In this document: positions 1-64,000 of the stretch, in pieces
Layout: the number at the start of each line of letters is the position of its first letter
Position numbering within the stretch: the stretch's first letter is position 1
Assembly (NCBI RefSeq): GCF_036884275.1
Contig: NZ_CP145607.1
Span: 1,227,001 to 1,291,000, forward strand
Reading direction: 5' to 3'
DNA: 64,000 bases
From: Sphingomonas kaistensis
GTDB lineage: Bacteria > Pseudomonadota > Alphaproteobacteria > Sphingomonadales > Sphingomonadaceae
Made by a program: the position numbers and the translations under genes
Notes under the pieces: generated by a model
Told to the model about the DNA's origin: nothing
The model's input: only the letters and a program-made list of their open reading frames with translations
Databases searched by the model: none

Positions 1-219
1 GAATACCAGGAAACCGGAATCCTCGACCGGACCCATATTCGATGGTTCACCAGACAAAGCGCCGAGGCGCTGATTAGGCGTGGACGCCTGCATATTGAAG
101 AGAGTGTCGCCCGCGTGCCGGACGGAAAGGCAAAGACCCTTGATCGCCTTACCGCGGGTACTCTGCGACGCTTTTTCGCGCTTCAGCAGATCATTCGGTC
201 GCGCAAGCGAGCCGACTGA
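1..219 (+). CDS. C-terminal fragment of a class I SAM-dependent methyltransferase
   Basis: An open frame runs from the window edge to a TGA at 217-219, giving the last 72 residues of a protein. It contains GILDRTHIRWFTR followed by a helix-rich segment. This matches the 'GxLDxTHxRFFT' segment near the C-terminus of Methyltransf_11/23-type proteins, where it follows the SAM-binding Rossmann core. The N-terminal SAM-binding motifs lie outside the window, so substrate and gene name cannot be given. The tail is basic and otherwise unremarkable. Family assignment rests on this one motif. Confidence 0.7.
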   Translation, partial: EYQETGILDRTHIRWFTRQSAEALIRRGRLHIEESVARVPDGKAKTLDRLTAGTLRRFFALQQIIRSRKRAD

Positions 220-291
220 CTGCTTTCCCGTCGGTAGGCATTTGAACTTTAGGAACTGGCCTCCCCGCCAAATCCCTTTATCTCCGCCGAC

Positions 292-972
292 ATGAAAGTT
301 CGCTCCACCCTTCGCCGTTGGCATGTCTGGCTTGGCTGGCTGGTTGGCGTGCCGTTGCTGTTCTGGGCGTTGTCGGGCCTGATCATGGTGTGGAAGCCGA
401 TCGAGGAGGTGCGCGGCGCCGAGCTGCTGGCGGCGCCGGCGCCGGTGGTGCTGACATCGCCGGCCATCCTTCCCTCAATTGTCGCCGGTCTGCCGCTGGC
501 CAAGGTCAGCCTGGAGCAGCGGGCTGCCGGCCCGCGGTGGGTGATCGAGGTGAGGAACGGTCCGACTCGGCTCGCCGACCCCGTCACCGGGCGCTTGCTG
601 CCGTCGCTGAGCGCAGCCGATGCGGCGGCGGAGGTCGGCGCGCGGTTGCGGGGCGACGCGCGGATCGAGGCGGTTCGCCGCACCGATGCCGGAAGTCCGC
701 CGCTCGAGCTTCGCCGTCCGGTTGCCACCTGGCAGGTCGACCTGTCGGACGGCACCCATGTCTTCGTCGCCGCCGACAGCGGGGCGATCGTCGCGACGCG
801 AACCCGCTGGTGGCGCTTCTACGACTGGATGTGGGGGCTTCACATCATGGATCTGGGCGGCCGCGAGGACATGCACCACCCGACCCTCATCGCGTTTGCC
901 GCGATCAGCCTGGTAACCGTTCTGCTCGCCCTCGTTTTGCTGCCGCTTTCAATCAAGCGCCGCCGCTCCTAG
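292..972 (+). CDS. PepSY-domain inner-membrane protein
   Basis: This 226-residue protein has an N-terminal membrane helix at about residues 8-32, preceded by RRWHVWLGW, and a second helix at about 202-221 followed by a basic KRRRS end. The 170-residue loop between them, probably periplasmic, has PepSY-like content, including DLSDGTHVFVAADSG and a WGLHIMDLGG stretch before a His-rich MHHPT. The pattern matches short PepSY-associated TM proteins, some of which sit beside iron-uptake or ferric-reductase genes. No such gene is visible here. Role unknown; the family call is good. It starts at an ATG 73 bases after the methyltransferase stop and ends 9 bases before the aldehyde dehydrogenase start. 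Confidence 0.75.
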   Translation: MKVRSTLRRWHVWLGWLVGVPLLFWALSGLIMVWKPIEEVRGAELLAAPAPVVLTSPAILPSIVAGLPLAKVSLEQRAAGPRWVIEVRNGPTRLADPVTGRLLPSLSAADAAAEVGARLRGDARIEAVRRTDAGSPPLELRRPVATWQVDLSDGTHVFVAADSGAIVATRTRWWRFYDWMWGLHIMDLGGREDMHHPTLIAFAAISLVTVLLALVLLPLSIKRRRS

Positions 973-981
973 ATCGGCGGC

Positions 982-2406
982 ATGGGATATGAGACCGAGC
1001 TGAAGCTCTTCATCGACGGCGCGTGGCGCCAGGGCGAGGGCGACGCGTCGCCCGTGATCAATCCGGCGAGCGGCGACACGATCGCCGAACTGCGCCTCGC
1101 CAGCACCGCCAACCTCGACGAAGCGTTGGCGGCGGCCGAGCGGGCGTGGCCCGCATGGCGCGCCCTCGATGTCGAAAAGCGCGGTGCGATCCTGCGCAAA
1201 GCCGCCAGCCTCCTGCGCGAGCGCGCCGAGGAAATCGGCCGCTTGCTGACCCAGGAGCAGGGCAAGCCGCTGGCCGAAGCGATCGGCGAGGTGATGGGCT
1301 CCGCCGGCATGTTCGATTATTTCGCCGAAGAAGCGAAGCGCGCGGGCGGCCGCGTCCTCGTTCGCCCCACCGGCCAGCGCTCGATCGTCATTCCGCAGCC
1401 AGTCGGCCCGACCGCCACCTTCACCCCGTGGAATTTTCCGATCTATCTGCTCGCCAAAAAGGTCGCCGCGGCGCTGGCGGCGGGCTGCACGGTCATTTCC
1501 AAACCGCCTGAGGAAACGCCCGGCTGCACCGGTGCGCTGGCCAAGGCGCTCGACGATGCCGGTATTCCCAAGGGCGTGTTCCAGCTGGTCCACGGCGTGC
1601 CCGACGCCGTGTCGCGTCAGCTGATCGGCAGCCCGGTCATCCGCAAGATCAGCTTCACCGGATCGACCGGGGTTGGCAAGCATCTTATGAAGCTCGCCGC
1701 CGATGGCATGAAGCGGATCACGATGGAGCTGGGCGGCCACGCGCCGGTGCTGGTGTTCGACGATTGCGATCTCGACAAGACACTCGACATGCTGGTCCCG
1801 CAGAAATTCAGGAATGCAGGCCAGGTGTGCGTTTCGCCGACCCGCTTCTTCGTCCAGGAAGGCATCTACGACGCCTTCGCCAAGGGCTTCGCGGCGCGCA
1901 CGCAGCAAGTGAAGATCGGCAACGGCCTTGACGCCGACACCAGGATGGGGCCGCTCGCCAACCAGCGGCGGTTGCCGGCGATCGCGGGCCTCGTCGAGGA
2001 TGCCAAGGCCAAGGGCGCGCGGTTGCTGGCGGGTGGTGAGCCAGGTGACGGCGGCTTCTTCTTTCAACCGACCGTGCTGGCGGATGTGCCGGACGAGGCC
2101 GACGCCATGAACGTCGAACCGTTCGGCCCGGTCGCGCTGATGCGGTCGTTCGCGACCGAGGACGAAGCGCTGCATCAGGCCAATCGCCTGCCCTACGGCC
2201 TCGCCTCGTTCGTCTTCACCGAAAACGGCCGCCGCGCCAATCGGCTTGGCGACGCGCTGGAAAGCGGGATGGTCGGCATCAACACCTTCGCCATTTCGGT
2301 CGCCGACGCGCCGTTCGGTGGGGTCAAGGAAAGCGGATCCGGCAGCGAGGGCGGCGCGGAAGGCCTCGCCAGCTATCAGGTGACCAAGGCCATTCATCAG
2401 GCGTGA
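982..2406 (+). CDS. NAD(P)+-dependent aldehyde dehydrogenase, succinate-semialdehyde dehydrogenase type
   Basis: At 474 residues this is a full-length cytoplasmic ALDH. The active-site set is complete: Asn151 in TPWNFP, Lys174 in SKPPE, the coenzyme loop FTGSTGVG at 225-232, Glu249 in MELGG and the nucleophile Cys283 in NAGQVC. Overall it resembles GabD-type succinate-semialdehyde dehydrogenases, which oxidise succinate semialdehyde to succinate. No gabT or other GABA gene is nearby, so the exact substrate is inference. The stop codon overlaps the GTG start of the next gene (GTGA), so the two are probably translationally coupled. Confidence 0.85.
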   Translation: MGYETELKLFIDGAWRQGEGDASPVINPASGDTIAELRLASTANLDEALAAAERAWPAWRALDVEKRGAILRKAASLLRERAEEIGRLLTQEQGKPLAEAIGEVMGSAGMFDYFAEEAKRAGGRVLVRPTGQRSIVIPQPVGPTATFTPWNFPIYLLAKKVAAALAAGCTVISKPPEETPGCTGALAKALDDAGIPKGVFQLVHGVPDAVSRQLIGSPVIRKISFTGSTGVGKHLMKLAADGMKRITMELGGHAPVLVFDDCDLDKTLDMLVPQKFRNAGQVCVSPTRFFVQEGIYDAFAKGFAARTQQVKIGNGLDADTRMGPLANQRRLPAIAGLVEDAKAKGARLLAGGEPGDGGFFFQPTVLADVPDEADAMNVEPFGPVALMRSFATEDEALHQANRLPYGLASFVFTENGRRANRLGDALESGMVGINTFAISVADAPFGGVKESGSGSEGGAEGLASYQVTKAIHQA

Positions 2407-2768
2407 GCGGGCAGGGGCGCTTGGTCGCGGTGGGCGCCTGCTTCGTAGCGGTGGCGGTTGGCTTCGGCGCGTTCGGCGCTCATGCGCTGCAAGGCCGACT
2501 CGACGCCGAGGCGATGGGCTGGTGGCAAACGGCGGTGACCTATCTCCTGCCGCACGCCGTGGCCGTGGTCGCGCTTGGTCTGTCCCGTCGTCCTCGCCTC
2601 GCCTTGCCCGCTTGGCTGATGGCAGGAGGTGCCGCGCTGTTCGCCGCAACCTTGTTCGCCATGGCGCTCGGTGCGCCAAGGTGGCTCGGGGCGATCACGC
2701 CACTTGGCGGGGCAGCAATGATGGCTGGCTGGCTGCTGCTTGCGTGGCGGGGGTTGCGGGAGGAGTGA
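2403..2768 (+). CDS. DUF423 family small membrane protein
   Basis: This 121-residue, strongly hydrophobic protein has about four predicted membrane helices. The N-terminal GFGAFGAHAL motif is the hallmark of DUF423 (YgdD-like) proteins, and WWQTAVTYLLPHA also fits the family. It begins with GTG inside the stop of the preceding aldehyde dehydrogenase. Function is unknown across the family. Confidence 0.85.
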   Translation: MSGQGRLVAVGACFVAVAVGFGAFGAHALQGRLDAEAMGWWQTAVTYLLPHAVAVVALGLSRRPRLALPAWLMAGGAALFAATLFAMALGAPRWLGAITPLGGAAMMAGWLLLAWRGLREE

Positions 2769-2830
2769 GCCCGCCCTAACTCCCGCTTGCCCACGTGCTC
2801 GGGCCCACGCACTTCACCCGAAGGAAGCGA

Positions 2831-3742
2831 ATGCCCGAGCTTGCCATCCTGTTTGAACATCCCGCCTGGTTCGAGCCGCTGTTTGCGGCCGTGGACCGTG
2901 GCGGCATCGATTACGCTGCTATCAAGGTTGGCGATCACAGCTTCGACCCAGCATCCTCGCCGCCGCCTGCGCCGGTCATCTTCAACCGTGTCGCCATGTC
3001 GAGCTTCCTGCGCGAGCCCGAGCATCCCTTGTTCTACACCATGGCGTTGCTCGACCACTGGCGCGGGCGGGGCGTGACAGTGTTGAATGGCCCTGAGGTT
3101 ATGGCGATCGACAGCAGCAAGGCGCGGCAATTGTCGCTGCTGCACCGCCTCGACCTCCATGCCCCGCGCACCCGCGTCGTCCATCGTGCCGCCGACCTCG
3201 CCACGGCGGCCGAGGCGATCGGCTTTCCGCTTCTGGTAAAGGCGAACATCGGCGGTTCCGGTGCCGGGATTATGCGCTTCGACAGCGCGGCGGAGCTTGC
3301 CGCCGTGGTGGCTGCGGGCGACCATCCGCGATCGGTCGATCAGGTGCTGCTGGTGCAGGAAGCGGTGCCGGCGCGTGACGGCATGATCTGGCGGCTCGAA
3401 ACCCTCGGCGGCAGATTTCTGTACGCGCTGGAAATCGCCGGCGCGGGGCAGTTCGATTTGTGTCCGGCGGATGCCTGCGGCGACGAGCGCGGGCCGATCG
3501 CCATGCGCGCGTTCGATCCCCCCGCCGCGATCGCCGCCGCCGCCGAGCGCGTCGCGCAGGCGATGGAGATGGATGTCGGCGGGATCGAGGTCATGATCGA
3601 CGACCGCGACGGGTCGGCCAAATTCTACGACATCAACGCGCTGTCCAACTTTGTCGCGCGGCCGGTCGAGGTGCTCGGCTACGATCCGCACGACCGGCTG
3701 GTGGACTGGCTCAAGCAACGAATTGTGGAGGCACGGGCATGA
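2831..3742 (+). CDS. ATP-grasp domain protein, RimK/glutathione-synthetase-like
   Basis: A 303-residue protein starting at ATG 2831 behind the AAGGAAG ribosome site. The N-terminal 110 residues form a pre-ATP-grasp region. An ATP-grasp fold follows, with FPLLVKANIGGSGAGI (Lys and Gly-rich lid), the hinge region VLLVQEAVP, and a Mg-binding C-terminal stretch ending GSAKFYDINALSNF. Such enzymes join a carboxylate to an amine through an acyl-phosphate. The substrate is unknown. The stop overlaps the ATG of the next gene (ATGA at 3739-3742), tying it to the flavin monooxygenase. An earlier GTG at 2795 is in frame but lacks a good ribosome site. Confidence 0.8.
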   Translation: MPELAILFEHPAWFEPLFAAVDRGGIDYAAIKVGDHSFDPASSPPPAPVIFNRVAMSSFLREPEHPLFYTMALLDHWRGRGVTVLNGPEVMAIDSSKARQLSLLHRLDLHAPRTRVVHRAADLATAAEAIGFPLLVKANIGGSGAGIMRFDSAAELAAVVAAGDHPRSVDQVLLVQEAVPARDGMIWRLETLGGRFLYALEIAGAGQFDLCPADACGDERGPIAMRAFDPPAAIAAAAERVAQAMEMDVGGIEVMIDDRDGSAKFYDINALSNFVARPVEVLGYDPHDRLVDWLKQRIVEARA

Positions 3743-4773
3743 GGTTCGGATATTGGATGCCCGTGTTCGGCGGGTGGCTTCGCAACGATCCCGATGAAGG
3801 GCCGCCGGCAAACTGGGAGGCGGTACGCGATCTGACCCTGCGCTCGGAAGAGACTGGTTGGGACCTGACCCTGATCGCAGAGCTGTTCCTCAACGACATC
3901 AAGGGGGTCGAGCAGCCCGCGCTCGACGCCTGGAGCACCGCCGCCGCGCTTGCCGCCGTGACATCGAGCATCGAGCTGATGGTCGCGGTGCGGCCCAACT
4001 TCCATCATCCGGCGCTGCTGGCCAAGCAGGCGGCGAACATCGATCGGATCAGCGGCGGGCGGCTCGCGCTCAATGTCGTGTCGAGCTGGTGGAAGGAGGA
4101 AGCCGAGCAATATGGCCTCGCCTTCGACCAGCATGACGATCGCTATGCCCGCACGGCCGAGTGGCTGACCGTGGTCGACGGCTTGTGGCGCGAGGAAAGG
4201 TTCAGCCACGAGGGCGAGCGCTACCGGCTCAAGGACGCCATCGTCTCGCCCAAGCCGGTGCGGCGACCGATCGTCTATGCCGGCGGCGAGAGCGACGCTG
4301 CCAAGTCGCTGATCGCGCGGCAGTGCGATGCCTACGTGATGCATGGCGATCCGGTCGAGGCGATCGCGGCCAAGATTGGCGACATGAAGCGCCGGCGCGG
4401 CGAGGCGGACGGTGCGCCGATGCCATTCGGCATGGCCGCTTATGCGATCGTTCGCGACAGCGAAGCCGAGGCGCAGCGCGAGCTCGAACGGATCACCGCC
4501 ATGCCAGCCACACCGCCGCCCGGCTTCGCCAATTTCGACCAGTGGCTCTCGGGCACGGAGCTCGAGCGGACGCTGAAGCTGCAGGAGTATAGCGTTTCCA
4601 ATCGCGGCCTGCGCCCGAACCTCGTCGGGACGTCCGAGCAGATCGCCGATCGGATTCGCGCTTATGAAGCCGTGGGCCTTGATCTGCTGCTGCTTCAGAT
4701 GAGCCCGCAGGCCGAGGAAATGGACCGATTTGCAGCCACCGTGATGGCGCCGATGCGGACCGGGAAGCTTTAG
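3739..4773 (+). CDS. LLM-class flavin-dependent oxidoreductase (luciferase-like monooxygenase)
   Basis: This 344-residue TIM-barrel enzyme starts MRFGYWMPVFGGWL and contains AVRPNFHHPALLAKQAANID and RLALNVVSSWW. Both are typical of the alkanesulfonate-monooxygenase (SsuD) branch that uses reduced FMN and oxygen. No FMN reductase or sulfonate transporter is nearby. The ATGA overlap with the ATP-grasp gene argues for a joint pathway rather than sulfonate scavenging. The real substrate cannot be read from the sequence. Confidence 0.85.
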   Translation: MRFGYWMPVFGGWLRNDPDEGPPANWEAVRDLTLRSEETGWDLTLIAELFLNDIKGVEQPALDAWSTAAALAAVTSSIELMVAVRPNFHHPALLAKQAANIDRISGGRLALNVVSSWWKEEAEQYGLAFDQHDDRYARTAEWLTVVDGLWREERFSHEGERYRLKDAIVSPKPVRRPIVYAGGESDAAKSLIARQCDAYVMHGDPVEAIAAKIGDMKRRRGEADGAPMPFGMAAYAIVRDSEAEAQRELERITAMPATPPPGFANFDQWLSGTELERTLKLQEYSVSNRGLRPNLVGTSEQIADRIRAYEAVGLDLLLLQMSPQAEEMDRFAATVMAPMRTGKL

Positions 4774-4895
4774 GCCTGACCCGAAGCGGTACAGTCTTTG
4801 GGCTTAACCATTTTCTGGACGGAGCGGGGTCTTTGCAGGGGCGTTGGTGGGGCGCATAAACACTTCGGTAACCATTCAGATCTTGCAGGCCCCGC

Positions 4896-5681
4896 TTGAC
4901 CGCTCCGTTCCGCTTTCCGAAATTCTTCGTCACCTCGCCGGCGCCTTGTCCGTATCTTCCGGGCAAGATCGAGCGGAAGGTGTTCACGGAATTATCGGGG
5001 CATCATGCCGGTGAGTTGAACGAGGCGCTGGGCCGAATCGGGTTCCGCCGCTCGCAATCGGTCGCTTATCGGCCGAGCTGCATCGACTGCCAGGCCTGCG
5101 TGTCGGTCCGTGTCGCGGCAAGTGAGTTCGCGCCGACCGCCACCCAGCGCAAGCTGATGAAGCGCCACGCCGATCTCGAAGTCACGGCGTGCAAGCCGTG
5201 GACCACCGAGGAACAGTTCGATCTCCTCCGCCGCTATCTTGCCGTGCGTCATCCCGGCGGCGGAATGGCCGAGATGGACGACAACGACTTTGCCGACATG
5301 GTCGAGCAGACCCCGGTCCGCACCTATGTCGTCGAATATCGCGAGCCGTCGGTCGATGGCCGTCCGGGCAAGCTCGTCGGCGCCTGCCTCAGCGATCAGC
5401 AGAGCGACGGGCTGAGCATGATTTACAGCTTCTTCGATCCCAGTCTGGCCGATCGTAAGGGTTTGGGCACCTTTATCATCCTAGACCATATCCAACGGGC
5501 GGCGCGTGCAGGTCTGCCCTATGTGTACCTCGGCTATTGGGTCGAGGGGTCGGAGCGGATGGCCTACAAAGCTAAGTTCCGGCCGATGGAGCGGCTTGGA
5601 CGCGACGGTTGGAAGCGGTTCGAGCCAGGTGAAATGCCCCCTGCATCCGGCATGCGGGGAACGGGTTTGCGGAAGGTCTGA
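4896..5681 (+). CDS. bpt: Aspartate/glutamate leucyltransferase (N-degron pathway)
   Basis: Bpt moves leucine from Leu-tRNA to proteins with N-terminal Asp or Glu, marking them for ClpS/ClpAP degradation. The 261 residues are the usual length. The N-terminal [16 protein letters not shown], the cysteine pair in CIDCQAC, and the GNAT-like C-terminal half with [17 protein letters not shown] are diagnostic. The start is TTG at 4896, chosen because the encoded [11 protein letters not shown] matches the usual beginning of the family. A hairpin (GTGGC/GCCAC) sits just after the stop. The second N-degron transferase, Aat, is encoded at 59333-60022. Confidence 0.9.
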
Positions 5682-5757
5682 GGGCCTGTGGCGTGACTGC
5701 CACTGGTCATAAGTGCCGAAATGAAGCAAACTGGGTTAAGAATCTGGGGGAATCGGG

Positions 5758-6270
5758 ATGCGTAAGTCTGTAGCGATCATGGCGGCGGCCGGCCTTTTGG
5801 GCCTTGCGGGTTCCGGCAATGCAGCAGTGGTCCAGCTCAACATCAGCGGCACCGCGGTCGGCACCCAGACGACGCTCGTATGCGGCCTGGGGCCGTGCAG
5901 TGCGCCGAGCCCGACGCTGAGCCAGTCCTACGCAACCAACTTCAACCAGTCGCTGCTCCCCTTCGACCTGAGGGAAGGCGATAACGCCTTCACCCATGGC
6001 GCGCTGAGCGGGATCGGGTTTTATTCGGGCATCATCAACAACACCAACGGCGTGCTGACGGGCCGCGACCTGTATTATTCTTACGAGAACCCGGGCGTGC
6101 GCACGATCACGGTCGGGAGCAGCTACATCAATGCGTCGGCTCGGACCTTCGCGGTCAATGCGATCGCTCCGGTGCCCGAGCCCGCGACGTGGGCGCTGAT
6201 GCTGATCGGGTTCGGCGCGATCGGAACAGCGATGCGCCGGGCGCACAGGCGGACCTTGCAGGCCGCCTGA
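5758..6270 (+). CDS. PEPxxWA-CTERM sorting-domain secreted protein
   Basis: A 170-residue protein with a signal peptide (about residues 1-22) and a C-terminal sorting signal: VPEPATWAL at 139-147, a hydrophobic helix, then a basic tail RRAHRR. This tripartite end is recognised by exosortase/EpsH-type machinery, which links such proteins to cell-surface or exopolysaccharide export. The passenger region (about 23-138) is rich in Asn, Thr and Ser and has no domain I recognise. The gene converges on ctrA with a 13-base gap. Two GANTC sequences lie at 5740-5744 and 5750-5754, just upstream of the start. Confidence 0.85.
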   Translation: MRKSVAIMAAAGLLGLAGSGNAAVVQLNISGTAVGTQTTLVCGLGPCSAPSPTLSQSYATNFNQSLLPFDLREGDNAFTHGALSGIGFYSGIINNTNGVLTGRDLYYSYENPGVRTITVGSSYINASARTFAVNAIAPVPEPATWALMLIGFGAIGTAMRRAHRRTLQAA

Positions 6271-6283
6271 GCCCAAGGTCGCG

Positions 6284-6997
6284 TCAGGCGACCGCCGCTT
6301 CCGGCACCTCGACCTCAGCCTCGGCCGAATCGCGCAGCACGTATCCGCGGCCCCATACCGTTTCGATGTAATTGTCGCCGCCGCATGCGAGGCTGAGCTT
6401 CTTGCGCAGCTTGCAGATGAAGACGTCGATGATCTTGAGTTCGGGCTCGTCCATCCCGCCATAGAGATGATTAAGGAACATTTCCTTGGTCAGCGTGGTA
6501 CCCTTGCGGAGCGACAACAGCTCCAGCATCGCATATTCCTTGCCGGTCAGATGCACGCGGGCACCGTCGACCTCGACCGTCTTGGCGTCGAGATTGACCG
6601 CCAGCTTGCCGGTCCGAATGACGCTTTGGCTGTGGCCCTTGGAACGGCGCACGATGGCGTGGATACGCGCCACCAGCTCGTCGCGGTGGAAGGGCTTGGT
6701 GACATAATCGTCGGCGCCGAAGCCCAGGGCCCGGACCTTGCTGTCCATCTCGCCGATGCCCGACAGGATCAGCACCGGGGTCGAGACCTTGGCGGTGCGA
6801 AGCTTCTTCAGCACGTCGTAGCCGTGCATGTCGGGAAGGTTGAGGTCCAGACAAATGATGTCGTAATCATACAGCTTGCCGAGATCGAGGCCTTCTTCCC
6901 CAAGGTCGGTGGTGTAGACATTGAACCCCTCGGTGCCGAGCATGAGCTCGATCGCCTTGGCAGTGGTCGGTTCATCCTCGATCAGCAGAACGCGCAT
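6284..6997 (-). CDS. ctrA: Cell-cycle response regulator CtrA
   Basis: A 237-residue OmpR-family regulator. The receiver domain has Asp8, the phosphoacceptor Asp51 (in CLDLNLPD) and Lys101. The winged-helix DNA-binding domain spans roughly 125-225 ([10 protein letters not shown] ... [10 protein letters not shown]). The closeness to Caulobacter CtrA, especially [10 protein letters not shown] and the recognition-helix region, makes the name secure. In Caulobacter it blocks replication initiation and drives cell-cycle and motility genes after CckA-ChpT phosphorelay. Here the protein ends PEAAVA. The last two residues are Val-Ala rather than the Ala-Ala recognised for ClpXP proteolysis in Caulobacter. 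The upstream DNA has a CtrA-like box at 7096-7111. Confidence 0.95.
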
Positions 6998-7095
6998 AAT
7001 CTCTTGTCCCCCGTTCGAGAGCCCAAGCCAAAGCGTTACGCCGGCTTAACGGCCCTGAAGCGTGTGTTAACCATTCGGGGTGTCGCCTGAAAAGA

Positions 7096-7111
7096 TTAAC
7101 ATGACCTAAAC
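7096..7111. promoter_or_regulatory. CtrA-like binding box
   Basis: TTAACATGACCTAAAC matches the CtrA consensus TTAA-N7-TTAAC with one mismatch and exact 7-base spacing. It lies 99 bases upstream of the ctrA start codon, a position suited to autoregulation. Confidence 0.6.
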
Positions 7112-7149
7112 GATGTCATTAGGTTCGACGCGTGGCCGGACTGCATCAC

Positions 7150-7158
7150 TTATCCACA
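7150..7158 (+). promoter_or_regulatory. DnaA box
   Basis: TTATCCACA is a perfect match to the high-affinity DnaA box consensus, located 39 bases from the CtrA-like box between ctrA and the divergent gene. A single box suits transcriptional control by DnaA rather than an origin. Confidence 0.5.
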
Positions 7159-7397
7159 GGACATCCTTTGTTGCCCGCCGCCAGGCCGGCCAACCCGGCG
7201 GGGGCCGAACCTGAACAAGGTCACAAAGGTCACCGGTGGCGGGGGTATGATCGCAGACGCAATGGAGAATATCTGGACACGACCGGCGACGGAAACGAAA
7301 CGGCTTGCAGGCAGGCGCATCGGCCAGGGTAGATCAGCCGAAATCCTACTTTGCAAGAAGGGTGCGGGCGGGGCCGGAAAGCTCTAGGGCACATCCC

Positions 7398-8162
7398 ATG
7401 CAGCAGCTTCTTTCCTCGTTCATCCTGTTCATCGACGGCGAAGCCTTTGTGATGGACAAGCCCGCCGGCCTCCCGGTCGATACGCCCAAGCGCGGGGGGG
7501 AGAGCGTGGAGCGGCGGCTCGACGAACTGCGGTTCGGGTTCAAGCGCTTTCCGACCGCGATGCACCGGCTCGACCAGGATACGTCGGGCTGCCTGCTGTT
7601 CGCGAGGCACCCGGCGGCGCGGGCCAAGATCCAGCAGGCGTTCGAAAGCGGCCAAGTCGAGAAGACCTATCTCGCGCTGCTCGCCGGGACAGTCGAGGGC
7701 GAGGGAGGCGAGATCGACCTGCCGTTGTCCAAGAAAAGCTCGGCCGAAGCCGGGTGGCGGATGGTCGGCGATCCCAAGGGGCAGCGCGCGGTGACGCGCT
7801 GGCGCAAGATCGCCGAAAGGGACGACCGCACCCTGGTCGAATTCCGGCCGCTGACCGGGCGGACGCACCAGATCCGCGTTCACGCACGCGAAGGGCTGGG
7901 CGCGGGGATCGTCGGCGACCGGGTTTACGGCGTGCCGGGCGGGCCGATGCTGCTCCATGCGCAGCGGCTGGTGGTGCCGCGCGGCAACAAGGCGGCGATC
8001 GACGTTACCGCGCCGCTGCCCGCGCATTGGGGCGAATGGGCGAGCCTGGTGCCGGGCGGCACGACTGGCGAGAGCGAAGCGCCGCAATCGCCTGAGGTTC
8101 GGGCCCCCTTGACTGAGGTCGGGACAGGCGCCGCCGGGACGACGGAAGATCATGAAGCCTGA
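7398..8162 (+). CDS. RluA-family RNA pseudouridine synthase
   Basis: A 254-residue enzyme that isomerises uridine to pseudouridine in structured RNA. The catalytic motif HRLDQDTSG places the active Asp at residue 59. The later FRPLTGRTHQIRVHAR segment is also family-typical. There is no N-terminal S4 domain, so it is nearer to RluA/RluC-like short forms than to RluD. The ATG at 7398 gives a start just before the catalytic fold; upstream in-frame sequence looks noncoding. Its last 11 bases overlap the start of arfB. Confidence 0.85.
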   Translation: MQQLLSSFILFIDGEAFVMDKPAGLPVDTPKRGGESVERRLDELRFGFKRFPTAMHRLDQDTSGCLLFARHPAARAKIQQAFESGQVEKTYLALLAGTVEGEGGEIDLPLSKKSSAEAGWRMVGDPKGQRAVTRWRKIAERDDRTLVEFRPLTGRTHQIRVHAREGLGAGIVGDRVYGVPGGPMLLHAQRLVVPRGNKAAIDVTAPLPAHWGEWASLVPGGTTGESEAPQSPEVRAPLTEVGTGAAGTTEDHEA

Positions 8163-8562
8163 CGACGTTCGCTTGCCGGACGAAGCGCTGAGCGAGACGT
8201 TTCTCGCCAGCACCGGACCGGGCGGCCAGAACGTCAACAAGGTCGCGACCGCCTGCCAGCTGAGATGCAACGTCTTCGCGCTGGGACTGCCGCTGCACGC
8301 CTATGAAAAGCTCAAGCTGATCGCGGGATCGAAGCTGACGCAGGGCGGCGAACTCATCATCACGGCGCGCACCCATCGCAGCCAGGAAGCCAACCGCGAC
8401 GAAGCCCGCCGCCGCCTGCGCGACCTGATCGCCGAGGCCCACCAGCGCGACGCCAAACGCCGCCCAACCAAACCCAGCCGCGCGGCCAAGGCGAAAAGGG
8501 TGGAGACCAAGAAGGGCAGAGGTGCGGTGAAGGCGATGCGGGGACGGGTTAGCTTGGAATGA
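8152..8562 (+). CDS. arfB: Peptidyl-tRNA hydrolase ArfB (ribosome rescue)
   Basis: At 136 residues this is a stand-alone class I release-factor-like protein. It has the catalytic GGQ at 24-26 within STGPGGQNVNK and a long Lys/Arg-rich tail (about 100-136) that in ArfB/YaeJ lies in the empty mRNA channel. It releases nascent chains from ribosomes stalled without a stop codon. It lacks the stop-codon-reading domain of RF1/RF2, as expected. It overlaps the pseudouridine synthase gene by 11 bases, so the pair is probably one operon. Confidence 0.9.
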   Translation: MKPDDVRLPDEALSETFLASTGPGGQNVNKVATACQLRCNVFALGLPLHAYEKLKLIAGSKLTQGGELIITARTHRSQEANRDEARRRLRDLIAEAHQRDAKRRPTKPSRAAKAKRVETKKGRGAVKAMRGRVSLE

Positions 8563-8607
8563 AGGGGGGTGTCTGCGTACGACCCATCGCGGACGTTGAT
8601 GCCAGAC

Positions 8608-8910
8608 TCAGCTTACCCTTGATCGCTTTCGAGCAACGAAAGCCAAGGTCGCTGCCAAAAGGGACGGCAGGAGCCAGTCCAGCCACGGATCAGCTGTCTG
8701 CCAAACGCGAAAATCGAAACCGCCCCACCACGGCATATTGGCTCTCAAACCACCACCGTAGTGCTCGATCCACCGGTACTCGGCTTGCGTAATTTCGCGG
8801 GAGATCGCCCAAGCGCTCGCCACAAAGGCTCCTGCGATCCAATCTCTGCAAAGCCAAACGATGGCTAACTGCATGAGCGCCGCAAGGGCAAGGTGACCCA
8901 AAATTCCCAT
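8608..8910 (-). CDS. Small hypothetical membrane protein
   Basis: A 100-residue protein with two hydrophobic segments: residues 1-37 with IVWLCRDWIAGAFVASAW and about 76-95 with WLLPSLLAATLAFV. The central loop has several Trp, Tyr and His residues (EYRWIEHYGGG ... MPWWGGFDF). The reading frame has coherent amphipathic structure and an ATG start. I do not recognise a family. It lies alone on the minus strand between arfB and the FG-GAP region. Confidence 0.6.
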   Translation of the reverse strand: MGILGHLALAALMQLAIVWLCRDWIAGAFVASAWAISREITQAEYRWIEHYGGGLRANMPWWGGFDFRVWQTADPWLDWLLPSLLAATLAFVARKRSRVS

Positions 8911-8995
8911 ACAAAGGGAAAACCACAGCCGGGGTCAGTCTTCCACCCTTCCGAGATTTGCGAGGCGTACTTTCAGTTACCTGCGCAAACAGGCG

Positions 8996-9097
8996 TTTGG
9001 TATCACGGACTTCCTCGCCAACCAGGGCTTGACCTTGCAGGACGATTTCCCGCGAGCCGTTGACGAGGTCAGCGGCGATGGGCCAGCATCGCTTTGA
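8996..9097 (+). pseudogene. Decayed FG-GAP repeat fragment
   Basis: The frame reads FGITDFLANQGLTLQDDF followed by PRAVDEVSGDGPASL and a stop at 9095-9097. It matches the repeat unit of the next gene (DFGLNQGW...DLFPRALGDVNGDGLADI) at Phe, Gln-Gly, Asp, Phe-Pro-Arg-Ala, Val, Gly-Asp-Gly and Ala. There is no start codon or complete repeat around it. I read it as the remnant of a broken tandem copy. Confidence 0.5.
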
Positions 9098-9150
9098 ATA
9101 CTAACACCGACCAGCGGCGTCGGTAATGCCGCAGGCGTAGGAGAGTAACG

Positions 9151-10365
9151 ATGTTCAGTCGACAAGCGGAAGATCAGTACCTCGCGCTTGACCAGTTTTC
9201 CTCGCGAGCTTCCTTAGAGTCGATTGCGTCGGAAGCGACCACTTTCCGGTCGCCCTCGACTTTATCTGTAATGAGCCAGTCGACTGTTGGCGCGAGGGCA
9301 TTTTCCGCCGCGACCCCGGTATCGACGACCTACTTCGAGCTCCCGGATCTTGTTCTGAACAACTTCGGCGTGAGCCAAGGCTGGAATGGCCAGCGCCTTT
9401 TTCCCCGCTTGCTCGGCGATGTGAACGGCGACGGGTTCACTGACATCCTGGGGCTTAGTTTCAACGGGTTGCTGGTGTCCTACGGAACCGCAAGCGGCCA
9501 ATTTACCCAACCTGCCTTTATTTATGGCCGTACGTTTTTTCCGAGGCAGAACTCCTACGACGAGGAGTATTCGCTTGGTTTCAAGCTCAATGACGTGAAC
9601 GGAGACAAGAGGGCCGATCTCGTGGAATTCCTGCCCGGCGGCGTGAGCGTCCTCCTGGGGCAAAGCGACGGTACGTTTGGTCCCGCGACGCGGACCATCA
9701 ACGACTTCGGCTTCAAGCAGGGCTGGACCATACCACAATACACGCCGCGGTTGATGGCCGATGTGAATGGCGACGGGCGGTCCGACATCGTCGGCTTCGG
9801 TTATGCCGGAGCGCTGGTGGCGCTTGCCACGGGGGAGACCGGCCAGAACCAGTTCAAGGATCCTATTCTGGGCCTTGCCGACTTCGGTCTCAATCAGGGG
9901 TGGCGCGACGCCGATCTTTTTCCCAGGGCCCTTGGCGATGTGAATGGCGATGGATTGGCGGACATTGTCGGGTTCGGGGACGAGGGGGTGTCGGTTTCCC
10001 TGTCAAACGGCGATGGCACGTTCGCACCGATGTTCTTCGCGCTGAACGATTTCGGGCTGGCCCAGGGCTGGTCGAGCCAGACATTCTTCAAGAGATTGGT
10101 CGGCGATGTGAACGGAGACAATCGCGCGGACATCGTGGGGTTCGGCACCGCCGGCGTCTACGTGGCGCTCGGTCGTAGCGACGGGACTTTTTCCGCTCCA
10201 GCCCTCGACGTCGTTGATTTCACGTCGCGGCAAGGCTGGACCAACGACAACCTCTATTACCGTGACCTTGCTGACCTCAACAACGACGGGCATCTGGACA
10301 TCGCCGGCTTCGGCACGGCGGGCGTGTTGGCAGGACTGAATACGAGCTCGCATTTTCTTGTTTAG
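9151..10365 (+). CDS. FG-GAP/VCBS-repeat beta-propeller protein
   Basis: A 404-residue protein with six repeats of about 56 residues from residue ~68 to the end. Each carries a DFG...QGW...FPR...GDVNGDG.ADIVGF pattern; the second repeat is the most divergent. DxNGDGxxD loops bind Ca2+ in integrin-type FG-GAP propellers and in related fungal lectins. No signal peptide is visible: the first 65 residues are Ser/Thr-rich and polar. Export would therefore need a non-Sec route, or the protein is cytoplasmic. An AGGAG site sits 6 bases ahead of the ATG. Ligand unknown. Confidence 0.75.
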   Translation: MFSRQAEDQYLALDQFSSRASLESIASEATTFRSPSTLSVMSQSTVGARAFSAATPVSTTYFELPDLVLNNFGVSQGWNGQRLFPRLLGDVNGDGFTDILGLSFNGLLVSYGTASGQFTQPAFIYGRTFFPRQNSYDEEYSLGFKLNDVNGDKRADLVEFLPGGVSVLLGQSDGTFGPATRTINDFGFKQGWTIPQYTPRLMADVNGDGRSDIVGFGYAGALVALATGETGQNQFKDPILGLADFGLNQGWRDADLFPRALGDVNGDGLADIVGFGDEGVSVSLSNGDGTFAPMFFALNDFGLAQGWSSQTFFKRLVGDVNGDNRADIVGFGTAGVYVALGRSDGTFSAPALDVVDFTSRQGWTNDNLYYRDLADLNNDGHLDIAGFGTAGVLAGLNTSSHFLV

Positions 10366-10511
10366 CTGAGGCTCCGCAAGCCAGCTTGTCCGATCGACCG
10401 TCACGGAAGCCGCGTCCGCGTTCAACCCGGTGTGGACATCCAGCGGCTCAGGACCGCGTTGTTTTGCCTGCTAGCAACGACAGTCCCGGCTATCCTCCCG
10501 TTTCGGGCCGG

Positions 10512-11306
10512 CTAACGGCACCTCGGATGCTGCTGGATGTCGCGGACATCGTAGAAGCGGCCATCCGAGATCGTCACCTGGATGCATTGGCGTGACTGGG
10601 GTCGGTACTGGATCGAATAGCGCGTGTTGGCGGAGGTGAAGTTGTCGACCTGGCGAAAGCCGCGCTGTTCGAGCGTGCTCATGCCGCCGGCCGCGCGGGC
10701 GCCGTTGAGGTCATTGATCTGCGCGAAGTCGGTATAGCCGCCGCGGCCGCTGTGATGCGCGAGATTGGCGTTTCGCTCGTCGACCCCGGCCTGATAGCCG
10801 GACGAATATTGCTCCGATCGGTCGTAGTTATGGTACGAAGCGTTGTGCAGGCCGTCGGCGTAGCCGCGTTCGTACTGCTGTTCCACGACCGCGTCGGAGG
10901 AATGATTGCCATCCTGGTGGTGGTGCGATTTGTGGCTCAGCAGCGCGCCCAGGATCGCGGCGCCCGCCACCACTCCGACGGCTGCCGCCGCATTGCCGTT
11001 GCCCGCTTTCTGATGACAGTCCGAGGCGGAGGCGTCGGTGACCGAGACGACGAGCCGGTTGTGCGCTTCGACGCTGATGCAGTTGCGGCCGTTCGCCTGC
11101 CACCAGTAGGAATAGGCGTAGCTTATCGAGTTGCTTTGGCTGTCGGCATAGGTGAAGCCTCGTGCGGTGAGCGCGCTTTCGGCGCGATCGGGCGACAGGC
11201 CGTTGAGATTGGTCAGCTGGTTCGCTTTTTGCGCGAAGGCCGGGGAGGCGAGCAGCGCCAGGCACGACGCCGCTGCACAAAGACGGCTTGCAACATTTTT
11301 CCGCAT
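10512..11306 (-). CDS. Secreted protein with a duplicated domain and glycine-zipper helix
   Basis: The 264-residue protein begins MRKNVASRLC with a signal peptide cleaved near AFAQ (residue ~26). Residues ~28-97 and ~192-264 are related copies: both have an L-N-G start, an L..RGF centre, and end with R.C-I.V and a His/Cys pair. Between them lie a Gly/Ala-rich helix (VGVVAGAAILGALL), a His-rich loop SHKSHHHQDG and a Tyr/Asn-rich linker. I do not recognise a named family. Two Cys per copy suggest disulphides, fitting a periplasmic or surface location. Confidence 0.7.
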   Translation of the reverse strand: MRKNVASRLCAAASCLALLASPAFAQKANQLTNLNGLSPDRAESALTARGFTYADSQSNSISYAYSYWWQANGRNCISVEAHNRLVVSVTDASASDCHQKAGNGNAAAAVGVVAGAAILGALLSHKSHHHQDGNHSSDAVVEQQYERGYADGLHNASYHNYDRSEQYSSGYQAGVDERNANLAHHSGRGGYTDFAQINDLNGARAAGGMSTLEQRGFRQVDNFTSANTRYSIQYRPQSRQCIQVTISDGRFYDVRDIQQHPRCR

Positions 11307-11341
11307 GTCATTCTCCCCTGTGCAATGTGGATGTCGTCGGC

Positions 11342-11610
11342 TTACCCGCCTTCGATCAAGAGATCGGGAATCTCGTACACCTCGACCGTGCCGATCCGGA
11401 CGATGCTGACGTCGCCTCGCCGGGTGGCGGCAAGGCCGGCCTGGCTGTCGCTCGAGATCGGATTGAGCTGACGAAACAGGATGGTGCGCTCGCCTCTGTC
11501 GCCGCCGACGCGCCGGTGGCGAAGCGGATCGGCACCACGCGTTGCGCCGATGCGGTGGCCGACAGGGTGGCCGCGAGCGCGGATGCCGCCACCAGCAGGA
11601 ACTTGCGCAT
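11342..11610 (-). pseudogene. Frameshifted small secreted protein gene
   Basis: From ATG at 11610 the frame encodes a clear signal peptide (MRKFLLVAASALAATLSATA) and a short mature start, then loses coding character. In the -1 frame, high GC3 coding sequence resumes as GERTILFRQLNPISSDSQAG and continues to IPDLLIEGG and a TAA at 11342-11344. One indel in the low-complexity GCGTCGGCGGCG stretch (about 11500-11520) would join them into a protein of about 88 residues. It may be a true pseudogene or a sequencing error. No family recognised. Confidence 0.45.
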
Positions 11611-11801
11611 GACACGCTCCTTCGAAAGGCGAAGAGCCGGTATCGATAGCGATGGTGTTCCGTACGGTTGCCGGAGTCCAGTTTCACGGCACCTCGCCAG
11701 CCGCACCGCGCTTCGCTAACGCTGATCGGGTGACCGTCGACAGCCTTAAGCATTGCGTTGTTCTGGGCGTCTTGATCCTCCCGACGCGCTGAGGTGACCC
11801 T

Positions 11802-12560
11802 TTGAGCGAGATTGCCGGAATCCTGCTCGCGGCCGGCGCGGGGCTGATCGGAGGGGCGATGAACGCGCTGGCGGGCGGGGGGACGTTCGCGACCTTGCCG
11901 GCGCTGATCGCGCTGGGGTTGCCGGCCAACATCGCCAATGCGACCAGTAATGTCGCGCTGCTGCCCGGCGCGGCGACGAGTGCGTGGGCGTTCCGCAAGG
12001 AATTGGGGCCGGTGGCCGGCATTTCGGTGCTGGTGCTGGCCGCGCTGACGTTCGGGTTCGGACTGGTCGGAAGCTATCTGCTCGTCGTCACGCCGGCGGC
12101 GACATTCGATATCATCATCCCGTGGCTGCTGCTGTTCGCCTTCGTGGTGATGGCGCTGGGCAAGGGCGCGGCCGACTGGTTGCACAAGCGGGTGACGATC
12201 GGGCGGCCGACCCTGCTCGCCTCGCAGGCGCTGCTGGGCGTTTATGGCGGCTATTTCGGCGGCGGCGTGGGGTTGATCACCACCGCGCTCTACGGGCTGC
12301 TGGCGAATATCTCGCCGCGCGAATTGTTCGCGATCCGGACGGCGATGCTGGCGGTGGCGAACATGGCGGCGGCGATCGTGTTCATTGGCTTTGCGATGGT
12401 GTGGTGGTGGGCGTGCGTGCCGATGCTGGTGGGGTCGGTGATCGGCGGATGGCTGGGCGCGCTGCTCGGCAAGCGCTTGTCGGCGCGGGCGGTGCGGTGG
12501 TGGACCCTGCTGGTGACGGGCGCGACCACCGCGGTGTTTTTCGTGCGGGCCTACGGCTGA
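11802..12560 (+). CDS. TauE/SafE family sulfite-exporter-like permease
   Basis: 252 residues and about seven to eight membrane helices. The N-terminal GGAMNALAGGGTF and the internal repeat GVYGGYFGGGVGLIT are the signature motifs of the TauE/SafE (DUF81) family, which exports sulfite, sulfoacetate or other organic anions. The start is TTG at 11802, spaced after GAGGTGAC; no nearby ATG precedes the first helix. No sulfur gene sits beside it, so the substrate is open. Confidence 0.85.
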   Translation: MSEIAGILLAAGAGLIGGAMNALAGGGTFATLPALIALGLPANIANATSNVALLPGAATSAWAFRKELGPVAGISVLVLAALTFGFGLVGSYLLVVTPAATFDIIIPWLLLFAFVVMALGKGAADWLHKRVTIGRPTLLASQALLGVYGGYFGGGVGLITTALYGLLANISPRELFAIRTAMLAVANMAAAIVFIGFAMVWWWACVPMLVGSVIGGWLGALLGKRLSARAVRWWTLLVTGATTAVFFVRAYG

Positions 12561-12626
12561 GGAAGAGATTGCGTTCGCCGAGATAAGGGAGTGGGCTGAC
12601 TTCGAGGAACGGTCGGGAGTCGCGAA

Positions 12627-13730
12627 ATGCGTGGCCTTGTACTTATGATCGGATTGGCGATTGCGGCGCCGGCCGCGGCGCAGCGGAGCAATCTGGTTGC
12701 GGCGCAGCCGGTGGTGAGCCCGCCCGCCGGCATGCAGGCATGGACAATCCGCTATCTCAGCCGCGACGATCGCGGCGTCGAGCGCGAACTGACCGGCATG
12801 GTGGTCGCCCCGCGCGAAGCCATCCCTCGGCAGCCGCGGCGGGTGCTGGCGTGGACCCACGGCACGTGGGGAAGCGCGTCGTCATGCGCGCCGTCGCTGA
12901 GCCCGAAGTTCTTCGAAAAGACTCCGGCGATCGATGCGGTGCGACAGGGCTATGTGGTGGTCGCGCCCGATTATCCGGGACTGGGGAGCGCCGGCGTGCA
13001 TCCGTATCTGGTCGGCACGGTGACCGGGCGCTCGGTTCTCGATGCGATACGCGCGGCGCAGCGCATTCCGGGCGCGGCGGCGGGCAGCAGCTATGCCGTG
13101 TGGGGCGAAAGCCAGGGCGGCCATGCGGCGCTGTGGACCGGGCAGATGCAGGGCGTGGACGGTGCGGGGCTGCGGCTGGTGGGGGTCGCGGCGGGCGCGC
13201 CGCCGACCGATCTCGGCGCCAATATGCGGCAAGCGAGCGATGCCAATGCGCGGGCGTTCCTGACCGCGCTCACGGTCGACAGTTGGAGCCATTACTATGG
13301 AGTGCCGCTGAAGATCGGCCGGGCGCGGACGCCTGGGATCATTCAGCGGCTGGCGCAGAAATGCGTGACCACCGATTCGGGGCTGAAGTTCGGAACCCTG
13401 CTCGGCATCCTCGCGCTGCGGCAGGATCTGGCGCGGGTCGATCTGGGCCGGACGCCGCCGTGGGCGAGTTATGTCGCGGCCAACAGCACCAGCCCGGTCA
13501 GCCGGGTGCCGGTGCTATTTGCGCAAACGGCGCAAGATCCGCTGGTCGCGCCGGCGGTGACCCGGGCCTTCGCGCGGCGGATGTGCGCGAACCGGGTGCG
13601 GGTGAAGTGGATCGACCTGCCGGGCAAGGATCATGCGACCACGGCGAAGCAAAGCGCGGGTGCGACGCTGAGCTGGATCGACGCGCTGTTCGCCGGACGC
13701 CAGGCGCCGAACGATTGCGGGAGATTCTAA
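12627..13730 (+). CDS. Secreted lipase-family alpha/beta hydrolase
   Basis: The 367-residue protein has a signal peptide (about 1-19, ending AAAQ). It resembles bacterial secretory lipases (LIP family): WTHGTWG near residue 77-83, VAPDYPGLG at 112-120 and nucleophile Ser162 in GESQGG. An Asp in AQTAQDPLV and a His in GKDHATT complete a plausible triad. It hydrolyses esters, probably outside the cytoplasm. It converges with nadA, with only 7 bases between the stops. Confidence 0.8.
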   Translation: MRGLVLMIGLAIAAPAAAQRSNLVAAQPVVSPPAGMQAWTIRYLSRDDRGVERELTGMVVAPREAIPRQPRRVLAWTHGTWGSASSCAPSLSPKFFEKTPAIDAVRQGYVVVAPDYPGLGSAGVHPYLVGTVTGRSVLDAIRAAQRIPGAAAGSSYAVWGESQGGHAALWTGQMQGVDGAGLRLVGVAAGAPPTDLGANMRQASDANARAFLTALTVDSWSHYYGVPLKIGRARTPGIIQRLAQKCVTTDSGLKFGTLLGILALRQDLARVDLGRTPPWASYVAANSTSPVSRVPVLFAQTAQDPLVAPAVTRAFARRMCANRVRVKWIDLPGKDHATTAKQSAGATLSWIDALFAGRQAPNDCGRF

Positions 13731-13737
13731 GCGCCGC

Positions 13738-14757
13738 CTAGTCCTGCTCGCCTTCGCTGCGGAAAGGCACGATCGGACGACCGACATCGCCCTGACCGAC
13801 GGTGCGGCCGGCCATTTCGAGCATCCGTTCGAGCGGCACGCGGGCCTTATCCATCAGCTCGGGCTCGAGCTCGATCCGGGGTTCGAGATCGCGAAGCGAG
13901 ATGTAGAGCTTCTCCAGCGTGTTCAATGCCATGTAGGGACACATGTTGCAGTTGCAGTTGCCGTCGCCGCCGGGGACCCCGATGAAGGTCTTGTCCGGCG
14001 CGGCCTTTTCCATCTGGTGAATGATGTGCGGCTCGGTCGCGACGAGGATCACCTCGGCGGGCGAGGCGATGGCGAAGTCGAGGATCGAGCGGGTCGAGCC
14101 GACATGGTCGCTATGATCGATGATGTGCGGCGGGCATTCGGGGTGCGCGGCGACGGGGGCGCCCGGATATTGCGCCTTGAGCTTGAGTAGCTCGGTTTCC
14201 GAAAACGCCTGGTGGACGATGCAGATACCCGGCCACAACAGCATCTCGCGCCCGGTTTTGCGCGCGAGATAGCCGCCGAGGTGGCGGTCGGGGCCGAAGA
14301 TGATCTTCTGCTCCTTGGGGATCTGGGCGAGGATGGCGTCGGCGCTGCTGCTGGTGACGATGATGTCGCTCTGCGCCTTCACCGCGGCCGAGCAGTTGAT
14401 GTAGGTCAGCGCGATGTGGTCGGGGTGCGCGGCGCGGAAGGCGGCGAACTGGTCGGGCGGACAGCTGTCTTCGAGGCTGCAGCCGGCGTCCATGTCGGGA
14501 AGGATGACGGTCTTTTCAGGGCTGAGGATCTTTGCGGTTTCGGCCATGAAGCGCACGCCGCAAAAGGCGATCACGTCGGCGTCGGTCGCCGCGGCCTTGC
14601 GGCTGAGGTCGAGGCTGTCGCCGACGAAGTCCGCCAGGTCCTGAAGCTCGGGCTTCTGATAATAATGCGCGAGGATGACGGCGTTGCGCTCCTCCTTGAG
14701 GCGCTGGATCTCGGCAAGGAGGTCGGTGCCGACCGGCGGGCGGAGGGGTGCTGTCAT
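13738..14757 (-). CDS. nadA: Quinolinate synthase
   Basis: NadA condenses iminoaspartate with dihydroxyacetone phosphate to quinolinate in NAD synthesis. This 339-residue protein has HYYQKPELQDLADFVGDSL at 31-49 and the three Fe-S cysteines expected of the family: Cys93 (AGCSLED), Cys208 (HPEC) and Cys273 (NMCPYMALNTLE). Additional Cys268 and Cys270 flank the last ligand. nadB and nadC are not in the window. The DUF4230 gene lies 17 bases upstream on the same strand. Confidence 0.95.
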   Translation of the reverse strand: MTAPLRPPVGTDLLAEIQRLKEERNAVILAHYYQKPELQDLADFVGDSLDLSRKAAATDADVIAFCGVRFMAETAKILSPEKTVILPDMDAGCSLEDSCPPDQFAAFRAAHPDHIALTYINCSAAVKAQSDIIVTSSSADAILAQIPKEQKIIFGPDRHLGGYLARKTGREMLLWPGICIVHQAFSETELLKLKAQYPGAPVAAHPECPPHIIDHSDHVGSTRSILDFAIASPAEVILVATEPHIIHQMEKAAPDKTFIGVPGGDGNCNCNMCPYMALNTLEKLYISLRDLEPRIELEPELMDKARVPLERMLEMAGRTVGQGDVGRPIVPFRSEGEQD

Positions 14758-14774
14758 GATGGCTCCAGATAGGC

Positions 14775-15476
14775 TCAGCGTTGGCGATCCGCCAGCACCT
14801 GCTCGATCGAGCGGCTGACGTCCCAGCGTTCGCCGTCGCGGACCCCGGCGGCGGGGGTGACGACGCGGACGGTGATGGGGCCCAGCCCGGCGGCGTCGAG
14901 CGGCGCTCGGGCGAGGTCGGCGACGACCTTTTCGGCGTTTTTCTGCGCGGCGGCGAGATTGGCGGGCTCGGCCGCGACTTCACCGGCCTTGGCGGTGGCG
15001 AGCTGCGAGGCGCGGCGGGCAAGGTTGGTCGAGGCGTTGCGGGTGACGAAGATGCCGCTGGTGCCCGACACGGCGCGATTGGCTTCGTCGACATTGGGCG
15101 GTTCGGGCGTCACCAGTGGCACGCGGATGGTCAGCGCGCGAGATGCCGGGTCCCAGCGATAATCGTCGGCGCCGACCTGCGACAGGTCGAGCGTGTAGCC
15201 GACGCTGTAGGGGAGGGTCGCCTTTTGCGAGGACCGCAGTAGCGATATCGCGCCGGGATCGACCACGGTGACGTCGAGCGTGCCCTTGACCTCACCGACC
15301 TTGAGCGCGGCCTTGTTGGAGAAGGTGGCGGAAAGAACGCGGACGATGCCCTGCGCCTGCGCCAATTCTTCCTCGACCCGGCGTTCTTCGGCTTGTCTGG
15401 CGTTCCACCAGACGGCCCCGCCGATCACCGCCAGCGCGAGGAGCAGCAGCGGCCAGTAACGTTTCAAACCTTCCAT
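14775..15476 (-). CDS. DUF4230 family membrane-anchored protein
   Basis: 233 residues with one N-terminal membrane anchor (about 7-24) and a large extracytoplasmic domain, giving the architecture of DUF4230. The features RVLSATFSNKAALKVGEVKG and LSQVGADDYRWDPASRAL are in keeping with that family. Function unknown. Its start overlaps the end of the MBL hydrolase gene by 13 bases and nadA follows, so the three may be cotranscribed. Confidence 0.65.
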   Translation of the reverse strand: MEGLKRYWPLLLLALAVIGGAVWWNARQAEERRVEEELAQAQGIVRVLSATFSNKAALKVGEVKGTLDVTVVDPGAISLLRSSQKATLPYSVGYTLDLSQVGADDYRWDPASRALTIRVPLVTPEPPNVDEANRAVSGTSGIFVTRNASTNLARRASQLATAKAGEVAAEPANLAAAQKNAEKVVADLARAPLDAAGLGPITVRVVTPAAGVRDGERWDVSRSIEQVLADRQR

Positions 15477-16297
15477 AGACCCTGAACGCAGGTGACGGCC
15501 CCGCGCTCCTCCAGCGTGATGAGGTGGGCGAGCGCGGTGGCTTCGGCGGCGGGGCGCAGGCGCGGGTCGAGCGCGGGGTAGGCGCGCTGCGTCAAGTCGG
15601 CGAGGGTGGCAGGGGCTTCACCGACAAGGCGAAGCAGCTGGCGCTCGCGCTGCAGGCGATGGCCGAGGATGCCGCGCATCAGGCGCTGGGGGTCCGCGAC
15701 CGGCTCGCCATGAGCGGGGTGGAACAGGGTTTCGGAGCGGGCCTGAAGCTTCTGCAAGCTTGCCATGTAGGCGCCCATGTTGCCGTCGGGCGGAATGACC
15801 ACCGTGGTCGACCAGCCCATGACGTGGTCGCCGCTGAACAGGCGATGCCCGAGCGCGAAACACAGGTGGTTGGAGGTGTGGCCGGGGGTGTGGACGGCCT
15901 CGATGGTCGCGCCGCCGGCCTCGACCGTCTCGCCGTCGGCGAGGATGCGGTCGGGGGCGTAGCTGGTGTCGAAGCCCGCTTCCTGATTGCCCGGCACGAC
16001 CAAAGGTGCGCAGCCCCAGACGGGGGCGGCAAGGCGCTCGGCCAGCGGAGCAGCGGCCGGGCTGTGATCGCGGTGGGTGTGGGTGACGAGAATGGCGTCG
16101 ACCGGGCGGCCGCCGACCGCGGCAACGAAGGCATCGAGATGCGCGGGATCGGCCGGGCCGGGGTCGAGGATGGCGAGCCGCTCGGTGCCGATCAGGTGCA
16201 CCCACGTGCCCTCGCCGGTGAAGGGCGACGGGTTGGGCGCGAGCAGGCGGGCGAGGCCGGGCCCGAGCGGTTGCAGGATGCCGGGGGTGTGGGTCAC
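15464..16297 (-). CDS. MBL-fold metallo-hydrolase (LACTB2-like)
   Basis: A 277-residue metallo-beta-lactamase-fold hydrolase. The metal motif is HTHRDH at residues 73-78, with further ligands in HTPGHTSNH and FSGDHVMG. A C-terminal winged region follows, as in LACTB2/RNase-like and glyoxalase II-like members. Substrate not determinable. Its end overlaps the DUF4230 gene. Confidence 0.85.
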   Translation of the reverse strand: MTHTPGILQPLGPGLARLLAPNPSPFTGEGTWVHLIGTERLAILDPGPADPAHLDAFVAAVGGRPVDAILVTHTHRDHSPAAAPLAERLAAPVWGCAPLVVPGNQEAGFDTSYAPDRILADGETVEAGGATIEAVHTPGHTSNHLCFALGHRLFSGDHVMGWSTTVVIPPDGNMGAYMASLQKLQARSETLFHPAHGEPVADPQRLMRGILGHRLQRERQLLRLVGEAPATLADLTQRAYPALDPRLRPAAEATALAHLITLEERGAVTCVQGLWKV

Positions 16298-16334
16298 TCA
16301 GCCGGCGATGACAGAGCCGTGCCCGGCGGGCAAC

Positions 16335-16892
16335 TCACTCGTTCACGGGGAGCTTGGCGATGGCCTCGTTGATGGCGACGGCAAGGCGGGTGCGGGTCTC
16401 CGGCGAGAGGTTGGTGTCGGCTTCAATCCGCTTGGCGGCGTCGCGCAGTTGCTGGGCCTTGGAGACGTTGCTGTCGCCCATTGCACAGATCATGATGCGG
16501 TTCTTGTTGCCGTCCTTGTCGAGGGTTTCGCTTTCGACCTTGGCACCCTTGGCGCAGGAGAAGGATTTGACGCTTGCGCCGTCGGCAGGGCCGGCACCGC
16601 GAACGACGCGAATCTCCCGGCGTTCTTGCCCGGAGCGGGTCTTTACTTCGTCCTTTGCATGAGGATCGTCGACCGCGCACATGTCGCCCTTGTCGCCGCA
16701 TGGCACCACCCTGATGGCCTTGCTCTCGTCGACGGTGACCCGAATGACGCGTTCGCTGCTTGCGGATCCATCGGCAGGTCGGTCGACGATGACTTCGCGA
16801 ACGATCGTGCGCTCACCCTTTGCGGAAGGCAGGGCGACGGGGGGAACGGGAGTCGCAGCCTGGATGGCGGCGAGCATCATGGTGGCGATCAT
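16335..16892 (-). CDS. Hypothetical secreted protein
   Basis: 185 residues starting MIATMMLAAIQAA, a short signal-like segment. The mature part is charged, with Cys residues at CGDKGDMCA and later in KSFSCAKGAK and MICAMG. The C-terminal 50 residues are predicted helical. No domain recognised. It stands alone between the hydrolase and the glycosyltransferase. Confidence 0.6.
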   Translation of the reverse strand: MIATMMLAAIQAATPVPPVALPSAKGERTIVREVIVDRPADGSASSERVIRVTVDESKAIRVVPCGDKGDMCAVDDPHAKDEVKTRSGQERREIRVVRGAGPADGASVKSFSCAKGAKVESETLDKDGNKNRIMICAMGDSNVSKAQQLRDAAKRIEADTNLSPETRTRLAVAINEAIAKLPVNE

Positions 16893-16963
16893 GGGCTTTT
16901 TCCCTGCTGGGCATGTCCGGCGAAAGACAGCATGACCCAGTCAGGCGCGCGTTGGAAGTGCCT

Positions 16964-18232
16964 TCAGGCGCCGACCAGCGAGCCCGCCGGCACCGTTCCC
17001 GCGACCGGGCGCGTCGCGGCATGGGCAAGGGCGTGGGGGATCACCGTTCCGAACAGGATTGCCATGCTGTGCGGCCAGCTATATTCGCCTGACACATAGG
17101 CCCGGCCGCGCTCGCCCATCGCCCGGTGGTCGCCGGCAAGGACGGTCTGGATGTTGGCGGCCATCGCATCGACGTCGGCGATAGGGCCGAGCAGGCCCAT
17201 GCCGGGCAGCACGCGTTCGGGCATCGCGCCGCCATCGACGCCCACTACGGGGAGGCCCGACGCCTGCGCCTCGATCACCGACACGCCGAAGGTCTCGTTG
17301 GGCATGGCCGAGACGTAGAGATCGGCGCTGGCGAGATAGCGGGCGAGGGTGGCGCGATCGGTGACGAAGCCCGGCGTGATGATGCGGGGATCGCGGAGGG
17401 CCTCGAAATCGTCCTTTTGCGGGCCCTGGCCCAAGAGGACGATGCGGGCGCCGAGGCTTGCGGGCAATTTGCGAAAGGCTTCGACGATGATGTCGGGGCG
17501 CTTTTCGATGTCCATCCGGCCGACGTAGATCAGCAGCGGCTCGTCGCCTTCGAGGCCGAGCTCGCGGCGGAGTTCGGGATCGCGGCGCTCGGGGCCGAAG
17601 TCGGCGAGGTCGACGCCAAGCGGCAGGATCTGGACGTCCTCGACCCCGAGCGAGCGCAGCAGGCGGCCGCCGCCCGCTTCGGACAGGGCGTAGACGCAAT
17701 CGAACTGGCGGTAGAGCTTGCCGCAATAGCCATAGCAGAACCGGCCGAGCGCCCCGCCGATGGTCGCGCCGAGCGACTTGGACACCGGCCGCTCGACGTA
17801 GACATTGGGAAAATCGGTCATGTAGCCCGCGACCAACGCGGTGCCGGGATGGTCGCGGCGGTGGCGGATGGCGGCCCACGGCAAATTGTAGGCGTCCTGG
17901 CATTCGATCACGTCGGGCATGAAGCGGGCCAGCGCCTTGCGCACCGCGCCGTTGCGCAGGAGCAGGCGATAGTTGGGGCTGAAGGGGACCTTGGGGCTCT
18001 TGATCCACACGGTGATCGCGCGGCGATCGTCGCTGATTTCCACCGAATTGGCCGGGCCGGGGAGAATCATCAGATGGACGTGCGGAGTGTTGGCGAGGAT
18101 GTGCGCGCGCTTGGCGCGAAGATAGGTGCCGACCCCGCCGCCTACCGCCGACCAGCTTTGCGTCAGGTCGCACAGCAGCAGCGAGCGTTCGGCGCCGGAA
18201 GGGGAGATGGTCGGGTTCACCACGCGAGCCAA
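16964..18232 (-). CDS. GT4-family glycosyltransferase
   Basis: A 422-residue GT-B enzyme. The N-terminal domain has the Gly-rich loop SAVGGGVGTYLRAK. The C-terminal domain has YVGRMDIEKRPDIIVEA and the family-typical ETFGVSVIEAQASGLP (nucleotide-sugar binding, EX7E-like). Such enzymes transfer a sugar from a nucleotide donor to lipid or glycan acceptors at the inner membrane face. No polysaccharide cluster surrounds it, so acceptor and sugar are unknown. Confidence 0.85.
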   Translation of the reverse strand: MARVVNPTISPSGAERSLLLCDLTQSWSAVGGGVGTYLRAKRAHILANTPHVHLMILPGPANSVEISDDRRAITVWIKSPKVPFSPNYRLLLRNGAVRKALARFMPDVIECQDAYNLPWAAIRHRRDHPGTALVAGYMTDFPNVYVERPVSKSLGATIGGALGRFCYGYCGKLYRQFDCVYALSEAGGGRLLRSLGVEDVQILPLGVDLADFGPERRDPELRRELGLEGDEPLLIYVGRMDIEKRPDIIVEAFRKLPASLGARIVLLGQGPQKDDFEALRDPRIITPGFVTDRATLARYLASADLYVSAMPNETFGVSVIEAQASGLPVVGVDGGAMPERVLPGMGLLGPIADVDAMAANIQTVLAGDHRAMGERGRAYVSGEYSWPHSMAILFGTVIPHALAHAATRPVAGTVPAGSLVGA

Positions 18233-18473
18233 TGCACTTACCGACGCAAAGTGCCAGCGCGATTTTGAGCTGTCGGAATGTTTGACAGTCCGAAAGCCGC
18301 CGGCACGAATGAATCTTCAGAGAATGGCGGAAAACCGTCGCCGAGCAAAATCTGGCACGGTGACTGCATCACTGATGCTGTCCACTTTGGTTCCACGCCA
18401 AACAGAGGGGCGGCTAAGCGGTTTCTGGTCCCGCTTCGCCGCCCCTTCTTGTTTGGGCGTGATAGAACCGCGC

Positions 18474-18788
18474 TCAAGCGTCCGCCGCGACCAGGTTCTT
18501 GAGCTCGCCGCTTTCGAACATTTCCATCATGATGTCAGAGCCGCCGACGAATTCGCCCTTCACATAAAGCTGGGGGATGGTCGGCCAGTCGCTATAGTCC
18601 TTGATGCCTTGGCGGATCTCCTGATCCTGAAGGACATCGACCGTCTCATACTGGGTGCCGAGATGCTCGAGGATGGCGATTGCGCGGCTGGAGAAACCGC
18701 ATTGCGGGAACAGTGCGGTGCCCTTCATGAAGAGGACGACGTCGTTGCTCTTGACCAGCGCGTCGATGCGCTCGTGGGCGGTGCTCAT
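18474..18788 (-). CDS. grxD: Monothiol glutaredoxin GrxD
   Basis: 104 residues with the monothiol active site CGFS at 30-33 and the glutathione/Fe-S binding features [19 protein letters not shown]. GrxD carries a [2Fe-2S] cluster and hands it on, usually together with BolA. The bolA gene is 6 bases upstream on the same strand. Confidence 0.95.
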
Positions 18789-18794
18789 GGGTGG

Positions 18795-19031
18795 TTACTC
18801 CTGGGGGACGGCGGTGGTGAGCTGGAGGGCGTGCAGTTCGCCGCCCATCCTTCCTCCCAGCGCGCGGTAGACGAGTTGGTGCTGGCGGACCCGCGGTAGG
18901 CCGGCAAAGGCCGCGCTGGTGACGGTGGCGGCATAATGGTCGCCGTCACCGCGCAGGTCGGTGATCTGAACCTGCGCATCAGGGAGCGCGGCGCGGATCA
19001 GCGCTTCGATATCGTCGGCGGCCATCGGCAT
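18795..19031 (-). CDS. bolA: BolA-family protein
   Basis: 78 residues with the BolA fold signature: HYAATVTSAAFAGLPRVRQHQ followed by VYRALGGRMGGELHAL. The conserved His in RQHQLVY coordinates the cluster shared with monothiol glutaredoxin. The order bolA-grxD on one strand fits the known partnership. MADDI could be the true start, as two Met codons are near the N-terminus. Confidence 0.9.
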   Translation of the reverse strand: MPMAADDIEALIRAALPDAQVQITDLRGDGDHYAATVTSAAFAGLPRVRQHQLVYRALGGRMGGELHALQLTTAVPQE

Positions 19032-19038
19032 GATGCGA

Positions 19039-19365
19039 TCAGCCCTGCGCTTCCATCAGCTGACGGCGCGCTTCGACCGTCTTGTCGGCGAGCTGCTGGC
19101 GAATGGCGGCGTCGTCGATCTCGATATTGGCGGCGGTGAGGTCGCCGAGGATCTTACGGATCACGTCCTCGTCACCGGCTTCCTCGAAGTCGGCGCGAAC
19201 GACGTCCTTGGCGTAGGCTTCGGCTTCGACTGCCGAGAGTTTCATCAGGCCCGCGGCCCAGTGACCGACGAGCTTGTTGCGCCGGGCGATGACCCGGAAC
19301 TTCATTTCCTCGTCATGCGCGAACTTGGTTTCAAAGGCCCGCTCGCGATCGTCGAAGGTCGTCAT
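19039..19365 (-). CDS. DUF1476 protein, F1-ATPase zeta-type inhibitor homologue
   Basis: 108 residues, nearly all helical and charged, beginning MTTFDDRERAFETKFAHDEE. This is the typical start of DUF1476. In Paracoccus the family member is the zeta subunit, which binds and inhibits F1-ATPase in alphaproteobacteria. It lies 7 bases upstream of bolA and probably shares its transcript. Confidence 0.9.
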   Translation of the reverse strand: MTTFDDRERAFETKFAHDEEMKFRVIARRNKLVGHWAAGLMKLSAVEAEAYAKDVVRADFEEAGDEDVIRKILGDLTAANIEIDDAAIRQQLADKTVEARRQLMEAQG

Positions 19366-19422
19366 GTCCGCTCCCACTGAAGGTCTTCATCGGGAGATAG
19401 GCGCGGGGGACGCGAGAGGGAA

Positions 19423-19457
19423 GCCGTCATTGCGAGGACCGGCCCCGCAATGACGGC
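19423..19457. repeat. Inverted repeat, terminator or REP-like
   Basis: GCCGTCATTGCG (19423-19434) and CGCAATGACGGC (19446-19457) form a perfect 12-base stem with an 11-base loop. It lies between the fasciclin gene's 3' end and the DUF1476 promoter. The core CGTCATTGCG is common in dispersed repeats of alphaproteobacteria. No U-run follows. Confidence 0.7.
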
Positions 19458-19467
19458 AATCCGCTGT

Positions 19468-19998
19468 TTACGGCATCACGACCGCATCGATGGCGTGGAT
19501 GACGCCGTTAGAGGCGTTGACGTTGGCGGTGACGACATGCGCCATGCCGCCCTTGGCGTCGGTCAGCATGATGCGATCGCCCATCAGCGAGGCCTTGAGC
19601 TGGCCGCCCTGGACGGTGGTCAGCGTGGCGGTGCCGCCGCCGTCGCGGATGAGCTTGGTCAGCTGCGCCGCGTTCACCCGGCCCGGCACCACATGGTAAG
19701 TGAGGACCGAGGTGAGCGTCGCCTTGTTGGCGGGCTGCAGCAGGGTGTCGACGGTGCCGGCCGGAAGCTTGGCAAAGGCGGCGTTAGTCGGCGCGAAGAC
19801 GGTGAAGGGACCCTTGCCCGACAGGGTGGTGGCAAGATCGGCGGCCTTGACCGCGGCGACCAGCGTCGAGAAGTCCGAGTTGCCGGTGGCAACTTCGACC
19901 ACGGTCTTGCCCGTGGTCATGTGATGATCGAGGGCGGCCGCCGGAGTGGCGGCGAGGGTCAGGCCAGCGAGGGCGGCAAAGAAAGCAGGTGTTCGCAT
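19468..19998 (-). CDS. Secreted fasciclin-domain protein
   Basis: 176 residues: a signal peptide (1-22, ending AAALDHHM) and one complete FAS1 domain with the H1 motif FTVFAPTNAAFAKLP and the H2 region GVIHAIDAVVMP at the very end. FAS1 proteins mediate adhesion or bind small ligands in the periplasm or on the surface. The start is ATG 19998; the frame is open further upstream but noncoding in character. Confidence 0.9.
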   Translation of the reverse strand: MRTPAFFAALAGLTLAATPAAALDHHMTTGKTVVEVATGNSDFSTLVAAVKAADLATTLSGKGPFTVFAPTNAAFAKLPAGTVDTLLQPANKATLTSVLTYHVVPGRVNAAQLTKLIRDGGGTATLTTVQGGQLKASLMGDRIMLTDAKGGMAHVVTANVNASNGVIHAIDAVVMP

Positions 19999-20102
19999 CG
20001 TTTTGGCTCCGGTGCAGTTGCTTCGGCGGGATAGCCGATTGCTGCAACGGAAGTGGTGCGGGGATACCCGGCTTTTCAGCTGGCCTTTGGACGGGGTGCG
20101 GC

Positions 20103-21101
20103 TCAGTCGATCTCCACCACGACCTTGCCGATCACCTGCCGCGCGGCGAGCGAGGCGATGGCGTCGCCGCCGCGTGTCAGCGGGTAGGTCGCGCTGACGC
20201 GGGGGCTGATCTTGCCGGCGTCCCATAGCGCGAACAGCTCTCCGACATGGGCCTGGTTGGCCTTCGGATCGCGCGCGGCGAAGGCGCCCCAGAACACGCC
20301 GCAGACGTTGCAGCTTTTAAGCAGCGTGAGGTTCAGCGGCAGGCGCGGGATGCCGGCGGGGAAGCCGACCACGAGGTAGCGGCCTTCCCAGGCGATGGAG
20401 CGCAGCGCGGGCTCGCAATAGTCGCCGCCGACGGGGTCGTAGATGACGTCTGCGCCCTTGGGGCCGACCGCGGCCTTGAATTGCTCGGCCAGCGCCTTTC
20501 TGGCGTCCTTGTCGAACGGACCGCGCGGATAGACGATCGCCTCGTCGGCGCCGGCATCACGCGCGGCCTGCGCCTTTTCCTCGCTAGAGACGGCGGCGAT
20601 GACGCGGGCGCCGCGCGCCTTGCCGAGTTCGACGGCGGCCAAGCCGACACCGCCGGCGGCGCCGAGCACCAGCAGGGTTTCGCCGGCTTTGAGCTGGCCG
20701 CGGTCCCACAGCGCATGGATCGAGGTGGCGTAGGTGAGGAGCAACGCGGCGCCTTGCGCGAAGCTGCGGCTTTCGGGGAGGCGAAAGGCAGAGGCGGCGG
20801 GGATGACGATCTGTTCGACGAGGCCGCCGAAACCGGGAACCGCGAGGAGGCGGTCGCCGACCGACCAGCCGGTGACGCCGTCACCCAGGCCGATGACCTC
20901 GCCCGCGATCTCGCCGCCCGGCGCGAAGGGGCGGGGCGGGCGCATCTGATATTTGTCCTCGATGATGAGGACGTCGGGAAAGTTGATCGCGGCGGCGCGG
21001 ACGCGAACCAGCAGTTCGCCGGGGCCGGGCGTGGGGTCGGGGAGCTCGGAGAGCTGAAGCGTGTCGGGGCCGCCGGGCTGGTGCGAAAGCAGTGCGCGCA
21101 T
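20103..21101 (-). CDS. NADPH:quinone oxidoreductase, zinc-less MDR family
   Basis: 332 residues starting MRALLSHQPGGPDTLQL. It has a GroES-like N-terminal domain and a Rossmann domain with VLGAAGGVGLAAVELGKA. The zinc ligands of alcohol dehydrogenases are missing, as in quinone oxidoreductases (Qor/CurA type), which reduce quinones or enones with NADPH. Start ATG 21101 is preferred over an upstream in-frame codon because the family begins MRAL/MKA. Confidence 0.85.
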   Translation of the reverse strand: MRALLSHQPGGPDTLQLSELPDPTPGPGELLVRVRAAAINFPDVLIIEDKYQMRPPRPFAPGGEIAGEVIGLGDGVTGWSVGDRLLAVPGFGGLVEQIVIPAASAFRLPESRSFAQGAALLLTYATSIHALWDRGQLKAGETLLVLGAAGGVGLAAVELGKARGARVIAAVSSEEKAQAARDAGADEAIVYPRGPFDKDARKALAEQFKAAVGPKGADVIYDPVGGDYCEPALRSIAWEGRYLVVGFPAGIPRLPLNLTLLKSCNVCGVFWGAFAARDPKANQAHVGELFALWDAGKISPRVSATYPLTRGGDAIASLAARQVIGKVVVEID

Positions 21102-21113
21102 CGTGGTTCCTTT

Positions 21114-21200
21114 CGTCACCCCGGACCTAAGCCGGGGTTCCGCTGTGTCTGCTTCCTGCGATGAAGGGTAGCGGGACCCCGGGTCAAGCCCGGGGTGACG
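21114..21200. repeat. Sphingomonad dispersed palindromic repeat
   Basis: Two 31-base arms (21114-21144 and 21170-21200) are inverted copies with a few mismatches. Each arm is itself near-palindromic (CCCCGG...CCGGGG). The core CCCCGGGCTTGACCCGGGG is of a type widely dispersed in sphingomonad intergenic DNA. It lies between the quinone oxidoreductase and the small lipoprotein gene. Confidence 0.8.
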
Positions 21201-21210
21201 GGAGAGGGGT

Positions 21211-21465
21211 TCAGCGCGTGCGGCGGTGGTAATCCTCGGCGATGTCGGCGCCGGTCATGCCGTCGAAGGTGGTGCGGGCGAGCTTGTCCCTGTCGGCGGC
21301 CATTCGGCGGCTGCCGACCGAGGCCAGCGCCTGGTCGAAGGCGAGGCGGTCGGCGGGGCCGAGCTGCTCGCGCGCTGCGGCGGCGGTGGCGGCGAAGCGT
21401 TCCGGCGAGGAGCCGTCTAGGGTGACGGGCGGCGCCTCCGGGGCGCAGCCTGCGAGGAATAGCAA
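21211..21465 (-). CDS. Small lipoprotein
   Basis: 84 residues starting at TTG 21465 with the lipobox LFLAGC, giving lipidation at Cys7 and a mature helical, Ala-rich domain. In the same frame, coding-like sequence (RRLLPLLFLAGC) continues back to the scoB stop region without ATG or GTG. The signal peptide may therefore use an unusual start, or translation may be coupled to scoB. No family recognised. Confidence 0.6.
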   Translation of the reverse strand: MLFLAGCAPEAPPVTLDGSSPERFAATAAAAREQLGPADRLAFDQALASVGSRRMAADRDKLARTTFDGMTGADIAEDYHRRTR

Positions 21466-21486
21466 GGGCAGGAGACGGCGAACCGC

Positions 21487-22122
21487 TCAGCCTTCGTATC
21501 GCGCTGTGGTCTTTTGGCGCACTTCCTCAGGCGTCACGCCGGGCGCCACCTCGATCAGCTTGAACGGGCTCGCATGATCGGCGCGCTGAAAGACGGCGAG
21601 GTCGGTGATGATCATGTCCACGACGTTGCGGCCGGTCAGCGGCAAGGTGCATTCGGGAATGAACTTGGGATCACCGATCTTGCTGGTGTGCTCCATCACC
21701 ACGATGATCTTCTTGACGCCCGCGACGAGATCCATCGCGCCGCCCATGCCCTTGATCATCTTGCCCGGAATCATCCAGTTGGCGATGTCCCCATCCTGGC
21801 TGACTTCCATTGCGCCGAGCACCGTCAGGTCGATATGCCCGCCGCGGATCATCGCGAAGCTGTCGGCCGAGCTGAAATAGACAGACGAAGGAAGCTCGGA
21901 GATGGTCTGCTTGCCGGCATTGATGAGATCGGCGTCGACCTCGTCGTCATACGGGAACGGGCCGATGCCGAGCATGCCGTTTTCGGATTGCAGCGTGACG
22001 TTGACGCCGTCCGGAATGTGATTGGCGACCAGCGTCGGGATGCCGATGCCGAGGTTCACGTAGAAACCGTCGCGCAGCTCTTTCGCGGCGCGGGCGGCCA
22101 TGTCGTCACGGGTCCAGGGCAT
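21487..22122 (-). CDS. scoB: 3-oxoacid CoA-transferase subunit B
   Basis: 211 residues. The SENGMLG motif contains the catalytic Glu47 that forms the CoA thioester, and GIGIPTLV is typical of subunit B. With ScoA it moves CoA from succinyl-CoA to acetoacetate, opening ketone-body use. Its ATG shares a base with the stop of the NTF2-like gene (TAATG context). Confidence 0.95.
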
Positions 22123-22643
22123 TAGCGGGCTTCCATGTCTTTAGGGAGGGGCAGCTGCGGGTCGGCGGCCTGCCAGAGGATCGAGTGGACCAGCCAGCGG
22201 CCGTCGGATTCGCGGACCAGCTGAAAGCTGTTGATGCCGCGGACGTTGACGGTGCCGTCGGTGCTGGTGCCGTGATAGGACGACCAGACCTGGGCGACAT
22301 TGCCGTACATCTGCACCCGGCCGACCAGCTCGCGTTCGGTGAAGCCGACCTTTTCGAGGCTGGGGCCGGCCTTGGCGATATAGTCTTCGAGCGAGCCGCC
22401 CGACAGGCTGCTGCGTCCGGCGGCGTAGAGCCGTGCGTCCGGGGTGAAGAGTTTGCGCATCCGGACCCAGTCGCGCTTTTGTCCGGCGGGCCCCGAGATG
22501 ACCGCGTAGACGTCGGCGATCGCGCTGCGGACCGCGGCCTCTTCGACGGCTGGGGTGCCGAGTGGCTTACTCACGTCGAGGGCGAGCATCGGGAGCGCCG
22601 CAGGCTGGCCGGAAGCGAGCGCGAAGGCGAGGAGCAGGCTCAT
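22122..22643 (-). CDS. Secreted NTF2-like (SnoaL/DUF4440-type) protein
   Basis: 173 residues with a signal-like N-terminus ([18 protein letters not shown]) and an NTF2-like fold suggested by [15 protein letters not shown] and [17 protein letters not shown], ending in [11 protein letters not shown]. It is wedged between scoA and scoB: its ATG overlaps the scoA stop (ATGA, 22640-22643) and its stop overlaps the scoB start. Ligand or activity unknown. Confidence 0.75.
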
Positions 22644-23350
22644 GCCGCTTCGCGCGTCCGCACGGTGCGGAATTCGATCTTCTTGTCGTAGGGGGCGCCC
22701 AGGATCAGGCGTTTCACGTAGATGCCGGGGAGATGGATGGTGTCGGGGTCGAGCGAGCCGACCGGCACGATTTCCTCCACCTCGGCGACGCAGATCCTGC
22801 CGCTGGTCGCGGCGGGGGCGTTGAAGTTGCGGGCGGTCTTGCGGAAGATGAGGTTGCCGCTCTCGTCGGCCTTCCAGCCCTTGATGATGGCGAGGTCGGC
22901 GCGGATGCCTCGTTCGAGGATATAGTCCTCGCCGTCGAACTCCTTCACTTCCTTGCCTTCGGAGACCTTCGTGCCGACACCCGTCTTGGTGTAGAAACCG
23001 GGAATGCCTGCGCCGCCCGCGCGCATCCGTTCGGCGAGCGTGCCTTGAGGGCAGAATTCGACTTCGAGTTCGCCCGAGAGATACTGGCGCTCGAACTCCT
23101 TGTTCTCGCCAACGTAGCTGCTGATCATCTTCTTGATCTGACGGGTGCGCAGCAGCTTGCCGAGGCCTTCGTTGTCGATCCCGGCGTTGTTCGAGGCGAC
23201 GGTCAGCTCCTTGACGCCGCTGGCGACGATCGCGTCGATCAGTCGCTCGGGAATGCCGCACAGGCCGAAGCCGCCGGCCGCGATGGTCATGCCGTCGTGA
23301 AGCAGCCCGTCGAGAGCTGCGGCGGCATCGGGATAGATCTTGTTGGCCAT
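22640..23350 (-). CDS. scoA: 3-oxoacid CoA-transferase subunit A
   Basis: 236 residues beginning [20 protein letters not shown], with the CoA-transferase I motif [15 protein letters not shown] and [15 protein letters not shown]. It pairs with ScoB encoded downstream. The ATG start is chosen over an upstream TTG because the preceding sequence belongs to a perfect palindrome. Confidence 0.95.
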
Positions 23351-23376
23351 GCCGCTTCCATAATCAGGACGGACGG

Positions 23377-23414
23377 CCGGCGGCAAGTTGAAAGAGTTTT
23401 CAACTTGCCGCCGG
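23377..23414. repeat. Perfect 17-base inverted repeat upstream of scoA
   Basis: CCGGCGGCAAGTTGAAA, loop GAGT, then TTTCAACTTGCCGCCGG: a perfect 17-bp stem with a 4-base loop. It sits after the gst stop and 26 bases before the scoA start. It could end gst transcription, although no U-run follows, or be a regulator's operator. Confidence 0.85.
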
Positions 23415-23433
23415 TTCCCCTGTATGTCGACGA

Positions 23434-24072
23434 TCAGGCGAACTGCTCGATTTCGAGGCCCTCGTGCGCGATCGCCTTCTCGAAAGCGGGTCGCTCGGCC
23501 ACGCGGCCGACCAATGCGGCCCAGCGCGGATAAAGCGAGAGGTCGAATTTGGCGGCGCGGGCCCAGCGGTAGAAGACGGCGGCATAGGTATCGGCGGCGG
23601 TATAGTCGCCGCCCGTCAGCCAGCCGTCACCGCACAGGTCGTCGAGCTCGACGAAATGGCTCGACAGGGCGGCATGGGCGCCTTCCTTGATCCCGGGGTG
23701 GAGGCTTTCGTCGGGCGTGAAGCGGGCCGGGCGGAACAGGGCGGCGAAGGCGGTGGCGTGAACGGTGCCGCTAAGCCAAGCGATCAACTGGGTCGCCTTG
23801 GCGGTCTCATAAGCGTCGCCGCGCGGGATCGACCCGGGGGCGTCGAAACGATCGGCGAGGTAGCCGAGGATGGCGAGGTTTTCGGTGATCGTGCCCTGAT
23901 CGGTGACGAGGGCGGGGACGCGGCCGTGCGGGTTGATCGCGAGATAGTCGGCCGAGCGCTGCTGGTTGCTGGCGAAATCGACCCGCTCGGCTTCATGCTC
24001 GGCGCCGGCTTCGTGGAGTGCGGTGTGGGAGACGAGGCTGCAGGCGCCGGGCGAGAAATAGAGTTTGAGCAT
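23434..24072 (-). CDS. Glutathione S-transferase
   Basis: 212 residues with a thioredoxin-like N-terminal domain: [16 protein letters not shown], cis-Pro in [11 protein letters not shown], and the glutathione-binding TITENLAIL. An all-helical C-terminal domain carries the folding motif DYTAADTY. The SPGACS start is of the bacterial beta-class type, where Cys10 of the ACS segment often takes part in catalysis. Likely role: conjugation or detoxification. Confidence 0.9.
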
Positions 24073-24155
24073 GGGTTCTCCGCTTTGCTCCGGCGGAAAA
24101 CCGGAACCTCGGGCGACAACGCGTCTGCCGCCGCCCGAGGCCCACGTGAAAAAGC

Positions 24156-24455
24156 TCAGCGCAGCTTGGCGAGAACGCCCTGAAGCTGCATCGCGTTGGA
24201 CATGTCGCCTTCGACCTTGAGCTTGCCGGTCATGAAGGCGGTCATGCCGTCGAGCTGGCCGGCGGCCATCGCCTGCCAGTCGTTCCAGTTGACCTTGATG
24301 GTGGTGTCGGCCGGGCTTTCGGCGTCCTCGGTGACCTGGTTGGCCTGACCGTCGAGCAGGATCGCGCCTTCGTCACCGAAGTGGAGGCGGACCTTCTTGC
24401 CCGGAACGAACGCGCCCGCGTCCTGCATCTTGGTCACCAGTTCCTGCTTGGTCAT
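24156..24455 (-). CDS. SCP2 sterol-binding-domain protein
   Basis: 99 residues forming a single SCP2 domain, with VRLHFGDEGAILLDG, ADTTIKVNWNDWQAM and the end GKLKVEGDMSNAMQLQ. Such proteins bind lipids or acyl-CoA in a hydrophobic tunnel. Single-gene context between pgsA and gst. Confidence 0.9.
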   Translation of the reverse strand: MTKQELVTKMQDAGAFVPGKKVRLHFGDEGAILLDGQANQVTEDAESPADTTIKVNWNDWQAMAAGQLDGMTAFMTGKLKVEGDMSNAMQLQGVLAKLR

Positions 24456-24527
24456 CGCGTCAATTCTCCTGACAAAATTGTAGGTAAGGAGGTAGCGAGC
24501 CGCCCGCCGGGGGGCAAGCCCGCTGGT

Positions 24528-25094
24528 TCAATCCATGTGCTTGAGGCCGATGCGCAGATAATCCCAGCCGGTGATCCCGGTCAGGATCGCCGCCGCCCAC
24601 AGGCTGACGAGGCCGGTGGCGTGGACCCACCAGACGTCCGGTGTCGCGCCCGCGAGGATCAATGCGCCCAGCGCGACCAGCTGGAAAGTGGTCTTCCATT
24701 TGGCGAGCTTGCTGACCGGCATCGAGACATGCAGCGGAGCCAGGAATTCGCGCAGGCCCGAAACGATGATCTCGCGCAGCAGGATCACGCCCGCGGGAAT
24801 GAGATGGATGCCGTGGATGATCGGCATCGCGTCGGGCTGGCGGCTGGAGACCAGCATCAGGATTACCGCGGCGACCATGATCTTGTCGGCGATCGGATCG
24901 AGGAATTGGCCGAGGCGGCTGATCTGGCCTTGTGCCCGGGCCAGATAGCCGTCGAAATAATCGGTGATGCCGACCAAGCAGTAGAGGACAAAGGTGACGA
25001 GATAGTCGAACGGCCGCGGCGTCCACAGCAGGGCGACCAGGATCGGCACCGCGAAGATCCGCGACAGAGTGAGGAGGTTGGGCAGCGAAAGCAT
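24528..25094 (-). CDS. pgsA: CDP-diacylglycerol--glycerol-3-phosphate 3-phosphatidyltransferase
   Basis: 188 residues and about five to six membrane helices. The CDP-alcohol phosphotransferase motif D-G-x2-A-R-x8-G-x3-D-x3-D is intact (Asp48, Gly49, Ala52, Arg53, Gly62, Asp66, Asp70). It makes phosphatidylglycerol phosphate in the inner membrane. It starts MLSLPNLLTLSR, the usual start of PgsA. An LplT-like phospholipid carrier is divergently transcribed next to it. Confidence 0.9.
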   Translation of the reverse strand: MLSLPNLLTLSRIFAVPILVALLWTPRPFDYLVTFVLYCLVGITDYFDGYLARAQGQISRLGQFLDPIADKIMVAAVILMLVSSRQPDAMPIIHGIHLIPAGVILLREIIVSGLREFLAPLHVSMPVSKLAKWKTTFQLVALGALILAGATPDVWWVHATGLVSLWAAAILTGITGWDYLRIGLKHMD

Positions 25095-25208
25095 CGTTCC
25101 CGCCCGTCTTAGGGCAGGAGTGGCCGAACGCCAAAGGGCCTTGTTGGCGGCGCGCCCATCCGCCGCTAAGCCGTTGAAGAACCAAAGGCTGCGCGAGGCG
25201 CTTCAAGC

Positions 25209-26549
25209 TTGATCCAGAATGTCACGCACCTGCTGAAGACCCGGCGCTTCGTGCCGCTATTCGTCACCCAGTTCCTCGGTGCCTTCAATGATAACCTGTT
25301 CCGCACCGCGATGGTGATGCTGGTGATCTACGGCATCTATAAATCGGCGGAACAGGAAGCGGCCTTTTCGGCGCTGGCCGGCGGGCTGTTCATTTTGCCC
25401 TTCTTCCTGCTTTCGGCGCTGGCTGGGCAGTTGGCGGACGCGATCGACAAGACGCGGATCATTCGCGCGGTGAAGACCGCCGAGATCGGGATCATGCTGT
25501 TCGGCGCGGCGGGCCTGCTGTTGCTGAACGTGCCGCTGATGCTGGTCGCGCTGACCGCGATGGGCATTCACTCGACCTTTTTCGGGCCTATCAAATACGC
25601 CATTCTGCCGCAGCATCTGGAGGGCGACGAGGTGCTGGGCGGAACCGGGCTGGTGGAGGCGGGGACCTATATCGCCATTCTCGCCGGAACGATCCTTGGC
25701 GGCCTGCTGGTCGTGCAGGATCCGGACGGGCGCTATCATGCCGAATATGCTGCGGGCGCCGTGCTGCTGGTCGCGATCGCCGGGCGCATCGCCGGTCAGT
25801 TCGTCCCGCCCGCCCCGCCGTCGACCGAAGATAAGGGAACGATCAACGATCCCGATCTGCCGCAGGCAAAGCTCGACTGGCACATCCTCCGCGCGTCGAT
25901 CCATCTCGTCAAAGCGACGATGCACGTCCCGCGGTTGTTCGTCGCGATCCTGGCGATCAGCTTTTTCTGGGCGATGGGGGCGGTGCTGGCGGCGCAATTC
26001 CCACCGCTGGTGAAGAACGTATTCGGGGGCGACCAGAGCGTCGCGACCTTGTTCCTCGCCATCTTCTCGGTCGGGGTGGCGACCGGATCCCTGATCATCA
26101 ACCGGCTGCTGAAGGGAGAGGTGTCGGCCCGCTTCGCGCCGGTGTCGGCGCTGCTGATGGGACTGTGCGTTCTGGGGCTGTACCTGCTTAGCCGGACCTG
26201 GACCCCGTTCGCCGAGCTGGTCGGCATCCGCACCTTCCTTGCCGAGCCGTCGGGCTGGCCGGTGGTCGCGAGCTTGTTCGGAGTGGCGACCTTTGGCGGC
26301 ATGTTCGTGGTGCCGCTCTACGCCTATCTCACCACCAGCGTGCCGAAGTCGGAAACAGCGCGGACGGTGGCGGCCAACAATATCGTGAATTCAGGCGCGA
26401 TGGTCGGTGCGACCGTGCTGCTGTTCCTGGCCGTGCGCCTTGGCGTGTCGGTGCAGGAGACGCTGCTGCTGGTGGCGGCGGGGACGGTGGTGTCTGCATG
26501 GCTCGGCCGCAAATTGCACCAGGCCTGCCTGGCGGCCGGGTGCCCCTGA
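25209..26549 (+). CDS. MFS transporter of the lysophospholipid carrier (LplT) type
   Basis: 446 residues, about twelve helices. FVTQFLGAFNDNLFRTA is the hallmark N-terminus of the LplT subgroup, which flips lysophospholipids for re-acylation, and FFGPIKYAILPQHL also matches. The Aas acyltransferase that is often fused or adjacent is absent here. The start is TTG at 25209. Divergent to pgsA. Confidence 0.8.
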   Translation: MIQNVTHLLKTRRFVPLFVTQFLGAFNDNLFRTAMVMLVIYGIYKSAEQEAAFSALAGGLFILPFFLLSALAGQLADAIDKTRIIRAVKTAEIGIMLFGAAGLLLLNVPLMLVALTAMGIHSTFFGPIKYAILPQHLEGDEVLGGTGLVEAGTYIAILAGTILGGLLVVQDPDGRYHAEYAAGAVLLVAIAGRIAGQFVPPAPPSTEDKGTINDPDLPQAKLDWHILRASIHLVKATMHVPRLFVAILAISFFWAMGAVLAAQFPPLVKNVFGGDQSVATLFLAIFSVGVATGSLIINRLLKGEVSARFAPVSALLMGLCVLGLYLLSRTWTPFAELVGIRTFLAEPSGWPVVASLFGVATFGGMFVVPLYAYLTTSVPKSETARTVAANNIVNSGAMVGATVLLFLAVRLGVSVQETLLLVAAGTVVSAWLGRKLHQACLAAGCP

Positions 26550-26556
26550 GCGCCGT

Positions 26557-26751
26557 TTAAAAGATGAACAGACTGACGGCGAAGAAGCCGGCGGCATAGG
26601 CCGTCGCGAACAGCCGCGCGTCGGGGCTGAGCCCCGTCGGCACGGTGCGCGAGAGCTGCTGCAACCAGCGCCGACCGACGCCGAAGTGCAGGGGATGCGG
26701 ACCGCCGAGGCGGACGGACATAGGCAGGGCAACGGCCCGGACACGACGCAT
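26557..26751 (-). CDS. Small single-pass membrane protein
   Basis: 64 residues ending in a membrane segment AYAAGFFAVSLFIF, preceded by DARLFATAY. Short tail-anchored proteins of this layout (a Leu/Thr-Tyr/Phe-Ala-Gly-Gly-Phe segment at the end) occur often in sphingomonads. A second Met at residue 11 could be the true start. Function unknown. Confidence 0.5.
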   Translation of the reverse strand: MRRVRAVALPMSVRLGGPHPLHFGVGRRWLQQLSRTVPTGLSPDARLFATAYAAGFFAVSLFIF

Positions 26752-26852
26752 GGCAAATACCTTAACGTGGTTTTTACCATGCTCAAACGGAGGTCGCGGC
26801 CAACCGGTTTCCGGCGTCTAATATCGGGACAATATGAGGCGGTAGAGCGGGC

Positions 26853-28475
26853 TTAGCCGACCTGCCGCAGCGCCGTTTCGGCGGCGGCGGCACGGCGGTG
26901 GAGAAGATCGGTGACGGCGTCGGCGTCCATCGGCTTGCTGACGAACCAGCCCTGGCCCGTATGCGCGCCGAGCGCGGCGGCCTTGTCGTAGGTCGCCGCA
27001 TCCTCGAGCCCTTCGGCGGTCACCGGGATCGACAGCGCCTGGGCAAGCGTGGTCACCGCCTTGACGATGGCGGCGCTTTCACGGTCGACGTGGACGGTGG
27101 CCATGAAGCTGCGGTCGATCTTGATCATGTCGAGCGGCAGCATGCGCAGGTGCGACAGGCTGGAAAAGCCTGTGCCGAAGTCGTCCAGGGCGAGGCGGAC
27201 TCCCTGGTTCTTGAGGCTGACCACGAGATTGCGAGCAAGGTCGACGTCGGCGAACAGCGAGCTTTCGGTGATCTCGACGATCAGGCGGTCGGCCGGAAAA
27301 CCGTGCTCGGTGATCAGCCGGACTAGCCGCTGCGCCAGCCACAGGTCGTTCAACTGGACCGGCGAGACGTTGATCGACAGGCTGAAGTCGCCTTCCCACT
27401 CGCGCGCCGCTTCCATCGCCTGTGCGGCGACGAGTTCGCTCAAGGGGCCGATCACCCCCATTTCCTCGGCAACCGGAATGAAGATTTCGGGGCTGAGAAC
27501 GCCGCGGTTGGGATGCTGCCAGCGGGCGAGGACTTCGAACCCGCTGAGCGCGCCGGTGGCTAGGTTCACCTGTGGCTCGAAATAAGGAATGAACTGGCGA
27601 TGCTCGATGCCGACGCGGATCGCCTGTTCGAGTTCGCTGCGTTCGATAAGCGCTCGCTCCATGCTGCTGTCGAACCAAGTCGGGCGCGCGGCGCGCGCGC
27701 TGCGGGCATGGTCGAGGGCGATGTCGGCGCGGCGCAAGATGTCGGGGGCGCGGCAGGCAACGCCGGGCGGAGCGCTGGCGATGCCCGAAATGGCGCCAAC
27801 CTGCACGTACGTGCCGGCGATGTCGTAGGTGCGGCTGACGTCGCGCAGCAGTGCTTCGGCCAGCCCTTCGGCCGACGGGAGATCGGCCTTGTGAACCGCG
27901 AGGGCGATTGCGAATTCGTCGCCCGACAGGCGCGCGGTGACGGCGCCGTCGGGGACGTGGGCACTCATCGCTTCGCCGATGCGCTTCAAGAGGGCATCGC
28001 CCATGTCGAAGCCGAAGCGGTCGTTGATCCGTTTGAAGCGCTGCATCTGGAGCGAGATGATGACCAGGCAATGGTCGGCATCGACGGCGCCTTCGCACAG
28101 GGTGTCGACACCCTCGGCGAAGCCCTTGCGGTTGGCGAGGCCGGTGATGCTGTCGGTCGCGGCCTGCACCGCGGCGTTGCGTTCGCCTTCGGCGCGCAGG
28201 GCAGCTTCCTGCTGCAGGTCGGCATAGCGGCGATAGCCGAACAGGATCAGCGCGACATTGAGGACGAGGGCGGCGGCGGCGACCTGGACGCTTGGATCAA
28301 GTCCGCTGGCACGGTCACTGGCGACGAAGTGGAGCAGGCTGCTGCCGTTCCAGATAAATGCACCCACCGCGCACAGCAGCAAGGCGATGACGGGCCACTC
28401 GGTTCTGGCCGGGCCACGGGGTCGTCGGCGAAACGGTTGAACTGTTACAGAACCGAGCATGTCGGCGATGTGCAA
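26853..28475 (-). CDS. Membrane-bound GGDEF/EAL protein, probable c-di-GMP phosphodiesterase
   Basis: 540 residues: two membrane helices (about 27-48 and 63-82), a short coiled linker, a GGDEF domain (about 105-270) and an EAL domain (about 280-525). The GGDEF signature reads SGDEF (184-188), so diguanylate cyclase activity is doubtful. The EAL signature is EVL (314-316). The rest of the phosphodiesterase set looks intact: SINVSP, IVEITES, LDDFGTG, IKIDRSF, AEGLED. It probably degrades c-di-GMP, with the GGDEF part as a GTP sensor or relic. Transcribed away from tRNA-Leu. Confidence 0.9.
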   Translation of the reverse strand: MHIADMLGSVTVQPFRRRPRGPARTEWPVIALLLCAVGAFIWNGSSLLHFVASDRASGLDPSVQVAAAALVLNVALILFGYRRYADLQQEAALRAEGERNAAVQAATDSITGLANRKGFAEGVDTLCEGAVDADHCLVIISLQMQRFKRINDRFGFDMGDALLKRIGEAMSAHVPDGAVTARLSGDEFAIALAVHKADLPSAEGLAEALLRDVSRTYDIAGTYVQVGAISGIASAPPGVACRAPDILRRADIALDHARSARAARPTWFDSSMERALIERSELEQAIRVGIEHRQFIPYFEPQVNLATGALSGFEVLARWQHPNRGVLSPEIFIPVAEEMGVIGPLSELVAAQAMEAAREWEGDFSLSINVSPVQLNDLWLAQRLVRLITEHGFPADRLIVEITESSLFADVDLARNLVVSLKNQGVRLALDDFGTGFSSLSHLRMLPLDMIKIDRSFMATVHVDRESAAIVKAVTTLAQALSIPVTAEGLEDAATYDKAAALGAHTGQGWFVSKPMDADAVTDLLHRRAAAAETALRQVG

Positions 28476-28535
28476 CAGAACCTGTAAATTTTTTGCTCCA
28501 TTTCGGTCTAATTGTCACAACCGCTCTCTGGAGAG

Positions 28536-28621
28536 TGGTGCGGACGGCGGGACTTGAACCCGCACTTCGTTCCCGAAAGCCGATTTTAAGTCGGCTGCGT
28601 CTACCATTCCGCCACGTCCGC
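28536..28621 (-). tRNA. tRNA-Leu (TAA)
   Basis: An 86-base cloverleaf on the minus strand. The acceptor GCGGACG pairs with CGTCCGC, the discriminator is A and CCA is encoded. The anticodon loop is CTTAAAA with anticodon TAA (28586-28588). The long variable arm is typical of class II tRNA-Leu. Confidence 0.95.
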
Positions 28622-28752
28622 GCCGGCCATCGCTTGCCTCGCCGGCGAGCCTTCGGTCAAGCGAACCCGGTCACCTAAAAAAATTACGCCTCCGTCATGG
28701 ACCCGGCTCGCGCTTGCGGCGTTCGTTCAGCCGCAAGCAAGGAGAGATCATC

Positions 28753-28878
28753 ATGATTCGCAAGGTAATGACCCTGGCCCTGATCGCCGGTTCGATGAGC
28801 ATCGCAGCGTGCAACACCGTTCGCGGTGCGGCTGCTGACGTGAATTCGGCCGCCAACTCGGTCGACAACGCAATTTGA
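28753..28878 (+). CDS. Entericidin-like small lipoprotein, copy 1
   Basis: 41 residues starting at ATG 28753 after GGAGAG. The signal peptide MIRKVMTLALIAGSMSIAAC ends in a lipobox with lipidated Cys20, followed by NTVRGAAADVNSAANSVDNAI. The Cys-Asn-Thr-Val-Arg-Gly mature start and the short Ala/Asn-rich body match the EcnA/EcnB family of stress-linked lipoproteins. A related copy lies 43 bases downstream. Confidence 0.75.
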   Translation: MIRKVMTLALIAGSMSIAACNTVRGAAADVNSAANSVDNAI

Positions 28879-28921
28879 TCTGGGGCATGGGTCATTCCGG
28901 TTTCATCAACGGAGTAGACCC

Positions 28922-29062
28922 ATGCGCAAGTTCGTCACCCTGGCCCTGATTGGTGGGGCGCTGGCTCTCACGTCTGCCTGCAACACCGTTCGTGGGGCGG
29001 CCAACGATTTGAATTCGGCTGCGAATTGCACCGAGAACACGATCAACGGACAGCGCTGCTAA
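28922..29062 (+). CDS. Entericidin-like small lipoprotein, copy 2
   Basis: 46 residues from ATG 28922. The lipobox TSAC gives lipid at Cys20, then NTVRGAANDLNSAAN and a Cys-containing end CTENTINGQRC. It is a diverged tandem duplicate of the preceding gene: the mature start CNTVRGAA is identical. The two extra cysteines in the tail (Cys36, Cys46) are absent from copy 1. A strong terminator follows at 29087-29119. Confidence 0.75.
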   Translation: MRKFVTLALIGGALALTSACNTVRGAANDLNSAANCTENTINGQRC

Positions 29063-29086
29063 GCAGCCGTCCAGGGCAGAAATGAG

Positions 29087-29119
29087 AAACCCCGCCGGTG
29101 ATGAGCCGGCGGGGTTTTT
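29087..29119. terminator. Bidirectional Rho-independent terminator
   Basis: AAACCCCGCCGG (29087-29098) pairs with CCGGCGGGGTTT (29106-29117), followed by TT on the plus strand. The AAA/TTT flanks make it usable from both sides: for the entericidin-like genes (plus) and for the rpoBC transcript (minus). Confidence 0.9.
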
Positions 29120-29192
29120 CTTTGTTTGATTATTCGAGGGCAGGGAAACGCCCTCCCCGCCGTCCGGAAGCGGCGAGGAGGACGATTAGCTC

Positions 29193-33464
<4,272 letters not shown>

Positions 33465-33532
33465 ATTCTACTCCTGAGCCCTAGCGGGCCTCGAGGTCAT
33501 ATTCTTGTGGCGAAGGAGGAGGGCGCTAGCCC

Positions 33533-36500
33533 TCACTCCGCCGCGAGCGCCGGCGGCTCGTCCGAATTGTCGACGCTGTCGAGTTCGACGTTGAGGCCGA
33601 GCGAGCGCATTTCCTTGACCAGCACGTTGAAGCTTTCCGGAATGCCGCTCTCGAAGCTGTCGTCGCCCTTGACGATCGATTCGTAGACCTTGGTCCGGCC
33701 GATCACGTCGTCCGACTTCACCGTCAGCATTTCCTGCAGCGTGTAGGCGGCGCCGTAGGCCTGGAGCGCCCAGACCTCCATCTCACCGAAGCGCTGGCCG
33801 CCGAACTGCGCCTTACCGCCCAGCGGCTGCTGGGTGACGAGGCTGTACGGCCCGATCGAACGGGCGTGGATCTTGTCGTCCACGAGGTGGTGCAGCTTGA
33901 GCATGTAGATGATGCCCATCGTGACCTTGCGGTCGAACGGCTCACCGGTGCGCCCGTCGTACAGCGTCGACTGGCCCGAGGTGTCGAGACCGGCCTGGGT
34001 CAGCGCCGCCGACACGTCCGGCTCGCGCGCGCCGTCGAACACCGGCGTTCCCATCGGCAGACCGCCGACGAGGTTGCGGGCGAGGTCGAAGACGCTCTCG
34101 TCGCTGCGCGCGTCGATGTCGCCGTCATACTGCGACCCGTAGAGGCTCTTGAGCTTGTCGCGGATCGCGGCGGCATCCTTGCCGACGTAGTCCGAACCAC
34201 GGTGGTGCATCTCTTCGAGCATGTCTCCGATCTGCTTGCCGAGGCCGCGAGCGGCCCAGCCAAGGTGGGTTTCGAAGATCTGCCCGACGTTCATGCGGCT
34301 CGGCACGCCCAGCGGGTTCAAGACGATGTCGGCATGCGTCCCGTCCTCGAGGAACGGCATGTCCTCGATCGGCAGGATGCGGCTGATGACGCCCTTGTTG
34401 CCGTGACGGCCTGCCATCTTGTCGCCCGGCTGAAGCTTGCGCTTCACGGCAACGAAGACCTTGACCATCTTGAGCACGCCCGGCGCCAGCTCGTCGCCCG
34501 CTTCGACCTTGCCGATGCGATCCTCGAGCTTGCGGCGGATGGCCGCTTCGGACTCGTCGTACTGGCCCTTCAGCGCCTCGATGTCGGCCTGGCGGGAATC
34601 GTCCTTGACGGCGATCTTCCACCAATCGTGCTTGTCGGTCGCTTCGAGCATCTCGACGTCGAGCGTCGCGCCCTTCTTGATCGTCTTGGGCGCCGCGGTG
34701 GCGACCTGCCCGACCAGCATTTCCTGCAGACGCGCGAAGGTCGCGCGGTTGAGGATCCGGCGTTCGGATTCGGCGTCGCCCTTGAGGCGATCCTTGTCCT
34801 CGGCCTGGATGGCGCGGGTACGGTCGTCGATGTCGATGCCGTGACGGTTGAAGACGCGCACGTCGACCACGGTCCCGGCAACGCCCGGCGGCAGGCGGAG
34901 CGAGGTGTCGCGGACGTCCGAGGCCTTTTCACCGAAGATGGCGCGGAGGAGCTTCTCTTCCGGCGTCATCGGGCTTTCGCCCTTGGGGGTGATCTTGCCG
35001 CACAGGATGTCGCCCGGCTCGACCTCGGCGCCGATGTAGACGATGCCCGCTTCGTCGAGGTTGCGAAGCGCTTCCTCGCCGACGTTGGGAATGTCGCGGG
35101 TGATGTCTTCCGGCCCGAGCTTGGTGTCGCGGGCCATGACCTCGAATTCCTCGATATGGATCGAGGTGAAGATGTCGTCCTTCACGATCCGTTCGGAGAT
35201 CAGGATCGAGTCTTCGTAGTTGTAGCCATTCCACGGCATGAACGCGACGAGCACGTTGCGGCCGAGCGCCAACTCACCGAACTGGGTCGACGGACCGTCG
35301 GCGATGATCTCGCCGGCCTCGACCTCGTCGCCGACCTTCACCAGCGGACGCTGGTTAATGCAGGTCGACTGGTTAGAACGCTGAAACTTCATCAGGCTGT
35401 AGATGTCGACGCCGCTTTCACCCGGGCGAAGCTCGCTGGTAACGCGGATGACGATACGGGTCGCATCGACCTGATCGACGATGCCTGCCCGGCGCGCACC
35501 GATGGCGGCGCCGGAATCGCGGGCAACGGTTTCTTCCATGCCGGTGCCGACCAGCGGGGCGTCCGCCTGCAGCAGGGGAACAGCCTGACGCTGCATGTTC
35601 GAACCCATCAGCGCGCGGTTGGCGTCGTCGTTCTCGAGGAACGGGATCAGCGAGGCGGCGACCGAGACGAGCTGCTTGGGGCTCACGTCCATCAGGGTGA
35701 TCTGGTCGCGCGGCGCGATCAGGAAGTCACCGTTGCGGCGCGACGAGATGATCTCTTCGGCGAAAGTGCCGTCGTCGTTGATCTCGGCATTGGCCTGCGC
35801 GATCGTGTGCTTGGCCTCTTCCATCGCCGACAGGTAGACGACCTCGTCGGTGACCTTGTGATCGCGCACGACGCGGTACGGGGTCTCGATGAAGCCGTAC
35901 TTGTTGACGCGGCTGAAGCTCGCCAGGCTGTTGATCAAACCGATATTCGGGCCTTCCGGCGTTTCGATCGGACAGATGCGGCCATAGTGGGTCGGGTGGA
36001 CGTCGCGGACTTCGAAGCCCGCGCGCTCACGGGTCAGACCGCCCGGCCCGAGGGCCGAGACGCGCCGCTTGTGGGTCACTTCGGACAGCGGGTTGGTCTG
36101 ATCCATGAACTGCGACAGCTGCGAGGAGCCGAAGAACTCGCGCACCGCGGCCACCGCCGGCTTGGCGTTGATGAGGTCGTTCGGCATCACGGTCGAGACG
36201 TCGACCGAGCTCATGCGCTCCTTGACCGCGCGCTCCATGCGAAGGAGGCCGACGCGATACTGGTTCTCGAGCAATTCGCCCACCGAGCGGACGCGGCGGT
36301 TGGCGAGGTTGTCGATGTCGTCGATTTCGCCCTTTCCGTCCTTGAGGTTCACCAGCTCCTTGACGACGGCCAGGATGTCCTCGCGGCGCAGCGTGGTGAC
36401 CGTGTCCTCGGCGTCGAGGCCGAGGCGCATGTTGAGCTTGACGCGGCCGACGGCCGACAGGTCGTAGCGCTCCGGGTCGAAGAACAGGCCGTAGAACAAG

Positions 36501-37702
36501 GCATCGGCGGTTTCACGCGTCGGCGGTTCGCCGGGGCGCATGACGCGGTAGATGTCGGAAAGCGCATGATCGCCGTCCTCGGACTTGTCCGCCTTCAGCG
36601 TGTTGCGGATCCAGGGGCCGGTGTTGACGTAATCGATGTCGAGCAGCTCGAGCCGGTCGATACCCGCCTTATCGAGCGCTTCGAGGTTTTCCGGGGTGAT
36701 CTCGTCACCGGCTTCGACGTAGATCTGGCCGGTCGATTCATTAATGAGATCGTAGGCCGAGAAGCGGCCAAAGATGGTCTCGGTCGGGATGATCAGGTTG
36801 GCGAGGCCTTCCTTGCCGGCCTGATTGGCACGGCGCGGGGTGATCTTTTCAGCCGCCTTGAAGGCGACTTCGCCGGTATCGGCGTTGACGATGTCGAACA
36901 TCGGCTTCTGACCGCGCCAGTTCTCCGGCACGTAGGGGATCTGCCAGCCGTTCGGCCCGCGCAGATAGGTCACGCGGCCGTAGAATTCGTTCAGGATCTC
37001 TTCGGAGGTCAGGCCCAGCGCGTGCAGCAGCGCAGTGACCGGCAGCTTGCGCTTGCGGTCGATGCGGACGTTGACGATGTCCTTGGCATCGAATTCGAAG
37101 TCGAGCCACGAACCGCGATACGGAATAACGCGCGCGGCGAACAGATACTTGCCCGACGCATGGGTCTTGCCGCGGTCATGGTCGAACAGGACGCCCGGCG
37201 AACGGTGCATCTGCGACACGATGACGCGCTCGGTGCCGTTGACGATGAAGGTGCCGTTCCCCGTCATGAGCGGCATGTCGCCCATGTAGACGTCCTGCTC
37301 CTTGATATCGATCACCGACTTGGCCTCGGTGTCGGGATCGATCTCGAAGGAGGTGAGGCGCAGGGTCACGCGCATTGGCGCGGCATAGGTCAGCCCGCGC
37401 TGGCGGCACTCATCGGTGTCGAACTTGGGGTCCTCGAGGACGTAATGGTCGAAGTCGAGGTGCGCGGTGCCCGCGAAATCCTGGATCGGGAACACCGAAC
37501 GCAGGGTCTTTTCGAGGCCCGAGACATAGCCGGTCGCCGGATCGGACCGCAGGAACTGCTCATAGCTTTCGCGCTGAACCTCGATGAGGTTCGGCATCTC
37601 GCTGATCTCGTGGATGTTGCCGAAGATCTTGCGGATGCGGCGCTGCTTGGTGAAGCGCCCCGAAGACGTGTTGTGCGGAATGTCGATCGACTTGGTGGCC
37701 AT
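33533..37702 (-). CDS. rpoB: DNA-directed RNA polymerase subunit beta
   Basis: 1389 residues starting [20 protein letters not shown] at ATG 37702. An upstream open extension is leader sequence. The rifampicin cluster reads [21 protein letters not shown] followed by SALGPGG: wild-type-like Ser, Asp and His are present, so no resistance mutation is apparent. The C-terminus has [20 protein letters not shown]. Unlike in E. coli, rpoB here is not directly preceded by rplL: a GT-C-like gene and a lipoprotein gene, both on the other strand, lie between. It must therefore have its own promoter. Confidence 0.99.
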
Positions 37703-37779
37703 GCGAAGTCCCTGCGCTTGACACGAAAGGCAGGCAGGCGCCCGCGCTTCCGCTGATCCCCGGCCCATGGGCCGAGGTG

Positions 37780-37817
37780 AAAAAAGTGGAGCGCTGCTCC
37801 CGCTAATCTCTCCACTT
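37780..37817 (-). terminator. Attenuator-like hairpin in the rpoB leader
   Basis: On the minus-strand RNA, AAGTGGAG pairs with CTCCACTT over an 18-base loop, and the 3' arm runs into a six-base U-run. It stands 78 bases before the rpoB start codon and downstream of the likely promoter. It could terminate or attenuate rpoBC transcription. Confidence 0.55.
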
Positions 37818-37925
37818 CGTTTGGCCCGCGCGCTGTTCGGACCCTGTCCCGGAGAGGGCAGGAAAGGCCCCAGGCGCATGGGAGTCCCATGCGGCGGAGC
37901 CGGTATGTTTGTCGGATGAGGTCTG

Positions 37926-37953
37926 CATATAGCTTTTGCAGCGCCCTTCGCAA
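37926..37953 (-). promoter_or_regulatory. Candidate rpoB promoter
   Basis: TTGCGA (-35), 16 bases, then TATATG (-10), reading on the minus strand. Transcription would start near 37919, leaving a leader of about 217 bases that contains the terminator-like hairpin. Plausible by position and sequence only. Confidence 0.4.
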
Positions 37954-38030
37954 GGGGGGAAAGCAACCAAAGGCGGGGCAAAGGCATTGGGCTGAAACGC
38001 TAACCCGCCTTGCCTGTGAAGGGTCTTTCC

Positions 38031-38363
38031 ATGCGCCTGCTGCTCGTGTCCCCAGCTTTTGTGTTCCTTGCCGCCTGCGGTTCGGAAGCCAATAATCCGA
38101 ACAAGAACATCCTGAATGCAACCGAGCAGATGGACCCGGCCGCCGCCGCGGCGGTCGAGAACGCGACCGCGCAGGGCGTCGACCCGCAGAACGCCCTGGC
38201 GATCGGCGGCGAGGCGGCGACCTTCGCGAACGAGCCGAACGCCGCCGATCGCGGCCAGACCGCGCCGCCGCCGGTCCAGGCCCGGCCCAACACCGTGCAG
38301 GAGCCGAACCGCAAGGACGGCACGGTGCCGCCCGACAAGACGGGTCCGGCCAACACCCAGTAG
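38031..38363 (+). CDS. Hypothetical lipoprotein
   Basis: 110 residues from ATG 38031. The lipobox FLAAC gives lipidation after a signal peptide MRLLLVSPAFVFLAAC. The mature part is low-complexity and Ala/Asn/Pro-rich (AAAAAVENATAQGVDPQ, then a Pro-rich C-terminal third), probably disordered. Divergent from rpoB. No family recognised. Confidence 0.65.
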   Translation: MRLLLVSPAFVFLAACGSEANNPNKNILNATEQMDPAAAAAVENATAQGVDPQNALAIGGEAATFANEPNAADRGQTAPPPVQARPNTVQEPNRKDGTVPPDKTGPANTQ

Positions 38364-38452
38364 GTCGGTCGGAAAGAAATGAAGACGGCGGTAACCATCT
38401 GGTGACGCTCTCGCGCTAGCACTGCTCTCCGAATGACGGGGAGAAAGCCGGG

Positions 38453-39913
38453 GTGACGAGCGCGGTGAGCGAGAACGGGTGGAAGGCGGCGGCGTCGAGT
38501 AGCGAGCCGACCGACCACTTTGCGCCTGACGGGCTCGACGCCCATGCCGGCGCCCTGCAGGCGGCGATGCCGTTGCTGCTCGCCGCGCTGATCGCCTTTG
38601 CGGTGCAGATCTACCTTGACGGCGACACCGGCTGGCACCTCGGCGCCGGCAAGTGGATCATCGCCAATGGCGTGGTCCCGACCGCCGATCCCTTCAGCCA
38701 TACCATGCCGGGCAAGGCGTGGACCGCTCACGAATGGCTGGCCGAAGTGCTGATGGTCGGCGCCGACCGGCTGGCGGGGTGGGGCGGGCTGGCGGCGCTG
38801 TTTGCTCTGTCGGCGGCGACCACTTTCTGGCTATTGGCGCGCCAAGCGTTCCGCTTCCTGCCCGCGCGCTGGGCGGTGGCGGCGGTCGGCGCCGCGGCCG
38901 GGGTGCTGTTCCCCTTCGCACTCGCCCGTCCGCACATGCTGGCCTGGACCCTGCTCGCCGCCTGGACGGTGATCCTGCTCCGCGCCCGCGAAGACCGAAG
39001 CGCCCCGCCTCTTGCCGCCGCGCTGCTGATGGTGGTGTGGGCCAACCTCCATGCCAGCTACATCTTCGGCTTTGGCCTCGCCGGCTTGTTCGCGCTGGAA
39101 TCGCTGATCGAGAACCCGCGCGATCGCGGGCTGCTCGCACGCTGGGTCGCCTTCGGCTTCGCCGCGATGGCCGCCGCCGCGCTCGTCACGCCGTTCGGGC
39201 CGAGCGACTTCCTCTATCCCTTCCAGGTCAGCGGGATGGAAGCGCTGTCGGTGATCGGCGAATGGCGCCGCTCGACCTTTCCGGCCGACGCCTTGTTCTA
39301 CACCTGCCTTGCCGGACTGGCGGTGCTGATCGCCAAGCGTTGGCGGAGCATGCCGCCGCTCCGGCTGCTGTTGCTGGTCGGGCTGTCGGCGATGGCGATC
39401 CTTCACGCCCGCCACCAGATGCTGTTCGCGATTGTCGGCCTGCTGGTGGTGTTGCCGATGCTCAATCCCGCCGCGGCTAAGCGGCGCGCCCTGCCGCGCG
39501 CAGCCTGGTTCTGGCCGGCGGTGGCGGTGCTGATCGCGGTGCGGCTGGCAGTGCCCTATCAGTTCAAGGAGCATAGCAGCTACCCACTGACATTGCTCGA
39601 AACCGTGCCGGATGAAATCCGCCGCCAGCCGGTCTATAACGAATATAGCCAGGGCGGCCCGCTCGTGATGCTCGGCATCCGCCCGTACATCGACGGGCGC
39701 GCCGACATGTATGGCGATGCCTTCACCTTCCGCTCGCGCGACATCAATCGCGGGGACATGGTCAAGTTTCGCGAGGACGTCGCGCGCTTTCGCATCCGTT
39801 GGGCGGTGGTGGAGTTTGACGACGGCATCAAGCCCAAGCTCGAGCGCGAGCCCGGCTGGCGCAAGTTCGCCGAGGACAAGCACGCTGCGATCTTCGTCAA
39901 GACGGATCGCTGA
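38453..39913 (+). CDS. Polytopic membrane protein, GT-C glycosyltransferase-like
   Basis: 486 residues starting at GTG 38453, with about ten to eleven membrane helices. The first loop holds DGDTGWHLGAGKWI and a following His-Glu pair (TAHEWLAEV). In GT-C enzymes such acidic/aromatic loop residues contact the lipid-linked sugar. The C-terminal soluble part contains YNEYSQGGPLVMLGI and PYIDGRADMYGD. Related proteins of unknown role exist in many bacteria. The gene converges on rplL and shares a terminator hairpin. Confidence 0.7.
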   Translation: MTSAVSENGWKAAASSSEPTDHFAPDGLDAHAGALQAAMPLLLAALIAFAVQIYLDGDTGWHLGAGKWIIANGVVPTADPFSHTMPGKAWTAHEWLAEVLMVGADRLAGWGGLAALFALSAATTFWLLARQAFRFLPARWAVAAVGAAAGVLFPFALARPHMLAWTLLAAWTVILLRAREDRSAPPLAAALLMVVWANLHASYIFGFGLAGLFALESLIENPRDRGLLARWVAFGFAAMAAAALVTPFGPSDFLYPFQVSGMEALSVIGEWRRSTFPADALFYTCLAGLAVLIAKRWRSMPPLRLLLLVGLSAMAILHARHQMLFAIVGLLVVLPMLNPAAAKRRALPRAAWFWPAVAVLIAVRLAVPYQFKEHSSYPLTLLETVPDEIRRQPVYNEYSQGGPLVMLGIRPYIDGRADMYGDAFTFRSRDINRGDMVKFREDVARFRIRWAVVEFDDGIKPKLEREPGWRKFAEDKHAAIFVKTDR

Positions 39914-39916
39914 TAC

Positions 39917-39950
39917 GGAAAAGGGCGACCCCTTGCGGAGCCGCCCTTCC
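39917..39950. terminator. Bidirectional terminator between the membrane protein gene and rplL
   Basis: AAGGGCG (39921-39927) pairs with CGCCCTT (39942-39948), flanked by A-run and T-run sequence on the two sides. It fits convergent transcripts, although the U-run is short. Confidence 0.65.
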
Positions 39951-39994
39951 CGATCACCGGCGCTTCAAGACACCGGCGAAACTTAAGCAGAAGC

Positions 39995-40369
39995 TTACTT
40001 GAGCTCGACGGTGCCGCCGGCTTCCTCGATCTGCTTCTTGATCTTTTCGGCTTCGTCCTTGCCGATGCCTTCCTTGAGGGCCTTCGGAGCGCCTTCAACC
40101 AGCGCCTTGGCTTCGCCGAGGCCCAGGCCGGTGATGGCGCGGACTTCCTTGATGACGTTGATCTTCTTGCCACCGTCGCCGGTGAGGATCACGTCGAACT
40201 CGGTCTTCTCTTCAGCGGCCGGAGCGGCAGCGCCAGCGGCCGGGCCGGCGACGGCGACGGCAGCGGCGGCCGAAACGCCCCACTTCTCTTCGAGCGCCTT
40301 GGCGAGCTCGGCAGCTTCGAGAACGGTCAGCGCCGACAGCTGGTCGACGATGTTGTTGATGTCAGCCAT
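39995..40369 (-). CDS. rplL: 50S ribosomal protein L7/L12
   Basis: 124 residues: N-terminal dimerisation domain ([20 protein letters not shown]), flexible Ala-rich hinge (about 37-53) and C-terminal factor-binding domain with [24 protein letters not shown] sequence. It forms the ribosomal stalk with L10. It is 63 bases downstream of rplJ. Confidence 0.99.
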
Positions 40370-40432
40370 TGTAGTCTCCTGTGCGGGGCGCGTCGGCCCC
40401 TGATTGTCGTGCGATAAAAAGAACGAAGAACC

Positions 40433-40948
40433 TTACGCCGCTTCGGCCGCCGCATAGGCGCCGAACACGCGAGCGAGCATTGCGCCCGGCTCGTTGATGG
40501 TCCGGGCAATCTTGCTCGCCGGCGCCTGAAGAAGGCCGATGAGGGTGCCGCGGAGTTCATCAAGGCTCGGAAGCTCAGCCAGCGCCTTGATGCCGTTCAC
40601 GTCGAGAACGGTATCACCCATCGCGCCGCCCAGAACCTCGAACTTGTCGGTGGTCTTGGCGAAGTCCACCGCGACCTTTGCGGCCGCGACGGGGTCGATG
40701 GACGTAGCGAGGGCCGTCGGGCCCTTGAGCAGCTCACCGATCGGCTGATAGCGGGTGCCATCAAGCGCGATCAGGGCGAGGCGGTTCTTCGCAACCTTGA
40801 ACTGGGCTCCGGCGTCGCGCATCCGCAGGCGAAGGTCGGTGGACTGGGCCACCGAAAGGCCGAGATTGCGGGTGACAACCACCACGCTGGTCTCGCCAAA
40901 CACCTGCTTCAGTTCGGCAACCAGATCAGCTTTTTCGTTGCGATCCAT
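40433..40948 (-). CDS. rplJ: 50S ribosomal protein L10
   Basis: 171 residues from ATG 40948 ([20 protein letters not shown]) behind a GGAG site. The N-terminal domain binds 23S rRNA; the C-terminal helix anchors L7/L12 dimers. In other bacteria L10(L7/L12) represses its own mRNA through a structured leader, and such a leader is present upstream. Confidence 0.98.
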
Positions 40949-41180
40949 GCCAACTCCAAACAAATGGTCATCAGCCACGAGTGGCTGGCGACCGGCTTCA
41001 TGACCCGAATGCAAAACGCATCCGGGAGCTCGTGTCCGGGGGTTGGGAGGCGCGTGCGGGAGAAACCGCACGACAACGCGGGCATAGGCACCGCGAAAAT
41101 CTCTCTTCCCCGTCTAGGCTGGACATTAAGCTCTCGAAAAAGAGCACCAACTGTCTCGGACGGTGTTTCCGGCAAGCCGG
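40949..41180 (-). promoter_or_regulatory. Structured rplJ leader (candidate L10 leader)
   Basis: About 230 bases of untranslated sequence precede rplJ. On the minus strand, AGCCAC-TC-GTGGCT forms a stem inside an outer GGTC/GACC pairing, close to the ribosome site. Farther up, GTGCGG-TTTCTC-CCGCAC makes a second stem. The position and structure suit L10-mediated autogenous control. Not verified against a covariance model. Confidence 0.5.
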
Positions 41181-41231
41181 GAACGAGGGCGCCAATAGCA
41201 GAAAATGCCGCGCGATCAACCCGGGCGGCGC

Positions 41232-41804
41232 TCAGCCGAACATCTCCAGCAGATTGACCAGCATCGCGTCGCCGTGAGTGGTGAGGATGCTTTCGGGATG
41301 GAATTGCAGCCCGGCCTGAAGCGCCGCCAAGTCGCTGAACGCCATCGCCATCCCATCGACCGCCGCATGAACCGTGAAGCGCGGCGGGAGGTCGCGGGTG
41401 CAGAGGCTGTGGTAACGGGCGATCCGGGCCGGTGAAGCGATGCCGGCGAAGGGGCCGGCGCCATCATGGTCGAGCAGCATCGACTTGCCGTGCACCGCAT
41501 CGGGCGCGCGGGTGACGGTGCCGCCGGCTTCCGCGACGATCGCCTGGTGGCCGAGACAGATGCCGATCAGCGGCACGCGGCCCTTGGCCAGTGCGATCAA
41601 TTCGAGGCAGCAGCCCGAGGATTGCGGGGTGCCGGGGCCGGGCGAGATCATCAGGAGAGCGCCGAGCGCCTCGGCCTCGGCCAGCGCGGCGGCGGCGGCG
41701 ATGCTGTTGCGGCGGACGTGCACGATTGCGCCGATCCGCTCGAGGCTTTCCACCAGGTTGAAGGTGAAGCTGTCGAGATTGTCAATAAGCAGGACGGGCT
41801 TCAT
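41232..41804 (-). CDS. trpG: Anthranilate synthase component II (glutamine amidotransferase)
   Basis: 190 residues, class I amidotransferase: MISPGPGTP, nucleophile Cys83 in GICLGHQ, and the His/Glu pair in LQFHPES near the C-terminus. It supplies ammonia to TrpE. Its ATG overlaps the trpE stop (ATGA at 41801-41804), which supports pairing with this trpE rather than with a pabB. TrpG can serve both folate and tryptophan synthesis. Confidence 0.9.
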   Translation of the reverse strand: MKPVLLIDNLDSFTFNLVESLERIGAIVHVRRNSIAAAAALAEAEALGALLMISPGPGTPQSSGCCLELIALAKGRVPLIGICLGHQAIVAEAGGTVTRAPDAVHGKSMLLDHDGAGPFAGIASPARIARYHSLCTRDLPPRFTVHAAVDGMAMAFSDLAALQAGLQFHPESILTTHGDAMLVNLLEMFG

Positions 41805-43291
41805 GCGCCGAGCACTCCGAGCAGGGCCGAGGCTTTGGCGCGTGTTTCCTCGGCCTCGGCCTGCGGCACGCTGTCATGGACCACGCCGGCCCCGGCGCGG
41901 ACTTCGGCAATGCTGCCGCGCACGAGGGCCGAGCGGATCACCACCGCGGTGTCCATCCGGCCGTCGCCGCCGATCCAGCCGATCGCTCCGCCATAGGGCC
42001 CGCGGCGCCTCGCCTCGGCGGCGCGTAGCAGTTGGGTGGCGCGGATCTTGGGGGCGCCGACCAGTGTGCCGACGTTGAGGCAGGCGGCGAGCGCGTCGAA
42101 GGCGTCGTAACCGGGGCGCAGCGTGCCGGTGACCGACGAGACGAGGTGCATGACCCGGGCGAAGCGCTCCACCGTCAGCAGCTTTGCGACCCGCCGCGTG
42201 CCGGGCAGCGAGACGCGGGCGACGTCGTTGCGGGCGAGATCGACCAGCATCATGTGTTCGGCCAGTTCCTTGCCGTCGAGCCGCATCTCGGCTTCCATCC
42301 GGTCGTCGGCGTCGGGGCTGGCGCCGCGCGGACGGGTGCCGGCGATGGGCTTGACCTCCACGGTGCGTCCGCTGGTGCCGCCGGGCGAGAGGCGAACGCT
42401 GGTTTCGGGGCTGGCGCCGAGCAGAGTCCAGTCACGGTCGGCAAGATAGAAGCGATAGCTTGCAGGCTCGGCCTCGCGCAGGCGGGCGTAGGCGGTGAGC
42501 GGGTCGGGGCAAGGGCCGGTAAAAGTGCGGCTGGGGACGATCTGATACACTTCGCCGGCGGCGATCTCCTCCTTGAGGCGCGTGACGAGCGCGGCGAAGT
42601 CGGCGTCGGAGAGATCGGGTTCGAAGCTTGCGGGCCGATCCGCGACCGTGGGAGCGGACGTCACCGGTTCGTCAGGGGCCGACAAGGCGGCGAGCCCTTC
42701 CTCCAGACGTAGGGCGGCGTCGTTCACATGCCGATCGTCGGAGCCGAAGGCCGTGCACAGCAGCCGCGCGGCGCCGCCCGGCGCAATGGTCAGCAGCGTG
42801 TCGGGCACGAAGAAGACGAACTCGGGAAAGTCGGCGGGCGGGCCGTCGGGCATCGTCTCGCCCCACGCCGCGAGATCGAAGCCGGCGACGCCGAGCAGCA
42901 CGGCGCCGAACGGCTCCCCGCGCGGTGCGGCGGCGGCGTCGAGCAGGGCGCGGAGGGCGTGGAGCGGCTGGGGGCCGAGCAGGCGTTCGGCCGCATCTTC
43001 GCTCTTGGGGTGGGCGAAGGTGAGCAGCAGGCGGTCGGCCCGCCGCTCGCTGATCGCGGGCGATTGAACGGCGCCGAGCAGCGCCTCGCCATTGGCGTTC
43101 AGCGCTTCCAGCACGATGGTGCCGTCGCGCGCCTCGGCCCGGACGCAGGCCCGGCCCATGACCAGGCGCTGGCCGTCGGGTGCTTCGAACAGGCCGGTCG
43201 CCGGCCGCCCCCCGCCCAAGGCACGATAGGCGGCGAGCGGATCGATCCCCGCGGGCAGGCGGCGGGCGAGCACCCGCGCTTCGAGCCTCAC
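41801..43291 (-). CDS. trpE: Anthranilate synthase component I, enteric-type
   Basis: 496 residues from GTG 43291, overlapping the aroF stop (GTGA). The chorismate-binding half has [14 protein letters not shown], the anthranilate-synthase form [21 protein letters not shown] and [20 protein letters not shown]. The N-terminal [15 protein letters not shown] lines up with E. coli CGDRPATLLLESAD, and [10 protein letters not shown] with LSGNGEALL. This places it with the enteric-type TrpE group. The residue matching E. coli Ser40, part of the tryptophan feedback site, is Ala37 here. It makes anthranilate from chorismate with TrpG. Operon aroF-trpE-trpG under a leader attenuator. Confidence 0.9.
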
Positions 43292-44301
43292 AGCTGGCGG
43301 CCCACCGCGCCTGCCACCGCCCCGATCGCGCCCATCAATTGTTGGAACTGATCGGGATAAAGCGACTGCGCGCCGTCGCTCCACGCCTTGGCGGGATCGC
43401 GGTGGACTTCGATCATCAGCCCGTCGGCGCCGGCCGCCACCGCGGCGAGGCTCATCGGCGGCACGAGATCGCGAATACCGGTGCCGTGGCTGGGGTCGAC
43501 CACAACCGGCAGGTGGGTCTTGCCCTTCACATAGGGTACGGCGTTCAAGTCGAGCGTGTTGCGGGTCGCGGGTTCGAAGGTGCGGATGCCGCGTTCGCAC
43601 AGGATGACGTTGGGGTTGCCGGCCGCCAGCAGATATTCGGCGGCAAGCAGCCATTCCTGGATGGTGGCGCTAAGGCCGCGCTTCAGCAGCACCGGCCGTC
43701 CGGCGGCGCCGACCGCGCGGAGAAGCGCGTAATTCTGCATGTTGCGGGCGCCGATCTGAAGGCAATCGGCGGCTTCGGCGACATGGGATACGTCGACCGT
43801 GTCCATCACCTCGGTGACGATCGGCAGGCCGAGATCGTCGCCGACTTCGCGCAGGATCTTGAGGCCCTCGGTGCCGTGGCCGGCGAAACCATAGGGGCTT
43901 GTGCGCGGCTTGTAGGCGCCGGCGCGAAGCAGGGTGGCGCCCGCCGCCTTCACCGCCGAAGCGGTCTCATGCAGCTGGTCGGGGCTTTCCACCGCGCAGG
44001 GGCCGGCGACCACCGCCAGGCGGTCGCCGCCGATGGTCACGCCGCCAACATCGACCAATGTGTCGTGGGCCTGCAGCTCTCGGCTGACGAGCTTGTAGGG
44101 GGCAAGGATGGGCTTAATGCTTTCCACCGCCGGATCGCCGTCGAGCGCCAGTTCGGCGAGCACGCGTTCGTCGCCGAGTGCACCGAGCACGACCCGCTCG
44201 GCACCAGGCATGTGGAGCGGCTTCAGCCCTGCGTCTGCGATCTTCTTGAGCAGGCGTTCGGCCGAGGAGGCGGGGGCTTCGGGCTTGAGGACGATGATCA
44301 T
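43288..44301 (-). CDS. aroF: 3-deoxy-7-phosphoheptulonate synthase, type I-beta
   Basis: 337 residues: an N-terminal ferredoxin-like regulatory domain of about 70 residues (MIIVLKPEA...) and the barrel with [39 protein letters not shown] and VVDPSHGTG. It condenses PEP and erythrose-4-phosphate, the first shikimate step. The N-terminal FL/ACT-like domain is the allosteric module of this subclass. It is the first gene behind the trp leader, so aromatic flux is tied to Trp-tRNA supply. Confidence 0.9.
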
Positions 44302-44345
44302 GAAAAGGTTCCTGGCGGTGGAGAGGGCGGGACCGGCAGGACAAG

Positions 44346-44370
44346 AAAAAACCCGCCGGGTGAGGGCGGG
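44346..44370 (-). terminator. trp attenuator terminator
   Basis: RNA stem CCCGCC (44370-44365) with GGCGGG (44357-44352), loop of 7, followed by six U (44351-44346). It lies 44 bases before the aroF start and after the leader peptide gene. The 5' arm can instead pair with GGCGG at 44425-44421, making termination conditional. Confidence 0.85.
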
Positions 44371-44401
44371 CGGGAGAGCGCTTCAGCTGGGCAAAAGGCC
44401 C

Positions 44402-44482
44402 TTAGCGCTCCACCGGCACGCCGCCGTGAACGCTAAACCACCAGGTGGCGGCAAGGACGGTCAGGGCGGCGGGACGAAGCAT
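44402..44482 (-). CDS. trpL: trp operon leader peptide
   Basis: A 26-residue open frame: MLRPAALTVLAATWWF, then SVHGGVPVER and TAA. Trp14-Trp15 are tandem codons at 44443-44438. Just before them lies GCCGCC (44452-44447), and 13 bases after them GGCGGC (44425-44420), the two halves of a pause stem. Stalling at the Trp codons would cover the first half and free the second to pair with the terminator's 5' arm. No ribosome site precedes the ATG. The likely -10 element ends 7 bases before it, so the message may be leaderless, as described for trpL of Sinorhizobium. Confidence 0.85.
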   Translation of the reverse strand: MLRPAALTVLAATWWFSVHGGVPVER

Positions 44483-44489
44483 GGCGTGC

Positions 44490-44518
44490 TTGAAAGCGGA
44501 AACGGTCCAACAGGTCAA
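44490..44518 (-). promoter_or_regulatory. Candidate promoter of the trpL-aroF-trpEG operon
   Basis: TTGACC (-35), 17 bases, TTTCAA (weak -10), reading on the minus strand. A start site would fall at or next to the trpL ATG, which fits a leaderless leader peptide. Proposed from sequence only. Confidence 0.45.
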
Positions 44519-44569
44519 GCGGTGAGAGACGAGCGGAACGGCTTTTCCTGCCGGTCCGCTCGTCGACGC

Positions 44570-44989
44570 TCAGCGGGCGGCAACCACGATGTCGCGTGGG
44601 TTCGGTGCGGTGCGACCTGCCGCGGCCAGCGCGATGGCCTGGCTGCGGAGCGCGGCGACCTGGGTGTTGGACAATTTGCGGGCCCGGTCGCGGCAGCGGC
44701 CTTCGGCCATGGTGTTGCGGCCGAGGCCGGGCTCGTCGCACACCGCCGTGATCGCGCTCAGGATGCGGGAATTGAGTTTTCGCAGGTCCGACGCGCTGGT
44801 GAAATCGACATCGCTGGTATTCACCCGGCGCTCCTCGACGATGCGATCGCCGGGCGCGGTCAGCTCGATATCGTCGAGCACGTTGGTCTGGGCTGCGGCA
44901 ACGCCGGAGGGCAGCGCGAGCGCGAGCAACGCGGCGGAAGCGGTAATGGTCAACGCGGCGATGCCGCTGCTGGAACGACGGTTGGTCAT
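44570..44989 (-). CDS. UrcA-family secreted protein
   Basis: 139 residues with a signal peptide (about 1-34, ending AAAQ). The mature domain carries RVNTSDVDFTSASDLRKLNS, a Cys pair in VCDEPG and GRCRDRARKLSN, and a helical end. This pattern defines UrcA proteins, which are common in sphingomonads and caulobacters; the role is unknown. Start ATG 44989. Confidence 0.75.
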   Translation of the reverse strand: MTNRRSSSGIAALTITASAALLALALPSGVAAAQTNVLDDIELTAPGDRIVEERRVNTSDVDFTSASDLRKLNSRILSAITAVCDEPGLGRNTMAEGRCRDRARKLSNTQVAALRSQAIALAAAGRTAPNPRDIVVAAR

Positions 44990-45193
44990 GGTTGAACCCC
45001 TTGATCGGCCCGGACGGAGAAGTCCGTGGGCTGATCCAAGGGGGTATGCGTCGGCCGACGCCGATGCGCGGCCGCTTCGATGCCGGGGCGGCGGGGGTCG
45101 ATCGGGCGGCAACCCGTCATCCGGCCTCGACCGGACGGCAAACGGCGGAAAAGAGCGCTTGCCGATCCTTTCCGCCGCCGAAATTGACTGCAA

Positions 45194-45718
45194 TCAGAAG
45201 CGGCTGGGACTGCCGTCGCCGGTGGTCATGCCGTCCTGCCGTTGGTCGCGACCGACGTCTTGGCGGTCGCTATCGCCGGCGCTATCGAACTGGTCCGAGC
45301 CGCCTTCGGTCTGGCCGCTGGCGAAGCGCTGCGCGCTGCCGTCGTCGCGCGCTTCGCTGTAGTCGTGCGTCTGGGTCGAGGCGATCTCGCCCGCCATGCC
45401 GCCGCTATTGCCGCCGCCCGCGCTCATGCCCTGTTGGCCAAATGCGCTGGTGGATCGATCCCCCTGCGACCCGCCCTGGACTTCCTGCATCAGGCAGTCG
45501 TGAAGCAGGGTCTTGGCCTGTTCCGCGAGCTGCCGTTGCGCTTGCATGGCTTGTTCGAAAAACTGGCGGTGCTCGTCCTTGCCCTGCGCGTCGCCCATGT
45601 AGATCCGGCAATTCTCGACGCCTTGCAGCGCGTGATAGAGGACGGCGGTGAGGTCGTAGGTGACGTCGCGGGTGCCGGTGGTCTGGCCCTGCTCGCGGCT
45701 GGTGTTGGTGTTTTCCAT
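45194..45718 (-). CDS. Hypothetical protein with ferritin-like helical head and disordered tail
   Basis: 174 residues. Residues ~18-85 form amphipathic helices (TYDLTAVLYHALQGVENC ... EQAKTLLHDCLMQEV) resembling small ferritin-like/DUF2383-type bundles. The last 90 residues are Gly/Ser/Gln/Asp-rich and probably disordered. No signal peptide. I cannot name a family with certainty. Confidence 0.6.
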   Translation of the reverse strand: MENTNTSREQGQTTGTRDVTYDLTAVLYHALQGVENCRIYMGDAQGKDEHRQFFEQAMQAQRQLAEQAKTLLHDCLMQEVQGGSQGDRSTSAFGQQGMSAGGGNSGGMAGEIASTQTHDYSEARDDGSAQRFASGQTEGGSDQFDSAGDSDRQDVGRDQRQDGMTTGDGSPSRF

Positions 45719-45786
45719 CGGGTATTCCTCCTGTCAGCTGAAGGACAAACGCGTGACGGCGAAGGTCGTCGCATGGCCCGCCGCGT

Positions 45787-46962
45787 TCAGAGCGCCTGGC
45801 CGGCGGCGACCCCCGAGGCCCAGGCCCATTGGAAATTGTAGCCGCCGAGCCAGCCGGTCACGTCCACCGCCTCGCCGATGGCGTAGAGGCCGGGCACCTT
45901 GCGGGCTTCCATCGTCTTCTGGGACAATTCGGCGGTGCTGATCCCGCCGACGGTGACTTCGGCCTTGGCGAAGCCTTCGGTGCCGCTTGGCCGAAAGGTC
46001 CAGTCGGCAAGGCGGCGTTCGGCGGCGTCGAGAACCTTGTCGGAGCTGTTGCCAAGTTCGGCGGGGAGGGCGATGCGCTCGGCCAGCGCGTCGGCGAGGC
46101 GGGCGGGGAGCGATTCCGCGAGGATGGCGGGGAGTCGGGCGCGGGGGCGCTGGCGTTTGGCGTCGCGCAGCCAGCCGGGCCGAGTGTCGGGCAGGAAGTC
46201 GATGGCGACCGCCTCGCCGTGGCGCCAGTAGCTCGACACCTGGAGGATGGCGGGGCCGCTCATGCCCTTGTGGGTGAAGAGCGCGGCTTCGCGGAAGGCC
46301 GCGCCGCCAGCGCGTGCTTCGACTGGGGTGGCGACGCCGGACAGCGAGCGGAACAACGCTTCGTCGCCGCCGAGCGTCAGCGGCACGAGAGCGGGGCGGG
46401 GCTCGACCAGCTTGAGGCCGAAGCGCTTGGCGAGGTCGTAGGCGAAGCCGGTCGCGCCAAGCTTGGGGATCGAGGGGCCGCCGGTGGCGATGACGAGGGC
46501 GGGGGCTTCGACCTCCCTCTCCCCCGCGCTGATCCGGAAGCGGGTGCCGTCATGCTCGACCGCGCGGATCGGGCAATCGCAGCGGACCGTCGCGCCCGCG
46601 CATTCGGCGAGCAACATGGCGACGATCTGCCGCGCCGATCCGTCGCAGAAGAGCTGGCCGAGCGTCTTTTCGTGCCAGGCGATGTGATGCTTTTCGACGA
46701 GGTCGAGGAAATCGCGCGGGGTGTAGCGGGCGAGCGCCGAGCGCGCGAAATGCGGATTGGCGGAAAGGTAGCGGTCGGGCGCCGCTCCGACATTGGTGAA
46801 ATTGCAGCGGCCGCCGCCCGAGATGAGGATCTTGCGGCCGGGTTCGGGGGCGTGATCGAGGACCAGCACCCGGCGGCCGCGTTGCGAGGCGACGGCGGCG
46901 CACATCAGGCCCGCGCCGCCGGCACCGAGAATGATCGCGTCGTAAGGGGCCGGGGCGGACAT
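45787..46962 (-). CDS. HI0933/BaiN-family FAD-dependent oxidoreductase
   Basis: 391 residues: FAD-binding AIILGAGGAGLMCAA at 9-23, LISGGGRCNFTN at 47-58 (signature of this family), and the C-terminal GGYNFQWAWASGVAAGQ. Family members reduce unsaturated or steroid-like substrates, or act in unknown flavin chemistry. Substrate here unknown. Confidence 0.85.
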   Translation of the reverse strand: MSAPAPYDAIILGAGGAGLMCAAVASQRGRRVLVLDHAPEPGRKILISGGGRCNFTNVGAAPDRYLSANPHFARSALARYTPRDFLDLVEKHHIAWHEKTLGQLFCDGSARQIVAMLLAECAGATVRCDCPIRAVEHDGTRFRISAGEREVEAPALVIATGGPSIPKLGATGFAYDLAKRFGLKLVEPRPALVPLTLGGDEALFRSLSGVATPVEARAGGAAFREAALFTHKGMSGPAILQVSSYWRHGEAVAIDFLPDTRPGWLRDAKRQRPRARLPAILAESLPARLADALAERIALPAELGNSSDKVLDAAERRLADWTFRPSGTEGFAKAEVTVGGISTAELSQKTMEARKVPGLYAIGEAVDVTGWLGGYNFQWAWASGVAAGQAL

Positions 46963-47003
46963 GATGTCGCCCTAGCCCCCTCACGCGTCGCTGCCGAGAG
47001 GCG

Positions 47004-47240
47004 TTATTCGCCTTCGAGCGGCAGGGTGTCGACGTCTTCCTCCAGTGCCGCGCCGCTGGCCGCGCCTTCGGCATCGGCGATGTCGCGGGCGAGGAATTCC
47101 ATCTCGACCCCGCTCATCGCGTCGCCGGCCAGTTCGTTGGGCGAGGCGAGGGGGTGGTCGTTGCTGAATTCGGTTTCTTCGGCATCGAGCGCGGCTTCGG
47201 CGGCGGTGTCGGTGGTCGGGTCGCGGGGATCGTCGATCAT
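47004..47240 (-). CDS. Small acidic hypothetical protein
   Basis: 78 residues from ATG 47240 (MIDDPRDPTTD), with many Glu/Asp and Ala, no hydrophobic segment and a helical C-terminal half. Located just downstream of the rplA terminator on the same strand. No family recognised; the composition is compatible with a disordered or partner-binding protein. Confidence 0.5.
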   Translation of the reverse strand: MIDDPRDPTTDTAAEAALDAEETEFSNDHPLASPNELAGDAMSGVEMEFLARDIADAEGAASGAALEEDVDTLPLEGE

Positions 47241-47272
47241 GGTGGAAGCTCCTTCTTGCAAGCCTCAACGAG

Positions 47273-47304
47273 AAAGGGCCGCGACGTTTCCGCCGCGACC
47301 CTTG
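47273..47304 (-). terminator. Terminator of the rplK-rplA unit
   Basis: AAGGG and CCGCG elements (47274-47283) pair with CGCG and CCCTT (47294-47303) with one bulge, ending in a short T-run on the minus strand. Located 26 bases after rplA. Confidence 0.7.
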
Positions 47305-47329
47305 CTGGTTCACATAAAGCTGGTGAGGC

Positions 47330-48025
47330 TTACGCCACGCCCTCTTCGAGCTGGACCTTGATGCCCGGGCCCATCGAGGAGCTGATCGCTGCCTTCTTCA
47401 GATACTTGCCCTTGGCACCGGCCGGCTTGGCCTTGGTGATGGCGTCGACGAACGCGTCATAATTGGCGCGCAGGTCTTCGGCGGCGAAGCTCGCCTTGCC
47501 GATGCCGGCGTGGATGATCCCGGCCTTTTCGACGCGGAACTCGATCTGGCCGGCCTTGGCGTCGGTGACAGCCTTGGTGACGTCCATGGTGACGGTGCCG
47601 AGCTTCGGGTTCGGCATCAGGCCCTTGGGACCCAGCACCTTACCGAGGCGACCGACGACGCCCATCATGTCCGGCGTCGCGATGACGCGGTCATAGTCGA
47701 GCTTGCCGGCCTGCATTTCTTCCATCAGATCCTCGGCCCCGACGCGGTCGGCACCGGCGGCAGTCGCTTCGTCGGCCTTGCCGCCCTTGGCGAACACGGC
47801 GACGCGAACGGTCTTGCCGGTGCCCTTGGGCAGGTTGACGACGCCGCGGACCATCTGGTCCGCGTGACGCGGATCGACGCCGAGGTTCAGCGCGACTTCG
47901 ATCGATTCGTCGAACTTGGCGGTGGCCAGCGTCTTGGCGAGGCTGATCGCCTCGTCGACGCCGTACAGCTTCTCGCGGTCGACCTGGTCGGCCTGGCTCT
48001 TCTGCTTCTTGGTCAGCTTGGCCAT
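47330..48025 (-). CDS. rplA: 50S ribosomal protein L1
   Basis: 231 residues, full length. [12 protein letters not shown] and the RNA-binding segments [20 protein letters not shown] are diagnostic. It builds the L1 stalk and can repress its own operon. It is 4 bases downstream of rplK. Confidence 0.99.
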
Positions 48026-48029
48026 GTTC

Positions 48030-48461
48030 TTAGCCCTCCACCACTTCGAGGCCCATCGCGCGGGCGCTGCCTTCGATGATCTTGGTCGCCGCCTCGATAT
48101 CGTTGGCGTTCAGATCCTTCATCTTCGCTTCGGCGATCTCGCTCAGCTGGCTGCGCTTGATCTTGCCCGCGGAGACCTTGCCCGGCTCCTTCGAACCCGA
48201 CTTCAGGCCAGCGGCCTTCTTGATCAGGAAGCTGGCCGGCGGGGTCTTGGTGGCGAAGGAGAAGGAGCGATCCGCATAGACGGTGATCACCGTCGGGATC
48301 GGCATGCCCTTTTCCATTTCCTGCGTCGACGCGTTGAACGCCTTACAGAATTCCATGATGTTGACGCCGCGCTGACCCAGCGCAGGGCCGATCGGCGGGG
48401 ACGGGTTGGCGGCGCCGGCCGGCACCTGCAGCTTGATATAGCCGGTAATCTTCTTGGCCAT
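48030..48461 (-). CDS. rplK: 50S ribosomal protein L11
   Basis: 143 residues from ATG 48461 ([16 protein letters not shown]). [20 protein letters not shown] is the highly conserved N-terminal segment that contacts thiopeptide antibiotics and factors. An upstream ATG two codons earlier is less likely. Confidence 0.99.
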
Positions 48462-48593
48462 GATCACTCTCTTCTGCCCCGAAAGGCGGGGCGGTTCAGT
48501 TTAGCGGTTCAAGCGGCCGCGTGATGACACGCGACCTCCCGCAAAGGCTCCAGTGATGCTGGAAGGCGGCGCCCCTAGCAGAGGCGAGCGCGA

Positions 48594-48848
48594 TTAGGAA
48601 GGGGTCTTGGGAGGTGGCGCGTCCTTCGGCGCCGGCGCGGGTTTGCCCGGCACCGGTTCGACCAGGTCACCGGGGCTCTTGTGCGGCGGATCGACTTCCG
48701 CCGGCGGCTGCCAGGGTGAAGGGACGATCTTGTCGCCAGCGCGCGTTTGCGCGGTCGGCTTGGGCATCTCAGCGTCGGCTCCCTTTTTCGTCGAGCATGC
48801 CGACAGTGCCGCTGCGGCGACCATGAGAAACGGGATTGCATCGATCAT
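48594..48848 (-). CDS. Proline-rich small lipoprotein
   Basis: 84 residues. MIDAIPFLMVAAAALSAC has a lipobox (ALSAC), then a Lys/Pro-rich mature part (PGKPAPAPKDAPPPKTPS at the end). Probably a surface or periplasmic lipoprotein with an extended tail. It lies upstream of rplK on the same strand. No family recognised. Confidence 0.6.
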   Translation of the reverse strand: MIDAIPFLMVAAAALSACSTKKGADAEMPKPTAQTRAGDKIVPSPWQPPAEVDPPHKSPGDLVEPVPGKPAPAPKDAPPPKTPS

Positions 48849-49052
48849 GAAAAACCATTCCCCATGAAACTGTTAGGCGGGCATGAAAAAGTTTCAATAA
48901 GGTTATTGACGTCCAATTCAACACGCAATACGCCTGTTAACGGCTCGTAAAGCCATTGATTCTTCTCAACTTTTTGTCGGTTCGCTACAGCGGGCGGCAC
49001 GCGTTCTGCGCGGCCGTTGCGGGGGGCGGCCGTGTGCTGAAGGGGATAGCAG

Positions 49053-51221
49053 TTGTCGAACGAAGTGATCGCACATGACCCGGGTAATCTTGATTGCGTG
49101 TGCCCCGGCTGTTCCATGCCTGTTGCCGAATCCAACGACACGGTTCCCGCCCTCGATGCCTCGCTCGATCCGCAGGCTGGCGGTTCACTCAACGGCAAGC
49201 CGATCTTCTCCGCCACGCAGGTTGCGGCCTATCTGAACCGCACCGGTGGGGGCTGGGTCGACGGCACCAACGACAGCGGGCTCGAAGGACGCCAGAACAA
49301 CATCGGCGACGACAACAAGGTCATCACCTTCGGCTTCTTCAACACACAGGCGCAGGTTGCAGCCAACGGCTACACCTACGTCGCGAACAACGCCCAAGGC
49401 GTTCCCACCAACTACGGTCTGGCCGAGTACTTCAACTTTGCGGCCTTCACGACTGCGCAGCGCGACGCGACCCGCGAAATCATGCAGTCGTGGGACGATG
49501 TCGCCGCGGTCAGCTTTCGCGAGACCAGCGCCGACGATGCCGACATGAACTTCGGCAATCTCGCCAGTGCGCCGACCACCCAGGCGTATGCCCGTATCCC
49601 GACCGCGTCGCTCGACACGCTGCTCGGCGGGCAGGTGCGCGAGATCGGCGGCGACAGCTGGATTTCGGCAAGCCAGGCCAGCAACTTCCAGCTCGACGAG
49701 GGCGGCTACGGCCTCCAAACGCTGCTTCACGAAGCCGGCCACAGCCTCGGCCTCAGCCACCCGGGTGCGTATAACGCCGCGCCGGGCCTCTCGATCACCT
49801 ACGGCGCCAACGCCGAATATGCGCAGGACACCCGGGCCTATTCGGTCATGTCCTATTTCAACGCCAGCTCGCTCGGCGCGCGTCACTTCGACTTCAACAT
49901 TTCGACCACGGTCTATTCGGGCGTGCCGCTGATCCACGACATCGCGGCGATCCAGCGCATGTATGGCGCCGACATGACCACTCGTACTGGCGACACGGTC
50001 TATGGCTTCAACAGCAATGCCGGGCGCGACAGCTACGACTTCACCAAGACCCCGGCCCCGATCATGGCGATCTGGGACGCTGGCGGAAACGACACCATCG
50101 ATGCGTCGGGCTATGCGACGCGGCAGGTGATCGACCTGACGCCGGGCTCGCTCAGCAGCATCGGCGGCGTCACCTTCGACACCGCGCCGACCTATGAGCA
50201 GGTGGTGGCCAATCGGACCGCCGCCGGGATCTCAAATGCGACTTATACTCGCGCAGTCTATGATACCAACATGGCCGCGCTGAAGGCCAATCCGGAAGTG
50301 GGCCGGCTGACCGATAACGTCGGCATCGCCTATGGCGCGATCATCGAGAATGCGATCGGCGGTTCGGGCGCCGACACCATCATCGGCAACAGCGTCGACA
50401 ACATTCTGCGCGGCAATGCGGGCAACGATCTGCTCGCCGGTGGCGCCGGAAACGATCTGCTGGACGGCGGGACTGGTGATGACGAAATGCTCGGCGGCCT
50501 CGGTAACGATCGCTTCAGCGTCGATTCGGCCGGCGACAAGGTCGTCGAACTGGCCGACCAAGGCATCGACAGCGTCATCAGCTCGGTGAACTATGCGCTG
50601 ACCGACAATGTCGAGAACCTCACGCTGACCGGGGCGGCCGTTTCGGGCACCGGCAACGATCTCGACAACGTCATCACCGGCAATGCGCTCGCCAACATCC
50701 TCGTCGGCGGCGCGGGCAACGACCGCCTGGTCGGCGGCGATGGCCGCGACTTCATGACTGGGGGCAGCGGCGCCGACGTGTTCGTCGCCGAAAAGAACAG
50801 CATGAAATCGACCGGCAAGAGCGGCAGCTTCTCGACCGACACGATCACCGACTTCGTGGCCGGCACTGACAAGATCGATCTCAGCGGCTTCGGCTTCACC
50901 GATATCCGGGTGATCGGTCTCGGTGCCAATCGCGAGAAGGGTAACATCTCGATCCGGGAATTCGACAGCGTGAAGGGTGCCGAGACGGCGCTTGGCTACG
51001 ACATCGACGGTATCGACGGGCCGAGCACCTACACGGGCAAGGTCACGATCGTGTACATCAACATCGATGGCGGCGCTCCGGACATCGCCCTTTCGCTGCT
51101 CGGGACGTCGGGCGTCACCGCCAACGACTTCCTGTGGCAGACTTCGGCCGCGTCGAGTGTCGATCTGGTCGGCACGGCGGGCACCTCGGGCATGGCGATG
51201 CAGAACTACATGTTCGGCTGA
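49053..51221 (+). CDS. RTX-type serralysin-like metalloprotease (M10)
   Basis: 722 residues from TTG 49053 behind AAGGGGA. The zinc site HEAGHSLGLSH uses His226, His230 and His236, with Glu227 catalytic. The Met-turn SVMSY has Met266. Glycine-rich Ca2+-binding nonapeptides occur at about 453-487 (GGAGNDLLDGG) and 551-578. A C-terminal beta domain (about 590-722) fits type I secretion without a signal peptide. Pro-region: residues 1-45 contain Cys15, Cys17 and Cys20 (LDCVCPGC), unusual in serralysins. No ABC exporter, membrane-fusion protein or inhibitor gene is adjacent. Confidence 0.9.
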   Translation: MSNEVIAHDPGNLDCVCPGCSMPVAESNDTVPALDASLDPQAGGSLNGKPIFSATQVAAYLNRTGGGWVDGTNDSGLEGRQNNIGDDNKVITFGFFNTQAQVAANGYTYVANNAQGVPTNYGLAEYFNFAAFTTAQRDATREIMQSWDDVAAVSFRETSADDADMNFGNLASAPTTQAYARIPTASLDTLLGGQVREIGGDSWISASQASNFQLDEGGYGLQTLLHEAGHSLGLSHPGAYNAAPGLSITYGANAEYAQDTRAYSVMSYFNASSLGARHFDFNISTTVYSGVPLIHDIAAIQRMYGADMTTRTGDTVYGFNSNAGRDSYDFTKTPAPIMAIWDAGGNDTIDASGYATRQVIDLTPGSLSSIGGVTFDTAPTYEQVVANRTAAGISNATYTRAVYDTNMAALKANPEVGRLTDNVGIAYGAIIENAIGGSGADTIIGNSVDNILRGNAGNDLLAGGAGNDLLDGGTGDDEMLGGLGNDRFSVDSAGDKVVELADQGIDSVISSVNYALTDNVENLTLTGAAVSGTGNDLDNVITGNALANILVGGAGNDRLVGGDGRDFMTGGSGADVFVAEKNSMKSTGKSGSFSTDTITDFVAGTDKIDLSGFGFTDIRVIGLGANREKGNISIREFDSVKGAETALGYDIDGIDGPSTYTGKVTIVYINIDGGAPDIALSLLGTSGVTANDFLWQTSAASSVDLVGTAGTSGMAMQNYMFG

Positions 51222-51244
51222 TCGCCGATCGCTGACGACTAAGG

Positions 51245-51281
51245 AGAGCCGGGAAGGTGCACTGCCTTCCCGGCTCTTCTT
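51245..51281 (+). terminator. Terminator after the metalloprotease gene
   Basis: GAGCCGGGAAGG (51246-51257) and CCTTCCCGGCTC (51265-51276) form a perfect 12-bp stem, followed by TTCTTG. Located 24 bases after the stop. Confidence 0.8.
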
Positions 51282-51325
51282 GCGTCTGACGGGCCCATTG
51301 TCGAACGCGGCTCGTTCGCCTCTTC

Positions 51326-52099
51326 ATGATACAGATGATCGATCACGGGCGCGGCAAGCCGCTGCTACTAGTGCATGGCCTCGGCAGCAGCGGACATGCA
51401 TGGGAGCCGGTGATCGCCCCGCTGGCGGAAGCGCGGCGGGTGATGGTGATCGACCTGCCGGGGCACGGAGCGAGCCCTGCGGAACCAGACAGCGAGACCT
51501 TTGCGGGGCTGGTACGATCGGTCTCCGAATGGCTCGAGACGACCCGCATGACCGGGGTCGACATGGTCGGCAGCTCGATGGGCGCCCGGCTCGTACTTGA
51601 GCTCGCCCGGCGCGGACTTGCCGGCAATGTCGTGGCGCTTGATCCCGGCGGCTTCTGGGAAGGGTGGGAGCGCAAGTTCCTGGTGACAACGCTCACGGCG
51701 TCGCGGGCACTGGTCAGCACGTTGAAGCCAGCGCTTCCGCGCCTCGCCGCCAACAAGGTCAGCCGATCGGCCTTGCTGGCCCAGCTGTCGGCGCGCCCGT
51801 GGGCGCTCGATGGCGCCTTCGTCGCCGAGGAACTGCGTGCCTTGGCCGACACGCCCACGGTGCCGTCGCTGGTGAAAGACCTGGGCTATGGCAAAGGTCA
51901 GACGGGCATCGCGGACACCGGCAAGCGGCTGGCGATCGGGTGGGGCCGCCACGACCGCCTGTGCTTGCCCGTGCAAGCCGGTCGCGCGACCGAGCGTTTC
52001 CCGAGCGCACGGCTCCACTGGTTCGAACACAGCGGCCATTTTCCGCTGTGGGACGAGCCGCGCGAGACGGTGAAGCTGATCGCGGAGGTCTGCGGATAG
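51326..52099 (+). CDS. Alpha/beta hydrolase
   Basis: 257 residues with the oxyanion loop LLVHGLGSSGHAW, nucleophile Ser in VGSSMGARL, and the acid and His in GRHDRLC and EHSGHFPLW. It belongs to the large MhpC/BioH-like group; substrate unknown. It converges on nusG; a CTGCGGA/TCCGCAG stem spans its stop codon (loop TAG). Confidence 0.85.
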   Translation: MIQMIDHGRGKPLLLVHGLGSSGHAWEPVIAPLAEARRVMVIDLPGHGASPAEPDSETFAGLVRSVSEWLETTRMTGVDMVGSSMGARLVLELARRGLAGNVVALDPGGFWEGWERKFLVTTLTASRALVSTLKPALPRLAANKVSRSALLAQLSARPWALDGAFVAEELRALADTPTVPSLVKDLGYGKGQTGIADTGKRLAIGWGRHDRLCLPVQAGRATERFPSARLHWFEHSGHFPLWDEPRETVKLIAEVCG

Positions 52100-52114
52100 T
52101 CCGCAGCCCCGCGC

Positions 52115-52654
52115 TTACTTGACCAGTTCGACCTGCTCGAACTCGAGCTCGACCGGGGTCGCGCGGCCGAAGATCGACACGCCGACCTTGACCCGGCCGC
52201 GGTCGAAATCGAGTTCCTCGACCACGCCGTTGAAGCTCGCGAACGGGCCGTCGAGCACCTTGACGCTGTCGCCGATCTCGTAGTCGACGTTGATCTTGGC
52301 CTTGGGCGCGGCGGCGGCGGCTTCTTCCTTTGTGTTGAGGATGCGCGCGGCCTCGGCTTCGCTGATTGCCTGCGGCTTGCCGTTCGGCCCGAGAAAGCCG
52401 GTCACCTTGGGCGTGTTCTTAACGAGGTGGTAGACGTCGTCGTTCATGCCGAGCTTGGCGAGCACGTAGCCCGGGAAGAACTTGCGGTCGCTGGTGACCT
52501 TCTTGCCGCGGCGGATCTCGGTCACCTTTTCGGTCGGCACTTCGACCGATTCGACGAGCTGCTCGAGGTTCAGGCGCTTGGCTTCCGACAGGATCGACTC
52601 GCGAACCTTGTTCTCGAAGCCCGAATAAGCGTGAATGATGTACCAGCGGGACAT
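52115..52654 (-). CDS. nusG: Transcription termination/antitermination protein NusG
   Basis: 179 residues: NGN domain (RWYIIHAYSGFENKVRESI), the loop KVTSDRKFFPGYVLA, and a C-terminal KOW domain (GDSVKVLDGPFASFNGVVEE). It binds RNA polymerase and links it to Rho or ribosomes. It is 10 bases downstream of secE. Confidence 0.99.
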   Translation of the reverse strand: MSRWYIIHAYSGFENKVRESILSEAKRLNLEQLVESVEVPTEKVTEIRRGKKVTSDRKFFPGYVLAKLGMNDDVYHLVKNTPKVTGFLGPNGKPQAISEAEAARILNTKEEAAAAAPKAKINVDYEIGDSVKVLDGPFASFNGVVEELDFDRGRVKVGVSIFGRATPVELEFEQVELVK

Positions 52655-52664
52655 GGGGAAACCC

Positions 52665-52862
52665 TTAAGCGAGCAGGCCGAGGAGGAACTGGACGATTGC
52701 GGCGAACGCGCTGTCCACGGCGAAGAAGAAGGTGGCGAGAATGGCGACCAGGATGAACACCATCACGGCGGTCACCCAGGTTTCCTTGCCGGTCGGCCAC
52801 ACGACCTTGCCCGCTTCGACGCGGACCTGGCGGATGAATTCGCCGGGGGATGTCTTGGCCAT
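52665..52862 (-). CDS. secE: Preprotein translocase subunit SecE
   Basis: 65 residues from ATG 52862. The short form has one membrane helix (about 38-60), preceded by the conserved amphipathic EFIRQVRVEAGKVVWPTGKE. It clamps SecY in the Sec translocon. secE-nusG order as in most bacteria, with tRNA-Trp about 1 kb upstream. Confidence 0.97.
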   Translation of the reverse strand: MAKTSPGEFIRQVRVEAGKVVWPTGKETWVTAVMVFILVAILATFFFAVDSAFAAIVQFLLGLLA

Positions 52863-52982
52863 GATCGGCGGCTGCCTCTTCAAGTGATAGAAAAACGAGG
52901 TCCGCGGATGGCTCCGCCGGACCTCGATCGAAGCGCCATGTAGCGCGACAGGCGGCGGGGTTCAAGGTTGGCGGGCGCGAGG

Positions 52983-53789
52983 CTAGCCGAGCGTTCCTCC
53001 GCGCCCCTCGAGGCGCACTTTGGCGTTCCTAGCGAATTCGGTAGCGGAGACAAGCAGGGAGGTGCCGCTCAGGAGCAATTGCGTGCAACTGGTGGTGATC
53101 CATCGCGTCCGCAATGCGCGGCGGTATTTGGCGACGAGGACGCTGCGGCAGGCATTGAAGTCGGGACCGACCGTGCCGCCGCTCTTATGACGCAGGTGGA
53201 AGTCGATCACCCACGCAGAGCGGCCGAGGATATCAGCCAGGATGCACAGGTCGGGACCGTAAAGGTGAAATCCGCCGATGTCGTGCGACAGGGCAAGGTT
53301 GGCGTCGCGGCGGACCAAGATGAAATTCTCGTCGAGCGAACTGACCTGGCTGGGAAATGGTCCGCGCCTCTGGTCGTCGCCATGGGGGTCGCTGATCCGA
53401 GCGAAACGGCGACCGCGCCCGGCGCCGCCCGCATTGCCGCACAGGGCCCAGTCGGGGCTGATGGCATCGAGTTCGGCAAGCCGCGCTTCGAGCACGGCAC
53501 GGTCATCGGTCAGTAGCAGCACATCCTGATGGCACAGGATGATATAGCGACCAGCAGCCTCCGTCAGGAAATGATTGTAGCCGTCATAGGCATCAGCGCC
53601 GTTGGCACCCGTGTTGTCTAAGAAAAGATACTCGCAATCGTCCGCACCGAAGCCGCCACGCTCGAACGTCGCCACCATTTCGGCATATTCGTCGGGCCGG
53701 GTGACCAGGGTGCAGACGGAGAAGACGATCTTTCCGCGATCGCGCCGGTCCAGGCGTCTGGGCGTTACCGTGCTCGCTGTCGTCGGCAT
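52983..53789 (-). CDS. Glycosyltransferase family 2-like protein
   Basis: 268 residues from ATG 53789 behind AAAGGAG. The N-terminal part has FSVCTLVTRPDEYAEM and YLFLDNTGANGADAYDGYN, then IILCHQDVLL where a GT-A DxD-like site would sit, and SLDENFILVRRD. This resembles GT2-type enzymes that modify surface glycans, with weak motif conservation. It separates secE from tRNA-Trp, which are usually neighbours. Confidence 0.6.
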   Translation of the reverse strand: MPTTASTVTPRRLDRRDRGKIVFSVCTLVTRPDEYAEMVATFERGGFGADDCEYLFLDNTGANGADAYDGYNHFLTEAAGRYIILCHQDVLLLTDDRAVLEARLAELDAISPDWALCGNAGGAGRGRRFARISDPHGDDQRRGPFPSQVSSLDENFILVRRDANLALSHDIGGFHLYGPDLCILADILGRSAWVIDFHLRHKSGGTVGPDFNACRSVLVAKYRRALRTRWITTSCTQLLLSGTSLLVSATEFARNAKVRLEGRGGTLG

Positions 53790-53861
53790 CGCATACTCCT
53801 TTTGCAAATGAAGTAGCGCAGCGGGGACCTGGTCAAACGGATCACCGTGATCGGAATGGCC

Positions 53862-53937
53862 TGGCAGGGGCAGAGGGACTCGAACCCACGACCCTCGGTT
53901 TTGGAGACCGATGCTCTACCAACTGAGCTATACCCCT
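53862..53937 (-). tRNA. tRNA-Trp (CCA)
   Basis: A 76-base cloverleaf on the minus strand: acceptor AGGGGTA/TGCCCCT, discriminator G, encoded CCA, D-loop AGCTCAGTTGGTAGAGC, anticodon CCA (53902-53904) and T-loop GGTTCGAGTCC. It precedes the secE-nusG block, as in many bacteria. Confidence 0.97.
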
Positions 53938-54794
53938 AAGGCCGAGTGCCGGTTAGCGGGGGCGTCCGCGTCTGGCAAGGCGCTCGTCTCCGCGGGCCCG
54001 ATCGGAGGTGCCGCGGGCAGGGACGGAAGGATGCCCCAGAGGCGAAGCGGGAAGGCCAGCAGTTCGCCCACGGTGCGCGGCGAGGCGGCTTCGTGGATGC
54101 CGACCTGGGGCCATTGGCCTTTGTCCGGCATGACCTGCGTGCCGAACAATCGGTCCCAGAAGGAAAACAGGATCGAGAAATTGCGGTCGAAATGCCGTTC
54201 CTCGAGGCTGTGATGAATGCGGTGAAAGGCCGGGTCGACGAACAGGTGGCGGAGGGGTCCGAAGCCGAGTTTTACGGGGGAGTGGATGAAGAGCTGGAGG
54301 AAGAAGACCACTGTCGAGACCAAGGCCGGCACCGCGATGCTGCCGAAATCGATCAGCGAGAGGGGGACCGTGATCAGCGCGAACATCGGCAGGAATTGCG
54401 CGGGATGGCTGTAGCTGTTGGCGGCGCTCAACTGCTCGACCGAATGGTGGACGGCGTGCACCGGCCAGAAGAAGCGATGTTCGAAGCGGTGCTCCCAGTA
54501 CATCAGGAAATCGGTCACCAGCAGGGTGAGGAAGGTGGTGCCGACCAGACCCAGTCCGAGCGGTGCAAGGTGAACGAGGGGGCCGACCCCGAGCGTCGCC
54601 CACAGGAGCTTGAGCGGAATGGCGACAAGGATGGCGAAGACGGGGTTGAGCAGCCCGAACAGCACGCCGGGCCAGCGCTCGGCCCAGCGGAACGCGCCGC
54701 GGCTGTTGACTCGCTCGACCAAGGTGCAGAGCAACAGCAGGACGCCGGTCGCGACGATCGCGCCGCTGATCTGATGAACTAGAGTGCCGCCCAC
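53928..54794 (-). CDS. Sterol desaturase/fatty acid hydroxylase-family membrane enzyme
   Basis: 288 residues, about five to six helices. The di-iron histidine boxes are HRFEHR, HAVHHS and HRIHHS, in the order expected of the superfamily, which hydroxylates or desaturates lipids using O2. The TAG stop lies inside the first 10 bases of tRNA-Trp on the same strand, so the two transcripts overlap. Lipid substrate unknown (carotenoid, sphingolipid or hopanoid are options). Confidence 0.85.
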   Translation of the reverse strand: MGGTLVHQISGAIVATGVLLLLCTLVERVNSRGAFRWAERWPGVLFGLLNPVFAILVAIPLKLLWATLGVGPLVHLAPLGLGLVGTTFLTLLVTDFLMYWEHRFEHRFFWPVHAVHHSVEQLSAANSYSHPAQFLPMFALITVPLSLIDFGSIAVPALVSTVVFFLQLFIHSPVKLGFGPLRHLFVDPAFHRIHHSLEERHFDRNFSILFSFWDRLFGTQVMPDKGQWPQVGIHEAASPRTVGELLAFPLRLWGILPSLPAAPPIGPAETSALPDADAPANRHSALGV

Positions 54795-54854
54795 GTGTCC
54801 TGTCGTCCCGATGCTTCGGGGACATGTGGACCGACCGTGGTTAGCAAGTCGTTA

Positions 54855-56603
54855 TCAGGCGGCGAGATCCAGCGGCACGATCTCGCCCGACAGGTAGAGA
54901 TTGCGGGCCTTGGTGCGGCTCAATTTGCCCGAGCTGGTGCGCGGCAGGCTGCGCGGCGGGATGAGTTCGACCACCGGGCTCATCCCGATGATGGCGCGGA
55001 CCCGTTCCTTGATGTCGTCGCGCAGGCGGGTTCGCTCCTGCAGATCGCTAACGCGGCAATGGACCAGTACCGCCGGCTGTTCTTCGCCGCTCGGCCCGGT
55101 GATCGCGAAGGCGGCGATGTCGCCCGACTTGAAGCCGGGGAGCTGTTCGACCGCCCATTCGATATCCTGCGGCCAATGATTGCGGCCGTTGATGATGATC
55201 ATGTCCTTGGCGCGGCCGACGATGAAGATGTAGCCGCCCGACAGATACCCCATGTCGCCAGTGTCGAGCCAGCCGCCGAGCATGCAGGCGTCGGTCGCCT
55301 CCTGGTCGCGATAATAGCCGACCATGATGCTGGCGCCGCGGACCCAGACCTTGCCGATCTCGCGGTCGGCGAGAAGCTCGCCGTCAGCGCCCCGGACTTC
55401 GATTTCCATACCTTCGACGGCGCGGCCGCAGTTGACGATGGCGCGGTAGCGCTTGGGCCGATCCTCGCCGTCTTCGGCGGCAGCGCCGGAGAGTTGGCTT
55501 TCCTCGACCAGTTCGAGGCGAATGCCTTCGCCCGGCGGCATCAGGCTGACCGCCAGCGTCGCTTCGGCAAGACCGTAGGACGGGCAGAAGGCGCTCGCCT
55601 GGAAGCCCGCGTCGGCGAAGGCGTCGACGAAGGCTTGCATGACGTCGGGACGGATCATGTCCGCGCCGTTGCCCGCAATCCGCCAGCGCGACAGGTCGAA
55701 GCGCTCACCGGCCTTGATTTGCGAGCTCATGCGGCGGGCGCAGATGTCGTAGCCGAAGGTCGGCGAATAGGAGAGGGTGGTGCCGGGGTTGCGGCTGATG
55801 AGGTCGAGCCAGGCGAGCGGACGGCGGGCGAAATCCTCCGTCTTCATATAGTCGACGCTGATCTGGTTCGCGAGCGGCGACAGGAGGCAGCCGACCAGGC
55901 CCATATCGTGGTACCAGGGCAGCCAGCTGATGCAGCGATCGGTTTCCTCGACCTTGAGGCCGAGGCTGTGGGCGCGGAGGTTGTCGAGCAGCGCGTGGTG
56001 GGTGACCGCGACGCCATGCGGGAAGCGGGTCGATCCGCTGCTGTATTGCAGATAGGCGATGTCTTCCGACTGACTTTCGGGTAGCGCGGCGTCGGCATCG
56101 AAGCTTGCGGCGTCGAGTTGGTCCCAGCTCATCGCCTTCACCTCGCGGCGGGCGGCGGCTTCCTGACAGAAGTCGGCGAGTTCGTTCGGATACAGGAACA
56201 GCGCGGGGTCCGAGCTGCCGAGCATCACCGAAAGCTGCTCGACATAGGCTTCGCGGCCGCCGAAGCTGGTCGGCAGCGGCAGCGGCACGGGCCACAGGCC
56301 GGCATAGACCGCGCCGAAAAAGCCGGCGGCGAACTCCGGCCCGGTCTCGGCCACCAGGGCGACGCGCTCCCCCTTGGCGAGGCCGAGCGCGAGAAAGCGG
56401 CGGGCGTGGTCGAGCGCGGCGGTGCGCAGCTCGGCATAGGTATAGGATTGCTTCAGCGTGCCGCGCGGGTCGTGGAAGTTCAGGCCGCGAGCGCCGGTCG
56501 CGGCATAATCGAGCGCTTCGCCAAGCGTGCCGAAATCGGCCAGCCGGCGCGGCAGGTCGTCGCGGGTCGGGGTCGCGCCCGGCGGGGCCAGCGGGTTGGT
56601 CAT
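54855..56603 (-). CDS. Fatty acyl-AMP ligase (FAAL)
   Basis: 582 residues from ATG 56603. The ANL fold has YLQYSSGSTRFPHGV (P-loop, 184-198), WLPWYHDMGLVG, CPSYGLAEATLAVS and WLDTGDMGYL. A C-terminal lysine sits at 560 in TSSGKLSR. The WYHDMGL and YGLAEATL segments and overall layout fit FAAL/FadD32-like enzymes, which make acyl-adenylates and pass them to a carrier protein rather than to CoA. No polyketide synthase or acyl carrier gene is adjacent. Confidence 0.85.
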   Translation of the reverse strand: MTNPLAPPGATPTRDDLPRRLADFGTLGEALDYAATGARGLNFHDPRGTLKQSYTYAELRTAALDHARRFLALGLAKGERVALVAETGPEFAAGFFGAVYAGLWPVPLPLPTSFGGREAYVEQLSVMLGSSDPALFLYPNELADFCQEAAARREVKAMSWDQLDAASFDADAALPESQSEDIAYLQYSSGSTRFPHGVAVTHHALLDNLRAHSLGLKVEETDRCISWLPWYHDMGLVGCLLSPLANQISVDYMKTEDFARRPLAWLDLISRNPGTTLSYSPTFGYDICARRMSSQIKAGERFDLSRWRIAGNGADMIRPDVMQAFVDAFADAGFQASAFCPSYGLAEATLAVSLMPPGEGIRLELVEESQLSGAAAEDGEDRPKRYRAIVNCGRAVEGMEIEVRGADGELLADREIGKVWVRGASIMVGYYRDQEATDACMLGGWLDTGDMGYLSGGYIFIVGRAKDMIIINGRNHWPQDIEWAVEQLPGFKSGDIAAFAITGPSGEEQPAVLVHCRVSDLQERTRLRDDIKERVRAIIGMSPVVELIPPRSLPRTSSGKLSRTKARNLYLSGEIVPLDLAA

Positions 56604-56737
56604 GGTGGTGGCGTCCGGCACGCTGGTCCTGTCCTGGCTTGTTCGTGTTGAAAAACCCATGCGGCGAGCAGCGCCGCACACGCCTTTATCCACCGTGGTT
56701 GTTCGCGTCCGACTGTGGCACAAAGAGGGCATATGGG

Positions 56738-57319
56738 GTGCGGGCAAGACAGGACGTGAACGCGGGCGAGGGCCAGGACAGGCCGAACCGGCGGCGCGAA
56801 CGGCGCGCGCGGCCCCTCGATCAGCCGGCGTTGCAGGAGCTCGCCTTCGGCTATGTTGCCCGCTTCGCCACCAGCCGGGCCAAATTGTCCTCTTATCTGT
56901 CGCGCAAGCTTCGCGAGCGGGGATGGAGCGGCGACAAGGATCCGGACGTGGCGGCGGTGGTCGACAAGGTGGTCGGGCTCGGCTTCGTCGACGATGCCGC
57001 CTTTGCGGGCATGAAGGCGGCGAGCCTGACCCACCGCGGTTATGGCAGGGGGCGGGTCCGGCAGGCGCTTGCGGCCAGCGGGATCGGCGTCGAGGACGGC
57101 AGCGAAGCGCTTGCCCTGGCGGAAGATCAGCAGATGGCGGCCGCGCTGCGCTTCGCCCAGCGCCGGCGGATCGGCCCTTATGCGGAAACGCAAGGCGACA
57201 TGGCGGCGCGGCAAAAGGCGCTCGCCGCGATGCTGCGCGCCGGGCATCCGATGGACCTGGCCCGGCGGGTGGTCGGGGCGGCACCCGGCGATCTCGAAGG
57301 ATTGGCCGACGATTCCTAG
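56738..57319 (+). CDS. recX: RecX-family recombination regulator
   Basis: 193 residues from GTG 56738 behind AGAGGG. An Arg-rich start is followed by the RecX helical repeats: LQELAFGYVARFATSRAKLS, LSRKLRERGW, GLGFVDDAAFAG and HRGYGRGRVRQAL. RecX restrains RecA filaments. recA is not adjacent. A GTG at 56756 is an alternative start. Confidence 0.8.
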   Translation: MRARQDVNAGEGQDRPNRRRERRARPLDQPALQELAFGYVARFATSRAKLSSYLSRKLRERGWSGDKDPDVAAVVDKVVGLGFVDDAAFAGMKAASLTHRGYGRGRVRQALAASGIGVEDGSEALALAEDQQMAAALRFAQRRRIGPYAETQGDMAARQKALAAMLRAGHPMDLARRVVGAAPGDLEGLADDS

Positions 57320-57384
57320 AAAAGCGCAATCGTTATGGCCCTGTAACCTTTCAGATTGCGGTGAACGATGTTATAGGTGGCATC

Positions 57385-58002
57385 GTGCAACGTGAGTTCG
57401 CGTCGGTGTCGCAAGACCAATCTGGGCTGGATGGTTCTCCAGCCCCTTCCGCTCGTCCGGGCGATTCGCCGGCCGGGGGTTCGCTCGACAGTGCCGAAGG
57501 GCGCCGGGTTACCGGACGGATCAAGTGGTTCGACGCGACCCGCGGGTTCGGATTCATGGTCAGCGACGCGGTCGATGGCGACGTGCTGGTGCATTTTTCC
57601 ATTCTTCGCGACCATAACCGGCGCTCGCTCCCCGAAGGAGCGGTTGTGACTTGCGACGTGGTGCGGCAGGATCGCGGCCTGCAGGCGATCCGGGTAGTGG
57701 AGATCGATCTGGCGGAAGCGGTGGTGGCGCGAAGCCCCAGCGTGTCGTCGGAAGATCGCTCCAACCGGACCGCCCTGCTGGACGGCGCTGGGCCGTTCGA
57801 GCCGGTGGAGGTCAAGTGGTTCAATCGCGTCAAAGGCTATGGCTTCGTCAATCGGGTGGGCAGCCCGGACCAGGACATCTTCCTGCACATGGAAACGGTG
57901 CGCCGCACGGGGCTGAACGATCTGCAGCCGGGCGACACGCTGTCAGCGCGGATCGCCGAGGGGCGCAAGGGGCTGACCGCCGTCGACCTCCGCGCGGATT
58001 GA
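57385..58002 (+). CDS. Protein with two cold-shock domains
   Basis: 205 residues from GTG 57385 (behind AGGTGG; GTG 57361 is also possible). The first CSD has GRIKWFDATRGFGFMV and DVLVHFSIL; the second has VKWFNRVKGYGFVNR and DIFLHMETV. Both keep RNP1/RNP2 aromatic residues, so both should bind single-stranded nucleic acid. A Ser/Pro-rich N-terminal lead of about 40 residues precedes them. The stop overlaps the TTG of the next gene (TTGA). Confidence 0.85.
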   Translation: MQREFASVSQDQSGLDGSPAPSARPGDSPAGGSLDSAEGRRVTGRIKWFDATRGFGFMVSDAVDGDVLVHFSILRDHNRRSLPEGAVVTCDVVRQDRGLQAIRVVEIDLAEAVVARSPSVSSEDRSNRTALLDGAGPFEPVEVKWFNRVKGYGFVNRVGSPDQDIFLHMETVRRTGLNDLQPGDTLSARIAEGRKGLTAVDLRAD

Positions 58003-58496
58003 GCCGGCTTGCGCTGCTTCTCGCGCTTCCGCTGTCCTTGAGCGCCGCCGCCTGCCAGCCGACCGGCGGGGAAAGCCCCAAGCTCGAACGCTCGGTCGCC
58101 GGGCTCGAGCAGGTGCCGCTGACGGTGCGCACCGCCGCGGGCAAGGTGCATAATTTCACGGTCGAAGTGGCCGCTTCGCCCAAAGAACAGCAGATGGGCC
58201 TGATGAACCGGCAGAGCCTTGCGCCCGATCGGGGCATGATCTTTCCCCAGGACACGCCGCGGATGGCGAGCTTCTGGATGAAGAACACGCTGATCCCGCT
58301 CGACATCATCTTTGTCCGGACCGACGGCACCATCGTCAACATCGCTGAGAATACGGTTCCGCTGAGCTTCGACCCGGTCCCGTCGCTGGAACCCGTGGGC
58401 GCGGTGCTGGAGCTGGCCGGCGGGCGCACCGCCGAGCTTGGCATCAAGGCCGGCGACAAGGTCGAATGGGTGCACGGGTCGGCGCCGGCGCAGTAG
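57999..58496 (+). CDS. DUF192-family lipoprotein
   Basis: 165 residues from TTG 57999. The signal peptide has lipobox SAAAC; the mature DUF192 domain has SPKEQQMGLMNRQSL, GMIFPQDTPRMASFWMKNT and PLDIIFV. The fold is a small beta-barrel of unknown role, probably periplasmic. Translationally coupled to the cold-shock gene. Confidence 0.85.
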   Translation: MSRLALLLALPLSLSAAACQPTGGESPKLERSVAGLEQVPLTVRTAAGKVHNFTVEVAASPKEQQMGLMNRQSLAPDRGMIFPQDTPRMASFWMKNTLIPLDIIFVRTDGTIVNIAENTVPLSFDPVPSLEPVGAVLELAGGRTAELGIKAGDKVEWVHGSAPAQ

Positions 58497-58537
58497 CGCT
58501 TGCTCCAGCCCCGTCCGACCCGCTAGGGGCAGGCGCC

Positions 58538-58921
58538 ATGGGACTTTTGGCCAGCATCTTCACCTGGTGGAACGGCGCCACGCTCGGCACGTCGCTGTTC
58601 ACGCGCCGTCACGGCCGCGAGGTCGGGCGCGACGAGACGGGCAACGTCTATTTCCAGCACCGCAAGGACCCCGCCCGCCGGTGGGTGATCTACAACGGCT
58701 CGAACGATGCCAGCCGCACCCCGCCGCAGTGGCAGAGCTGGCTTCGCGGCCAGCTCGGCGACGTGCCGGACAAGTCGCTGCCGCCTGCGCGCAAGTTCCA
58801 GAAGCCGGGTCTGCCCAATCTGTCGGGCACCGACGGCACCTACCGCCCGGCGGGATCGCTGGCGCGTGGCGGCAAGCGGCCGGCGGCGACTGGCGACTAC
58901 CAGGCCTGGACCCCGGACTGA
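58538..58921 (+). CDS. NADH:ubiquinone oxidoreductase accessory subunit, NDUFA12 family
   Basis: 127 residues from ATG 58538. TLGTSLFTRRHGREVGRDETG and RRWVIYNG with PPQWQSWL match the NDUFA12/B17.2 accessory subunit of alphaproteobacterial and mitochondrial complex I. The nuo operon is elsewhere. Its stop overlaps the start region of the DUF2155 gene by close spacing. Confidence 0.9.
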   Translation: MGLLASIFTWWNGATLGTSLFTRRHGREVGRDETGNVYFQHRKDPARRWVIYNGSNDASRTPPQWQSWLRGQLGDVPDKSLPPARKFQKPGLPNLSGTDGTYRPAGSLARGGKRPAATGDYQAWTPD

Positions 58922-58922
58922 G

Positions 58923-59489
58923 GTGCTGACACGGCTTGCGGCGCTGGCGGCGATCGGCCTTACCGTGGCCGCCTGCGACCGGCTGCCCGGGCGGGGCGAG
59001 CAGCAGGCCGAGAAGGCCGCGGCGCCGACCAAGGCCGAGCCGCTGGCCCCCGGCACCACCCCGATGAACGAGCGTGTCGCGGTGCTCGGCATCCTCAACA
59101 AGCGCAACGGCATTTCGCGCGACATTCGGCTGAAGCCGGGGCAGGCCGTGCGGGTCGATGATCTGATCGTGCGGCTGCGGGCGTGCGAGACGACCCCGCC
59201 GTGGGAATTCGACCAGCTGACCGGTGCGTTCGTACAGGTCGACGTGCAGCAGCCCGAGGGCAGCTGGAACCGCGTCTTCTCAGGCTGGCTCTACAAGGAA
59301 AGCCCGTCGCTGAACGTGGTCGAGCACCGCGTCTACGACGTCTGGCCCAAGAGCTGCACGATGAGCTTCCCGGCCGCTTCCGACGAGGCCGGACCGCTGT
59401 CGGGCGACAGCAGCCCGTCCAACACTGTCCAGTCGGGCCGCGGCGGATCGAACGCGGAGCGCAATGCTTCGCCGAGTAATCCGACGTAG
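58923..59489 (+). CDS. DUF2155-family lipoprotein
   Basis: 188 residues from GTG 58923. The lipobox AAC is near residue 18. The DUF2155 core has AVLGILNKRNGISRDIRLK, LRACETTPPWE and FSGWLYKESPSLNVVEH, ending VYDVWPKSC. The Ser/Asn-rich tail (about 145-188) overlaps aat on the other strand by 157 bases. Role unknown; conserved next to NDUFA12 in alphaproteobacteria. Confidence 0.85.
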   Translation: MLTRLAALAAIGLTVAACDRLPGRGEQQAEKAAAPTKAEPLAPGTTPMNERVAVLGILNKRNGISRDIRLKPGQAVRVDDLIVRLRACETTPPWEFDQLTGAFVQVDVQQPEGSWNRVFSGWLYKESPSLNVVEHRVYDVWPKSCTMSFPAASDEAGPLSGDSSPSNTVQSGRGGSNAERNASPSNPT

Positions 59490-60022
59490 CGTTTGCGCGG
59501 CACTTCCACTGCGCCGAGCGAGGCGAGGTGGTCGGTCAGGAACTGGCAGTCGCACAGGATGAAGTGGCCGACCTTGAGCCGCGCCATTAGGAAGGCGAGC
59601 GCGACTTTGGACGCGTCGGTCGCGCGGCTGAACATGCTTTCGGCGAAGAAGGCGCGGCCGAGCACCACGCCATAGACACCGCCGACCAGCGCGCCGTCCA
59701 GCCAGACCTCGACCGAATGGGCTTGGGCGCGGGCGTGGAGGGCCAGCATCGCCGCTTCGATCGGGCCATTGATCCAGGTTTGCGGGCGGTCCGCGCAACC
59801 GAGCAGCACGGCGGCGAAATCGCGGTCAGCGGTGACGGTGAAGCGTCCCGAACGAAGCCGCTTGGCGAGGCTTCGCGAACAGTGAAAGAGCGGCGGCGGC
59901 AGGATGGCCCGCGAGCGCGGCTCGACCCAGAACAGCTCGTCGTTGGCGCGGTCGTCGGCCATCGGAAAGATGCCCGCCGCATAGCCGCGCAGGACGAGAT
60001 CAGGGTCGAGCGTCAGGCTCAT
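59333..60022 (-). CDS. aat: Leucyl/phenylalanyl-tRNA--protein transferase
   Basis: 229 residues. FPMADD and FWVEPRSRAILP near the N-terminus, then AHSVEVWLDGALVGGVYGVV and FAESMFSRATDASKVAL are diagnostic. It adds Leu or Phe to N-terminal Lys/Arg proteins for ClpS-ClpAP degradation. The last 52 residues are encoded opposite the DUF2155 tail. Confidence 0.95.
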   Translation of the reverse strand: MSLTLDPDLVLRGYAAGIFPMADDRANDELFWVEPRSRAILPPPLFHCSRSLAKRLRSGRFTVTADRDFAAVLLGCADRPQTWINGPIEAAMLALHARAQAHSVEVWLDGALVGGVYGVVLGRAFFAESMFSRATDASKVALAFLMARLKVGHFILCDCQFLTDHLASLGAVEVPRKRYVGLLGEALRSAFDPPRPDWTVLDGLLSPDSGPASSEAAGKLIVQLLGQTS

Positions 60023-60069
60023 GGGCGCAGGTGTAACGCGCCGCGCGCACGCGGGCTACCGGGAGGCGC

Positions 60070-61425
60070 TCAGGCCTCCCGTTGCTCTTCCAGCCAGCGC
60101 TCCAGCCACTTGATGGTATAGTCGCCGTTGGCGAACGCCGGCTCCTTCAGAATGCGCTGGTGGAGGGGGACGTTGGTCTTGGGCCCATCGACCACGAATT
60201 CCTCGAGCGCGCGGCGGAGGCGGCAGATGGCGGCGTCGCGGTCCTCGCCCCACACGATCAGCTTGCCGATCATGCTGTCGTAGTAAGGCGGCACCTTGTA
60301 GCCCGAATAGAGGCCGCTATCGACGCGGGTCTGGAAGCCGCCGGGGGCGACGAAGTTCTTTACGAGGCCGGGCGAGGGCGCGAAGGTTTCGGGATCCTCG
60401 GCGTTGATGCGGCACTCGATCGAGTGGCCCTTCAGCTCGACCTGATCCTGAGTCACCGATAGGCCGCGGCCTTCAGCGATGCGGAGCTGCTCGGCGACGA
60501 GGTCGAGGCCGCTGATCATTTCGGTCACCGGATGCTCGACCTGAAGCCGGGTATTCATCTCGATGAAGTAGAACTCGCCGTTCTCGTACAGGAACTCGAT
60601 GGTCCCCGCGCCGCGATAGCCCATGTCGGCCATCGCCTTGCGCACGCGCTCGCCCATCTCGGCGCGCTGGGCGGCGGAGACGACGGGCGAGGGCGCTTCT
60701 TCGATGACCTTCTGGTGACGGCGCTGGACCGAGCAGTCGCGCTCGCCAAGGTGGATCGCGCCGCCTTCGCCGTCGCCGAAGATCTGATATTCGATGTGCT
60801 TCGGGTCGCCGAGATATTTTTCCATGTAGACGGTGGGATCGCCGAACGCGGCATTCGCTTCCGACGAGGCCTGCGCCATCAGGGTCTCGAGCTGGTCGGG
60901 CTCGGGCACCACCTTCATCCCGCGACCGCCACCGCCCGACGCCGCCTTGATCAGGACCGGATAACCGATCTCCTCGGCGATCGCCTTGGCTTCGTCGAGA
61001 TCGCTGATCGGGCCGGGCGAGCCCGGAACCAGCGGCAGGCCGAGCTTGGCGGCGGTGCGCTTTGCCTCGACCTTGTCGCCCATCACCCGGATATGCTCGG
61101 GCTTGGGCCCCACCCAGATGATGTTGTGCAGCTCCACGATCTCGGCGAACTGGGCGTTCTCCGAGAGGAAGCCGTAGCCCGGGTGAATCGCGTCGGCGTG
61201 GACGATCTCGGCTGCCGAGATGATGTTGGGGATGTTGAGATAGCTGTCGCGCGCGGCGGGCGGACCGATGCAGATGGCTTCGTCGGCGAGGCGCACGTGC
61301 ATGGCGTCGGCGTCAGCGGTGGAATGCACCGCGACCGTGCGAATGCCCTGCTCCTTGGCGGCGCGCAGGATTCGCAGCGCGATCTCGCCGCGGTTGGCGA
61401 TCAGCAGCTTGTTGATGGCGCGCAT
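60070..61425 (-). CDS. accC: Acetyl-CoA carboxylase, biotin carboxylase subunit
   Basis: 451 residues: N-terminal [19 protein letters not shown], the ATP-grasp lid [13 protein letters not shown], catalytic [18 protein letters not shown] and [13 protein letters not shown]. It carboxylates biotin on AccB. It is 2 bases downstream of accB. Confidence 0.98.
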
Positions 61426-61427
61426 GG

Positions 61428-61904
61428 TTATTCGATGACCACCAGCGGCTGGTCGAATTCGACCGGCTGCGCATTGGCGACCATCAACTGGGTGATCTTG
61501 CCGGCGCGCGGGGCGGAGATCGGGTTCATCACCTTCATCGCTTCGACGATCAGGATGGTGTCGCCCTGCTTCACCGTGTCGCCGACGCTGACGAAATTGG
61601 CGGCGCCGGGTTCGGCGGCGAGATAGCAGGTGCCGACCATCGGCGAGCGAACGACGTCGCCGGCAGGCTCGAGCGCCGCGGCGGGCGCAGAGTCAGCCGA
61701 CGCGGTCGGCGCGGCGGCCATCGCCTGCGGCGCGGCGACCACATGCTGCACCGGGGCAGCAGAGACCGTCAGTTCGCGGCGAACGCGGATCTTGCGATCG
61801 CCGTCCTCGACCTCGATCTCGGACAATTCATTGGCACTCAAGAGTTCGGCAAGTTCGCGAACCAGACCGGCATCGATGCGCATCTGCTTTTGCTCGTCAG
61901 ACAT
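61428..61904 (-). CDS. accB: Biotin carboxyl carrier protein of acetyl-CoA carboxylase
   Basis: 158 residues from ATG 61904. The N-terminal helical part contacts AccC, an Ala/Pro-rich linker follows (about 60-85), and the biotinyl domain has Lys124 in [10 protein letters not shown]. The operon aroQ-accB-accC is conserved in proteobacteria. Confidence 0.97.
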
Positions 61905-61939
61905 TGAAAAATTCCTGTAATCTGTCGCCGCGCGCTCTG

Positions 61940-62371
61940 TCAGAGCCGGGCCGCTGCGTCCAGTGCCAGCGTGTAGGAGCCGGCGCCGAAGCCGCTGATC
62001 GAACCAACGCACACGGAGGCGATCAGGCTGCGATGGCGGAAGCGTTCGCGGGCGTGGGGGTTACTGAGATGAACCTCGATTACCCGCGTCGGGATCGCGC
62101 TGACCGCGTCGCGCAGCGCGACCGAGGTGTGGGTCAGGCCGCCCGCGTTGAGGAGCACGGCGTGGGCGCCCGTATCCGCCGCTTCGTGCAGCCAGTCGAT
62201 GAGGTGACCCTCGTGATTCGACTGGCGAACGTCGATCTCCACCCCGAGCGTCGCGGCCTGGTCGTGCAGGCGTCCGGCGATGTCGTCGAGTGTGTCGGTG
62301 CCGTAGACCTCCGGCTCGCGGGTGCCGAGGCGATTGAGGTTGGGGCCGTTCAGGACAAGGATCTTGCGCAT
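61940..62371 (-). CDS. aroQ: 3-dehydroquinate dehydratase, type II
   Basis: 143 residues from ATG 62371. ILVLNGPNLNRLGTREPEVYG, QSNHEGHLIDWLHEA, NAGGLTHTSVALRDA and EVHLSNPHARE contain the catalytic Tyr, Arg, Asn and His set. Third shikimate step, so this is a second aromatic-pathway gene in the window. Same strand as accBC. Confidence 0.97.
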   Translation of the reverse strand: MRKILVLNGPNLNRLGTREPEVYGTDTLDDIAGRLHDQAATLGVEIDVRQSNHEGHLIDWLHEAADTGAHAVLLNAGGLTHTSVALRDAVSAIPTRVIEVHLSNPHARERFRHRSLIASVCVGSISGFGAGSYTLALDAAARL

Positions 62372-62410
62372 TGCGGCAGCCTCATCCGCCACCTAGATGC
62401 GCTAAGTCAA

Positions 62411-62629
62411 ATGAGCGAAACCGAAACACACAGCATCACCGTCAATGGCGAGCATCGCCGGGTGGCGGCCGGGACCACCGTTGCGGGCCTGGTCGGAGAG
62501 CTCGGCCTCGATCCGGCGCGGGTCGCGGTGGAGCGTAATCTCGAGATCGTGCCGCGCTCGACGCTGGCCGAGGTCAAGGTCGAGGACGGCGACGATTACG
62601 AGATCGTCCATTTTGTTGGAGGTGGTTGA
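62411..62629 (+). CDS. thiS: Sulfur carrier protein ThiS
   Basis: 72 residues, ubiquitin-like fold, from ATG 62411. [10 protein letters not shown] at the start, [12 protein letters not shown] in the middle and the C-terminal Gly-Gly (VGGG) that is thiocarboxylated. It delivers sulfur to ThiG for the thiazole ring of thiamine. Divergent from aroQ. Confidence 0.93.
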
Positions 62630-62630
62630 A

Positions 62631-63422
62631 GTGAATGCGCCCGTGCAGATCGATAAGGACAGCTGGACCGTCGCGGGGCGGACGTTCACCTCGCGGCTGA
62701 TCGTCGGGACGGGCAAGTACAAGAGCCTCGAGCAGAATGCGGCGGCGGTGGCGGCGAGCGGGGCGGAGATCGTCACGGTGGCGGTGCGGCGGGTGAATCT
62801 CACCGATCCGAACGCGCCCAAGCTGACCGACTTCATCGATCCCAAGGTCACGACCTATCTGCCCAACACGGCGGGCTGCTTCACCGCCGAGGAAGCGATC
62901 CGCACGCTGCGCCTGGCGCGCGAGGCGGGGGGCTGGAAGCTGGTGAAGCTCGAGGTGCTGGCCGAGGCCAAGACGCTCTACCCCGACATGATCGAGACCG
63001 TCCGCGCGACCGAGCTTTTGACCAAGGAGGGGTTCGAGGTGATGGTTTATTGCACGGACGACCCGATCATGGCCCGGCGCTGCGAGGACGCGGGCGCGGT
63101 GGCGATCATGCCGCTGGGCGCACCGATCGGATCGGGGCTGGGAGTGCAGAACCCGGTAACCATTCGCCTGATCGTCGAAGGGGCCAAGGTACCGGTGCTG
63201 GTCGATGCCGGCGTCGGAACGGCGAGCGATGCGGCTTATGCGATGGAGCTTGGCTGCGACGGGGTGCTGATGAACACCGCCATCGCCGAGGCCAAGGACC
63301 CGATCCTGATGGCCCGCGCGATGAAGGCGGCGGTGGAGGGTGGGCGGTTGGCCTATCGCGCCGGGCGCATGGGCAAGCGGATGTATGCCGATCCGAGCAG
63401 TCCGTTGGCGGGGCTGATCTGA
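62631..63422 (+). CDS. thiG: Thiazole synthase ThiG
   Basis: 263 residues from GTG 62631 behind [26 protein letters not shown], Schiff-base Lys106 in [24 protein letters not shown] and [20 protein letters not shown] are all conserved. It starts one base after the thiS stop. ThiO/ThiH and other thi genes are outside the window. Confidence 0.97.
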
Positions 63423-63887
63423 AGGTCACCTTGGCCGTTGGTGCCGGCGTTTGAGAATGCTGGCACGAACGGCGGGAAACCGGTATTTCTGTATCGCCGC
63501 CAAAGAGCCGTGGAACTCGTGAAGGCGTGCAGCAGACGAAACTCCACTTTTCAAGCTTCGATCTGAGACGAGAGCCCCAGTAAGAGAGCAGCACTTGCTA
63601 TCTTATCACGGCGCATTCGCCAGCGCTCTGGCCTTGATGCGAAATCGACCTCATCGGTCTTCGTAAAATCAGAAAAAAACCGCGTCGAGAGCGATGTTGA
63701 TCTGTGAAATCGTTTGAAATGTGTAAGAATGACACACTCTCTTCGGCATTCACTTTTGTTAGTATAAAATAGTACCAACCGGACCTCGCCGGTATTTCTT
63801 TCGGTAAAACGCCCAATTAAAGATCTCTTAACGATTCGGAGTTGCTCGCAACTTTGTTCCGTTGCCAACTCCTCAAGGGATCGAAAT
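63423..63887. other. AT-rich intergenic region
   Basis: 465 bases without a convincing gene. From about 63640 the composition turns clearly AT-rich compared with the rest of the window. It includes TATAAAAT at 63763-63770 (possible -10), a short ACCGG/CCGGT hairpin, and TTAACGATTC near 63827, which combines a TTAA half-site with a GANTC. A minus-strand open frame here (63551-63868) lacks coding character. It probably holds the promoter of the gene at 63888. Confidence 0.6.
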
Positions 63888-64000
63888 ATGCGATTTGCTT
63901 TCCTGGCTGCGACTGCGGCCCTGTTTTCTGCTGGCTCGGCGATGGCTCAGATCACTCCGGGCGAAAAGACCATCACCAATCTCAATTCTCCGTTTCCGGC
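63888..64000 (+). CDS. Secreted protein, N-terminal part only
   Basis: ATG 63888 after AAGGGA. Residues 1-21 (MRFAFLAATAALFSAGSAMA) form a clear signal peptide, followed by QITPGEKTITNLNSPFP at the window edge. The mature protein lies outside the window. The start resembles that of PEP-CTERM-type proteins, but this cannot be judged here. Confidence 0.65.
   Translation, partial: MRFAFLAATAALFSAGSAMAQITPGEKTITNLNSPFP

Follow-up and report, generated by a model that had tools for sequence, protein, structure and literature searches.

A probable tryptophan attenuator ahead of aroF–trpE–trpG in Sphingomonas kaistensis and its relatives

Tryptophan attenuation is a textbook mechanism whose standard examples begin with trpE. 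On the minus strand of Sphingomonas kaistensis, a short Trp-containing frame stands ahead of a DAHP synthase gene, aroF, followed by trpE and trpG, which raises the questions of whether the three genes are under a ribosome-mediated attenuator and what it would mean for the enzyme of the first shikimate step to be encoded by the first gene behind a Trp leader. We analysed this locus within the window, by which we mean the whole 64,000-nucleotide (64 kb) stretch of contig NZ_CP145607.1, together with its host genome (2.79 Mb, one contig) and loci of related bacteria. An earlier note on the window had placed a leader frame, Trp codons, four pairing segments and a U run here, and each of their coordinates was correct on re-reading the sequence. 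The features are as follows.

44513..44518, minus strand: −35-like box TTGACC, beginning 36 nt upstream of the leader ATG
44402..44482, minus strand: predicted Trp leader peptide ORF, read from the sequence (ATG, 26 codons, TAA), peptide MLRPAALTVLAATWWFSVHGGVPVER
44447..44452, minus strand: segment 1, GCCGCC, proposed in the earlier note as the 5′ arm of a pause hairpin; a paired region in the predicted fold
44438..44443, minus strand: tandem Trp codons TGG TGG, read from the sequence
44413..44425, minus strand: segment 2, GGCGGCGTGCCGG, including GGCGGC at 44425-44420; putative base of the antiterminator, with GGCGNGC kept in relatives
44404..44411, minus strand: 5′ arm GGAGCGCU of the upper antiterminator stem in the predicted fold
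44375..44382, minus strand: 3′ arm AGCGCUCU of the upper antiterminator stem in the predicted fold
44351..44371, minus strand: predicted intrinsic terminator hairpin GCCCGCC-CTCACCC-GGCGGGT (segments 3 and 4), with conservation and covariation
44370-44365 and 44357-44352, minus strand: segment 3, CCCGCC, and segment 4, GGCGGG, read from the sequence
44346..44351, minus strand: six-T run after the terminator stem, read from the sequence
43288..44301, minus strand: aroF, type I-beta DAHP synthase with a ferredoxin-like N-terminal domain, 337 aa
41801..43291, minus strand: trpE, anthranilate synthase component I, with a GTG start that overlaps the aroF stop and a divergent N-terminus
41232..41804, minus strand: trpG, anthranilate synthase component II (TIGR00566, 156.1 bits), overlapping trpE

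The leader was compared across 37 aroF loci, of which 35 were from the genus (the window included) and the other two each represented a further genus of the family. At 36 of these loci aroF was preceded by a tandem-Trp leader ORF, the 37th being truncated by a contig start 113 nt before aroF, and at all 37 by a terminator; the Trp-Trp pair that the earlier note had wanted checked in close relatives is therefore kept. Outside the Trp codons the leader peptides were strongly divergent (for example WWF, WWRW and WWW), so it is the Trp codons that are conserved.

AroF of this type, sought at E 1e-60 and with the host counted, was present in 35 of 71 genomes of the genus, 4 of 149 of the family and 21 of 396 of the order. 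At seven distant loci of the order (L020–L026), no tandem-Trp ORF was found within 300 nt upstream of the AroF match, a negative that says little because five of the seven matches start within a frame of more than 700 aa. None was found before the match at nine class-level AroF loci besides the window either (10 of 385 genomes matched), eight of the nine having matched the later part of AroF only. The Rfam Trp_leader model RF00513, which requires 41 bits, gave no match to the window leader or to the leaders at L010 and L144; it scored L014 at 29.9 bits (E 0.026), L147 at 29.8, L146 at 40 and E. coli at 93.1. The related leader at L014:1349-1438 also gave a weak match to Rfam RcsR1 (25.6 bits, cut-off 60), which we take to be the same RNA as rhizobial rnTrpL.

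In 32 of the 36 leaders a TTGA(C/T) or TTGGC box began 35–37 nt upstream of an in-frame ATG, the exceptions being L006 (41 nt), L036 (39 nt), L041 (no box) and L034 (TTGACC 35 nt upstream of a GTG in frame). Some leaders, several in number, have two or more ATGs in frame. A −35-like box 36 nt before the ATG would make RNA start about at the ATG itself, and the leader transcript is thus probably leaderless, as the earlier note had suggested from the window. An SD-like motif was seen before 1 of 35 leader ATGs, compared with 17 of 35 aroF ATGs. The 35-locus set, used for this motif count and for the spacing, alignment and folding results below, drops L034, whose box fits a GTG and not an ATG start, and L035, whose contig begins 113 nt before aroF; ATGs in this set were chosen with a preference for a TTG about 36 nt away, so that the set's own tally is biased, and the counts of 36 leaders in 37 loci and 32 boxes in 36 leaders are free of that bias. 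Taken alone, the window's box-to-ATG pattern was not significant (6 matches against 5.54 expected). The start proposed for the window leader agrees with S. meliloti rnTrpL, for which RNA is described as starting at the trpL ATG (PMC7298713), and with the leaderless transcripts of Zymomonas mobilis, reported as 119 of 2,675 TSS–gene pairs (PMC7566282). That the attenuator has a 5′ UTR with a ribosome binding site, and is not leaderless, would suit the weak conservation of −10-like positions among the leaders and a consensus promoter scan that found none, but we consider it unlikely given the box spacing, the single SD-like motif and these published leaderless RNAs.

Behind the probably leaderless leader, AroF matched TIGR01361 (390.2 bits) and NF006421 (477.5 bits), as well as PF00793 and PF18152. 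The window TrpE fell below every NCBIfam TrpE cut-off shown, coming closest with PRK13564 (466.6 of 471 bits), and was the only TrpE found in the host genome; a second copy was rejected, the other chorismate-binding protein being a PabB-type fusion. Overlaps of 4 nt join aroF to trpE (GTGA) and trpE to trpG (ATGA), confirming the description of three genes each overlapping the next. No terminator-like site was found in window 40850-41232, between trpG and same-strand genes that we read from their ORFs as L10 and L7/L12, so attenuated transcripts might run on into ribosomal protein genes. A tRNA-Trp (CCA) gene at window 53862-53937 (minus strand), about 9.4 kb upstream of the Trp leader, is probably there by coincidence.

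Elsewhere in the host genome (L144) lies a trpD operon with the order trpD–trpCF–trpB–trpA–SDR–type II DAHP synthase–aroA, its genes separated by short gaps or overlapping. This operon has a second Trp leader before trpD (L144:4692-4754, plus strand; host contig C1, about 952.7 kb), whose peptide MIRNWHHWRNIETAARWRWR contains four Trp codons, none adjacent, and which is followed by a terminator and preceded by TTGAC 36 nt before its ATG. Both host DAHP synthase genes are downstream of Trp leaders. AroF was rejected as the only DAHP synthase, as the type II enzyme is present (the other type I match is a KDO8P synthase), and being one of two it does not support, as it was put, the idea that the aroF leader sets total aromatic flux; a version of that idea survives because the type II gene is behind the second Trp leader, subject to internal promoters. 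The type II enzyme (L144:10105-11193, plus strand) is short, at 363 aa, and scored 346.9 bits with TIGR01358 against a cut-off of 614.7, with a mid-profile stretch unmatched. Short forms of type II DAHP synthase are not known to carry regulatory parts. In stretches from 17 other genomes (15 behind trpC, 2 behind aroF–trpE), the type II gene came after trpA and SDR in four (G310, G295, G469 and G510); two had SDR–aroA without it (G472 and G436), G471 had SDR only, and the rest had neither within the stretch.

The placing of trpD in a second operon bears on another reading, in which the Trp-dependent leader acts also, or mainly, in trans through its peptide or its terminated RNA, for instance on the trpD operon. 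Such action is on record for S. meliloti, where rnTrpL is described as destabilizing trpDC mRNA in trans besides its part in attenuation (PMC7298713), and a duplex between the leader RNA and the trpD start region was predicted in the host (z −2.07). This is, however, a single weak z-score, for GC-rich RNA and from one genome. The duplex as predicted takes in nearly the whole RNA and lacks a compact site, and the host trpD, unlike S. meliloti trpDC, already has a leader of its own; we therefore regard a trans role as improbable, and as something that would be additional to attenuation and not a replacement for it.

Within the window, searched on both strands, there were 7 TGGTGG ORFs starting from ATG and 40 terminator-like sites, and the leader was the sole case of such an ORF followed by a terminator; 20 dinucleotide-shuffled 64 kb windows gave a mean of 0.15 such pairs each. 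Across the aroF loci, the leader stop lay 20–43 nt before the terminator arm in all 35 measured. Terminator-like sites alone are common (19 on the window's minus strand) and a UrcA-family gene lies upstream of the leader on the same strand as aroF, but the recurrence of the tandem-Trp ORF, its spacing from the terminator and the scarcity of such pairs in shuffled windows leave very little room for the view that an ordinary terminator, free of regulation, merely separates the UrcA-family gene from an aroF operon driven by a promoter of its own, with a Trp-rich ORF there by chance. Together, these results make it very likely that a ribosome-mediated tryptophan transcription attenuator, real, conserved and of a known kind, controls aroF–trpE–trpG.

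The predicted fold of 44344-44483 had an energy of −66.3 kcal/mol (z −3.58). Terminator pairing held in 95.7% of cells of the 35-leader alignment, and 17 cells were changed on both sides, a figure as high as which was seen in 0 of 500 shuffles. These two-sided changes fell mostly at one pair, 115–139 (GC at 19 loci, AU at 12, GU at 4), and the number of terminator pairs bearing a two-sided change, which was two, was not above shuffles (255/500). The covariation that the earlier note had looked to in relatives is thus found in the terminator when cells are counted, and does not stand out when covarying pairs are.

That note's four segments were also right in sequence and position, but its antiterminator, a plain duplex of segments 2 and 3, calls for refinement: in the window the bare duplex was no better than shuffles (z 0.10), and it was weak over the 35 loci, where z averaged −0.64, with 28 loci below zero and 4 of them below −1.64. 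Compared with shuffles, the antiterminator as a whole had a mean stability z of −1.36 and was below zero at 34 of 35 loci; for the window alone it was not significant, 9 of 100 shuffles being equally stable. In the folding predictions the antiterminator is probably larger than GGCGGC:CCCGCC, with the upper stem GGAGCGCU/AGCGCUCU sitting atop it, and the MAFFT alignment shifts this upper stem between groups of loci. A full GGCGNGC followed the Trp codons at 23 of 35 loci, starting 21–32 nt from where the tandem Trp codons begin, and stood in reading phase 0 at 10 of them, phase 1 at 9 and phase 2 at 4. As it is kept in all three phases, it is conserved as RNA and not as peptide.

A stall model, in which the ribosome footprint is assumed, indicated at 35 of 35 loci that placing the ribosome at the Trp codons instead of the stop stabilized the RNA through segment 3 by at least 5 kcal/mol. 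For the trp leader of E. coli, which served as positive control, the values were −15.6 (Trp codons) versus −2.4 (stop), the same behaviour as that of the aroF leaders. In the model, the 5′ terminator arm was at least half paired upstream at 35 of 35 loci when the ribosome was stalled, and still at 16 of 35 when it was released. At equilibrium with a modelled stalled ribosome, a quantity that the E. coli control of stall-model energies does not cover, the window terminator formed with probability 0.90, and the probability was below 0.5 at 8 of 35 loci. With the terminator favoured at equilibrium even under stalling, the switch must rely on the order of folding. A hairpin switch between antiterminator and terminator is likely on this modelling, though computation does not prove it.

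We propose that RNA polymerase would start at, or within 1–2 bases of, the leader ATG and that a ribosome would load on the leaderless 5′ end. With charged tRNA-Trp scarce, the ribosome would stall at the Trp codons and cover segment 1, and segment 2, of GGCG type, would form together with its overlying stem before segment 4 is made; the segment 2 structure would sequester the terminator's 5′ arm, and aroF–trpE–trpG would be transcribed. With charged tRNA-Trp plentiful, the ribosome would reach the UAA and cover segment 2, the 3:4 hairpin would form, and termination at about 44346 would release a small RNA of about 137 nt. The aroF–trpE–trpG operon would supply the Trp branch with its own DAHP synthase and, given the second Trp leader before trpD–trpCF–trpB–trpA, both halves of the pathway would follow the same signal.

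Several known systems share parts of this arrangement. E. coli trpL (RF00513) likewise has a Trp-Trp leader ORF, alternative hairpins and a terminator before the first structural gene, but there trpE follows the leader with no aroF between, and the window leader receives no RF00513 score. The trpLE(G) leader of S. meliloti (rnTrpL/peTrpL) is, like ours, an alphaproteobacterial Trp leader in an organism with trp genes in more than one operon, and in the account given of it heads trpE(G) without a DAHP synthase, whereas the window leader heads aroF (PMC7298713). In Corynebacterium glutamicum, a DAHP synthase gene, aroF, is described with a putative leader-peptide attenuator, but one with Phe-Tyr-Phe in place of Trp and separate from the trp operon leader (PMC4046766). 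The uORFC-13-1 motif of Acholeplasma, from another lineage, also combines a uORF and a terminator stem before aroF, and the available portion of its source carries no Trp-leader description (PMC8632094). DAHP synthase genes have been noted adjoining trpA in three cases in Sargasso Sea data (PMC2395257) and at the end of the trp operon in Simkania (PMC3937554). Our search of the open-access literature turned up no account of this leader in sphingomonads, nor of any trp unit that opens with aroF behind a Trp leader, which does not establish that such an account is absent from print.

The closest counterparts were in Gammaproteobacteria. Enterovibrio sp. ZSDZ35 (L146) has a leader peptide ending in AWWWHSQ, a terminator, an aroF product 63% identical to that of the window (the best among the named matches listed) and trpE; Ferrimonas balearica (L147) has a leader peptide ending in AWWWRSQT, a terminator, an aroF product 61% identical and trpE. 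Both differ from our organism in being gammaproteobacterial, and their TrpE proteins fall in the same wider clade as the window TrpE. The 14-mer before E. coli trpL, presumably the TrpR operator, occurred at one other locus among 275, the Enterovibrio one (an exact copy, L146:1257-1270), so repression and attenuation may both act on aroF–trpE there. TrpR control has been predicted for a Vibrionales gene named ‘aroF2’ (PMC5343134).

Among the matches listed for 80 named aroF loci, TrpE lay behind aroF within the flank at four: those of Enterovibrio, Ferrimonas, a Kangiellaceae MAG and a gammaproteobacterial MAG. Three of the four had a tandem-Trp leader ORF and a terminator upstream, the Kangiellaceae leader being more distant (−383), with another hairpin ahead of aroF; the fourth had a terminator only, on a contig that starts 110 nt before aroF. 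The earlier note's remark that aroF under a Trp leader is less usual applies to the family (4 of 149 genomes have this AroF), but some Gammaproteobacteria have the arrangement too.

Ordinary TrpE in the family differed in both setting and tree position. PF04715 matched 142 of 149 family genomes, two of which (G044 and G053) carry the aroF-linked kind with weak scores. Directly upstream of ordinary trpE, a Trp-rich ATG ORF with a terminator was found at 0 of 30 loci (the 30 best-scoring of the 142 genomes); L086, L090, L096 and L105 had a W-rich ORF without a terminator, and at many of the ordinary loci another gene ends close to trpE. Attenuation as a general property of family trpE is accordingly not supported. 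In a TrpE tree of 51 rows, with a midpoint root and only 5 gammaproteobacterial rows, aroF-linked TrpE joined E. coli and the four gammaproteobacterial aroF-linked TrpE proteins with support 99/98 and stood apart from the family's ordinary TrpE (33 of the 37 aroF-linked loci, L046–L049 being absent, and 12 of the 30 ordinary loci were in the tree). This grouping and the leader–aroF–trpE order in Enterovibrio and Ferrimonas suggest transfer of the unit. The simplest reading of the sequences is that leader–aroF–trpE was transferred from Gammaproteobacteria and displaced the native unit, the direction not being proven; that trp operons move laterally between bacteria has long been a theme of the literature.

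Within the genus, the operon occurs in three states. In the first, trpC and aroF share a strand, with trpC some 4 kb downstream (13 of 35 aroF genomes), and G077 has the order aroF–trpE–trpG–trpD–trpCF–trpB–trpA; AroF is better read from such gene orders as the trp operon's own DAHP synthase. In ten of these genomes a scan from aroF to trpC gave a single tandem-Trp leader, the one ahead of aroF; the remaining three have trpD behind trpG, and no leader was found there. In the second state (21 aroF genomes), trpC is elsewhere or on the other strand, and 20 of the 21 have a second leader and terminator before trpD, G477 being without. One further aroF genome, G500, had no TrpC match.

In the third state, seen in 36 of 71 genus genomes, an AroF match is absent; one of the 36, G508, has TrpE of the aroF-linked type near a contig end. 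The remaining 35 gave no strong match to aroF-linked TrpE and none to PF04715, a profile that misses 16 of 36 genomes having aroF-linked TrpE (the window's included), so that its absence counts only against ordinary TrpE. Thirteen of the 35 gave matches to aroF-linked TrpE of 2e-33 to 5e-41 in the C-terminal half only, as host PabB gives, and 22 gave none at 1e-30. TrpC was present in 29 of these 35 genomes without AroF and a strong TrpE match, and full Trp auxotrophy of the aroF-less genomes is thus not supported. A Trp-rich leader and terminator preceded trpD in 27 of the 29, some with a GTG start and one (G372) with two Trp codons that are not adjacent; the two without were G492 (contig end) and G507. 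The G335 leader, of the third state and ending in GWWWRSPERWRARG, is nearly the same as the G473 leader, of the first, which suggests loss of aroF–trpE–trpG from behind a leader. Genomes that lack AroF and TrpE matches and keep an attenuated trpD may, on their gene content, depend on anthranilate with Trp control retained.

This attenuator is unusual in where it stands, in being repeated ahead of the separated part of the operon and in its uneven history across the genus. The first gene behind it encodes the enzyme that opens the shikimate pathway, and the separated fragment has a leader too. We tentatively offer a joint reading, which we hold to be possible but not the favoured outcome, in which an acquired leader–aroF–trp operon replaced native trpE and then broke up into attenuated fragments, with both DAHP synthases and aroA gated and half of the unit lost in part of the genus. 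The breakup would have been modular, each fragment keeping or gaining its own leaderless Trp attenuator, and if the reading is true then access to the entire shikimate pathway is controlled by Trp-tRNA charging in the window's clade. About half of the genus would have lost aroF–trpE–trpG and kept an attenuated trpD–trpCF–trpB–trpA, growing on outside anthranilate, or on an unrecognized source, under Trp control. Attenuated trpD without a recognized anthranilate synthase makes anthranilate cross-feeding a testable prediction. With its intact, split and half-lost versions, the genus holds a natural series for the gain, retention and duplication of an attenuator during operon breakup, and it also suits the question of whether the supply of Trp is enough by itself to limit the common aromatic pathway.
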